Source of the DNA: Pegea sp. RAD2-039
Lineage: Eukaryota > Chordata > Thaliacea > Salpida > Salpidae
Assembly: GCA_034620365.1 (NCBI GenBank)
Contig: JAQGEQ010000071.1
Coordinates: forward strand, 1,550,001-1,614,000
DNA length: 64,000 bases
Reading direction: 5' to 3'
The translations under genes were made by a program, and so were the position numbers. Shown one piece after another: positions 1 to 64,000 of the stretch. The notes beneath the pieces are model-generated. The model was not told the origin of the DNA. It worked only from the letters and a program-made list of their open reading frames with translations, and ran no database searches. Each line of letters begins with the position of its first letter. Position 1 is the first letter of the stretch.

Positions 1-80
1 AAAGATTATAGAGCTGAAGAGCTAGGAAAACTACGAATAATAAATGACAGTGACCATAAAATGTGTCTTTGTAAAGTGCA

Positions 81-246
81 GGTGTAACAAGCCACATAAT
101 TTAAGGATCTTTTTAAGGTACCAAAGTATAATAACACTACTGGACAGACGCTCTGCAATACCAAGTTTTTTCGTGTTTAAATTTTTCTTCTATCTTTCAT
201 ACTGTTTCGTTTTGATTTTTCCTTTCGTTGGTGTACAACTATTTGG
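81..246 (+). pseudogene. Possible S5-like channel exon (isolated)
   Basis: This open stretch follows an acceptor-like AAAGTGCAG and ends at a good donor, TTTG followed by GTAAGA. It reads about 54 residues beginning CNKPHNLRIFLRYQ. A long hydrophobic aromatic helix follows, ending in FVGVQLFG. That ending resembles the end of an S5 helix in four-domain cation channels such as NALCN, where GVQ(L/M)FG is common. No flanking exon with a pore loop was found, and the next 500 bases hold broken coding sequence. It may therefore be one exon of a gene lying mostly outside the window, or part of a decayed copy. Chance similarity of a hydrophobic AT-rich stretch is possible. Confidence 0.3.
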
Positions 247-354
247 TAAGAAAACTCTGTACCACTCACTAGTAGAGGCCAAGTAAAGTGATGTGATGGT
301 AAATTTTAGGTGGTAATAAGATGTGTACTAAAGTCAAGATAGCTACAAAGTAAA

Positions 355-785
355 GATTGGGAGGAGGTTCTACTACAGGCGTTAGATGCTATTCAGTGTT
401 TGTTACAACGAGCAAAACGTTCCACTGAAGATCACATTTAGTCGAAGAACACTTCAAAGACGTAATTGATAGTGTAAAGAGAAGTGAAATACTGGGGGCT
501 AATCTAATCTACGAGTGGATACGTTTTGTTGAGGGATCTAACCAGATACCCAAGAGCACGATTTTCTCATTCCGTTCGCAAAGAGTGGCAAAGAGGATAA
601 TCTTTGAACTTCTTCACCGAGAGAAATCAATCCTGCAAATAATATAGTGATCTAGAATGCATCGGGTGCAGAGGATTCCAGTGGGATCGTTTCTGATAGA
701 TAACTACATGCTTTGATGGTCCGAAGTTGTAACGAGAACCAGGGGAGCAGCAGCACAGAAGTATGCTGATCCACCAGATCATTAA
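355..785 (+). pseudogene. Decayed coding sequence with frameshift and stops
   Basis: Less AT-rich than its surroundings, and it reads like protein in pieces. From 355 the frame gives DWEEVLLQALDAIQCLLQR and runs to a TAG at 439. A shift of frame at about 436 gives a long helical segment beginning LVEEHFKDVIDSVKRSE, with YEWIRFVEGSNQIPKS further on, until TAG TGA at 645-650. The same frame then resumes with MHRVQRIPVGSFLIDNY, a TGA at 714, and EVVTRTRGAAAQKYADPPDH before TAA at 783. One frameshift plus several stops in otherwise protein-like sequence points to a pseudogene without introns, or a decayed exon. The family was not recognised. It may or may not belong with the S5-like exon upstream. 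Confidence 0.5.
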
Positions 786-1640
786 AAGTTATGTATTCAA
801 AGATAGCTAACATTTTATTAATTTTTCGGCCCTGGTAGTAATTGAGAGGTTATAACCTTGTTGTTAACCATTTAATATCTTGCATGTTAATAAATTTGTA
901 TGCAATAACTATAACTACCGCATACGTAAATACTATTTGTAGAAGGCCTAGAAAATCAACAAGTGTTATAAAGGATCTGTTATACAGTAGTGCTATTCCG
1001 TGCTAGTTACCGTTATTTGTAATACGTTAAAGTTCAATTAAAAAGTTACTATAATTACACTACTTAGTTTATACAGTAATCTAAACGTTCAAAATTTTAA
1101 CTTGTCTTTTTCATTAATAAATAATTTTGCAAGTAGTTGTCTTCTACTAAGACATTATTTTTACAACCATTAGTAGAGGTGCAATTAGAAGCTTATTTGC
1201 ATTGATGTTTTCAAATTTGGATTTAAGATGTCTACATCCCAAAAAATTCTTTTTATAAAAAACAAGTTATCAAAAGAGCAAGTGTAAAAATACGAATAGA
1301 AAATCAAAGAATATTTGCAAAGTTGAGTCGACCAAAAGCTTTGTTGGCAACTGCTAATCAGTTGTCAATGTTAGTATCAAACGACATTATGATGCCCAGA
1401 TAACTTGAAGTGATGCTGAGTCTCTCACTGTTGATGATGATGAGATCAGGATGATATTCTTTTCCACATTTACTTCATCTACAATTTACTAATGAGATTG
1501 AGTGTACAGAAATATGGCTAAGCTTAAAAGCATTCAAAAAGTTTATTCGATCTTATATAAAAATGTCAACAAACTTCGTAATTAAAAAAACTGACTATCA
1601 TTAAAAGTAGAGACCACCAACAATAATAAAAATAAGTAAT
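786..1640. other. Intergenic, no gene seen
   Basis: AT-rich sequence between the decayed coding stretch and the 3' end of the USPL1-like gene. No open frame with coding character, RNA gene or repeat was recognised on either strand. Confidence 0.5.
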
Positions 1641-4340
1641 TTATTTCGACTTGGGCTTGAATGAAGATGCAAGCAAATCCAACAAAACATCCGGGTTATC
1701 AAAATTAGTTTTTTTCAATACTTTTCTGGTAGTATAGGGAGACGGTCTTTCAATTTCTTTGATATTGGGCTCCGAAGAACTTGATTTTTGTTCCGTTTTT
1801 TTTGGATTGTTTTGTAACTTGTCAGGCTGTGTTACAATCTTCTGATTATTTGATAAACGCTTACCATTTGTAAGCTGTTGTTTTCCTGGAATCGACTTCA
1901 ACATATTTGTATCCATGCATTCTGTTTCAGGCAACTTTCTTTTTAACGAAAGCGGGTGAGTACTCATAGAATCATCTGGCAGCGTTACGATTGAAGGCTT
2001 GTCGGGGTGAACATCTTCACTCTTGTTCTTTTGATCTTCTTTATTTACTTGATCATCAGCCATAGATCCTTAAAATTAAAATTACTTTTTTATTGTTGCT
2101 GAAGTTAATTATAAACAAGAATTTTGTAACTATCTAAAATCGGAAATATTTTCAAATATTGGGTACCTGTTAAATCCACTTTTGCTGAATCAGTAGCATC
2201 TGCAAGTGATCTGTTTTCATCAGTCACTTCAATTGCAGTATCTGTAATAAAATATCAAGCTTCGTAAGAAAGCCATACAATTTTTAAATGAAAATTAATT
2301 AGTAGAGACAAGTCACCTTCCTCTTCATCAATCATATCACCACAATCTATTTTCTGGAAGAATTCTTCTGATTTCCTTTTAGTTTTAAGCACTGCATCAG
2401 CGGTTTGTTTCTCCCAGAAGATCATATATATATTTTCAGGGGGTATGGAGGGCTTTTTAACTAGATTGCAGCTGCCTGATTTCATGTCTTTACCCATCAC
2501 AAACCACTTGTTATCTAAGTTCAAACATCACAAATTTTGTTTGTAATATCAATCATTGATCTATTGCTAAGTAACACAAATAGAAACATTCTGCTTTTAA
2601 AGTAGTTGCTTTAACGCTTAAAGTATCAAGTTTGTAAATGATTGACGCTTGTGGTGAGAGCCTGAAATCTAACCACCAAATAAATGTAATAATGGTAAGA
2701 AAAGCTACTCAAGCACTTCTATTGTATCTCTAAGCTTTCCATCAAGCTGATGAAAGAGGACCAACTACCAATTTCAGGCACAAATACTGAGATTAAAGAT
2801 AAGCGAATAAACAAATTCATACTTTGAGTGTTTCTGATCCAAGTAACCAGATGATTGTCGCTATTTCGTTGAATAATAGCATAAACAGAATATGCGAAAG
2901 TTTTAACAACAAAATCTAACATGTGGAAGTTGCAGTGATGTATTCCATTAGGAAAAGCCATAGAAATAGAAGAAGCCATGCTAAAAGTTGGAAAGATAGT
3001 TTAAAACTTTATCAAAATCTTGACACAAATACAACTTACTATTTGAAGGATATAGTCTGAGTTTGATTTTCGGATTTACAATGAGAACATGAAATCAAAT
3101 GCTGAGCATTGAGAGGATGAAAGAAATTTAGAGTTTTGGGAAATAAAATACAACCAGTTGTCTCTTCTGTAGATACTTTTTTCATGTTGCAAGTACCACA
3201 TTTCATTGAAAATCTTTCGAATGAAACAAAATGAGAACTAATAGATTAAAGTTTAAAATTTAATTCTAAAAATGATAACTACATATAAAAGTCTATCAGT
3301 AATTTTTATTTACACCTTAAATTAATGATTTGATAATCTCAGATACCTGATTGTGTTTTTAAAACATTCATCAACAACTGAATCAATTTTGAAAAAGTCT
3401 GAAAGTAGATTGACACAGTTCTCCTGGTTACCTGAAACACAATAAATTTGTCTATAATGAAAAAAATAAGTTCCAAAAGTTATTTGTTATATAATTATTT
3501 ATACTTTGATGTTTTATGACTACATACTTGATGTTAATTGATTATTTTCTCTAAATGCATTTATAGCAAAGTTTCTGGATATATTTAAATATTGTTTTCT
3601 TTCTTGTGAACTTAATCCAGTACATTGTGCAGCATCAAACATTTCACAAATTCTAAAATAAAGTTTTTGAATAAGTGGCTTTTAAATATAAAAAGTTAGT
3701 CAGTAACTTAAATTGGCATGCAAAAACTCTCATATTTTACAAAATACAAGAATACATTTTATACAAATACAATAGTGATACAAAATTATAATATAAATTA
3801 TTTTTATGGTCAATTAACTTAACTCAAGAACCATTAACTGATTTCAATCAAACAACAAATACTTTACCTATAAAACAAAGAACTTTTTCTTCGAGTGTTT
3901 AAAGCTAACCTTACAACGTTAGAATTAACTAACACTGTAATTAAAGAGTCTAAACAACGATTTTCAGAGCCATTAATCCAATGATAAACAGTGCCCTTAG
4001 ACCATATTAGTGAACTATTTAAATGATTGATAACTGCGAATACACATTAATTAATAGGATATAAACAATTTAAAAATTGTACTACAAAATTAATACCCAT
4101 GTCTTCTTTTTGTCTAGTTTTTTCAAGAACAGACTGAATATTCTTAACAAGTTCTTCATGTGACTTCAAGTAAAAAACTTTAGGTATAAATTGTTGTACT
4201 ACCTTTTCATCAGATATAGTGCACCAAGAAGTACAAGTCTTTTTACTACATAAGAGAACAGCTTTATTCATTTCAATTTTTCTATAAACAAGCTTACTTT
4301 TACAGCTTAAACAAATTGGGTGCTCATTACTTGGAGCCAT
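1641..4340 (-). CDS. USPL1: USPL1-like SUMO isopeptidase, probably inactive
   Basis: Nine exons: 4097-4340, 3868-4033, 3528-3652, 3347-3431, 3040-3213, 2823-2980, 2317-2514, 2167-2241 and 1641-2068. They join in frame to 550 aa, starting at the ATG at 4340. USPL1 is a ubiquitin-protease-fold enzyme that removes SUMO in the nucleus, at Cajal bodies. The N-terminal zinc knuckle (C10, C13, C31, C36), HW-N before the Cys box, FHPLNAQHL followed by a CSHC finger, and DNHLVTW (His308) all match the family in order. At the Cys box, human USPL1 has ALCWLDC; here NRCLDS places Arg107 at the nucleophile position and Cys108 one residue later. The Asp after the His box is also not clearly kept (WFVMGKD). 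The C-terminal 170 residues are Lys/Ser-rich and look disordered. A polyadenylation signal AATAAA overlaps the stop codon. Family assignment is firm; inactivity is inferred. Confidence 0.87.
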
Positions 4341-7300
4341 TTTTTTAAGAAACTGAAAATAATCAAAAAATCAATAAAGACAATCACATCATTATTAAAG
4401 AAAATACTACTAATATCATAACATTTAAAATTAAAACACTTATTTTAAGTGACTAAGTTAAAAATGTTATAATTTAATGATTTCTTTCTTTTAATGAATT
4501 CTTTTTTTTATTGAGCCATTCTATAACTATGTTCTAATTTATCTTATTAAACCATGCTGTTTAAATTTATCTTCTTCTCTTATTGTGTGTAGTCATAATA
4601 TTTTGTTCTGATTATAATAGCTGTATAATTTATCATCTACAGCCATTCTTTAAATAAAATAATAGAATAACTAAAAACATTTTTTAACATATCAAGCATT
4701 ATATAGATTATTTTCTAAATTCAACAAAAAAGGAATGATATAATTTCTAACATTAACATAAAAAATTGAATCTTTAATAAATTAAATTAAAAAAAGAAAA
4801 TTATAATGATAAAACCAAGATAAAAGCTATCATCATAAAAACATTCTATTGATAAGTCTTACTACTAATAAATCATCAAAAATGCTTTGGGTAAAGCTTT
4901 CAAAGAAAAAAACTATTTATAAATTAAATATACATTTTGAAACATAAAAAATAATAAATAAAATGAGGATATACAATAAACAATTATAAACAGAATATAA
5001 AAAGAAAAATATAATTATTCAAAAAATCATCACAAAATTAATTTAATTATTTTTATGTACGAATAGAAGTTGATAAATTAAAATCTCAAAAATGTAAATT
5101 TTACAGATTTAAGAAACTCATTTTAAAAGTTTAATACAAGTATTGTGTCATCTCTTTGTCAAAAACTAAAAGATAAGTTTCCATAAAGTTGTTTTTTAAC
5201 AAATCATTTAAATTTTATGTAGATAATTTAAGGTAAAAAAAAATAGTCAGATGATTAATATAGAATATTAAAATACAAACATATAAAATAAGGTTTTAAC
5301 GGAAACTATTATATATTAGTAGTATTAAATCAATATTAATAGTATAACTATAGCCTGATTAATTTAACAAAAACCTAACCACAACATGCATATTGTAAAT
5401 TTGTAAGACAGGCCTTCCCTTAAAAAGACATTTTGGAGTTTGTAAGAAAAGCCCCACTTATTAAATTGATTGATTAAATTGACTAAATTTCATGGTAGCA
5501 AATTATTGTTGAATAAAAATTATTTTCACTATTTATTTAAAATTAACTAAAAGTTATTGCATTAACAAGTAACTAAGTATTTCATATGCAAGCAAAAAAT
5601 GTAACAGGCAAATAAAATAGTAAAGTTATTTGTTAAAATAGTAATATATATTACTTAGTAACTTAGTAATACTACCTATCATGATGCAAATTTTACACAA
5701 ATTAAGGATAATAATAATCCTTATTAAATTTTATCATCTTACTATTATATAGTTATTTTTTGAACAATGAGCAATCATTTTCAAAAGAAGTCAAAATAAA
5801 AATATCAAGAAATCGCTTAAACCAAGCTATTTTCATCTCGTTTGTAGTGTACTAGCCTATAGCTTCTAACTGGGCAATTAAAGTTAAATCCCTAAAAATT
5901 TTCCTTCTCTGAATAAATGACCCCTTAAACTTTAATCACACATCCTCTAACTTTGATCTAAACGATAATAAAATATTCTAATGTCAAGTCTTTAATCATC
6001 ATTAAAAATTGGTTCAGTTACTTTATACAAAATTATCAAATCAGTTAAGACCAGAAATAGTTAGACACTGTTAAAACTTGTTACTATATACATCCGTACC
6101 AAGTTTGAATTTAACTCGTTCGTATGGAGTCATACAAGAATATAAGGCTTGAATCCATTTAAAACACACTTACTACAAAATAATTTCTTCAAAGTGGCAT
6201 ATCCTCTTCTCTATACAATAACTGTATCTATCTAAGTATGATGTCAAATCCTTTCAATGTTGATACCTTTTCTACGATTATCTTTACTTTTATGACTTCT
6301 TTATAGATCTTTCCTACATCCTCAGGTATTTCTTATTCAAAATAAGTTGACTCAACAGCTTAAAAAAATTTAGAAATCTCCTCAATAAGGTAATTATGGT
6401 CTGGATTATTCTTCCCAACTTTATCATTGAGTCAAAATTTTAAAATATTACTTAATTCTGCCATTCTCTTTATTTTCTTCACTTATTTTGTATTAACTTG
6501 TATTTTTGTTTCATAATTTATATTTTATTTATGCCTCTACAGTGCTCTTATTTTTCTACTCTAATTTATTATTTTGGGCTAAATAAATAAATTTTATCAG
6601 GGGTGTAAGAAATTTCTAAAGTATCTACTTAATAGAGACCTTGGGAGTTTGGATAAGGAAGTTTTTTATCGGTAGCTTGCATCAAATACTACCGAAATAG
6701 AAAAAAAAATTTCTTATTATTATTTTTACTATTCAGTCAAAAACTCGTTTTAAATATCGTGTCAAAAATATCTTATGTAAGGTAATATGTTTAAATATTT
6801 GAATATACTTTGCAACAAGCATATATTTGGTGAGAATATCATTTTAGGTTTGTAAAAGCTTTCTTTGGCTGTCTTTTTATAAACTATATTGGTCTTCTAT
6901 ATTCATGGAAATAAAAGCTAGAATTTCTACTGCAATGTAACTTTTAAAATACCAAATGTCTTTTTGTATAATTTCTGTATTTCACAAATCTAATTTTACT
7001 TAATTTAAGAAATTCTTAAATGGAGAATTTCTAGTAAATGACTAGAAATTGTTTTTTTATTCACCATATCAATAAAATAAATAAATATCAATTTTTTAAA
7101 GAACATTGTTTTATAAGGATTTTTTAAGACGTTTTATTTTGCAAAGCTTAATAAAAAATTACAAATAAAAATACTATGACAAACTGTTAAAAAACCACAA
7201 AATTCATTTTTCTTGTTTACATTTAAGTTTGACTTTTGAAAAGAAAATATATTTTTAAGATTAAAATAAGTTTATTTATTTGCTTATATATGAAATAATG

Positions 7301-8259
7301 CATGACTGCAGTTAAAAAATCATAAAGTTCTATTTGCAAACTTTAAAGTTAACATTTGATTAAGGAAATTAACATTGGTTTTACATTATGCAACAAACTA
7401 TTTTGTAAATTCTACTGTAAAATTTGCTACTAATAAAAGTAAGTTTAAAAAAAGTACTTCTGAAAGATTTTAAACTATTTTTAGTTTTTTGTGAATTACT
7501 TGTATTAGCTAGATAAAATAGACTATTTATAGATTCTGATAATGTTTATCTTTTATTTCCTTAGTAATGATTCTAATTTATAAAACTTCTATTTAGTTAA
7601 TTTAATTTATATAACATAATGGATTATAAGAAATTATAAATATTTTTAATTGGACCTTAATTTTGAGTGATTTTGAAGATTATTTAGATACTTTTTGATG
7701 TAATGCAACCAATTTATAAATTGATTATATTTTTAGGTATAATATACAGCTATAATATATATTAATATAGTTTTATTAATTCAAAAAATTTTTAAGATTG
7801 TTTCCTAATAAAGAATTGATTTAATTTTATGATGTTTAAGTTGATCATTAGAGTAATTTTCTTCTTTTTATAATAATTATTAGTTATAATAATAACTAAA
7901 TAAGTTGTGTTTTGTTGCTGATAGTCTATATAGCTCTAAAAGTAAAACTATGAAACTACTTTATTAATTTATTATGGCATTTTGGTTGAATGTTTATAGA
8001 GTATTCAATCAAATTGGTTACATTATTTTATATGATTAATATTACATTAATATATATTATATAATTTATATATATTAATTTTATTCAAAATTCTAGTTTA
8101 ATACAATGATTTAATTATAATTTAAACATTTTAATTCTTGTTATTATTAATGAGTATTTTAAATTAGGTTTAATTAGTTTGTTGTATAAATAATTATTTA
8201 TATGTAATTATTTTACAGTGATCTTAATCTTTTCACAGAAAAATTGAGTGATAATAATC
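4341..8259. other. Long AT-rich gap
   Basis: About 3.9 kb of very AT-rich sequence between the start of the USPL1-like gene and the GOLGA7 coding exon on the opposite strand. No coding exon was recognised. Acceptor-like sites end at about 8218 and 8238 (TTTTCACAG), so part of this stretch is probably an intron in the 5' untranslated region of GOLGA7. The two genes are divergent. Confidence 0.5.
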
Positions 8260-8673
8260 ATGTCTGTGCCTAGCAGTGCTGCAAATATGGAAGTTGGTAA
8301 TACCATTTATGTTCAACGAGATTATTCAGAGGGCATGGTCCCAAAGTTCCAAGAAAAGTTTCCATCAGAGCTTGATGGAATTGTTGAACCAGATACTTAT
8401 CATACTACAATACGTCATTTAAACCACCTTTATGAAGCAGCTGAATCCATGACGCCAACAGCCTATTGGGAAGGTACATTTGCTTGCTTAACAGGATACT
8501 TATTTTTAGGTTGCACCGATACTCAGTATAAAAAATGCTTGAAAAGAGTGACTTCATTCTTAGATGAGCAAAACAAAACAATTTATTGGCCTGCTGGTGT
8601 TATAATCCATGACCCCTTTCCTACTGGTTTGAGGTCAATTCAAATAACAATATATAGTCGTGAAGCTCGTTAA
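8260..8673 (+). CDS. GOLGA7: Golgin A7 / Erf4-family palmitoylation cofactor
   Basis: A 137-residue protein, the same length as human GOLGA7 (GCP16). The family partners DHHC palmitoyltransferases (DHHC9 in mammals, Erf2 in yeast) at the Golgi to palmitoylate Ras-type proteins. Family marks in order are IYVQRDYSEG near the N-terminus, FQEKFPSEL, IRHLNHLYEAAE, the Cys-containing hydrophobic stretch ACLTGYLFLGC, and near the end DPFPTGLRSIQITIY. The start is the ATG at 8260; an upstream in-frame GTG at 8248 is not a plausible start. The coding part is a single exon, and an acceptor 20-40 bases upstream suggests a 5'UTR intron. A polyadenylation signal AATAAA lies at 8820-8825. Nothing looks damaged. 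Confidence 0.94.
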   Translation: MSVPSSAANMEVGNTIYVQRDYSEGMVPKFQEKFPSELDGIVEPDTYHTTIRHLNHLYEAAESMTPTAYWEGTFACLTGYLFLGCTDTQYKKCLKRVTSFLDEQNKTIYWPAGVIIHDPFPTGLRSIQITIYSREAR

Positions 8674-9968
8674 ATGATTCACTTTTATGGGTAAAACCAA
8701 TCTTTCTATTGTATGAATTGTACATGGTATAAAAGCTTAAACTATCATATTACTTATAAACTTTAAGATTGTTTTTCTTATATTATTAGCTTTAAAAGTA
8801 AAAATTATTTTTCTTTTTGAATAAAGTAAAACTACTACTATTATATAATAATGAAAATATTAGGCAAAATAACTTCTTTAAAGAAATATTTTTTAATTCT
8901 TGTTTCTATTCCAATAAAGTTTGAAAGAAAGATTTTAAGTTAAATCTTTCAATACATAAACAAAAAAATAATTATTTTTTGATAAAGAAATTAATCAATA
9001 AAGAAAGTATGATGTTAAGCATTAGAAAAATAAATTCAATTGAGTTAAATGGATTTGTATTTCTTGAGGATTACATTTTGCCCATCCTTTTTCTTACCAT
9101 GTATATATTCAAACTCTTCAATCTTATCATACTATAAATGAAGCGTTTCTTATTTAAAAAATTCAAACAATCTTTAATTATAAGGTTATGCTATGTATTT
9201 TTTATTTAATTAAAGATATTTAGTATGTTTAAGGTTTAGTTTCTTTTGTTTTTTAAGTTGTTTTCAAAATTTTGTTTTACTTTACAATGATTTGATGCAT
9301 AAGAACAATTTACTCACCAAATCATTCTCTTTATAATTTTCCTTTTTGTTCTACTACTTAACTCTACAAATTAAAGTTGATGACTTATTTTGATAAATGC
9401 GTAAAGCAAGTAAAGTTAAACAAAAACTTTTGTTAAAATTTTCTTTATTTTAAATTTTTTTCTTTTCTCATAAACCCTGATTTACATTAGTAATAAAAAA
9501 AATCAGGAATTATCTTATTATTTATTTCAAATTGTCTATTTGCAGTTATTAAAGTATACAAAACTTATACTCAAACCAAAATATCATAATCAAAACTAAG
9601 TTTGGAAAAATAAGTTTTATGAATCATTACTATTCTGCTCACCAACAAAATTATATTAAGATTGAATGTAAAGGTGGAAAAATCTCAAAAATAGTTTTTT
9701 TATGAAAAATATTATATAGTTCATGTATTATTTAAACAACATCAATCTCAAAAAATATTAGCTTTCACCTAAAAATGTTTATTACTTTTCTTAGAAAATA
9801 ATTAAAAGAACACTTTTGTGATTTATATTTATTACATGAGCCTGATATTGACTACACAAAAATTCCAGAGCTCTTGTGGCAGAAACTTGTACAGAAAAGT
9901 GAAATTGTTTGTAGATAACTTTATTTATCGAATCACATCTTGGACATTCATGTAGATATTTAAGAGGT
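8674..9968. other. Convergent 3' intergenic region
   Basis: AT-rich space between the 3' ends of GOLGA7 (+) and the next gene (-). It contains the GOLGA7 polyadenylation signal at 8820. No further gene or repeat was recognised. Confidence 0.5.
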
Positions 9969-11082
9969 TTAATCAGAATGTCGCCTGGCTACAATCGAAC
10001 AAATTATGTCAATTAATGTCTTATCTTTAGAAATTCCATCCCACTGAAATGCAATTGTATCTTTAAGCGCTGAAGCTATGAGCAAAGCAACAGATTCAGC
10101 AGTAGTAGGAGGTAGACGTAACCATTTCATTGCTATAAAATGTTGCATATATCCATTTTTATTCGAAGCACTACCAGTTACAAAATCGAACAGGGTTCTA
10201 GATAATAATAATAATTATGTTTAGTATAGTTAAAACAATATATATTTCTAATATATATAATTGGAGATAAACATCAATTAACTGAGCATATAACTTCAAC
10301 ATCTATTAAAGCAACAATATAATAGAAATACAAATTTATTTTGTTTATCAAATTTTTCTTTCGTTTGAACAAAATTAACTTACAGTACTTCTTGCTCAGT
10401 ATTACTACAGTATGTCCAGATGAAGTTAACTACTGGATAGATGATCATGTAGAGTAAAAAAGTTCCAGTTAAATGATAAAACATAATTCTCGCATTATCA
10501 CAGTACCCTTTAGGGCAAAGAGCATCAATTTGAATTTCTGGATCATTTGAAGTTATTTGTAATTTTTTATATCTAAACAAAAACAAATTTTCTTACAAAA
10601 AGATTTCAAATTATATCATGATAATAGATATTCATATTATTTTCAGTTTTATTAAACTCACTTTCAAAGGATGTATAGTAGCATAAATCAGCTTAGATTT
10701 TACTTATATTTATGTTGAAAAAGCTATCAGATATATTTTTCTTACAATTTCTTGGTTTTATGATTATTTGATAAATGAATAACTTGCTGACAAGAGCAAA
10801 ACTTTTATTATTTGATGAAATAGGTGATTACTCTTTATAACAGCAAATAAATACAAACCTTTTACAGCATGGGTTAGGCTGAATAGAATCTGATGACGAT
10901 TTATATGAAATATCACTTATATCGTCTGGTATAAAGGTTTCATCGTAAGATGAGTTGCTGTCAGACGTAGATACTTTTGCACTACTTTTTGGAAGTTTAG
11001 ATAATTTCAAAACTTTAGGTTCAGCTGACTGTTTTACTACGTCTTTTTTTGAGGTTGTACATTTTTTGCTTCGCATAATCAT
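9969..11082 (-). CDS. Unrecognised 213-aa membrane protein, left of pair
   Basis: Three exons, 10859-11082, 10384-10572 and 9969-10197, join in frame (phases 2 and 2) to 213 aa from the ATG at 11082; a second ATG at 11076 is equally possible. The N-terminus is Lys/Ser-rich, with an acidic-serine patch (DETFIPDDISDISYKSSSDS). A CC motif follows, then a hydrophobic helix in exon 2 (ARIMFYHLTGTFLLYMIIYP). The last exon carries a milder hydrophobic helix (AESVALLIASALKDTIAF) and ends ARRHSD. This suggests a small membrane protein with a disordered basic N-terminus. No family was recognised. It is transcribed away from the next gene, from a shared upstream region of about 205 bp. Donors GTTTGT and GTAAGT and matching acceptors support the model; expression is not shown. 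Confidence 0.6.
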
Positions 11083-11287
11083 TAACAGCTTATAATATAT
11101 AAGTAAAAAGCTGATATTTTGATTATGTTTTTTAATGAAATGTAATTAATATTCCAGTTTGTTCGAATATGTTTATGTCACCATTTTAATTATTATGACA
11201 TCATAATGGAGATTTTTCTATCATATATTGGTGCTGAGTAATGATGATTTTGATCGTTTGAAGTAATTGTCATTGAAACTATTCAAA
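11083..11287. promoter_or_regulatory. Putative bidirectional promoter
   Basis: The only space between the start codons of two divergent genes, about 205 bp, so it must hold both 5' untranslated regions and probably both promoters. It is AT-rich and includes TATAATATATAAG near the left gene. No defined transcription-factor site was recognised. The role is inferred from gene arrangement only. Confidence 0.4.
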
Positions 11288-13376
11288 ATGGTGGATATAA
11301 ATCACCCAAACAAAACAAAATCATTTTATAAGCGCAAACAAGAGAGTAGAAATGTGGGATCTTCATTCATTGACTCTAGCAAGTGTGTTGCGTTCTTATC
11401 ACAAATAACAAGAACTGTACTTATGTTCTTTGCTTGCTACTTACTTTACTCTATTACTGTGGAAGGTACAGACATAGTGATGGACTTATGCTTTGGAGTC
11501 ACCCTTTCTGAAGTTTTTATTTCTATTCTAGTAAAAGCTTTACTAAGTTTACCTAGCTCAGTGGTGGAACATATGTATATTATAATCAAATTTTTTGGAC
11601 TTGTGCCACAAGCTGCTTTATGCTTGGTTATCAAAGACATTTTAGCATTGCGTTCTAAAAAATCAACTACTGTCGAAAAACAGTCAAAGTTAGTTAATAT
11701 ATTTTGGTTTTTTCATATAGATTTAATACGATAATAATTGTTGTTTCTATTCATGTTGACTTTTCAATCATCGAAAGTACGTTTGTGCATTAATAATGAT
11801 TTTGCTGTATACACAGAAAGTTAGGGAATCCGCTGAAAACGTATAAGCCATCAAAAAACTTTTTAAAGTCTCACACACAACAAAGTATCTCATCTAGTAG
11901 CGAAGAAGACGAAATATTTTACAGGCGCCCAAAATTTCGAAGCAGTAGACGCAGAAAACAAACCAGCTACTTTATAAATTCCATCTTTACAACTGTAGTC
12001 TTGAAATTTCAACAATTTAAACAATTTTTAAATGGATTTTTGGCTGGTAAGCTTAAATAAACTTAAATTAATATAAACTGAAAAAGAGTAATATCATAAA
12101 TATTTTTATTTCATGTTTCATTAATAGCCATTTTTAAAATCATTAGATTATTGATTTTGTTATAAAAACAACAAATAATTTTTAATTAAAACAAAGTAGA
12201 TAAGGTTGTTGTAGAAGCATTCTGCTGAATAATAACCTGTCTCTAGTTGCTTATAACAAGCTTTCGACTCGAGAGCTGTACAATCTATTACAAGTTGCTC
12301 CCATAACAAGATACTACGGAGAACAACTAACTAATAATGAAGAAGCTGAAGTTTTTGCTAGACATAATCCTCATCGATATGAAAGTAAGTTTTCCTAACT
12401 TTTTAAGTAGCTGATTTGCCACTCAAACATTATTTTCTATAATTATTTAAGTTGTTTTGACAATTTACGGAACACTTCTTTATTCTATAATCAAAACTGG
12501 TGTGTAGGTGGAAAGGAAGTACATCTCCTACTTCAGCCTACAAAGAAATTTTTATAATCTCAATCTATTATAACCTACTGTTTTATATCAATATTTGCAT
12601 CTGATACATACAGAAATATTTATTTTATTTATGTTTGAATTTAGTGGACTTAATAGAAGACAACGTATCTTTATCATCACATATTACAACCGACTCAACA
12701 GAGCAAGAGAAAATGAAAGCTCATATACCTTTATGTAGTGGTGATTGTAATAACTTAGAGTCTTTAAGTGATCGTAATTATTCATCTGTTGATGAAACAA
12801 GCTCAGAAGCTCCAAAAGATTGTAAGTTTTTCAATTAAATATTATACTTTGTAAATTAACCAGAGGAAATATACTTTAAGGAAATAACTAACTTCTTATG
12901 ATTTATTTCAAATTTTGAAAAGAAAAAACTCATTTTTCGCAGCATCTACCTGTGGAACAAAAACACCTTTTGAAGGAACTTCTTCATCTATATGTAGCGA
13001 TTTTTCTGAAACGGAATATGATGAAAGAGATGGACATGACCAGTACTCATTGAACAACTTATACGTGAAAAAATCAGAATATCACAATAAAATTCACAGC
13101 AGCAGACTGTTCGTAAACGAGACAAGATCTTCTAATCACACTCCAATGAACACCATGAACAGTATTAACCAACGTTTTCAAAAAACTGGGCAGCACTGTA
13201 CACAATCACAACATTATCATCCACATAGTGCTGGCGATGTCTCATATAGATGCAAGAATGACGTCACAAGATCAAACGCGTCAAAAAGTATGCGACCAAG
13301 AGATATACAAGCTGTGATGGAAGAAACACAAAGAAGAGGTTTTGCTAGATACTATTTTCGCCCTGTGAAACATTAA
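11288..13376 (+). CDS. Unrecognised ~457-aa membrane protein, right of pair
   Basis: Five exons: 11288-11682, 11817-12046, 12247-12384, 12645-12821 and 12943-13376. The first intron could instead run from 11693 to 11820; both versions keep frame (457 or 459 aa). The start is the ATG at 11288. A basic N-terminus precedes hydrophobic segments around residues 32-57 (TVLMFFACYLLYSI) and 65-120 (IIIKFFGLVPQAALCLVI). Next come a Ser/Glu/Arg-rich cytosolic-type stretch (SISSSSEEDE, RSSRRRK) and another helical segment. The long Ser/Thr/Asn/His-rich C-terminal half looks disordered and ends RRGFARYYFRPVKH. No family was recognised. A polyadenylation signal AATAAA is at 13482-13487. It is divergent from the preceding gene, which also encodes a membrane protein with an acidic-serine patch. 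Confidence 0.65.
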
Positions 13377-16234
13377 TATCTTTGTACTTATTTTTCCTTA
13401 TGTTGAATTTCTTGTATGCCTGAAGATTATACTTCAGAATAACTTACCTTTCAACTTCTTGTGAATAATCATAAGATAATCAATAAACACAATAACTCAA
13501 AATGATACAAATTTTCATTATGTGATTGTGGTATATTTAAAATGTACACCAGAAAATTACTTTACCGCACATGTAAATGTGCTGTCAAGTTATTATCGCA
13601 TCTTCTACAACACTAGTTTAGTCTGTCGCCATTTCTTTAGTCGTTGCTTACCCTTGTTATTAGCTTCTATAAATAAATCCTTTAAAGATTTATTTTTCAT
13701 ACAGTCATATTATCGAGATAATTTAAATATTTTAATCTATTCAACTGGGTAATTGGTTTGATTTGAAATTATTTCATCAAGTTAGTCTAATTGGTGGAAA
13801 ATTTGTACTTTGGATTCATTTACCTGAAATTTTCAGTTGTTAGAAGTTTTGCTAATTTTACTACTTGTTCATGACTTCTGTTCACAACTATACAGATTGA
13901 TTAATTGGGTAAGCAAGGTTTAGAATTCCCTTCCCGATTCCATCATTACATAAACATCTATTGCGTCTCATGTTAAAAATAAAACGTATTCTTAAAAAGC
14001 TATGTGCAGCACTGCCAGTTTCTTTACTTTCTTCTTCTAGTTTGTCATATCAAATTTTTAATTCATACTTTAAGTTTTACCTATACTTCTATTCTTTCTG
14101 TGTTAATCTTAAATTGTGATATACTTAAGATCTTTTATTTATCTCTTTCGCTCATAATACTTAGTTTTTATTCGCTATAAGAGCCGTTGAATTTGTAACT
14201 CGCAGCTACGCGTTAAATGTTTTATAGCTTGTATGCGCTTCAATATTCTTTCAATAAACAACATTATTGTGGTAATTCATTTTAACAAAATTTAACAACA
14301 ATTGTGATTAAAATAGATGCTAGATTTTGATCATTAAGCAAAACTATCTGAATTTTTTGTCAATAACTTCGCTTATTGTAAATAAATCGCAAAAACTGTT
14401 AAATTAAAACATTCGTCTTGAATTTATAATTCAAATTGATTTGTGTTAATTAACTGGTCTAAAACTAATGAAGTTTGTGGAGGTGCAGAACGAATTAGAG
14501 CGAACCTAGAAATTAAATCCGGAGTAAAAGTTGATAAATTAGTCTTAATATCAGTTTTACTTCTAATCTAGTGCTCATAACTCAAGGATGCTTATAGTTT
14601 AGTATTAAGAACATGCTAAGGTCCAGAGCACGCTTAGAAAACTAATCGTTTTACAAAAGCCCGAAAAACAATTTATCGACTGTATTCACACAAAATATCG
14701 TTACTAGCATCACTTAACAAAGCGTAAAAACCAACATTCATCTTAATAGATAAACTCGTCTAAAACCGCTTTTACATTTGCGTATGATGAATTTTTTTTC
14801 TAGATCTTTAAAATACAGATTAATCTATAAAATATTTTTCTAATTATAATTTACAAGTTTTTCTCAGATTTATTTATTACAATAAAAGCGAAGGAGGGTG
14901 CCTGAAGAGAGCAGTTATGTAAAATATCAGTTAAACAGGAAAGATGACTCATGTGTGCTTAAATTTGCTAAAGTTTAGTTGCAACTACTCAAGATAATAA
15001 TAAGCAGGTATTGTTTGATTAACCAACTTGACAGCACCAATAACTTAAGAAAAATTTTTGTGAAATAAGTAAAGAACAATCGAAAAATTTCTATAGAAAG
15101 AAAAACTTTTGTTGGCAAGAACAAAAAGTTCAAAACCTATTTTTCATAAGATAAATAAGCAGTAAAATTTGTCAACATAAACTACAATAAAATAAACATC
15201 AATTTATTTTGTTATACTTCGAGGAAAGTATTCAATCTTTTTTGAACGAGTTAAATTTTCAACTATGCATTAAAAGGTTAACTCTAATACAAACATAGAT
15301 ATAAAGAGATTATCAGATTTAAAACTTTAATCAATACATTGTAAGATTGAAAATTGAATTGTTCTTAAGTAGTAAAACTCTAAAATTATCTCAAAGATTA
15401 TTTTTAGGTATGAACCTACAGCTAAGCTTACGAGGAAATAACATGCCAAAGAGCCTAGACAGTATTTTGTTCTAGTCTAAGTTCCACTTTAAAATCGACA
15501 CAGGATAACTGAGCAATCACGTCTCAAGTCGTGTATGAAAAATTTGTTCTACAAATATTATGGAAAACATTGAAAAACTTGAAGTTGAAGGGTTTAAAAG
15601 AATTGCATTTTCATTAAAGTTAAAAAAAAAATGAATTGTAGTAATTTCGATTAAAACAAAAGTTTAGCTGCCAACTTTTGTGTTTGATTCAATTCTTGAT
15701 TGTTTAGATTTAAGCTACTTGTTTCAATTCGGTTTCTTGTAATGTTCTTGTAGAAGTAACTTAACAGCTATAAAAAGAATTCTTAATACGCACTGAGCTT
15801 AGCTAAAAGTGAGTTCACGCCAATCACACCGAATTTGCTTCCTTCTTTATACAGACTCTTTAAAATTTCTATTTCAAGCAAGCTAATCAGAGTATCAACG
15901 TTCCAAAACTCTGTGATGAAAGCACAAGTCATTTATTGACTTTCTATCACAAAAATGCGATTAGAAGAAGATTACACCCCAATACATTAATAAAGGAATT
16001 GGCATAGGTGATAAAGATCTAATTCATGAAATAAATAGTGGAAGCATGTAACACCTAAAATAATAATATATGGAAATAAACAATCTAAACCTAAAATCCC
16101 AAAAAAATAATTTACAAGAAAAATCTTCATCAAGTACAATTCAGATACAAAATCTAATTGGCATTTGGCATCAAGTTCATCTTGAGCAGCATTAAGTCTG
16201 CACAGAAGAGATTATTTTGGATGGGTCACAAACA
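13377..16234. other. Intergenic between convergent genes
   Basis: About 2.9 kb, mildly less AT-rich than the average of the window. It holds one copy of a short interspersed repeat at 14868-14916, listed separately. Otherwise no gene was recognised; an open frame near 13522-13752 lacks any coding signature. Confidence 0.5.
14868..14916 (+). repeat. Interspersed repeat, copy 1
   Basis: A 49-bp AT-rich head followed by the core GCGAAGGAGGGTGCCTGAAG and AGAGCA. The same core occurs in reverse orientation at 34831-34889 with about 40 matching bases, and its first part recurs at 32703-32737. No flanking coding remnant is visible here, so this may be a solitary end of a mobile element or a very short non-autonomous element. 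Confidence 0.6.
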
Positions 16235-17782
16235 TTAGGAAAATATTGAAGATACAAAGAATATGTTCCATATGGCAAAACAGGCACGGTCAATTATTTC
16301 TTTATAAATCACATATTCGTCAAAAGCAGAGAATAAAATCCAGGTAAGTAAAGCAATTGAACTACACAAACAAATATATCCAAATAAATCAGAAAGAGGA
16401 AGAAAAATCCACAAGCAAGATAATAAAGCAGAAAAAATATAACCAATCACAATGCAAGTTCCCAATACGATGGGTGTTTTAAATGCACACAATGATTTTT
16501 TAGCTTCATTTCTTGCTTCATACCCTTCAAAGCGTTCATCTATTTGTTTTGTTAAGTTGTTTCGATAATCCGATAGTTTATCTTCACTCCCTAATTTTTT
16601 CATCTCATCAAATTTTTTTAAAACATTATTCTTATATCCTTGGTGGTAATTTTTTAAATAATCTGCATTAATGAAGTAGGGAAACTTTTCACGACAATTA
16701 TCCATCAGTTTAGTGTAAGAATCGACACATTTATTCAGAATTGTCATATTGGATGCTTCCGCTGTGGCTTCTAACAGTGTTTTTGGTTTTGGAAAGTCGT
16801 TTTCATCATACATTTTGACATAGGACTTGAAATATTCCAACAACTCATTACACGTCACAGTTAAACCATTCACTTCTTTTTTCTTCAAATTTTTTGGTGC
16901 CAATAGCAACGGAGCAAGATTAAAAATATGTTCTTTAAATTGTTCTTCTACATCTTTAATTTGACCTTTAAAATCAGGATCACAAGCAACTTTCAGGCCT
17001 GGATGTGGCATCAAATAACAAAGCAACTCATCAAAGCATGAATGTATATGATTTCTTACTTCTTGAAGATCTGAATGTTTATCCGCAAAAAAGTTGATTT
17101 TTTTTTGTAACAGTTGAAAACCTCCTTTTTCGCCATACTCATATTGGTAAGGGTAACTCCAATCTCTAATCAAAAACATAAGTGATTGAAAAGGCTTATA
17201 CTGAGAATTCGTAAGAGCTAGTTTTCCATATTCAGTAAATAGTTGTAAATGTTCCAAATCATTTTCTTGGATGTGTTGAGATAAGTTATAAATTTGAATT
17301 GAACTTAGTAAAGTACTAAGTGAAAATATTGTAACACATTCTTCCATACTTGATTCTCCATCAAATGCACCCTGTGTGTCCATAAGCAAGATTGCAACTG
17401 TCTCACCATCTGGTAAATCTATCTTAAAGATATTGCTCCACAGAAGAATGCCAGAAGTGTCTCTTTCAGAGCCTCCCCTCCATGAGAAACCTTCTAGTGA
17501 CTTATCTGGAGAACCAAGCCAGTTCTGCTTATCATCTGTATTAAGATACTTCAACAAAAAGTTTAAGAAAAATGATTTGCCTTTTCTAAATGCTCCAGCA
17601 ACTGAAATCACTACAGCAGGTAAGTTACCAGCTTCATTTTTATCGATAATATCATGTAATGCTTGCTCATCAAATTTAAATTTACCTCCACAGGGCAGAA
17701 GAATTGGTATTGGTCTAGGGTTTTTAATAAACTCATCACTACAATGGCTAACTTCTGAGACAAAATTATGTTGAGAATCCAT
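16235..17782 (-). CDS. ATL: Atlastin GTPase, intronless, short C-terminus
   Basis: A 515-aa single-exon protein. Atlastins are dynamin-related GTPases that fuse ER membranes into the tubular network. The GTPase motifs are all present: P-loop GAFRKGKS (63-70), Thr109 in SERDTSGILLWS, DTQG (135-138), and the RD guanine motif in LIRDWSYPYQYEYG (206-207). A helical middle domain follows, then two closely spaced membrane segments at roughly 435-485. After these the protein ends in DEYVIYKEIIDRACFAIWN and a few hydrophobic residues. That covers the start of the post-membrane helix, but most of the cytosolic tail seen in human ATL1 (558 aa) is missing. Animal atlastin genes usually have many introns, so this may be a retrocopy or a lineage with intron loss. 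The open frame is intact, so it is probably functional. Confidence 0.92.
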   Translation of the reverse strand: MDSQHNFVSEVSHCSDEFIKNPRPIPILLPCGGKFKFDEQALHDIIDKNEAGNLPAVVISVAGAFRKGKSFFLNFLLKYLNTDDKQNWLGSPDKSLEGFSWRGGSERDTSGILLWSNIFKIDLPDGETVAILLMDTQGAFDGESSMEECVTIFSLSTLLSSIQIYNLSQHIQENDLEHLQLFTEYGKLALTNSQYKPFQSLMFLIRDWSYPYQYEYGEKGGFQLLQKKINFFADKHSDLQEVRNHIHSCFDELLCYLMPHPGLKVACDPDFKGQIKDVEEQFKEHIFNLAPLLLAPKNLKKKEVNGLTVTCNELLEYFKSYVKMYDENDFPKPKTLLEATAEASNMTILNKCVDSYTKLMDNCREKFPYFINADYLKNYHQGYKNNVLKKFDEMKKLGSEDKLSDYRNNLTKQIDERFEGYEARNEAKKSLCAFKTPIVLGTCIVIGYIFSALLSCLWIFLPLSDLFGYICLCSSIALLTWILFSAFDEYVIYKEIIDRACFAIWNIFFVSSIFS

Positions 17783-20700
17783 TTAAAAAAATAATCTGCA
17801 CTATAACTAGCTGTAAGTCAAACAACAAAAATTTAAACAATAAGAATTTAATGTATGATGGTTTAACCAATTAAAAAATCAATAATTTTAATTCTTTATC
17901 ATATTTCTATAACTTGTACCATTAAAAAAATTGTATTCATGTTTGAATCAGATATTTAACAAAGACTGAAAAATATTGAAAATCAAAAATCAACAAATAA
18001 TCACTTTTTATAGTAATCATTTTAATGCATTTTATAATAATAATATAAACAAAAATAAAGATAAAGAAAATAATTTTCTAGAAAAAGAAACATTAAGTTA
18101 AAGTTTTAAATATATTATAAACTTGCCTCATACAATTTAAGATATAACAAAAATCATATAAGTTCAAACACTATCAGTTTAAATTAAAATTCATTTACTT
18201 TGATTTAATATTTCAAAAATATTTAAGGTTTTATTTATACCTTTCAAATAAAGAATAATTATAATCACGAAAATCTATCACTGATTATAACAATTATAAA
18301 AAAATGGTTGAATTGCATAAAATTTAGTTACTTATATTATCAACTTATTACAGCTAGACTAAAAAAGCAATCATCATACTATTAGTTTTATTATTTAATG
18401 AGCAATTATGCAATTCTAAAAGTGAAGATACTTAAATTTCAACACATAAATTAATAATTAAAAAAAATAAGAATAACTATTATAAGTTTTTCACTAATAA
18501 AATGATGCTTAAGAAGGCTTTTATAAAACTGATATCAAAAGATTTATTTTAAATAATTATATTTAAAACAATGTTTAAAAAAATTTTAACAAATTAAAAA
18601 AAACTAATTGTACAGATTTTTAAAAACGCTAATTCATCAGAATATTTAAAGATATACAAAAATGTAAAAGAAAAACTAATTTAATTGATGTAAAATAAAT
18701 TAAATAGTTAAGTGTATGTACTGCTTTGACATAAACAAATTCTATGACCTTATTTTAATAAGTCTTTACATGGAAATGAAAAAAAAACTAAAACTTACAA
18801 TTGTATACAAAGCTTAAAAAAATATTAATTCAAGAATAAGATTAGATATATCAATTGCTTCGAATATATTTAAGCAGTTATTTTAATACAAAAATCCAAT
18901 ATAACTAGTATAATTGCAGTTATAAACAAGCAAAAGCAACCTGTTACATATGCAAATGCTGTTGAAAATGTACTTGAGACAAAATTAATAATCTGTTCAC
19001 ATTAAAGTTGTTATTGTAAATATTTAATTGCCATAATCAAGTTTTAATGAATTAAAAAAACTCGTTTACCAAGATATCAGGTGATGCTCAGAATATACCG
19101 ATACCGTTTTGTCGACAATATTTTAAAACAAGAATAATTAATCTTGCTGATAAAAGAAAACAGGAAAAATTTCTTTAAAACTAAATAGTTTCAAATATCT
19201 AATAAAAATGTAAATTATTTCAATAACACTCACGTAGTTTCTAAAATGTAAATAAGAATGAGTTGTACATTTTATAAATGCATTCAAGCTGAATAAAATT
19301 TAGGTATATACTATTTTAATTAACATAATTTTAATTGGTAGAATAATAATTAAAATTTTATTAAACAATTTAACATAGATAGACTTAAACTTATAATTAT
19401 TAGTATAAAAATCTTAAAAAAAATTTGGAGTCATTTATTTTACTATTTACAAAAAGATTGACTAAATGTTTATAAAGTACGGTAATTTACAAAGAAATAC
19501 AAACACTAATTTACAAAATATATAGAAATATCTTAATGAACGATTTTGCTTGTTGCTTATGAAGTTTAGGTTAAATTAAGTTAAATTTTCAAACGTGATG
19601 GTAAGAACAAATTCATAAACAAAAACAGTTTTAATGACTTTGAAAATAATAAATGTCATGAAATACCAATTATTATTTTTAATTATTATTTTATTAAAAT
19701 CAACACGCACACGAAATCCATAAAAAGCTTTATTTAAAAATTATTTTGTTATATATATTTAAATTAAGTATTTTAAAAATATTTTACGTAGTGCTGAAGA
19801 TCAAAGTTTTTGGTAAAGAAATAATATCGCGAAATAAATGAGATGTTTAGATAAACTTGGTAAGTCTTAGCTTGCAATAGGGTATTATTTTTCTAAACAA
19901 ATTCAATCAAATTTGTTGATAGCTTAATAAGATACTTTGATTCCTGTATTAAAACTAATTGATTAAAATGCTAAAATATTCAAACACAAAGTATAAAAGT
20001 TCATTTAACACCGAGATTAATGATTAAACTATAGTTCATTGTTTCATGACTCCACTTCGCAGGCTCAAATATGTTCGAAAAAGTCCTGGGTGAGTCGTTA
20101 GCAGCGTTTTTTCGTGTAAAATTCATAATCATTTATATTTTTCACTAATATATAAATTGAATATGCAAACTTTCTAGAGGGTTCAAAAAGTGCCAACTAA
20201 TCAAAATATCAGTATAGTTTATGTACTAAATATTTATCAAAATAATCTAAAAATTCCATTAAAAAATAAAATAAAAAAATAGTTTTAAAAGCTGATAAGT
20301 AATTGAAATTGTAACACTAAGACGTAAAGTGAATCTTTATTAGTAACTTAATAAGCATATACTATTTTATTCTTGAAAAAGAGAAAATAAAAACCAGCTT
20401 CAAAGAAAAGGAAAAGGAATAAGCCCTAAAAAACTTTTAGCTACTTTGTATTTGACTGTGTTTTGCTTTGTTACTTCTTTCGCATCTCACTAAGTTTCGC
20501 TTTGTTTTTAGCAACACCTCTAGAGCAGAACCAGCATGGCATTCTCGGCCGAAGCAGGCTATTATTATTATATTCTTTTTTATACAGTTAGTCAACTTAA
20601 AACTATTGTTTATTGTTTAAATCCTGCCAATAAGCATGAGAATGATGTGATATACTACTATTATTTTTTGGTTAAACCTATAATGTTGTATTTATAAATA

Positions 20701-21904
20701 GGATACTATCTACACCAGTAAAGAGCTATATTTTTCGCGGTATAATATTTTAAGTATAACTGTTATAGTATATACAACAAGAATTATATTTACAATTCAC
20801 AATTTGTATTTGAAAAGTATTTCTGATTACATTTTAGATAGTGGTCAACTTCTGCTTGAATTTGTTGAATAAAAGTTGACAAGTTTGCCTCAGGCATGCT
20901 AAAAAGGCTTGAGTACAACGCATCAGAATGCCATATAAATATCTTATGTAAATTTTAATCAAGCTTAAGTCAAAATTAGAATTATTATTAAGCAGCTTAA
21001 TTGGTTGCAGAGTTTATTTGATTAACTACAGAATCGTATTTTAGAGAGTCACTGTAGAATTAGACTAAAGAAAAAAAAGGTATTTTAAAGAAAAACAAAA
21101 GAAAGTAAAAACCAGAGAATAATTAGCAATACTTTTATGTATATTTAGACTGATGAAAGCATGAATTATAAGAATGAACTATTTATAAAATATTTAAATT
21201 TTAGTAATATCTGTCTAGTAAATATGAAAAAATAATTTTCATTTAGTTTTATATTTTCAGATGAAAATTGAAAAGTATGATTTTATTTGAGTGTTTAATA
21301 GACATTATTTTAAGATTAAGACCTATAAACTTTACCATAACAATAAGAAAAATACTTAATTAAACTTAGCTGTTATAATTTCACTTATGTGAATATATCA
21401 TACACTATGATATAAACTAGGATGTTTCCTGCATTTTAAACATTTTTATTAACGATATACGAGGTAAATAAGACTAGTTTGTAACTTCTAAAATGTTGGT
21501 GAAGTTTTGTAAGTTTGTAATGGAAGATGTTTCTCATTTTCTCACATTATTTTGACACTAAATCAAACTTCTTATGCACTCATAACTGTAAAAACTACAG
21601 CATCAATGGACTTTTTGACACAGTTTCAAAATATAAGAAATCAAAATAAAGAAATAATTTATACAATTATTTTGATTTGGAAATATTTTCTTTCATATTT
21701 ATGATTTTAGTTTTTAATCTCTTACCTATGATTTTACAAATTTGGTTATTTAACCAAATGGTAGCTTCTATCTTGTTATAATCTATTCTTAAATTATTAT
21801 TTTTTACATTCTTGTTGATACTAAATTGAATTTGATTTATTTTAACTTGTTTAGAAAACTCTTATGTGACTCATATTGTCAATTGTTTATTTTACAAAAT
21901 TGAA
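17783..21904. other. Long AT-rich gap
   Basis: About 4.1 kb between two divergent genes (atlastin on -, the small three-exon gene on +). It is very AT-rich up to about 20.0 kb. A slightly less AT-rich patch at 20040-20110 and 20400-20560 has no open frame; it could hold an untranslated first exon, but nothing supports that directly. Confidence 0.5.
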
Positions 21905-22985
21905 ATGAAAGCTTCTAATACTACTCCTCCCCCGGAGCAAGAAACTTCTAGACCTCCAAGCGTAGCAAGATCCTTGCATTCAGCTCATGGCGACGATGAA
22001 GACAACAGTGAAGAGTTATTTAATTATTCCTAGTTTTTTGTATAAGTTATTATTTAATATGCAACTTTAGTTGATATTTTCTTGATTTAGTGACATAATC
22101 GACTTTTTCAAAGCAATGAAATGCAGCTACAAACTGTCTGACGTCATACACTTGTTTTCCTTAACTTTCCAGTTTTGTTGAATTAACTCATCGAGCGGTT
22201 GTTGTCATGTTAATAACTTGCTATTTACAATCATTTATTTTACGTCAGACTGGCAATCTAGGAGTGAAAATGTAATTTATGATTACCAGTACTTGACCCA
22301 AGTTGATGTTTACCGCAGATTGTTGAAAATGCGGTTAGGAACAACGGTCCATCATAGCAATCCACGTTCAAGAACTTTGGTAGGTTGGAAGAATAGCATG
22401 CCAATTGAGCAATATAGATATGTCCGTGACCATAAGAGAAACCAAAAAAATATTCCTACAAGGTTTGCTTACATTTTACTATATTGATTAAATAATTTTT
22501 ACACATTTTCACGTGAACATTGTTCTACTGGTTTTTAACCATATAGCATGTATAAATGCAATAGTATTATGAACTGGTTTATACCAAAGCCGATTTTCAA
22601 ACTTTAGACACCCATCGCTATCTAAGTGATGTCCATTATTTTTTAAAGAAGCTAAATTTATTTATACTAAATATTTTTTATGATTTATTCCATGTTTAAA
22701 TTATTAATCTAAGATAAAAGCCTATGAAGTTGTTTAAACAGTTAAATTTTCGTAAATTGATTCAATAGATTAAAAAAAGTATTTATTTTCATTTTATAAG
22801 TAGTGATTACTTACATTTTGACAAAACTTGCAATTAGCTCTTCAGATTATAAGGAGCAGCATTTAATTATTGCTCATCGCCTAGCTGAACTGGAAAAACG
22901 AAGAGTGGGAACTAGGTATCTACCAAAGGGACAGAAAGTTGAAGACAAGAAAGGAAATGGTGATGATAAGTGTATCATCAGTTAA
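21905..22985 (+). CDS. Small three-exon gene, possibly ciliary
   Basis: Exons 21905-22007, 22249-22462 and 22838-22985 join in frame (phases 1 and 2) to about 154 aa. The first exon is Pro/Ser/Asp-rich. The second is basic and aromatic: YDYQYLTQVDVYRRLLKM, then GTTVHHSNPRSRTLVGWKN and EQYRYVRD. The third is a charged helix (DYKEQHLIIAHRLAELEKRR) with a Lys-rich end and terminal CIIS. The phrase RTLVGWKN...E.YRY recalls the (R/V)(T/L)L(M/I/V)G.W..ERY motif in some small axonemal microtubule-inner proteins such as CFAP68, but this is a weak resemblance. The terminal CIIS has the form of a CAAX prenylation box. The first donor is GTGAAG and the second GTTTGC; both are weaker than usual. The family is unassigned. 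Confidence 0.6.
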
Positions 22986-25753
22986 TTGATTTTAAAACAG
23001 TCCATCTAAAATAACCAGCTTATCAAATTGCTTTCAATGTATTCAAAAAAATTTGAAAATATTTTTAAACAGCTTTTTATTAATTTTGACTTTTCTTGTA
23101 TTTTTGTCAACAATAGACTAACACTTGAAAAACTCTTACAATATAGTCTATGCATTACTTTAATTTCCTCAGTAATTTCCGCTTTTGTTGTAAATAAGTT
23201 GAGATACTTGAAAAATTAAAGTTTTCTAACTATAAACTCTGATATTGATTTAAGCTATTTGCAGTTTCATATGACTATATACTATTTGAAGCTAATTTTG
23301 AATACGACTTTGAAATAGTTTTCCTTATGGCTGAAGATATGCTTAAATTAACATTAAAAATCAAAATAGTCTTAAAAATCTGATAAATGAAATGATATTC
23401 CTATCACACTTATCAATTTGTTGATGTCTTTTTTCATTTGTGAATATAATAAATTGCTAGTTTATTATCAACGTTAACGCAATAAAACATTTGACTATTC
23501 AATTCTCATTTTGTGTCTTGTTAACATTTTTACAAATCTAATTTTAAATTTAATGAGCTTCAAAATAAATTGATCGTTCTATTTGAGACAGAGTGGATTT
23601 TATGTAATTGTGCTTATAAAAGTAACTAACTTATCAAACTGTCTTTAACTAGCAAGTCTTTCAACTAGAGGTAGCGTTTACTTATTCTAAATATTGTTAC
23701 AATAGCTAATTCGACATTTTCATTATTTTAATACTGTACGTAGCCTTTAAAAAATCTTTTCTAATTTTAATGATGAATTTTTTTTATTTTAAAGTTGAAA
23801 ATATTTTTTAAATTTATTTTTTCAGTCTTAAGAACATCTCAGCTACTTTTCATTTAGCTTACAATTATTTTTCTTTCGACGAAGAAAGATTTATAAATAA
23901 TTTAAATAATTATTTTGTTTGAAGAAGTCTGCATACCGTTCATTATAGTACTTAAATATGATTTAACTTTACAAACACAAAACTTGAAAAATATTTTACA
24001 GAATCTTTTAAAATATTTACTTAAAACTTACTTTTTTTCGTTTAATTTTCAAAAAATATTGATTCCTATTATAAACAATTTCATTAAATTTAGAAACGTT
24101 TTTAGATTTGTTTCAAAATATTTCGAAAATTAGCTGAGGAATTTTGTAAAAGCTTTATTATATTTTTACTTGAGCCTTGCACGTTTGCTGACAGCTCACT
24201 TTTGATGGTAGACATATAAGAAAACGCGTCAGAGGATGGACGTGTTTGCTCATTTAATTTTTTCCTGTTCAAAAACTTTCCCATGAGTTCTAGGTTAATG
24301 ATCTTTACCAGTTGATTGTCATTAGAAAGCAACCTAGAGAATAAAGTTTAATTGCTACTGGCTTCAAAATTAATTTCATAAAAGTGCAGAAAAAGTTTAA
24401 ATGGAAGTTTTAATGAAGGTAATTAAAGGTTAGATTGAAAACTAAATTTATAAATAGAATTATACATCAATTTATTTGTATCAGCAGTTTTTGGTTAAGT
24501 TGTAGAGTTTTTCGGAGTATTTTTCAGACACAATTTTTGATACTTGCTTAACAGCTTTTCAATGAAAGATAAAATCTAATATCAATGAATTGAAAAAAAG
24601 TTTGCAAAAGTCAATGGCTATAGTAATCTTTAGATTCTTCTGCTTCTGATTTACATATACATTTTAGATAATCTAAACTATGGTTGTATACAAAAAAGAG
24701 ACAAAAATGAAGAAAGTCTAGTTTCAAATACATTTTTGAAACTATAATAATTGTTCAAATGTAAATCTTATTCATCCTATTGGCGGAAATCGAGTAACTG
24801 CTTAACTATGATTGAACAAACTAGTCTACTTCATTTACTTCAAAAAAGTACCTGTGTTTTATTCGAGCTATAATAGTAACTAATAATTAGCATTTAATTA
24901 TATATAGAAAGTTTACTATAAAAATAGATTAATAGTATTTTCAGTCATCGCCCACCTTGTCGCCTTCAACTTTACTTTAAAATTACTTTAGATTTAAATT
25001 TAAAGCTTAATAGCTCAATCTTGATATATAGTTTGAAATATATTTTCAACTTTATTTTCAGAGAAAGAAAGTTTGTCGATAGACATTTTTATTGATCAGA
25101 AAGTTTTACATTTATGTTCAATCCCTTTAGCTTTAAGCAGTATTTGGAAATATTTATATTTGGAGCTTTGTAATTTCACTTAGTTTGAAAAAAACTTATG
25201 TGTTTTAGAACCTTTTTATTTTAAAAATTTAAACTAAAAGAATTTTATAATTCAATAATTTAAACAAATTTTGCTACAAATTTCATGCTAAATAAATGAA
25301 ATTATGGTTCCAAATAAATTATTTATCTCTAGAATTTTGAATATTGAATTATAGAGCAGTCATTTGTAAAAAGTAAACAATTTACAGAGTATTTATTCAT
25401 ACAACTATTTCTTAATTAAAAATATCATTAAGAAAATTGTATTGCTTTATTATTTCCGGTATCATGTTTACTTTCTACGAATTCCATAATATTTAGTCAG
25501 TATAATGTTTGATATCTTTAGTTTTGCAAAATGATAAAACAAGCTTTAGAAAAGATAAAAAAAGCTTAGAAATGTTTTGTTTTGATGAGTCAACATTAAA
25601 GTTTTTAATTCAATTTAGCTTAGCTATACCTTTTTTTTTAATAGCTCTCAGTAAAGTTTCAATTGGTATTTTGTGAATAATTTCTTATATGTAACAGATT
25701 AGAGAGTTTCTTATAAAAACTTGCATATTTAATAATTATTATTTATTTATTTA
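22986..25753. other. Intergenic, phased A/T tracts
   Basis: About 2.8 kb with no confident gene. At 23.9-24.13 kb, runs of three to six A or T recur at about ten-base steps. A minus-strand open frame at about 24160-24335 is less AT-rich and reads NLELMGKFLNRKKLNEQTRP. It is flanked by an acceptor-like TCTCTAG and a donor-like GTAAAA. It could be a lone exon or element remnant; no partner exon was found. Confidence 0.4.
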
Positions 25754-26758
25754 ATGATTAATCATTTTATGATTTTTTTAGAGTTTATTAAATCAAAAAT
25801 GTTTGATCATAATTCGAGTACGTCTAACATCAGCCACATCTTCTGGAGTTCAACAAACACCATGATTGGATTATGGTGTTTAAACATAACATTTATCATT
25901 GGGTCGATTTCAATTTTGGCAATTCTGTTAGTTTACCGTAGAAAACGTACTGGATGGAACAAAACAAGTCAAATTATTCAAATAACTCTCGCTATTTTAA
26001 TGTCGGTTTTTATAATTGTTAGATTAGTATTGTCTGGATTTGTTTTAAGCAGCAACTCATTAATTCAAAACAACAGAAATGCTAATTGCAAAATTTTGAT
26101 AGCAGTTTCCAGCTGCTGGCTTGATGTCACCGTCTTGCCTGTGTTTCTCTTTCTATGGCATAGACAAAAAATTTTGTACCGTCAGCCTTTGTTAGAACAC
26201 CTTCATTCATCTTTCATAAAGTTTCTCAGCAACTTTTGTCTAGCTTTAATACTTGTCAAAACTATAATTTACCCAACATGGTTTATTATTTCAAAGGAAA
26301 TTTACTTTCTACCAAACTTTGGTTGCATGGTAAAACGAAATGAGAGTGTAGTTGGCTGGGTCGCGTTATTTATCAACCTTATTATGTTTTCTACAATTAC
26401 TGTTTTATGTGTATTATACATTGTACCTCTGTACGAACAAATAAGCAGTAAACGGAAAAGTTCAGAAGAAGGCAGAGGCTCTACAAGAAGTAAAACTAAG
26501 TTGTTAAAGTTTACTATTTCAAACACTGCTTGTATTGGAATTTGTTTTTCTGCAACTCTTATTTCTATACTTGTAAATAAGTTGGTATTCACTTTAGAAA
26601 ACCCTCCATATACTAGATACATGGTCAATAATGCTGTTCTGTTTGTTTACCAAGGCACACTCCTTTTCTTATTTGATCGTTGTAGTGATGTAGTACTGGA
26701 ACTTTATCAAAAATCTAAAAAACATATAAGCTTAAAGAAGAAAAGTTTAGTAGTTTAG
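25754..26758 (+). CDS. Intronless orphan seven-helix receptor-like protein
   Basis: A 334-aa single-exon frame with seven hydrophobic helices. In order they start near LWCLNITFIIGSISILAILL, TSQIIQITLAILMSVFII, KILIAVSSCWLDVTVLPVF, FLSNFCLALILVKTIIYP, WVALFINLIMFSTITVLCVL, FTISNTACIGICFSATLISI and NAVLFVYQGTLLFLF. The short N-terminus has N-glycosylation sites (NSS, NIS) after the internal Met at about residue 16, which may be the real start. The third helix ends LWHRQ rather than DRY, and there is no NPxxY in the last helix, so it is not a typical rhodopsin-class receptor. The third inner loop is basic and serine-rich. A polyadenylation signal AATAAA is at 26821. It is probably a lineage-specific membrane receptor; ligand and family are unknown. 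Confidence 0.68.
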   Translation: MINHFMIFLEFIKSKMFDHNSSTSNISHIFWSSTNTMIGLWCLNITFIIGSISILAILLVYRRKRTGWNKTSQIIQITLAILMSVFIIVRLVLSGFVLSSNSLIQNNRNANCKILIAVSSCWLDVTVLPVFLFLWHRQKILYRQPLLEHLHSSFIKFLSNFCLALILVKTIIYPTWFIISKEIYFLPNFGCMVKRNESVVGWVALFINLIMFSTITVLCVLYIVPLYEQISSKRKSSEEGRGSTRSKTKLLKFTISNTACIGICFSATLISILVNKLVFTLENPPYTRYMVNNAVLFVYQGTLLFLFDRCSDVVLELYQKSKKHISLKKKSLVV

Positions 26759-28149
26759 AGATTTCAACGAAATATGTTTTATATAACAATTCTTAGTTTT
26801 CTAGCTTATAGTACTAAGCAAATAAAGTTTTGAAAAAAAGATCCTATGAAATATGCTTTAAAACTTTAGTTTGTAGTGCTTCTTCATACCCTTGCTGGTT
26901 GTATCAAACGTTTCTGTCCAATTTTTGTTTTTGAAAAACTTTGTTTTATCTATGATTTTTTATCATGAATAACTAAAAATATATTTTTTAATCATTTTAT
27001 TTTATAAAAATCAAAGAGCAAAATAAAATTCACTATTAAATCAAAAGTGGGTGAAGTCGTGATTAGGTATGTTTAAAATTTAGCTGAAAATATAAATTAA
27101 CTAAAACATTGTGACTGTTAAATGATAAAAATGCAGTAGCCTTATATGGAAAAGTTCAAATAATTGATCAGTAAACAGTTCTACTTAAGATTGTAAATAC
27201 AAACTGATTTTCAATTATTACTTGACACACGATTACCAGTAGAACTTATTCAATGCAATAACAACTTATTTACTGACTGCACACATACTGTTGTATGTTA
27301 ATTTAAATCTACCGATGTATAAAAGGAGGAAAGATGTTAAATTTTAACAGGTATTGTTATCAAACTTTGCAGTTTTCTAATAATATTTAATACTCAGCCA
27401 AATATGAATTAAAAAACTAAGTGATTTTGGTGAAACAAAAGTTATTCAATACTTTTATTAAAAATCATTGGAAACTCTTTTAATATAGATTTTCAATGAT
27501 GTTTTATTGCTTTACTTATTTTATTAAGATAAGCCAGTCTGAATTAAAATATTTTTGGTTATGGAATTTTGACTCTCTCGACCAAATAGCAATTGAATTT
27601 AAGGTAATTGATGGTTTGAATAGCTTTCAATACTGTTCAAAACTTTTTACTGATATTTTTGTCAAAAAGTTGACGATGTATTTCAAACTGTACGTATATT
27701 CTTAATTTCAATTGCTTTAAGTATAAATACCTTTTTAACTTTAAATAAACTCAAATCTATCTACAAAAAATATATAAGAAAGACATGAAAGTAGATATCT
27801 AATAGCTGTACATTAATTTGAATACCAACAAAATTATGTAAAAATTAGTAGCACAACTACATACGTATTTGCATTATTAGTAATACTAACATAAAACTGT
27901 GCAGTGGTATTTGAAGAAAAGCTGACAGTTCAAAATGTGACTGAGCCTTTAAAACGATTTCAATAATCAAAATTTAACTGAATTTAATTTATATATACAC
28001 AAATTTACTGAGAAAATTATAGTTTTTTTTTGTATTTGTCTCTCACAATTGAATAGAAATATTTTAAACGACTAATAAATTAATTCAGTTTTTACTAATC
28101 TTTTATAATTTGAAATTAAAGGAGAAAACATTTGTAAATTTAATATTTA
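26759..28149. other. Convergent 3' intergenic region
   Basis: AT-rich spacer between the 3' ends of the seven-helix gene (+) and the first SLC17 gene (-). Apart from the AATAAA at 26821, nothing was recognised. Confidence 0.5.
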
Positions 28150-31100
28150 TCAATTAGATTTTTGATTTATTAAAGGTTCATTTTCATCTTTATTCCACTC
28201 TTGTTCTTCTCCACTTGCAAATAAAACAAAGATTAGTGCTCCAAAGAGATATACTCCAGCAGCAATGAAAAATACAATCTTCCATTGCTCTCTAGTGTTC
28301 TAAAAAACCAATGAAGAAAAAAGTAAAACTTTTTAGTAAAAGATAAACTGATAATTTATAATTAAAAAAATGATAGCAGTGACCTATTTTGTTTTCATTA
28401 AATTTGTTATTTCATATTTACAATAACCTATTATAAACTATTTATTTAATAAGTACATAAAGAAATAAGTCACAAATGATATAAGTGACAAAAATCAAGA
28501 AATCTTTAATAAAATGGCTCAGTTACATCTGAATTGATAAAGTTAAACAGAAAGAAATATTTCATAAAAAGTGATGACATAATATTTTATTTAGAAATAA
28601 TCTAGTTACTACAGCTATAAGAAAACAGATATGCAAATATTTAATAAAGATTTTTTACATTTTTTTCTGTTAAGGTTCCGACAACGTCTGGAGCAATGAA
28701 ACCAGCAACATTTGCAATTGTGTGGCTCATTCCCATAAGAATTCCAGCATATCTATATACATTAGTCATAAAAATCAGGGTTTAACAAATGGAATTTTTA
28801 AAATACATTTCTGTTCATGCTGTTAAACTTACTTCGGTGACAAATCAATATGGTTAGCGTTACAACCAGAATACACAAATGCATTAAGTGAGGTAGCAGC
28901 ACATATACAAGCAATAGCAGCACTTTGATTACAACCAACCAAGCTGCAGAAGACTAAGAATATTGCTGGGCCAATTAAACCTGCAAAAAGCAAAATATAA
29001 TAATTTAAAAACGTTTTCAAGCAATTCAGTTGCAAATTTGCCAGAATTAAATCAGTTAACATTCATTTGCAACAATTTGAAAGATTTTTTTTGTAAATAT
29101 GACATCAAACCTATTGAATTGAAAGTTTTCCTGGTTTGTGTGGTATTTAGCAAACTTTTTTCACGAACTTTATCAGCCAACCAACCACTGATATTGATAG
29201 AAATCCACATCACAAAATATGGTAAGGCTGCTAGAAAACCACTCTGAAATTAATGATGTAAAATATTGTTGCTGTATATCAAATATTTAATCATTTAACA
29301 AAACATTTCGTTTTCAGTGAAAGTAGTTGCTCTATTTTAGTTTTACTTATTTGGATTTCTAATTTTCATCTTAACTCTAGTTTTTACCAATTAAAGCATT
29401 TGATCAATATAACTAAAATATTCTAAAAATTACATTTGATTAGCTACAATTAGTGAGAGATTACCTCATGATAAGTTTATGGAGGTTTGGTAATTACAGA
29501 GGTTATTTGAACTAATTGTTGATATCAAATAACATTGTAGGATTCCATTCATAAGCTAAATAACAAAATTGATTCATATTTTGATTAAACTTCTTGAAAG
29601 ATTTAATTATTAAGAAATGAATTTGGTAATTTATATAAATGCAATTATTATATTTCATCATTTTCATTAAGTTAAAAAATTAAAAGAAATCCTTTAACTA
29701 AATTCAATGAGAACATCTAGAAAGATTTCATTAAATTTTGTGTGAAGGAAAGAGCTGATGATTTCAATAGTATTGCGTAAAAGTTTTATCTGCAGTTCAA
29801 TTACGTGTTTAAAGTAGAAACACATTCCTACAATTTCCGATGGTGATAAAACACCAACCGACTAGAAATCAAACATTGAAAACAATATTCATCAGAGTAT
29901 TATGCCAAGTTGAAAAATATTCAAAATATAAAACTTTTTTAAACATGAACTTGTTTAAACTGCTACGTCAGTTCAACTGCACCCACTTAATACACAGAAC
30001 ACTTTGCAAACGCCTTTTCTCAGTATTGATTGATAAAAATTAAACCAATTACTAAGATCGATTTTGAGTAGAAAAGTTTATAAAAACTGAAGATATAAGT
30101 GAAGATTTTCACCTTGGAAATATCAAATTGTAAAATTTCCTTCAAGTACATTGGTAAGCAAGTTAAAAGTGTATAAAAACCCCAGTTGTTACAAAAGTGA
30201 GAAATTGCGATCGCCCAACTAGCTTTGCTGGTCAGAATACGAAGCCATGGAATATTGCTGGTGATTTTGCTCTAAGTAGTAAAGAAAATGGTTTAATGAA
30301 ATTATTCCACGTCGCTTGTTGGTATTTAAGAAAAATTCTAAACTGAAGAGATTGCCGATTGGATATATTTCAATTCTTCATTAGAAATGTCAGGATGCTC
30401 TTCAGGACTGCTATGAGCAAATGAAAACCAAAGAAAGCTCCAACAAATTCCGAGAGATCCTTTGAAAGTATAAAAAATGTAATAAAGTTTGAACTAGCTT
30501 TTCAAATTCTTATTTTTTGTTGACTGTTATTAAAGTTGATTGAATAAAAATAGATAAAGATTTCTATAAAATTCAAACCACAAGTGATCAATTGAGTAAT
30601 TAAGTAGTAATATTTTTGTTATAAGTAATTAAGATGCTGATTTTAAGTTCATAATTGAGTTTGAAAACTTTTTCTCATCATTTTTATAGAAAATATTTAT
30701 TCAAATTTTTATCATTATAAGAAAAAATTGTTTTTAGCTATATATAAAATCTGTCTTAAAAATAAAACTTAGCAGTAAAATTGGTTTGGTTTAAAATTAA
30801 TCTTATTCTTTTAAAACTATCTACATCTGTCATATCTACCAATTTGATGGTAAAAAATTACCAAACACATAAAAAACTGAAGGCCAGCCTCCAGTGAATT
30901 TAGATGAAGATAGAAGACTAGATAGCGGTTGAGCTAACACAGTTCCAAGTTGCGATCCCGCATAAGAAAACGAGACAAGAAAACTACGTTCAATTGGTGG
31001 AGCCCAGTGACCCCACATAGAATGGATAGATGGTGAAATAACACCCTGAAAAATAATAAAAATTGTAAAAAAGACAAAGAAATGTTGCTGTAAGTAAATA

Positions 31101-32425
31101 TAAGAAGCAATTAGAAATTTTGAAGAGAATATGCTGTTGTGAAATTTGTTATTTTATATGCTTCAGAAGAAAATAATCTCTACCAAGAAGAGTAAACAGA
31201 TTTTCTAATGATCATTAAATAAAAGCTAGTTAGTAAAAAAGTATTACAATTATTACACATTAGTAGAAGAGGTCTTAAAGGTTGAAGTTCTAAGTCAGCA
31301 TTACTAAATTTAGATGATATTGTATGTTAAAGGTGTAAAAAACTTTCGATTAAACTATTTCTTACTGATACAAGTCCTTCAAGTATTCTTAAAGCAATCA
31401 ATAAATCAAAACTAGTCTTTGCAGCTAATGGGGTAAACAGAGATAAAAAAGATGCACAAAAAGTCCCTCCTCCAAAAATCCATTTACCTCCATACCTTAA
31501 GAAAGAGTTGAAATTTAAAGTTTTAAAGATAAAATACTTTCAATGATTTACTTAGCTGACAGATAGCCACCAAGAACTCCAGTTACGACATAACCATAAA
31601 AAAATGAGCTCAGTAACAGACCGACCTCCTCTTCATCCCAAGTGAACTCACCATCCTAGAAAAACATTTTAAATTAAAGCATCATGAGATTAATTAAAAG
31701 TATTTTCAAAAATAAAAATATAGTATTTCATAGAAATATATTAAAAACAGTTTTTCAGATGAAAAGTAAACACAGTTTTCTTTGAACAAAGTTGTACAAA
31801 ATAAATCTATCTGATGACTTTGACAATATTTCATTTAAATTAACTTCTTCTATATATTTATACCTTTAGAAATTGTCAGTACTTATTCCAAAACAGGCAA
31901 ACCTCTTTGGTAGTGTTTAGTAACGAATCTTTTGGGCAAATCCACAGCTGGTGGCTCATGATCTTGACTTTTTTCTAAGATCGTATTATTTACCATTGAC
32001 AAAACTGCAACGCTTAAATTAACTCTTAATGCAAAATTAGTTGCAAAACCCCAAAAAGCCAGGTATGCAAGGTAATATCGAGATGAAAACCATTTTCCAA
32101 CTAAAAAAATTGAAAAAACTATAAATAAAGCATCTCTAGATTTAAATTGTTTTTTATATGATGCTTGTAAAGAAAAATGAAATTATTATTATCTATAAAA
32201 GTAATTTATTTAATAAATTTACGCAAACTGATTTTATAAATAATAGTAATAATAAAATACAATAATATTTTAATCATCAACAAATTATGTTGTAAAATAA
32301 AAACAGAAACCTGAGATGAATAAAATTTAAAAGTAAATAGATAAAAACTGACCTTGCTTAGGAGGTGGAATTAAATTGTCATCCCTATAATTTTCTTTTG
32401 AGAGGTTGAATGGTTTAAAAGTCAT
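28150..32425 (-). CDS. SLC17A5-like: Sialin-like SLC17 transporter, copy A (divergent)
   Basis: Eleven exons: 32353-32425, about 31925-32100, 31552-31655, 31366-31495, 30862-31045, 30344-30459, 30113-30271, 29111-29243, 28833-28980, 28659-28752 and 28150-28299. Together they give about 488 aa. SLC17 proteins are 12-helix organic-anion transporters; sialin exports sialic acid from lysosomes with protons. Visible marks are [15 protein letters not shown] in helix 1, [50 protein letters not shown] and EQWKIVFFIAAGVYLFGA. The C-terminal tail ends in an acidic EPLIN signal of the lysosomal-sorting type. Differences from copy B: the helix-4 EGxGEG motif reads EGLVSG, losing the second Glu, and the first luminal loop is short. 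The exon-2 donor is weak (GTTACT); a stronger GTATAA at 31862 lies beyond a stop. The other frames close well, so it is probably functional with altered transport, or starting to decay. Confidence 0.84.
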
Positions 32426-32702
32426 TTCATGAGTAATTAGTCTTTTTATTGCTGTTAAGTGTTTATTTAGGATAAGATATAAACTCACGAAGAATCTGCA
32501 ATCAAAGAGATTTAAGTTATTAAAGATAAATAAAAAATTTCATAAAAATTAAAGATTTCAAAAAATAGTTTAATATTCAGGATCCTTTAGTAGTAAAAAA
32601 AAGAATTCTCCATGACATGTTAAATTTGTACTTTAAATTACTTTTTGTAGAAAATACAAAATAAGAACTCAAAATAAAAACTTTATTCTTTTTTTACATA
32701 TT

Positions 32703-32737
32703 TTTATTTATTTATTTCAATAAATGCGAAGGAGGGT
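32703..32737 (+). repeat. Interspersed repeat, copy 2 (partial)
   Basis: Contains TTTATTTCAATAAATGCGAA followed by GGAGGGT, nearly identical to the first 30 bases of the copy at 34831-34889 read on the other strand. The match stops after GGAGGGT. The two copies face each other across about 2.1 kb, like the terminal inverted repeats of a transposon, but similarity is limited to about 30 bases. Confidence 0.6.
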
Positions 32738-33299
32738 ATGACTATACAATTTTCCAATAATAATTTCCCTTTCATGGTATAATAATACAAATCATTAAAA
32801 AACTTTCAAATCAAACATGCTTTTAAAATTGATTGAAAATATTTTTGAAAACAAAAGGGGATTCACCTTAGTAACAATTTTAATTTGTTATAAATATTTT
32901 TGATCCTTGTTAAGTTACACTTTTGTATAAAAATATATAGTGAAATATTTCATTTAAAACCGCTATAATCGTTTTGTACAAAGTGAATCATTAATTATGA
33001 ATCAAACTTCTGCGTCTTGATCTTTTTAGAAAGTATAACTACGAACATATTTTTAAGAACATATTAGTAAAAACAAAATAATCTGATAATCATAGTTCTA
33101 TATTATTTTATTTATTTATGTTATGTAAAGTATTACTAATAACATTTCAGATATCAGATAGGATTGAACTATTTTGAGATGCTAAAGGAGGGATATGAAT
33201 ACAATAAATAGAGTCTAATTTTAGATTTCAAATTAAAATCAATACAAATAATTTCAAAACAATTTTTGGAAAATGGAAAAAATCTAAAGTTGTATACAC

Positions 33300-34350
33300 C
33301 TATTCAAAATTTTAGGTTATTTCTATAGAGTAAGCAAACATCTCTCCGCTAATGTCAATGCGATCATATCTAATGACCTCGTTGTCAGAGGGACAGATAG
33401 CTGAGCTCAAACTTTTATCAGATAACCGAGATTTACTTAGAAATAACAGGTCAATTTGGGTAGGTGGAACACTAGGTCTATGTTAAATGTAATAAATCTG
33501 ATGTTGACTGATTATGTAAGGAAGGTGGGTTGATAGTATTGGTAGTAGAAGCTGGAGGTTGACACTTGGGTAGCTTTCTGTTTTCTTACGCTAGTCTTTT
33601 GTGAAGCTCTTGCTGCTTTTTGGTTGTGTCCTGTTGTATATAAATACGGAAGGCTCGGTCAGAGTAATCAATGCTGAAGTTTTTGGAAATTCAGTAGTTT
33701 ATTTTTGGTTGATTGATTAAAAAGCTTAATCACAATTGGTCTGTTACTGGACGATCTTCAACCAACACGATAAAACGTATCAACGTTGTCTTTCGTCATA
33801 GAAATTTTGTCCTCCACCGACCTTAGAAAAGTTTAAAGATCTTGCTTTGTAATGAAAATTGGATGATCCGTAACAAACTCGGGATGGTGAAGATATTGAA
33901 AGATTTGGAGTTGCTTCCGGAAATTTTAGCTTAGAATTTTATAGTTGAGGTCTAAAGATACCGCCATTAAGTTGTTTTACTTTGAAGAAACTTGATTGGT
34001 CTATTCTTTTTAAATCTCTAAGATTTTTTTAATGACATCAGCATGTGAAAACTTAGATCTCATTTATCAGTTCTTTTTTTAAAAACGTCAACCCTTTTAG
34101 TTAAGTTTTTAATCTCAGTTTAAATCTAGGTTATTGGTAAAACAGAACTACTTTTGGCTGTTTCAATGATCATTTAACAGTCTTTGCACAAATAAGTGAG
34201 AAAACCGGAAGAAACCAATGCTTTCTTTTTATAATTAATCTTGTATAAGAGGAATAACAAATTTCATTTCTCATGGTGCATTTTAACAGGCTCATGCTTC
34301 AAAGTGCGCTGTACTCCTGATATTTTTTATCATTAATGCCATCTATGCGT
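33300..34350 (-). mobile_element. Decayed non-LTR retrotransposon (LINE) fragment
   Basis: Read on the minus strand, several pieces resemble a LINE in the right order, broken by stops and frameshifts. At about 34.2 kb a Lys-rich stretch contains FLTYLCKDC. At about 33.75-33.9 kb HPIFITKQDL is followed by RPIVIKLFNQSTKNKLL. At about 33.6-33.7 kb, after a frame change, KNFSIDYSDRAFRIYIQQDT is followed by KKQQELHKRL. The RPIVIK...IYI...T block matches the RRM and C-terminal domain layout of LINE ORF1 proteins. At about 33.33-33.42 kb CPSDNEVIRYDRIDISGEMF resembles the R.DR....GG segment of the APE-type endonuclease that opens ORF2. No reverse transcriptase was seen, so the copy is truncated and inactive. 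Confidence 0.5.
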
Positions 34351-34830
34351 CGTAGCAAATACATTGTCATTTTTCTTTATCGAATCTATGTAACTCAAAC
34401 AAATTGATACACTGTAAGCTGTGGGATGAAGATTTTGGTTTGTAACAATTACTATTTTTTAAAAAGTTACAAAAAAACTTTAAACCGAAAAATGACATTT
34501 ATATTTTTAGACATATTTAAATCTAAAATTGTCATTGCGAAATGTCAGTAAAGATTAAATGTTAGTCTCTGTAAGGTTCCCATTATTGATGTATTTCAAA
34601 ACTGTTTACTTGTTCTTAAAATCATTTTTAACGTAATCATGTGGTTCAACTTCTGCTTGAACAGCACGAGTGATTCTGACATGACAACGTCTGATGGCAA
34701 CTGGTTCCAGGTACTGTTATTAATAACCATATCATTAACATTCTATGTTCAGTGTTATATGCTTCGTATACTCCATCTTTTGCTTTCTGTATTTCTACTT
34801 AATCGATACTATTTGTGAGAATGTGTGTTA

Positions 34831-34889
34831 GCGGGAGGTGCTCTCTTCAGGCACCCACCTTCGCATTTATTGAAATAAATAAATGAAAG
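34831..34889 (-). repeat. Interspersed repeat, copy 3 (inverted)
   Basis: On the minus strand it reads TTTATTTCAATAAATGCGAA, then GGTGGGTGCCTGAAGAGAGC, then ACCTCCCGC. It shares about 45 bases with the copy at 14868-14916 and about 30 with that at 32703-32737. It lies just upstream of the LINE-like remnant in the sense of that element, and may be its 5' end or a separate short element. Confidence 0.62.
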
Positions 34890-35989
34890 AACATAAGACA
34901 TTGTAATAACAAACTGTATAAATGATATGTTATAAATTATACAAATTCTAAAATGAAAGCTTCATAGGCTATTGAAAGAAATCAGTTTCATTTTAAATAT
35001 CCACAAACTACCTTTGTATGAAATTAAGACTAACCCTGTATTTGTAAATACAAATTTTGTTTCTAGGTTTTAAGTAAAAACCTTTCTCTAGTGCTTGTAA
35101 TTCTTTCATCGTCCTTGGTAGGCAAGAGCTTTGAATCTAGATTTGTTCCAACAACCTTTCTTTTCTAATTGTCACTAAGCAAGTTTGTGCAACTATTCTA
35201 TAATATCAGTTTAACAACATCTAGTTTTAAGAAATGAACCAAATTTGGGATTTTATCTTGCTGGAAACAGTTTGTTCCGACAAATTTGAATTCCAGATTT
35301 TCTAATTAGCAATGTAGTATTTCAAACGACTTCACTTACTACAGCACCATTAACAAAGTTAAGATTTTCAATCACTGACATCAATTAAACTCAGTCAACT
35401 TTCTGCTCCATAATCTAAACACTTAATGAATAAATATGAGAATAGAACCTTAAACTTGTACTCAGATAAACCGAATTTTTATTTTCTTTCATTGGGCTCT
35501 TCAACGGAAACGTTTCCCAAAACAAGTTCTGTTTGAAAATTGTTACTTCTTTTATTGCGATAGATGAAATTTTAAAAAGTTAAAAACTAATTTCGATGAA
35601 AGTAAAGTTGAATACAGTGAAAAGCTTTTAACTTGTAAATTGCTGAATATTTTTGATTCAGAAAAAGTTGAAAAGATGAAATTATGGATTTTGAATACAA
35701 TTGGAAAAATTTCAAAATATTTATAGCGATTTAATAGCAGACTGAATTTTACAAAATCAAAGTTTTCACAATTTAAATACAATGAAAAGCAAGTAAAGGG
35801 CATTTTTTGCAATGGAAGCTGATATGTAATGATCAAAAACAAGTTAAATGTCTGAAGATTTTGTTTATAGATAAATTAATTCTTAATTTTACAAATTAAA
35901 AATGATTGTAAATCCATTTCATGAAGAAATAGTAAAACTGAAAAGGCCTCAGTAATTGATAAATACAAAAGACATCGAGATGTTTTGAA

Positions 35990-38900
35990 TCAATCGCTTT
36001 TCGAGTCATCAACAATCAAACACGAGTTTTCTTCATCAACTTTATTCCATTCTTGTTCTTTTCCGCTTCCCAGTATCACATAGAATAGGGCACCGATACA
36101 ATAAACAGTTGCTGCAATCATAAATATCACCTGCCACTGACCTCTTGTGTCCTACAATGAAACTTACTTACTAACTTATTAGTACTAATCTCTGAATTCA
36201 AATTTGATTAACAAAATTCGAAAGTATCAAATGAGCACAAAGTATCTTACATTGTTTTCTGTTAGCATGCCAACTACAGCGGGTGCTAGAAATCCTGGAA
36301 TAGTTGCAAAAGAATTGCTAATACCCATCAAAACTCCTGCGTACCTGCAACCACGTCATTAAGTCAAAATATTTCGATTATTACAACAATCAGATAATTA
36401 GAAATGTGGTTTTCAGGACAATTTCCAATTTCAGCTCATTTTTCAGCGGAATTTTTTTGTAAGAAACTAACAACTGACTAAATATGTTTTTGATTTTGAA
36501 GCAGCACTTATGCATGTGATCAAAGATGAAAGGTCACTGAGTATTTGATCTTTTCTAACATTATGAAAAAACAAAGATACAAATAAAACTGGCATGAACT
36601 TTGTAAACAAAATCTCGTTTATGACATTGTTCAATTATTTGCAAAGTAAATAACATCAAGCTTTTTCAATGAATCAGGTTTTGTGTAAGACAATTAAATA
36701 AAACTTTGTGCAAAAAAGATTGAAATGTTGGTAATCGAGTAGAAAATGAGATTTTGATGATAGCAAGCGAACGGCAACACATCAAGATGAAAAGTACTGA
36801 CCTTGATGAAAGATCTACATGATTGGAATTGTATCCTGGGTACACGCATGCATTGAAACATGTAGCCAAGCAGATGAGAACAACTACTAAGACCTGATCA
36901 CATCCAACTAACCCGGCCATGACCAAGAACATTCCAGGCATCAATTGACCTGAGGACAAAATGAAATTTATAAAACCAACTAGTTGCTGATTAAAATAAA
37001 AATAAGATGAATGTTGAAGAAAGATAATATAAAGAAGTTTCTGCAAAACATTTATCACAGAAAAATATTTCAGATATAAAAATATTGTAGTTATATCAAA
37101 ATACAAAAATAATTTAAATTTTAGATAATAAATCGTTTACCGAAGCTATTAAAAATTTTTCTGGTTTGTGTTGTAGTAAGCAATCCTTTGCTTCTTAATT
37201 TATCACCTAAAAAGCCGAAGAAATTGATGGAAATCCACATAATCAAATAAGGCAGTGCAGAAACAAACCCACTCTAAGAAATAAAAAAGTCAAATTGAAC
37301 AAACAACCCACCACCTTCGCCACCAAACAAAGTAAGTCACCTTCGAAATATCAAATTGTAGAATATTTTTCAAGTAGGTTGGTAAACATGTGAGAAGAGT
37401 ATAAAACCCCCAATTATTAGCCATGTGGGCGATACATAAGCCCCAAACAGGTGGGCTTTTAACAATTGATAGCCAAGGTACAACTGTAGATTTAGATTGC
37501 TGTAAATAAAAGGTTAAAGAGAACAATAGTTAGTTGTAATTTGAAAGTTTCCTGATTTCATTAAATACAATTTACCTTAGGTATATTTGCTTGTATAAAA
37601 CTAAGCTCTTCTTTTGATATTCTAGGATGATCTTCTGGAGAACTGTATGCAAAACGAAACCAAAATAAACACCAAATAACTCCAAGAGTACCTGAAAAAA
37701 GAAATGATTTTAAACTACAAAAAAATACAAAAGTTAAATTCCACTATCAGTATTTCAAGTTCAGCGAATTTCTGCAGTTAGTTAAAGAAGAAATAAGTTC
37801 CAGAAATAGATTAAAAATGCTCACCAAATAAATAGAATACAGAAGGCCAACCACCGAGAAAGTTAGATGAACATAAGACACCGGAAATTGGTTGTGATAT
37901 AACAGTACCAAATTGTGAGCCTGCATATGTGAGTGAGATCAAAAAACTTCGTTCTATAGGAGGTGCCCATCGCCCCCACATCGCATGCATTGCTGGGAAT
38001 GTAACTCCCTAAGAAGATTTCAAGTAGGATGATACAACAAAAGTTAAGATGACTGGATTACAGTTGCAGTCTAAATTGGTTTATTTATTGAAATTTTCAG
38101 CGGTTTAAAACCTTCTAAATTTGAGTGATTATTTATATGGAAGAAAATTGGATTTTATTTTTCGTCAAATAATTGAAGATTTACAAATTAATTGCATCAA
38201 AATTATGTTTAAAGTTTAAAATTATTTGATAAAAGTATTTTCTTTAAACTTTTGTAGTATTTGTAAGTTGAATATTCCGAACAAATTTATGAATGATTTT
38301 TTTTTTACAATTTGTTGATAGTTTATAACAAATCAGTTGTAGATGATACTTCAACAAACTATGAAGTCAAAAATCAATTTGTAATTTCATTCTTTTTATC
38401 ATAACTTTGCGAGCTGTTAACAGATTTAGCGACTTTTATGTAAGTGATGGCAGATTTAGCGGAAATCTTACTTTTTCTAAAGTTGAAAGGTAATGATTAA
38501 AAATTAAACCAAATTAATTAATGAAGATTCTTTTTCAACTCTATTTTAAATGACAAATCAGAACATTCAAAGATGCATAAATTCAGCATCAGCAGGAAAT
38601 AGACCGGCGGTATATCATGTTGTAATTCACAAAGTTACTCACTTCCCCAAAGCCTTCAAGTACACGAAGTGCAATAAGAAGCTTGTAGCTGGTTCTAGCT
38701 GCCAACGGGGTTAGAAGAGTTAAGACTGAAGTACACAATACGCCTCCACCAAAAAGCATTTTAGCTCCAAATCTACAAAGTTTATTTATTTTGAGAAGTT
38801 TAAATGAAGAGAACTTTTAACTAGAAGTAAATGAAATGTAGAGATGTATTTGGAATAATTTTTACAAACCTTCCAGCTAAATAGCCTCCTGGTAATTGAG

Positions 38901-39740
38901 TTACAATATATCCATAAAAAAAGGAACCAAGAACTAGACTTTGTTTATTTTCATCCCATTTAAACTCACCATCCTATTAAAACTTTTACTTATTGGTATT
39001 TTGTTGGATAAAACACTTTAAACTTAATTATAAAATGTTGATTTGATTTTTTTATTTACTGAAAATGAGCAAAATGAGTTTGTGGAAAAATAATTTTTGA
39101 TAAAATTAATCAAAATATTACATAAATGAGAATAATAAACATTTAGTTGATGAAACATATTAGATTATCATCTTAACAACAAAGTTTTCAGCTATAATTC
39201 TATAGAACTAAATTTCTTTTCTTTGGTATATAAAATATAAAAACATTCAAATAAAAATTATATTATTGAGAGATACAAACAAGTTTTGGACCTAGTGTTT
39301 GCAAGAGGTAAAATTTCAAGAAAAAAATAGCAATGTGCTCATAAAGAAAAATGATAAACAAAACTTACAACTGTAGTTATATTTTGAATAACATTTTGAG
39401 GGCATGAAATAGATACAGATTGATTAGAAGTTGAACTATGACTTTGTTGATATGTACTGTTCACCATTGATAAAATAGCTACACTCAAGTTTACTCTTAG
39501 AGCATAAACATTTGCAAATCCAAAAAATGCTAAGTAAGCAAGACAATATCGTGAAGACCACCAAGTTCCAGCTGTAAAAAGATTTAATTTAAGGTAATGA
39601 CAAAAATAGAAACATTTATAACCAGTTATTAAGTGACAAAACTAGAGTATACCACTTGCAGGGGGAACTTCAAGTACTTCATCTTTATTTCTTACTACTA
39701 CTGAGCTGGTTGATATTTTTTCTTTGACTTCTGATTTCAT
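35990..39740 (-). CDS. SLC17A5-like: Sialin-like SLC17 transporter, copy B
   Basis: Eleven exons: 39653-39740, 39369-39571, 38870-38973, 38643-38772, 37825-38008, 37576-37691, 37341-37499, 37141-37273, 36802-36949, 36251-36344 and 35990-36151. They close exactly in frame to 506 aa, starting at the ATG at 39740. Family marks are [15 protein letters not shown] (helix 1), a luminal loop with N-glycosylation sites and [32 protein letters not shown], the intact [16 protein letters not shown] in helix 4, [26 protein letters not shown] and [18 protein letters not shown]. These match human sialin in order. Helix 4 Arg and both Glu residues, important for proton-coupled transport, are kept. Intron positions and phases match copy A at all coding junctions that can be read, so the two arose by tandem duplication. 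Localisation is probably lysosome or vesicle membrane; the substrate is not proven. Confidence 0.93.
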
Positions 39741-42700
39741 AGCTTAAAGTACTACTGAGTCTAGCAAAAAGTAACTGATTAGCAAATAAAGTAAATTAAC
39801 AAAACTCAACAAATGAAAAACATTTATTTAAGGTAAAATCATTATTTTCAAATCTATAATTATCATTCATTGGGTAAATCTTCTATAGTGAGCACTAAAG
39901 TAGAGTAAATAAACAAACATGGCAAAGTTACAACATGAATTCTTGTTAAATTAATACATGAAATCAATAAGTTCAAAAGATATATGTCTATGAAATATCT
40001 TATATAGTTAAATGTGGCCAATGAAAGCATGAAGCTATTTCATACTAAAAATAACTAAAAACATTTTGCAACATTTTTGTCTATCATGAGTTTATCAACT
40101 AGAATCATATTTGATAATTAGCATAAATCATAGTGATAAATAAACATTTAAACATGATACTTAGTTAATTATATTATTTGACTTTAATTATATAATAAAA
40201 GTTGTATGAGAAGCTAACAAACTTATTATCATGCATAAAAACCATAACTGAATTATATTTTAAGGTTAATAATGAGCTTAATCAATGCAAGAAATAACAG
40301 TGATAAACGCAATTAATTCTAAAAAAGCATTTAAACAGCAATTTACTAAGCTTAACGGTTATATTTCTAATGATTAAAAAATACACAAAAAGTTCAAATA
40401 ATTTTATTATTACAAATAATAAGAACATATTTTACTACCATCAATAAAAGATCCTAATGGTTTTAATAGAAAAATAATATGTAATATCAATATATAGTTT
40501 GTTTATTTGTTTGCATATGAACTATTTTAAGAAGTTATTTTTAAGCAAAATACTATAGAGGCAGTTTTGTTTTGGCATATCATCACCACGCAAGTAATTT
40601 GAAATAAACCTTGTTTACTAAGCCTTCACATTTCTAGTTAAAGCTCATAATTCACAAATTACATTTGATCAAACGATTTTTTTTGGTTATAGCTAATGCA
40701 AAAAATCTCCTATTTAATTAAAAAATATATTTTTCCGTGGATTAAATTCTACAATCTTCTTAAATTGACAAAATTAAAAAAATTCGAAAAAATACTTATA
40801 AGAGCAAAAGTTAACTTAAAGATTGTAAAATATAGGTTGCAAGATACCAATTAAAATGAATATAACGAACGATTTTATATCATATAGCATTCTTAAATAA
40901 CTTACAGATTAATTTTGAAAAACGTTATCTAAGAAAGGCAGAATATCTTAAGTTGTTTTGCCGATTTGTTAAATTATAAATAAGATAAATGTAAACTTGT
41001 TTTAGTTAGTGAATCTATTAAGGAAAACCATCGTTGAAGAATAAACCAATTTCATTTTTTACAACTTATAACTTTTCTAAAAATATATCATTGAAAAAAA
41101 TACAGCATAAAAAAGAAAATTATTGCATGAACAAGTAACAGTTAAACTATCTCAAAAAGCGAAATTTGAAAAATAATTCTGTAAAGCTTTAATATTTGGA
41201 TAGCAATAATACTGCAATAATTTTTGTGAACTATTATTTTAATAAAGTTGCACTATACTGAAAACTAATCAAAACGTAATTATGCGTAAATGTCTTACTC
41301 AAATATTACATTTATAACATTAGATTGAAGCTTCACTACAAAGTCTACGAAGAAAAACGTTGTAGTATATTATTACCTTTCCCATTGAAGAAAAATAAGG
41401 TTATGAAATACAAGAAATAAACTTTAAAAACAATATGAAAAAGCAATGGCCTAATTGTTAAACTTGTAAATTCTCTATATGAATCATAATATATCTATTT
41501 AGTTCTATGTTTAAATTTTGTTGGTATTAGTAGTATTTTCTTATATAAAATTCAGGTATTTGGAATAAATAAACCTAATATATTATGTATCCGTTTGTTA
41601 GGGCGATACTAGCTTGAATGTTTAATTTTGGTGAAGCTTATTAATAGGGCTCTGCATAGGGTACTCATTAATTTATATAATAGATGGCATGGAATTATTT
41701 TAGCACCTAAAATTGTAAAACTCATTGGTTATTAAATCATGAAACGATCAAATGCTTTTATCACCACAAAACGAAACTCCTACATTGATAGTAGCGCTAT
41801 GGTTTTAACACATAAATCTATGCTAGTCTAGTATGGCCTGCTTAGGCCGGTAACAGCTATGCTACAAGCCAGGGTAGAAATTATGGCGATCCAGTTGCTG
41901 CCTATGAAGCAAGATTCCGCTTTCTGCGCCAGCAGAAAGGAACAAAGGACGGATGTAGCTTCACTCTGCTGGCTTCGCAAGAGCTGCCTGAACGGCAATG
42001 AGTGCATTGACGAGCTGCCTACAAGGCTCCAACTTCGGCTTTAAATTCGAAGTTTTGTGTCTTCTAGATGTATTGTCATCAAACAGATTAACAAGGCCTT
42101 TCTACCCAGGTTCTTACGGACTTTTATTTTTCGGGTTTGAGCCGGGGACTTTCCGCTTGCTGTAGGCCTGGTAGCCGTTAAACTTCGGAAACGGATAATA
42201 GCTATGCTACATCAATAAAGATTACGCTTTATATCATATGATATTTATCAAGAAAGAAATGTTAAATGTAGATCTGTACTATTACTATATTAACTGATAT
42301 AACTTAAATCAACACTTTGAAAGCTACTAACCCCGACTAAATTATATATAAAAATTGCCTTTTTAATTTATCATTTATAAGTTAAGTCAGCATGTACAGA
42401 TGAGCAAACAAATTGGCCAGCTCGTTTTCCTTTATTTTAGAGGTAGTCCTACTTCTAAACAAAATTTAAAAAACAGTTATCAGTGTAATTAATAATCATT
42501 ACATATTGTATCATATAAAGCATTTACGATTTTATAAAATATATATAGTAGCTCTCTAAATTCAAATGATAATGCAACTTGATGTCGGCTTTTTAACCAA
42601 ACTTTCATATGTCCTTTTTATAATTAATAATAAGCTTGCTAAAAAGAAACCTGTTTTAATTTTATTTTATAATGATTTCTTATAAGGCATGCTTACCCTA

Positions 42701-45700
42701 CATACTTAGCTTAAGTTTTTAAGAGAACAAAGCCTGATTGTTGTCAAAAACTAATAACACTTCTTTAATCATTTAGTTTCTCAAATGTTAAACTTTGTTT
42801 AAATCTGGTTTCATAATATTTGTTTCATTATTTTACGATATATACATATCCTATGATAAACAAGAAAAAGTGATTCAGCCGCACGGAGACTTACTCTTTT
42901 TAAGAACTTATATAATTTTGAAAATCATAAATGTTAATATGATAAAAGGTTTTTTACAAGTGTTAATAAGCGAAATGTGTTATGAATATTTTTAATTGGA
43001 CTGCTATCAAGCTGGATAATTAAGTTTTACTGTTTTTGCCAAACAGACAACCAAATATAACATATTAAGTTATTTTATCACTTGAGCCTGCTTTAATATT
43101 TCAAAAAGAGTGTTTGTTGATTTTGAAGTAAAAATTTAGCAAACTGGTTGATGCTCCTTAACTTGTTATTCTGTAAAACTATATATATTTGCTATACATA
43201 GAAAAATCATTTTAGTTAAATTTTAGGAATCATAAAATAATTAAAAGCATTGAATTATATATCAATACTTTAAAGAGTTTTATGAGTGAATTAATAATTT
43301 TTTAATAAGTAAAACACTATATGAAAAGTTTAATGATGAAGTAATTAACAGTTTACAATTCTTATAAATATTTCATAAAAGTCTCATATTCATATTATCA
43401 AGCTTTATTTTAACATCTTTTCAAACAAAATCATTTATTACTCATCAAATTGTTTATTTGGTGATGAGTTTCTAGTTTAATTAAATTTCCTACGAACAAA
43501 ATAAGCTCATAACGCCAAAATGTACATCTAAATCTTTAATGGAATCAATATCAAATGTGAGATAATGAAGTGAGGGAAAGACAAAATTTTATTAGCAAAC
43601 ATAAATTTAATGTATACATTTATATTTTAATTTAAAAGAACATTAACCTCTACGTTATAATTCAATTTTGTTCGACGCTTGTTTGTAATTGTACGTTTGT
43701 TCTGATCTGTAAATATAATTCTAGACTATTGCTTATGAACGCTTCGAGAGACTAGACCAGCTTGATGGTGAATATTTATGGATTAAGAAAATGAAGTGAA
43801 ATAAGTTATCTAATTAAAAAATAGGTTTTTCATTTTCATGAAAATTATTTTTTTAATCAGAAATATACTACGAATGCTAACTTTAACCATAATAATCAAT
43901 TATTGATGTGAAACTATTTATAAAACTGACAGACATTTTACTGTATATGAAAGTTTTCTCTTCGGAAGACAAGCTAAGGGTTGAAGACTGCTGTGTAAAC
44001 TACACAAGAAATGCAATTAATTAAATGTTTTCCACTCTTATACCAAAGAAGACATCTACTTGTAATAGCAAGTATGATTATTTTTAAAAACTTTGATTAT
44101 CTAGAAAAAAATTATTGTTAAAAATGCTAAAGATTACTACAATCATTGATTCATAGATATAGTAAGAAAACCTTATTACATAGACTCTAACATCTGCCGA
44201 TGCTACAGCAACTATAGATTAAACCAATTAAATTGTTAACACGATAAAGAAATTAGTTTTTTATACAACTTATTTTAACTCCCTACAATATAAAACTTGT
44301 CAAATGAATTTTATTCTTCACCAACACTGAAAAGCATAAATAATAAAAGTGACATTTAAATGTAATATGTCAAGAAATATTAATAAACTTTCTACTACTC
44401 GGCTAGAAACCAATTTAATTTTTATTTTTTAATAAATTTAGAACCTGTTTTATGTGAAAGAACTACAGTTTATAAAAAGTATTTCTTATAACGTCTTATT
44501 AAATCGTTCTTAAAACTGTTTATATAAGCAACTTAATAGCACTACACCTGCCAGTAAGAAAGTCGTTTCAAGTTTTTGACCAAAACTGGTTTTTTAGAAT
44601 GATTTATAAAAACTAAGATAACTAAATGAATGAGCATTAATTTTTAAACTTTACTCATATAAGAACCGATTATGTCCCTATTTTGTTGTTTATAGAAATC
44701 TTGGTTTTAGCTTACCTAAAATAAAGATTGAATTATTAAGTAAAGTAAAAAATGTGTTTATTTCTAATTTTTCACAAATTAACAAAACGTATCCTACAAA
44801 AATCATCAGACTCAAAATAATTGGCATTTATAGCATAGTCACAAAGTTTTAAAATAATTTTATTTTATTGATAATAGTTAAATAAATAAATATTTAGACC
44901 CTTAAATAATAATTTTGTCCTTTATTTAATTTGAACTATACTCATCAAGTTTGTTTCTCTTGCAATTAAAAAAATAAATTAGTTGTCAAAGATGATTAGA
45001 AGCCATTTGATTCTAGCAATCAATCAAAAGTATTTTTAAATTTTGTTGAATAATTATTCATAAACCAGTTATCGTTAATAGTATAAATCAAACTAACTCA
45101 TAACTTTTTTGACTTTTTACGAAAATGAAAATTATCAATAAAACAATTAAATAGAATTTTTTCTAAGTAGCTAAATATTAATGCGGGATTATAAAAGCTG
45201 TTAAGCTTTCAAAGTTAAATTACTATAGATGTAGAGACTAAAAGCCTTACTTCTAAATCTGATTTTCTTTGTAAGCAGGAGCTGTCAAAAGGTTAACTTC
45301 ATTTATTTCAACAAAAGAGTTGATGTAAAATAACGAAAACATATTACAGGATTAAAATGCTGAACAATTTCATGAAAAGTTACGATGAGATTTCTTAAAC
45401 ATTATGTTGTGTTTATAGAACTGAGTTTCAGGTTTGATCTTATAGTTGAAATTTTCAACATGTACAAGTACTTGATCTGCTGATGTTTCTTCTATCATCT
45501 CTTTGTAGCACAGCTTTTGTATGAAACCAAAATTGAATTAAATTCATTGAGATTTGTTTCATTTACATATACTCTCTTCATAACTTGTTTGGTCATATGT
45601 TTTATTCGCTAAACAAAATGATAATAGAAAACCAAAATGACGTTTTAATCTACATTTTAAATTTTTTACTGAAAAGTTTAAATATTGACACCTGATCATA

Positions 45701-47444
45701 AATGAAGTCTACAGTGAATCTGGTATAAGTAAACATTGATAAGTTTGAAAATAAATTATTGTTAAAGTTGAAAAATTCAAAAAAGTCAGAATTTCTATTT
45801 CTATAAGACTTTGCTATCTTTTCAAGACAGCGCAAAGTTAAGTAATAATTAAACAAGTTTGCTTGCTGGATAACTTGAAGTATGCTAAAGTTCAATAAAA
45901 GTATTTTACAGTACTTGCTATTGAATTGGTCTGTTTTACTAATATTATATGAAACCAGCTGTTTTTATTTGTGTATATGAACGTTTTGCTATAAGTTTGT
46001 GAGCTTCAAATACATATAATTATACCGAGAAAAAAATATGAAGCTTAGAGTTGAGACTATAATGAAAATATTATAATTTCCAACAAAATGAAAAACTTAT
46101 CAAAGAAATACTAGAAAATTATTATCTTCATCTTCTTATACCACTCCTCAATTTCTTAAAAAGGTTTTGATCTGTATCAAAACTTGCAAAATTTTTCTTT
46201 TTTAAACGTTCATAGTTCATAAATTACTGTTCTTGGTTAGATGTCATTTTACATATAAAGTTTTATCATCTTCTTTTTGATGACAACTTTGTAGACGTTA
46301 CGTCTCTAAAGCAGTCGTTTTTCGGAAGTTGAACGTCGCATGAAACATAAAACTGGTGTTTGATCAACATGGAAAATTTTATTCATGTCTCAAGCTGATC
46401 TAATCTAATCAATTAAAAAGTTGTAGTTAGGAAAGTTTAAATAGATTACCTAAACTTCTTAAATACCTACCAAAATATGGAATAATTAATTCAATGACAA
46501 TTTTGATAACGTTTTTCATACATGTGATTTAAATGTTTTTAAAAGTTTTAAAAATGCTTTATTTTTGCATTCACTATACAAGTAAAAGCTATTAATACAA
46601 ATATGTTTCTGAAACAGAAACTTTAATAATAAAAGAGTTAAATGCAGCTATAAAATTATACGAACAAAATTCTTCATATGTATCATCTAAAAATCATAAA
46701 AATTCACACAGAAATGTGATTAATTAAAAATAAAACACACAAAACAATTGTAATATCTTCCAAGTCAGTAAAACAGATAAATTTTGAATTTTAACAGAAA
46801 ATATGATTCCGTATAAGTCATATACTAAAGTGTATAGAGCAATTTTTTCAAAATATTGAAACTGAAAAAAGTTTGCGAACGATAGTTTGCGTCAAGAAAT
46901 AAAACAATCAACTACTTAATTGACTTTGCGTAAAAACTGATTCTTCTGTATGTGAGAAACAGGCATTAAGTTAAAAAAAATCACTCAGCATTTGAAAATT
47001 CCTGAGAAAAATGTTGAAATGTGGACATAAATAATCCGATAAAATCATACTACTCTAGCAAGTAAGTAACCTAAAATATATGAAGTTTTAGGATAAAATA
47101 AACGTGAAAACATTTGTAAAAAAATGTTTTAAGCGAAATATCGTTTTGTTTGTGTTAAGCCACAAAATAAAAAAATCATTTAGATAAAAACAAAAATGAA
47201 CACTTAAGAAATATTTCAATGAAAGTATTTTTGTTGCAGTATAAAGCTCATAAAGAGAAGGACTTAAAGTTCTCAATTTTGCAAAACCAAAATTGTGAAA
47301 AAATAAGTATTTTCGGAATTGTAAATAATCAATACTTACGCCGAAAACTCTTTTTAAGATAAAAGTAGCAAATAATTATTTGTAAGTTGCCAGCAAAAAT
47401 ATTTGTGTCTTCGACAGAACTTTGCTCATTAGTGATACACTTTG
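39741..47444. other. 7.7-kb gene-poor region
   Basis: AT-rich sequence between the 5' end of SLC17 copy B and the 3' end of LMX1, both on the minus strand. It must hold the promoter of SLC17 copy B near 39.75-40 kb, though no motif was pinned down. The one GC-rich island, at 41.83-42.21 kb, is described separately. Open frames at 42.8, 45.65-45.9 and 47.1 kb are Phe/Lys/Asn-rich and look like by-products of A/T tracts. Confidence 0.5.
41835..42211 (+). repeat. GC-rich SINE-like element with terminal repeats
   Basis: A sharply GC-richer block of about 375 bp inside very AT-rich DNA. It starts GGCCTGCTTAGGCCGG, followed by AGCTATGCTACA at 41855-41866. Near its end GGCCTGGTAGCCGTTA (42165-42180) is followed by a perfect second AGCTATGCTACA at 42200-42211, so both ends carry related direct repeats. 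At 42134-42144 GGTTTGAGCCG resembles the RNA polymerase III B box (GGTTCGANNCC), as in tRNA-derived SINEs. The match to an A box is unclear. An open frame of 61 codons inside has no recognised family. It could instead be a conserved exon or enhancer; the repeat family is unassigned. Confidence 0.4.
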
Positions 47445-50400
47445 TCAAGTTCTAAAATAGTTGTTTTGCATAAACATTAAACGGTCAATTGGTGTGTCAT
47501 CTGCTGGTGGTTGCAGTGGTGGTCCATGCGAAAGTGGGGCTATAAAACGGTTGTCTGACGATGGTGTGTGAACTGGTGGGTAGTACTGGTGCTGGTGTAT
47601 TGGTGATGTCACAATTGAATTGACTGCTTGACCTCCACTATAATCAAACGACGCAATATCGCTGTCGCGTGACGTGGTGGAAAACTGAAGTTCTGATTGT
47701 TGCTGGTGACTCATATCATGTGGATAAAGAATTGTAGTTTGATCTGAATGTGAAGGTGTAGATGATATAGATGGTTTTGTACAAGATGACTGTACAGTGG
47801 TAAGATTCATTTGTAATTGATGATTGCATTCATCGTACATATAATCCATTCCTTCAAAAAATAAAAAAATGAATTTATAATTTTTACAGCTAGATAATTT
47901 TTACAATGAGATTAAATTACTCACGTTGCGTGTGTAGATTAGGAAAGAATACATTTCCTCCGTCACTGGACGCCGGTGGAGAGGTTTGTAGACTCTCAGG
48001 CGATCTGTATGTGTCTAGAAGAAGTGAACCGTGGTGTGGGGTAGCGGGTAATGATATGTAAGACTCTGGGCTTGAGGTTTCATCTGTACAGATAAATAAT
48101 TCATTTATTTTGATACATTCTAGTTTTTGGGCAAATTACGAAAGTTTTCAACCGCAACAGGCTTAATATTATTCTAAGATAAACCCTTGCACATTTATCT
48201 TTTAATGTTGGTATCATTATTAGCAATAATATTATGGGTAACAACCCGAAAAAAGCTTCTTTTGACGTATTGATATTTAAGATTAAATTCGCGATTTTTA
48301 CCTTTATGGTGACATTTAATCAAACCACACACAACGTTTGTAAGTACAAGATTTGAAAAGATTAAAAATTTTCCTGATTTTATCTGACGTAGCAGTTTAT
48401 CAAAATTTTATTCAAAATAAACATATATAAAATTGAATGGAATAAGTTTCTACAAACTCACTTTCAGAGTCGCTCTCATTTGTCTTTTTTCGACGTTTCA
48501 TATTTCGAGACTGATGTGATTGGCCTGAAGTGTTCCCTTCATCTTGCGTCTGTCGACGCGCTATCTTTTTGATCTGTTAAAGGATTAACAATTTTGGAAA
48601 ATCTCGACAGATCAATTTGTCGCTATTTTGGAATAAAGCCGAATCGAAAAAGTGTGATTGACAATTTATTTATTTTAATAAGTGAGATAAGGAACCGTTT
48701 TAATATTTGCTTATATTCTATTATTCTAAAACTAAGAAATAATAAAGTATTTAAAAGACGTTCTCACTTTTGCTCTCTGATTCTGAAACCAAACTTGAAC
48801 AACTCGAGGACTAAGGCCAGTCTCCAATGCTAAAGTTTCACGAACCTAAAGTAGTAAACAAACTTCAGAGATCAAAAACTTTCTTAAACTACTTTTCGAA
48901 TATAAATTAAAGCAAACAACAGCATCAATGTTCTACCTTCCGGCACGGCTTTTGCGAAACTTCAAAAGATGCTTTAAACTTCCTTCTTTGTGCTGTTGTG
49001 AGAATTGTTCGAGGACGCTTGCCGGCTGATCTCTTACCATCTCCAGCGCTCACAGTAGTGCAAATAGAAGACGACGAACCAGCCATGGGCCGGTTTACTC
49101 CTGACGGTGAGCCCCGCATATCTAATGCGATTGATCGAACCGAAGTTCCTGATTTAAAAATTTGTTTTATGTTAATTAGTCAACTAGTAATTACTAAGTT
49201 TATTTCTTGTATTTCAAACATTTATATTTATAGCTGTAATTGCTAAAGCAAACTTGCTTTAGGTAGCAAATATCAAGCAGTTTTTATTTTTTAATTGTTC
49301 AAATAATTTCTACTGACAAATGTTTAAACAAAATGTATTTTTAATGTGATAAAGCTAGACAAAAATTGTCTAGATAATAACTTCATTGTCTTCATTGTTA
49401 ATTGAAGTTTAATTGCAGACAAAACTGTTGACTCTGATGTTTAACGACCTCTAACGATATTTCTTATGAGATGGCGGCAAGTTTTATGTGAAGGATGAAC
49501 AATAAAATAATACAGAAGTTGTGAAAGACACACACACAAATATTTGTTTTAGTCTTCTAAAAGCAATTTCTTTCTTTACTTCGATTCTACTTTGATTGAT
49601 GAGTGGCCTGTTCTTTCTATAGTTAATCTCAAACACTCTTGTACTTTTAAATCTTAGTTTGTCACTGTCAAAATATTTGTAACTTTTTTATGTCCTACGT
49701 TTATTTAGGAAAGGAAATATAACTTAAATAAACCAAAACAATATAAGAGGATTTGAAGCAAGTTCTTTATTATGGATTATTCCGTGACAAGAGGTTACAA
49801 TGCAACGCTAGACATTTCAACGTTTTGATTATTTCTCAACTAATTCTACACGTCTAGATTCTGTTTGCACGTTTCAAGATTAAGGCTAGGCCCAATAGTT
49901 GACACGGAAAAGTCAATATTATTTTGAGTATTATTTAAACGTATGATTAAATGTCTACATCTATTCATGGCACAGTCAGCGTTGGTTATTTATTGGTTCT
50001 TACAATGAGGTTTAATTGTTCTGACATTATTCAGTTTGTGCAACCTTATTTATAAATAAATGTCAAACATTAGTTCTTCAATATCTACTAAAAACTAATT
50101 AATCATTGTCTTGTCATCAATTTGTCGAAGGCTCTTATAAGCATTGTTTGCTGTTTTTACAACATTTTTGCACATAAGTCTACAAAGTATGTCTGATTGA
50201 TTATAGTAGCCAAAGTTATCAACTATATGTATAATGTAAATATCTAATATTTTCAGCTCTCAATTGATATTTTTATATAATTTCAAATATATTCTATGTT
50301 TATAAGTTTTACAATTTCATGCAAAAGTATCAAATTCTGATTTAATTTTTTTGGATTACATTTTCAGACAGCCAACCAACAATGATGACGTAAGACCCCT

Positions 50401-53400
50401 AGGTAGTGACAAGTAATGTCTGCTATATATATTTACGATGTTTATATAAGTTGCTAACTGAAAACTTACAAACAATTTTGTAAAAAGTTGATTTTATGCT
50501 CGTTTCTAGTTAGCCGGCTAATAAACATTAAGTTATAAAAAGTTTAAAGATAGTTTTCCTTTAATCCGGGCTACTACATGTGAATTGAACAACTTACAAC
50601 TCTAACAGAAAACAACAATTATCTAAACTACTTTAAGGTGAAATATTACTTTTATGTACTCTTTCTTATTATGTTTGTACACTATAATTATTTTTATGGC
50701 TTAAGAAGAAATATTTCATCAGGTGAAGCAAAACTTAATTTGGCTTTCACTACAAAAAAGTCATTTAAAATTATTAATCAACTTTTACAACAGTAAACTA
50801 AATAAAAATAGTTTACTATAACAAACTGAAGATAAAAATATAAGTTTTGCAAAAATACAGAAGGTTTCATTAGTAATATATTTCATTATATGTTTCTTTA
50901 TATAAATTTCTAGCGAAAACTTTATAAATTAAAACTGTTTAAACTCGCAATTTCGTGAAAACAATGTAACGAATAGTTTTGTCTAATAACAAAATAAAGT
51001 AACTTGAATTCTTATTTACCTATTCCATATTGTTGAAACTGTCTGGAATATGGGTGACCAAGACTTGCCTCAAACGTTTCATCATCTGTTTTATCTGTAA
51101 AGAAGATAAACATCTTAATAACAATGAAAAATAATCAAATTCATTTTTTAACATAAAATTTATTAATTTTCAAAGCAGTAAGTAATACAACGGTTTATAA
51201 CCATAGCCAAATAAAACCTTCAAAACCTTAAAAATAGTTTAGGAGTTATTACGATATTGTTATCTATATCTTATAATTTTATATAATCTAATTTTTGAAG
51301 TAGGTGAGTCCTTTTACCCCTAGGCCATTAAGGATAAAGCTTGTTTTGGTTGAAAAAGTTCTACAGATTAAATTGCTAATTATTCTAGAAGGTGTTTTTC
51401 GTCAAGTGGTATATGTATGATTTGAGGTGATGTTAGTAGAGCGCCAGTCGCTTATTGCGTGAGCTACTTTTTCACAAAATAATTTTTCAATGAAAACAAT
51501 CTTTGATATTTAAAAACTATTTTTAAAATGATTCCATCTTACCGTTTTCCGTTTAACATTAAAAAAATAAGACTCATAATTTTAAAGCAATTTTATTTTA
51601 CAGTTGTATTAGTGTACCTGTGTCTGACGCTGTATCTAACTCTCCTTCGAGTCGAGACCGACTTCTGGTCAGTTTGCATGGGTGGCATGTAATTCGTGAC
51701 CCGGACAGATAATATTGATCACCAGGCTAAAAAAATAAAATAGTTAAAAAGAGTAATTTCAAGCTTTTGAATTGTTGGGTTACTTTTTCTTATTAGTTAG
51801 TATTTCATTCTACAACTGACATCTTAAATATGTCTAAAAGTTGAATGGAAATTAATCAATAATAGTTAATAACAGAAAAATTATGTTCACTTCTCATCCA
51901 ACCAGTGAAGTTCAGTGATGTATTAGTTGGAAGTAATTCAAACCTAATTGGTTTATTTTCGTTTTGTGAAAAATCAGAAAATATTTAAATTGTATAAACT
52001 TTAGAGTTACTAGAAATTTGTTCAAATTTGTTGCTCATTTAGCAATTGTGTGCATGCAAATCTTTCATCGGCTGCTGAAAACAGTCAATACATGTAAGAA
52101 ACCTTATTGTTTGACAAAATATTATAAAAAAACCTTAAGAATTATCGTTTAAGCTATAATTCGATCATTTACATGAATTTCTCAGTGATTTTTGAAGTTT
52201 CCTATTGTCATTTCCTAGAAAAATTAAACTTTAATAAGAAGTACACAAATAACAAGCCACGTAGTGAAATGAAAACCTTAAGCGTATTATTAGTTGTTCA
52301 GCTACTACTTTATCTATTATAATCAGAAAATTAATTCTTTCTATAAAAGTATAAATCCTAGTTGAGACGATTGTTTATCGATTGCTTTTCATGGAGTATA
52401 TACAGTTTTACATTGAAACAGATTTGTTCATTTAAAGTAATTAAATAAACTTTCTTAAATGTTACAGGTTGAAATATTTTACTGAAAAAAGTAATTTCTA
52501 TCAAGTGCCAAAGTTAATCGAATCGAACAAAACTTTATATGTAGTTTCCTACAATAATATTGTATTGAATATTTGACGTCAATCAGAATTTGTTGTAAAA
52601 GAAATTGTCAATTTATTTGTTATGTTAGATATTTTCTTCATTATTAACTTACTTGTAACTAAACACAGTAATAAAAAAATCAAGGAACCATTTTATATGT
52701 AGTTATTAATTACTATATGTATAAAAATGTCAGAACCAAATGTTTTTTTTTAAACAGATTACCAATAATATGTTAAGTTCAAACCAACGTGTTATGTATA
52801 TCATTTACCAGACTATTATATTTTAAGCACTAAATTATATCAAACAATCAAAGACTTGTTTAAAGAATATCGGCTTAGTTTGATCAAAACTTTGATTTTT
52901 TTGTATTCTGTTTTATTTCAATCACTCGTTATGTTGGTTAGATATTTATCCAACAATTTTAGTTTTAAGACACAAACTAATATCTTTTGTAAAATTTATT
53001 CAAATTTTGATTTTTCAGTTGGCGGTTGTTCAAAATACTTAATCAGCAATCTTTAAAACGAAGTCAATCAATTAAACTTGTTTTCAATTATACTGCAACA
53101 GTAAAGTTAAGCCCCTTTCAATACTGATTAGACTTTTTTTACAAAAAACCATAAACATATTCTACTAGATTTTTTATAGATAGCACTTTATAAGTAAGAC
53201 GCTTTTAAAGTCTCAACATTTTATACTATAATTAAAGCTATGTTACTGCGCAGATATAATTTGCCCAATTTTCTATTCAGAAGTGTTGGCTGTGAGTTGG
53301 TGGAGCGGATGAAGTATTATGTGAGGATTAAACTATGATTCATCTATTGTTATTTAATATGCTGCTCATGACTGGCTTTCAAACAATTAAATCTTCGAAA

Positions 53401-55186
53401 AGCTGCTCTCAATACTTTGCTAACACATAAAATTCATATCATCACATTTTTAGTTGCCATTGGGTCCGATTTTAGAGATAGCATTAAATAATTCATTTAA
53501 CAATTTCAGAATATTTTACTTTGTATAATCCAACAGCTGCATGAGTAAAAAAGTAACTTTGAAGCATCTCCTTCATCATCTAAAAGAACAACGCTCAAAA
53601 TCTTACCAACTAAATATTGCTCGCCATTTTTAGTATGATCAGTCATTATAATCCTATTAACTACCAAACATTGTATCTTCAGCTGTTTGAAGAAATATCC
53701 AGAACCGGGAAAAGTAGATGGAAAGTGACCAATTAAGTGAATAGATGTTTGAAATGAGGATTGATGATGTTTAATTTTGCAACAAATCAGTAAAGATAAT
53801 ATTTTTGAATTCATAGAAAAATGCTTTTTGCAGTTTTGCTTCCATTTGTGGTATAGCTTTTAAGCCTACTGTCCCCAGCCCCACCTTATGTTATTTACAA
53901 GCGTTTAGTTGATGCAAATTTATGAAAATTGTTCTACCTGAAATGTTTCTGAGTATATCTGGTAGATAAAAATGTTTTAAAGGGATAAGAAAACATCCTA
54001 CTTTTAAAATTGGTATAAATGAACACATTTAAGGAATACTTATTACAAAATCAGTAACAATGCAACAAAGATTTGCTTCAACCTACCAATAGCCATGGTC
54101 ATCAAGATAAACATGTTTGGCTGAAACTTTATATCTTAATTAGTTTTGCTACTAAAGTCGAGATTTTCTCAGAACAACTTTTTCAAAATCTTTGTTAACT
54201 ACGTAACCTTTTTTCTAGTCATTAAATAGTTTTCAAAATATGAATAATTTTAATCAGTAGTTATCAATTTATGCAGTCCGTTAATTTTCATTATTTTATA
54301 AATCAACCAAATAACGAGTTGTTAAAATACGGAAATAGTTCAAAACTGAAATTGTGTAATATTAGAAGCTTAATTACTTGAATTTGTTGTAATTTCTCCC
54401 AGATAACCAAATAAAAGTGGAAAGTAGTAATTTAAGAACAGTTTACCAACTTATCTCTCTGGACCAGTCTCTTTTGATAAATATTTATTTATATTTCATT
54501 TATTAATTGGTTACAATGGTATTATGTCAAGACCTTAAGAATAAATAAGGAAATTATTTGAGAACTTTTAAATTTTTATTTTTTCTTCTAGTTATTTCTC
54601 TCAATTAAATTCATTATAATTATTATAAAAAATATTTCCGAAATTTTAAGAGAACATCAATTGTTTAAACTCAATCAGGAATTGTATCTATTTTCGAGGA
54701 TTAAAAACAACAAAAAGACTCATCAAATAGCCGACTAATAGCTACAAATACAATTGGTCTTTTATATGTTGTTACCAATGTAAAGCTTTTAAATCTACTA
54801 ATGTAAAGTTTCAAACTTTCTATTTTTGAATGTAGATTGACTTCAAAGTTAATATTTTAAATAAAAGCTTCTTGTTTCTAGCTATGGGTCTTTGAAACTA
54901 ACTGATGTCATTTCCGTTGCTTATAACACCTTTCAGCTTCTAAGAAGCTTAGAAATGACGATGATAGAATTATTTACTTTTTAGTTCGGAGATCGAAAAC
55001 GCAGCACTTTTTCCCTTTCATTACATATTTGTAAGAAGAAATGAATAAAAGCAAATTTGAATGAATTCACTCACCTTCAGCGAACGACTACAAGAGCAAC
55101 AGGAAAAGCATCCGATGTGAATTGGTCCAGGAAGAATATACTCGTTGGGGCGGATAGATTCAGAACAGCGTTTGCAAATTTGTAAT
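47445..55186 (-). CDS. LMX1: LIM-homeobox factor LMX1 (5' part not seen)
   Basis: Eight exons: 55075-55186, 51618-51726, 51020-51094, 48937-49148, 48768-48845, 48462-48573, 47925-48083 and 47445-47851. They stay in frame for 420 residues; the gene continues upstream, since the first visible exon completes a split codon. LMX1 is a nuclear transcription factor for dorsal and neuronal patterning. The second LIM domain (CKRC...[10 protein letters not shown]...CHPC) spans the first two exons; its last zinc ligand is Cys where vertebrate LMX1 has Asp. The homeodomain region [60 protein letters not shown] is nearly identical to LMX1A/B and is split over three exons. The C-terminus ends [16 protein letters not shown], the conserved LMX1 tail motif. 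The first LIM domain was not found in this window. Confidence 0.92.
51727..55074 (-). other. Large LMX1 intron inside LIM2
   Basis: A 3.3-kb intron interrupts the second LIM domain between its two zinc modules. Inside it, a minus-strand open frame at 53506-53814 is less AT-rich and reads [20 protein letters not shown] and [20 protein letters not shown]. It has no recognised family and no visible splice partners, so it could be a transposon remnant. The intron at 49149-51019 (1.9 kb) holds nothing recognised. Confidence 0.45.
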
Positions 55187-58100
55187 CTGTTTAGGAAAAG
55201 AAAAATTTATGAAAATAAATGATTGGGAAACAGTTACATGCACGGTTAAAACTCTTGCTAAGTGTGAGGTCACGTTGTTATCAGCAAAAACTGCTACTTC
55301 TACGAAGGCCACTAAAAACCCGAAAAAATATTGAGAAAACGAACTCTTACGCTGGATAACAAGCACATAATATAAATACATATCTATAAAGAAAAGACCA
55401 AACACAGGTGTGTAGAGACGTGACTATTTATTCGCTAATAGAAGTAAAGAATGAATTGCATTGGTATGACACAGACAGTTACACGAATGTGAGCCATCTC
55501 ATGACTTCTGCTTCTTCATGAAGTTTTTTGCGGTTATAAAGAATCAAATCGTTAAAAAAACATTCCGTGCTTGTGCTTGCCCATTTGAACACAGGTTGAA
55601 CGCTTGTCGACCAAACTGATGACGACGTAACAGCTGTAGTGAGTGAAGGTGTCGCTAGGAAACGGCACGGTACCCAAATACAGCCGGTTAACGTTTGTCG
55701 AGCACACAGGTGTTTTTGGCTTCGCTTGTCGCTAAAACAAGAAGTAGCAGAAGGAGGGGGGGTGCAACCCGGCAGCAACACATCAGAAAAACACCTGCGT
55801 CTATATATTTCCTGCTGAGAGATACTTGTAATCTTCTAGGCGTGCTTTTATACCATGACAAAGCACGCAAAAAGTAGGTGCTGATCGTAGTGGGTCTAAA
55901 CACGCATGTGGACATATTTCAAACTCAGATACGAGCACCTTGACCCTATTATTGTAATTTAATGTAAATAATTACTGAAAATAGATAGAAGTTTTTTGTA
56001 CGGCTAACTGAGCTGGAATATAAAGTAAAAAGAAATATTCTCTGTTGGTTGAATAGCATTAAATGAAGTAGTAAAAAATTGAAAATTGCAAACATTAACC
56101 ACAACCAGTTATGTTAGTTTTGTTTGCCTCAATGTTGCCTAGCTTAGAATTAAATATTGTGGTTAGTGTTTGCTGAAACAAGTTAATAAAAATGTAGTCT
56201 TACTACCTTTTTATAGTAAAGATAGCATAGAAACTGATTAACATTTTTCTGACAACTTTAAAGTGAAAACCTTTCAAATGTAAACGCCACAAAACAGAAA
56301 AAATATTTTTAAATTTAGCTAAATTCAAAAATGAATTAACAATTAAATTTTTGAGTGTCCTTAATTTTCTACAAGCAAACAAATATTTCCTATTTAGCTC
56401 CACATGAAAGTCCTTGAGTTGCTCAGTTTCCTTTAAAACTAATTTTAGAATATTGGTCATTACTTTTTGAGCAAAATCAAAAATAACATGAAGTTGAGTT
56501 AAGAGTTTATTTTTAGCATGCGAACAAGTTTTATTACTAGACAGCATTTTGGTTATATAGACTATCGGCTTGAATATTGGTGCTTAGAATTTTTTTAGTG
56601 GCTTCATGAATAAACAAACGTTCGCGACAAAAATCAATCACACTAAACTAGAAAGCATCATCAAGCAACTCAACAACCCAAATAACTTTCAAGCCATAAT
56701 ACTGTGGTCTATTTTACTTCCTATTTTAGGTAGCTTTCTTAAAGTGGATTCAAGTACCAATTGGTTGCTATGATGTCATTATTCTGCGACATCTTGCGGC
56801 TGAAACTTTCTCATTAACTGACAAAAATGCATTAAAGTAGTGATTCCAAAAACGTTTGATCTTTTCCGTTTAAGAGCTATTACAGACGCTTTAAACACGC
56901 TTTTACAGCAATCGTTCAAATAAGACTGTTGTCTTAGCAATATTCTAAGAAATTAATATTTTTCCACATTATAATAACATTCGACAAGTTTTTTTTTTCT
57001 AAATTAACAAAAACAGAAATTGAAAATTTATTGTGAAGTATTGCTAACTTGGTCATGTACACTAATTAGAGTAATATTAGTTAAAGCAGAAGTTTAAAAA
57101 AATTGGTTCAGTGCAATTAATCCACAAAATTATTTTAAACTCAGTAAAAAATTTACTTTTAATAATTTGACAGAATATAAATTAAACAGATGTTCCATGT
57201 TATAATTTTATTTAACTCACTGAAATCTGTAAATAAAAAAACTTTGCACAACGCTCACCACCATTTTAGAGTTTTACTTCTTCAAACTGCGAAAGGAGAA
57301 GGTCATTAGCCTTCCAAACAACTTTTCAGATCATAAGCAAATCTAATATCTCTGAGATGTCTTTAAAACTGTTTGAAAGTAGCTATCAAGGCTTGCTTGA
57401 ATGTATACCCAGCATTAATAAACAGAATAAGAATGAACAAATTTAAAACCTTTGAAAGTTATGATTCTTTAGAGTTTTTCTAAGTCATTTGTGACTCATT
57501 TCTATTTGTAATTCTTAATTGAAATAAGAAAGATAAATAAAAGTTTAAAAAAGTAAATTCTTCTTTGATCACATGGGGAATGATCTGATAAAGTAGTTTC
57601 AGTTTGTAAAGAACTTACTTACTTAAGTCTGTTTTCAAATTATTGTCTTAAAAAAATATGTTCTTTTAATCATAATTAATTCTATACAATTACTTACTAA
57701 TAACTATCTTTTAAATATTAAATTATTGGAAAGTGAGTAAACTTCATAAATAATATAAAAGAAATAGTTAAAAAGATTAGAAACTCTGCTGATTGAAAGT
57801 AAGTTTTAATGAAAGTAATTAAAGTAAACTAAAACAAGGAATATAAAAATTTGCAAATAAAACCAATACAACCATCATTAAATGATACTATGATTAATCA
57901 AAATGTATTGAACAAATGTTTGGTCAAAGAAAAATAGTTACTTAATATAAGATGTTTATGGTATAGTCTGGCTATCTAAATTTAAATTAAAAGAAAATAT
58001 CCAATTAAAAAATCAAATAATTAAACAAATATCTAAAAACATTCACACAGCTTATAGAAACAGAATAATGATGAGATTTTTTGTGGTACTGTATTCTAAC

Positions 58101-61100
58101 TTGCTGGCTGATTAAAGTGGTCCTGTTTGTTATCTGATTCTACAATCAGTTGTGAAGTACGAATGTTATCTGTTCCAACAAATTACTATATCTTTATTAA
58201 CTTCTGATTATCATTTAATTATTCTCATTTCTATTGTAATGACTCACAAAATTTTGTTTTCTAGAGTCTTCACTATTTTGTCAGCCCTTTACTTGTTAAA
58301 ATCATTTGTTAATAAATAAAAAGTTTATTAGATTTTCCAATCTTTTTCTTTCTAGATTTAATAACAGCCAATTGAAAACATTTTAAAAATTGATAGCTTT
58401 TCTAATATACAAGAAATTCACTGTAAACTATAAAGGATATTCTATAAAAGTTTTTCTACTGCAACAAATAAACTTTAACAAAATTTATAAAAATCAATTT
58501 CAACTTTCTATAATCTAATAATTTCATTTTTACCCTCGTTTTGAGAATAGGAGATCCAATATCTAAATAAAATGATTTATCAGATCAAATAACTGAATTT
58601 GTTATTATTGAAAACTTGTAAATGTTATATTGGAAAAAAACCTCATTTTCTATTCTTTACATAATATAAAAATTATTCGTCAAGTAAATTAGCAAAGTAT
58701 TAAACAAATTCTGGTATGGTTACAAGAAAAATGATTGAAATGCAAATATTCACTACTAAGAGGTCAACGACTTGCTTGAAATAAATCTAAAAACAACTAT
58801 TCTGTGAATAGAAAGAACAACCGTCTTCGATTTTTTATATTGACAGTTAGAGACTTTAAAGTGACAATGCTTGAATGATAATAATAAAGAAAAATGTATT
58901 TCACCTTATGATCAATTTAGATTTTTTAAATGCACAGTTAAAAAGTCATTTTATCTCTGAATCAAATTCTAACAAAAGTCGAAAAACTACTTAGATGAGT
59001 GAACATCTACTTAGTAATACAAATAACAACAACATTTTAGCGTGTGGTCTTAATATTAATGAAATGGGAATACTAACAAATAATCAGCAAACAATATTGA
59101 ATCTCAATGATTTAATTAAGAAGTACTTCACTTTCTTTCTTTCTTTAATTCTATATATTTAGAATATAGTTGTTTATAACTTTACAATCCTATAAGTAAG
59201 TAAAGAAGTTGAATACTGATAAGTTGAACCTGATCATGCAGCTTTTTTGCATTTTTAATGTTGGTAACATCAAAGCAGACTTTTCAATAGATAGAAAGAG
59301 GGACTCAGCTTCGCCTCACGAAAACACTTATCCTTCGCTCTAAGTATACCGCTACTTCTTGCAGTAGATTTTATTTTTTTACCATTTTACAGCATACATT
59401 AAGAATAAAAACTAAAGTAATTGCTTTCAACTGTGTTTCCAGATAATATTGATATGAAATAATAAATCTATCTCTTTCTTGAACTAGTAAATTTCAAATA
59501 TTTAAAGTTTTAATTCGAAATCTTACAAAATGGGAATCAACTTAATAATTTTAAAGTTTGCGAAAAATGCAAAGTCGGCCATTTTGTTAGTAGCCAACTT
59601 TTAAAAAGGTAAAATAAGTACAATATAAAGTTAGAAAATCACGTCTTAAAGAAAGAAAAAAACTTATTTTAAATAGATGAGTTTTAAAGTCAGTTTCATG
59701 ATTAAATATTAATTTATCACAGTTTCTAGCCAACAAAAATTAATGATGATTTATTCATTCTTAAGTATATCAGTTTTACATCAAAAGTTTCACAACCTTT
59801 TCTGCTTCCTAATATAAATGTATTTTACTAAATACACTATAGAAAAAGTTTATAATGCTTTTATTTAAAAGTAAGTAAAAATTATTTGAGTTAATAAAAA
59901 TTATGTTTTTTTTCAAATATACGTAAATATAAATTTTTGGGATATTTTTCTATAAAAATAAAAAAAATCTCATTTTTATGATAATAATCGATATTTATAT
60001 ACGAATAAGCAATTAAGAGAGAAAAAATTTTAAGATTTTTTGACTTTTTGCAAAATAAAACTACTAAAATATCCACAGCAGACCTCAGATAATATATCAT
60101 TACAAACAAAATAACTTCTCAGGGATTAGCGATCTCAATATAGCAGTCTTGTTGTAATTAAAATAGAAATTGTTGCTTTTAGAAATCTTTTAAAGACTGA
60201 CAAGTGTTACTTAAAGCTAAATGAAATGTAATTAGCTACTTTCATTTTAATGAAGTTTATTTTTATGATAAACATAAAAACGTTAAAAACTTATTTTCCT
60301 CTTAAGTTACAATTTTTCAAAGCTTGAAAAACTTTTTCAGTATACAAAATAAAAACAATTTCATGAAAATTTTCAAATTTAGATTAGTCTAATCCTTAAT
60401 TTTTAAATGGGTTATTAGCCTAAGGAATATTTATTTCAAAAGTGAGATATGAATTATAAAAATATTTTTTTGAAATTAGTTATAAATAACAAAATATTCT
60501 GTAATTGCAAACTAATAACTTGTTCAATTAATTTTCTCCATTTAATAAGATCTTTAAATTTCTTCTTGGAAATCTGACAGTTGTCCTAAATGAAAATAGA
60601 GATCATGACAAACATTTGTTTAGCTATTAAATAAATTATACATGCAGAGAAAATTTGCATTTTTTGCTGTCGGCTTTTATCTGCTTTAATTTCAAAGTTA
60701 CACATTTTTAGATTTTCTAAATTTTTGAATATTGAAACTGAAATTTCAAACCAATTTTTAATTCGATCTTTTAAGCTTCTAACAAACAACAATTTCAATT
60801 TTCAAAATAAATTTTCCCTAAATTAGATTTTAGTATTACAGTAAAAGCATTTATTTTCTTGGTTTAATAACAAACTAATCAATAAAATAATATCAAGCTT
60901 AATGACTTCTTTAAGGGCTGGTAGTTTCAGTAGTTTTAAGGAATTAGCTCTAAGAAGTCAAAGATGATGATGAATTTTCAGCTTATCTTTAATGTTCTGA
61001 TAAGGATAGTAAATTTGGAAGCACTATTAAAAAATTCCAATAAATTTTTCTTTGAAGCGAACTTTTACTTCGTTTTAATTTGCTGTTTTTGTTCAAAAAT

Positions 61101-64000
61101 AATTAGAAAGCTTAATTTTGAATATGAACATTTTCTGAGTTAAAATCTCTCAGAGCATCAAGCGATAAATAATAGATGAGATTTAGAACTCTTATGCAAA
61201 TCACTTATGTGTTCTTGGTACTCAAACAATTATAGGTTCTAATTTTACTAACGAAAAAAGATTATTTAAATGCTGTAAATACTGGTTAAAAAATATCAGT
61301 AGAAGATAAAATCAAACAAACTTCAGTAGTAAAAACATAATTTTAAGGTTATAAATCAAAAATAAAAACATCAATGATTTTTTAAGTTGGCCACAATACA
61401 AGTATTTTGTATTAACATTTACTATTAATAATAAATGAATTATTTGACCTTCAAAAGAAATATTTTAACATTGCTTAGAGTTATAAAAACAATACAAATT
61501 ATAAAATATTAGTAAAGCTTTGAAATAAATATAAATGAAGTTCATTTGAGCTTAGAAAAAATTGAAGAGTAAAGAACTTATAAACATATAACGGAAACCA
61601 AGATAATGAAATATTTCCGACAAAAACCAAAAACTTTATGTGTAGACTATGTCGTTAAACAGTTTATGAACAAAACGTGCCAATGATCTATTTTTAGCTT
61701 CAACTTAAAACGGGCAAGTAGCGGTTTTTGATAGGGCGCTAATTGAAAGTTCTTAAAGTATGATGTCACCCAAGCTCGTAATTTTCATTTTAGTTTAACA
61801 AGTCAAAATCTGGACGCTGTAGTCTGCAGCATAATAGATTATCTGATGAGTAAATGATTTCAAATTATATCTCTATTTTGTAGAAAAATTTACTCTTAAT
61901 ACCAAAAACTTTAATTTGATTTAGTTGTCAAAGATGCTATGGAAGTAACAATATGGAACTTTTTGTGGACAAATTACCATTAATTTGTATATGAGCGATT
62001 AAATATTACTTTCTTCTTTCATTAGAAAATTAAAGATTCATTATTTTTGCTTAACTCAAAGATTATGCAGATTATGGTTTCGTGATGCAAATGTTTATAT
62101 ACTTTTTTAAAGCTAAACAACATCAAGGGCTAATCTATCCGTTTAAAATACTTTCGTTAAAAACACTCAACGCTTTCTTAGTTTAGCTACTAAAGTATCA
62201 TGATAAGCTTTCAAGTAAGCTGTAATTTTAAAAAGGAATTTTCTAAATAAATTCTTATTTTAGTAGCTAATGGTTTGTTGATGTATTTGTGTTATGTAAA
62301 CTAACTTGAGAGTAAATACTTTTTGGCAGAGTGTTATGATGACATCAATACCAGCAAGTGACGTATTTGGTTGTGATGAACATTGCGTTTAACATCAATA
62401 ATTTAACCACGTGGAGATCTGAAGAGAGAATGCAGCAGGAAGCAATAGGACTTTTTTAAGAAAAAATTCAAGCATGAATAATGCACAAGTAAAGAAGTTC
62501 CTTGAATGTTGGCTTCGATGTATACTCACAAGATTCTAAACTGTGTTTCATGACCAAACAACAAAAAAGTAAATTTCAGAAACCAAAAAACAACTTATAC
62601 TTGAAAAAAAAACTCTTTATTATCATCAATACTTGACGATGACTGAGTTACTTACAAAAAGGTTTAATTAAGCAGAAAAAAGTCGATTTAGGAATAAACA
62701 AAGTTTCGATTGCTTATATAAGGCTGCGGCTAAAAGTGAAATCAGAAATACTTCCTATCACGGGTAGAAAATCGTTTACAAATCTGAGTTAGATTTATAA
62801 ACAATTAAAGTATCCTTTTCACTCTAATTTGAAATTTTTGGAGATTAATGAGTGTTGCTGAGTTAATCTTGCAAAAGAAGAAGAATGTCTCACTCTAAAG
62901 TTTTGTGGTAAAAAACCATTTACACTTTAAATCTTAAAAACGTTTAAGGGTTCAAAGAACGGAAATAAATGGCAGAGCAGGAAGCTTGAATAATAGCGGC
63001 AACTTGTTTGATGTTCTTCGGCTATTACTAATCGATTCTTATTTGCCTTATTCTCTGACGCGTGTTGTTCACAAAGCCTTCCAAGTACATAGAAGAAAGC
63101 CGCTAACAACAAAAGACTTTCACCTCTTACTTTGCATCAACGCAAACCAACTTTTGTTCTCACTTGATTCCTCTTGTAGTGACGTCACACACTAACCAGA
63201 GCTGGATTGGTGCGGTGAGTTACTTTGGAGATTAAGCAAAGCATAGTAAGGAGGTGATATGTATGACTGGTGAAGGAGTGAAGATGTGAAGTTAAAAGCT
63301 CACAAAATCGCTTTTTGGTTTTGTCGCAACCCTCAAGTAGCCAATAAGCGATGAAAAGTAGCCGTAATATCGGAATATTAGTGTTGAAAACTTGTTTAAA
63401 AAATCCTAAATCGAGAAAAAAAAGAGCAAAAAAAGTTGCATAGTTGCATCACGGATAATTAATAACAGTAGAATTTCTCTCTACACCTGACAGCATCTTT
63501 AAATAACCGTCAAGTTCAAACTGTGTTCTGACAATGATGCATGCTTGCAACAGTTTATAGTTTAAATAGCTTTTTTAAAGTTACTTTAAATACTCCATGA
63601 AATTCATTCATTTGTGTATAAACCTACAACAACTCTGTGATTAGCTTATTTTAGATCCATAAAAAGATTCCTATATCGGATTTAGACAGCTAAAATAATG
63701 TGAGTTTGACTGCTTCATTTAAACACACAATGTGAATAATGAATTAGAAAAAAATGTCATCATCTGCCTATCTATTTACTATTTAAATTTTCAAATTAAA
63801 AAAAAAACAAATTTACGCAGACATAAAAGCTTTTACCCAGTTGTTCGTCCAAGATAATTAAAGTAAGAATTTTTTTTTAAAGTTTTTGTTAAATCTTTTG
63901 TTGTTTACTTGCTTTAGTTTTATTTGTTGTTTGAAAAATATTGTTTGAAACAATTGTTTATTTTGAATGCTGGTTTTACTGTTAAATGTTGATTTGTGGT
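55187..64000. other. Region upstream of first visible LMX1 exon
   Basis: About 8.8 kb with no confident coding exon. A notably GC-rich block lies at 55.48-55.92 kb. It includes a TATA-like AAATATATAG on the minus strand at 55801-55810 and a short frame from an ATG at 55783 (MCCCRVAPPLLLLLLVLATS) that looks like a signal peptide but stops soon after. Another less AT-rich patch at 62.95-63.35 kb contains a perfect TGACGTCA. The rest is AT-rich, with Phe/Lys/Asn-rich open frames at 56.2-56.55, 59.9-60.1 and 60.6-60.8 kb that do not look like genes. It may be a very long LMX1 intron or its promoter region. Confidence 0.45.

Follow-up and report, generated by a model that had tools for sequence, protein, structure and literature searches.

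USPL1 normally removes the SUMO tag from other proteins. The family has been described from metazoans, vertebrates as well as invertebrates (PMC4281951). In human cells, USPL1 is reported to be needed for Cajal bodies and for growth, and a catalytically inactive mutant is reported to be enough (PMC3937775; PMC10919355). The protein is found with the Little Elongation Complex and at snRNA genes (PMC3937775), and its knockout is described as resembling that of ICE1 (PMC9225015). The Drosophila protein CG8229, as described, has limited homology to the N-terminus of USPL1 and binds Ice1 and Ice2, but is without the catalytic domain (PMC3937775).

Loss of catalysis has precedents among other USPs. 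Pseudo-DUBs can act as scaffold parts of larger complexes, according to one account (PMC10919355). The same source presents USP39/Sad1 as a pseudo-DUB with a USP fold that lacks the full triad, USP39 acting in snRNP biology; it is a different USP from USPL1, is without Cys and His and works in tri-snRNP, and some reports claim residual activity for it (PMC10919355). USP53 and USP54, annotated as dead, proved active, USP54 having a canonical triad (PMC12037411), and USP52 has been reported to cut via non-conserved cysteines (PMC10919355). The literature on USPL1 that we searched (including insects, CG8229, pseudoenzymes, the Little Elongation Complex, and metazoan orthologs) holds, in its accessible portions, no report of a natural USPL1 that lacks the Cys.

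The locus considered here lies in the window, a 64,000-nucleotide stretch of the genome of the salp Pegea sp. RAD2-039 with a G+C content of 27.5%. A gene of nine exons runs on the minus strand from 4340 to 1641. The frame is open for 550 codons and a stop, giving a product of 550 aa, and all eight introns have GT-AG borders. Its features, in window positions, are the following:

4097..4340, minus strand: exon 1, start codon and putative N-terminal zinc module
4233-4313, minus strand: the putative N-terminal zinc module in exon 1, C-x2-C ... C-x4-C, Cys10/13/31/36
3868..4033, minus strand: exon 2, Cys box; flanking introns of 63 and 215 bases, GT-AG
3528..3652, minus strand: exon 3, part of the USP-like domain; position of human R324 is Gln175 (3538-3540)
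3347..3431, minus strand: exon 4, part of the USP-like domain; positions of human M330/S332/F335 are Gln181/Asn183/Asn186
3040..3213, minus strand: exon 5, fingers with zinc Cys pairs CGTC (3189-3200) and CSHC (3078-3089); PF15499 match in the genome search
2823..2980, minus strand: exon 6, palm; His box DNHLVTW, with His308 at the catalytic position (2851-2853)
2317..2514, minus strand: exon 7, end of the domain, altered Asp region WFVMGKD (2486-2506), start of the tail
2167..2241, minus strand: exon 8, tail
1641..2068, minus strand: exon 9, Lys/Ser-rich tail with SIM-like IVTLPDD; stop codon 1641-1643

Exon 5 has two rival AG acceptors 24 bases apart, one before 3213 (550 aa) and the other before 3237, which adds 8 aa (558 aa). 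The inner acceptor fits the family better: the domain scores 131.1 bits against the Peptidase_C98 profile (PF15499) with the shorter exon and 117.4 bits with the longer one, a gap of 13.7 bits. It also reproduces the length of 550 aa and the numbering of His308 in the initial annotation of this DNA, a reading by eye of the letters and their open frames. The N-terminal Cys spacing only weakly resembles the N-terminus of human USPL1; the likeness falls short of significance, with 54 of 1000 shuffled sequences scoring equally well.

Judged by its sequence, the product is a USPL1 homologue by descent, nearly the whole PF15499 profile being matched. Even with the longer exon 5, the joined protein covers positions 3-272 of the 272 in the profile (E 3.2e-32; 112.7 bits against a cut-off of 27). 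Among solved structures the only significant matches are the USPL1 chains 7p99 (E 2.3e-13) and 7zju (E 6.2e-13); in the PDB search by phmmer the C-terminal part alone was aligned (query 204-365), and the blastp alignment started at Trp100. Chains 7p99_A and 7zju_A carry the name SUMO-specific isopeptidase USPL1, and both are taken to be the human protein (PMC8983731). Identity to human USPL1 over the domain is 22% (55 of 253 aligned residues, MAFFT). All four finger cysteines are kept, Cys212, 215, 249 and 252 corresponding to human 361, 364, 397 and 400 in the MAFFT alignment, from which their presumed zinc role is also taken. With regard to the USP blocking loops, whose absence is a mark of USPL1, the alignment has past the second zinc Cys pair a 2-residue insertion relative to human and nothing else. 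Common to the window protein and human USPL1 (MEROPS C98; 7p99/7zju) are thus the domain, the His, the finger zinc cysteines, and an HPLNA stretch. The window protein, 550 aa in all, differs in having Arg for the nucleophile Cys, Cys for Trp237 and Lys or Gly for Asp472, and in being altered at each of the ten SUMO contacts examined.

The Cys box is encoded by exon 2. Residues 99-118 of the protein read HWINGSENRCLDSLITVLVN; the codon at 3957-3959 gives Arg107 and that at 3954-3956 gives Cys108. The initial annotation had set this stretch without gaps against a human Cys box. The human sequence given there was right, QWKNAYALCWLDCILSALVH being present in both 7p99_A and 7zju_A, and the gap-free register is upheld by the profile alignment of the protein and by MAFFT against human. 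The PF15499 columns and three MAFFT modes agree with it in placing Arg107 at the nucleophile and Cys108 at the neighboring Trp. Human Cys236 is column 11 of PF15499: a human fragment whose ninth residue is this Cys aligns from column 3, and one that begins with the Cys aligns from column 11. Since His99 of the window protein is at column 3 and Leu109 at column 13, Arg107 is at column 11 and Cys108 at column 12 (Trp), unless an insertion and a deletion between columns 3 and 13 offset each other. A compensated gap of this kind, with Cys108 at column 11 and the Trp deleted, was considered and rejected: residues 100-109 fill columns 4-13 one to one, a construct starting with Cys108 aligned only from Leu109 at column 13, and the helix register would break. 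Human Asn231 (here Asn102), Leu238, and Asp239 keep step with Arg107 rather than with Cys108; by analogy with other USPs, Asn231 would be the oxyanion residue.

The rest of the catalytic center is preserved in part. Human His456 is kept as His308, and the His box DNHLVTW and the finger Cys pairs are retained in MAFFT and the profile, as had been claimed. The Asp region is changed, also as claimed, to WFVMGKD: the position of human Asp472 falls on Lys326 by MAFFT or on Gly325 by counting from the Trp, under neither counting an Asp, and human Asp473 pairs with Asp327 in MAFFT. Two of the three triad positions (Cys and Asp) are therefore changed. Because the USP nucleophile and the Asp are both lost, the protein would be a pseudo-isopeptidase; this identity, already suggested in the initial annotation, is well supported by the alignments, and the loss of chemistry appears close to shown. 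In function it would fall with the USP39-like pseudo-DUBs of the USP fold, Cys and Asp being lost and His kept.

The surface that holds SUMO has been remodelled as well. Ten SUMO2-contact positions were drawn from those described in PMC8983731, the window residues being read from the MAFFT alignment, and none of the ten is kept. To each of 16 changes we assigned a cost, the loss in Pfam-profile bits when the human fragment carries that single change. The two dearest are W237C (6.9 bits) and C236R (6.8 bits); D472K costs 4.3 bits, the Asp change being scored as Lys only. Eight of the contact changes cost 1.4 to 5.2 bits (Y451R 5.2, H421A 4.7, H493Y 3.8, F335N 3.5, V423P 3.3, F457L 3.3, N398S 1.9, S332N 1.4), and the other two, R324Q and M330Q, cost 0.4 and 0.0. 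Of changes absent from the window protein and scored for comparison, H456A costs 4.5, C397S 5.0, and I241A 2.9 bits, the last being the sole non-contact change scanned in the N-terminal half. Ten random human-to-window changes, drawn from 111 other mismatched positions in the C-terminal half only, cost 0.2-3.3 bits, with a mean of 1.2. Against these controls, the changes hit sites normally held by the family, not merely drifting ones; it should be noted that conserved columns are dearer by construction, and that the bit comparison tells that conserved sites changed, not why. Most SUMO-contact residues are described as conserved in USPL1 orthologues, and R324 as conserved in all of them, yet R324, like M330, is weakly held in the Pfam profile here, so that these two tell little; Val423 is said to meet SUMO via its backbone (PMC8983731).

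The gene appears to be single. In the assembly (105.7 Mb, 387 contigs), six-frame, exon-by-exon searches that scored the best candidates only found no second PF15499 gene (the profile hit two exons, each of them part of the present gene) and no paralogue with an intact site (six matches to the protein itself, again all in this gene). No relative came from viral, prokaryotic, and plasmid collections either (2 and 12 pattern matches), eukaryotes being outside these collections. As a control for the Cys box, the Cys is kept in all 21 of the PF00443 USP matches examined, out of 99 in the assembly; the 21 all start at column 1 or 2, many are near-identical copies, and at least 12 further such matches were left out. 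One PF00443 family has frames of 437 aa arranged head-to-tail every ~4.94 kb on contigs C18 and C250 (C18:30373-46050, C250:21937-32672, and also C249:1769746-1770597); the copies examined hardly differ from one another, and all retain the Cys box. Another multicopy USP family, with frames of ~530-590 aa, is found on the short contigs C333, C150, C162, C318, and C164 and keeps the Cys box in the five of five examined; it is possibly a repeat or a passenger of a mobile element.

SUMO itself is encoded in the assembly (two exon matches, E 3.7e-8 and 0.004; gene on C1:2322309-2322589), and there are eight SENP/Ulp-type matches on four contigs, some of which may be element-borne. DeSUMOylation therefore need not depend on the USPL1-homologue gene. 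ICE2 is encoded as well (one NARG2_C match); coilin gave no match in the assembly, in a search without a positive control. Ulp1/SENP-like PF02902 matches lie at two adjacent places in C58:802117-807464 and at C293:609467-609745, and may be duplicated genes or element-borne. The best Rad60-SLD match of the genome (C77:64671-64883) looks by eye like NEDD8, not SUMO.

We consider it probable, from the sequence and by analogy with the human and fly proteins, that the window protein is a pseudo-isopeptidase kept for a non-catalytic role of USPL1, with the grip on SUMO lost. Cleavage by the USP mechanism would be impossible, and the bulk and charge of Arg107 would intrude on the site that the Gly-Gly end of SUMO must occupy. 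The old cleft would have lost its hold on the SUMO tail, with the USP fold surviving as a structural module. The protein would act at snRNA genes or in Cajal bodies, together with the Little Elongation Complex (ICE1/ICE2/ELL), as the human and fly literature suggests, the N-terminal zinc module being the likely contact to the complex; SUMO removal would pass to SENP-type proteases. We infer a scaffold role in the snRNA transcription machinery because inactive human USPL1 is reported to suffice and because CG8229, without a catalytic domain, binds Ice1/Ice2. CG8229, related to USPL1 and without deSUMOylase chemistry, would match the role proposed here; compared by description, the window protein keeps the domain in altered form, whereas the fly protein lacks it altogether. 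The window protein fits between human USPL1 and CG8229, its domain being kept and the chemistry and the SUMO grip apparently lost. The retention of His308 is a point against a pure scaffold, since a pure scaffold would not need it.

A pseudo-isopeptidase could instead continue to bind SUMO or SUMO chains and serve as a reader or protector of conjugates, using the remaining contacts or the SIM-like motif of the tail. The domain and the fingers are kept, the tail holds IVTLPDD, and there is a SUMO in the genome to be bound. All ten listed contacts differ, however, including the clamp of the Gly-Gly end, where Phe457/Met330 have become Leu/Gln, and Tyr451, which is now Arg. The proposal of the initial annotation that SUMO is bound but not cut finds no support here as far as the canonical cleft is concerned, and SUMO reading via the old cleft is unlikely on the sequence. 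Nor is the tail motif beyond chance: when the tail was shuffled 5000 times, at least one such motif arose in 1562 cases. We hold a SUMO-binding role of either kind to be unlikely. Far less credible, and the least probable of the readings considered, is an active protease that uses Cys108 as a shifted nucleophile, or some other non-canonical Cys, perhaps on another modifier. A Cys does lie one residue off and the His is kept, the position of Met330 carries Gln, which is described as conserved in USPs (PMC8983731), and the 'dead' USP53/54 that proved active (PMC12037411) and USP52 with its non-conserved cysteines (PMC10919355) offer precedents. But Leu109, Asp110 and what follows keep the human register, which puts Cys108 in the place of Trp237, one helix step along, and the spacing from Asn102 fits Arg107; the shifted nucleophile of the initial annotation is not supported by this. 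The triad position is without Asp, the residues that bind the SUMO tail are lost, and USP54, with its canonical triad, is not a close parallel (PMC12037411).

The Cys-box reading comes from one assembly and could in principle be an artefact of an assembly or base-call error, of a wrong exon 2 or of a decaying locus. One error cannot account for two adjacent codons together with the Asp and the SUMO-contact changes. A motif scan of the six frames of 1500-8000 found nothing usable as an exon 2 that carries the canonical Cys motif; the one match, at 7616, lies ~3.3 kb upstream of the start codon, with a stop directly after it. The nine exons are open with GT-AG borders, and no second copy was found. 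With identity to human down to 22%, a neutral relic would not be expected to have kept an open frame, its splice borders, and all four finger zinc cysteines, which argues against a dead pseudogene. An artefact seems very unlikely. Slightly more room, although still little, is left for a scaffold that has nothing to do with the Little Elongation Complex, its USP fold having taken on a new function elsewhere like USP39 in tri-snRNP, which overlaps the first half of the explanation that we prefer. Such a role would agree with the service of pseudo-DUBs as scaffolds in larger complexes (PMC10919355) and with the missing coilin match, from a search that had no positive control; against it stand the ICE2 match in the assembly and the links described for human and fly, which point to the Little Elongation Complex (PMC3937775; PMC9225015).

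The preferred reading, a non-catalytic USPL1 that serves the snRNA transcription machinery, can be extended from one gene to its lineage. The whole lineage may have turned USPL1 into a SUMO-blind subunit of that machinery with a USP fold, a living intermediate toward the domain-less form of the fly, in which Arg107 and the remodelled cleft would make a new binding site. We put this forward tentatively, as a possibility that we would sooner doubt than assume. If true, animals would retain USPL1 for its non-catalytic role and not for the cleavage of SUMO. A species that has lost the nucleophile and the SUMO grip while retaining the domain would be a natural test of which function of USPL1 is selected. 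Rescue of USPL1-depleted cells by the window protein, together with binding to ICE1, would mean that scaffolding is sufficient.

As to the surroundings of the gene, Rfam gave no match on the window at the gathering threshold, and Chitin_bind_4 and 7tm_6 (both searched without a positive control) and COX1 gave none in the assembly. A single-exon ORF of 340 aa at 25736-26755 (plus strand) has by eye the look of a seven-pass membrane protein, with no Pfam match at E 1. At 8260-8670 (plus strand) lies a single-exon gene of the Golgin A7/ERF4 family (PF10256, E 2.1e-28), and at 16238-17782 (minus strand) a single-exon GTPase of the GBP family (515 aa; PF02263, E 2e-75), which has a hydrophobic C-terminal stretch and is by eye atlastin-like.
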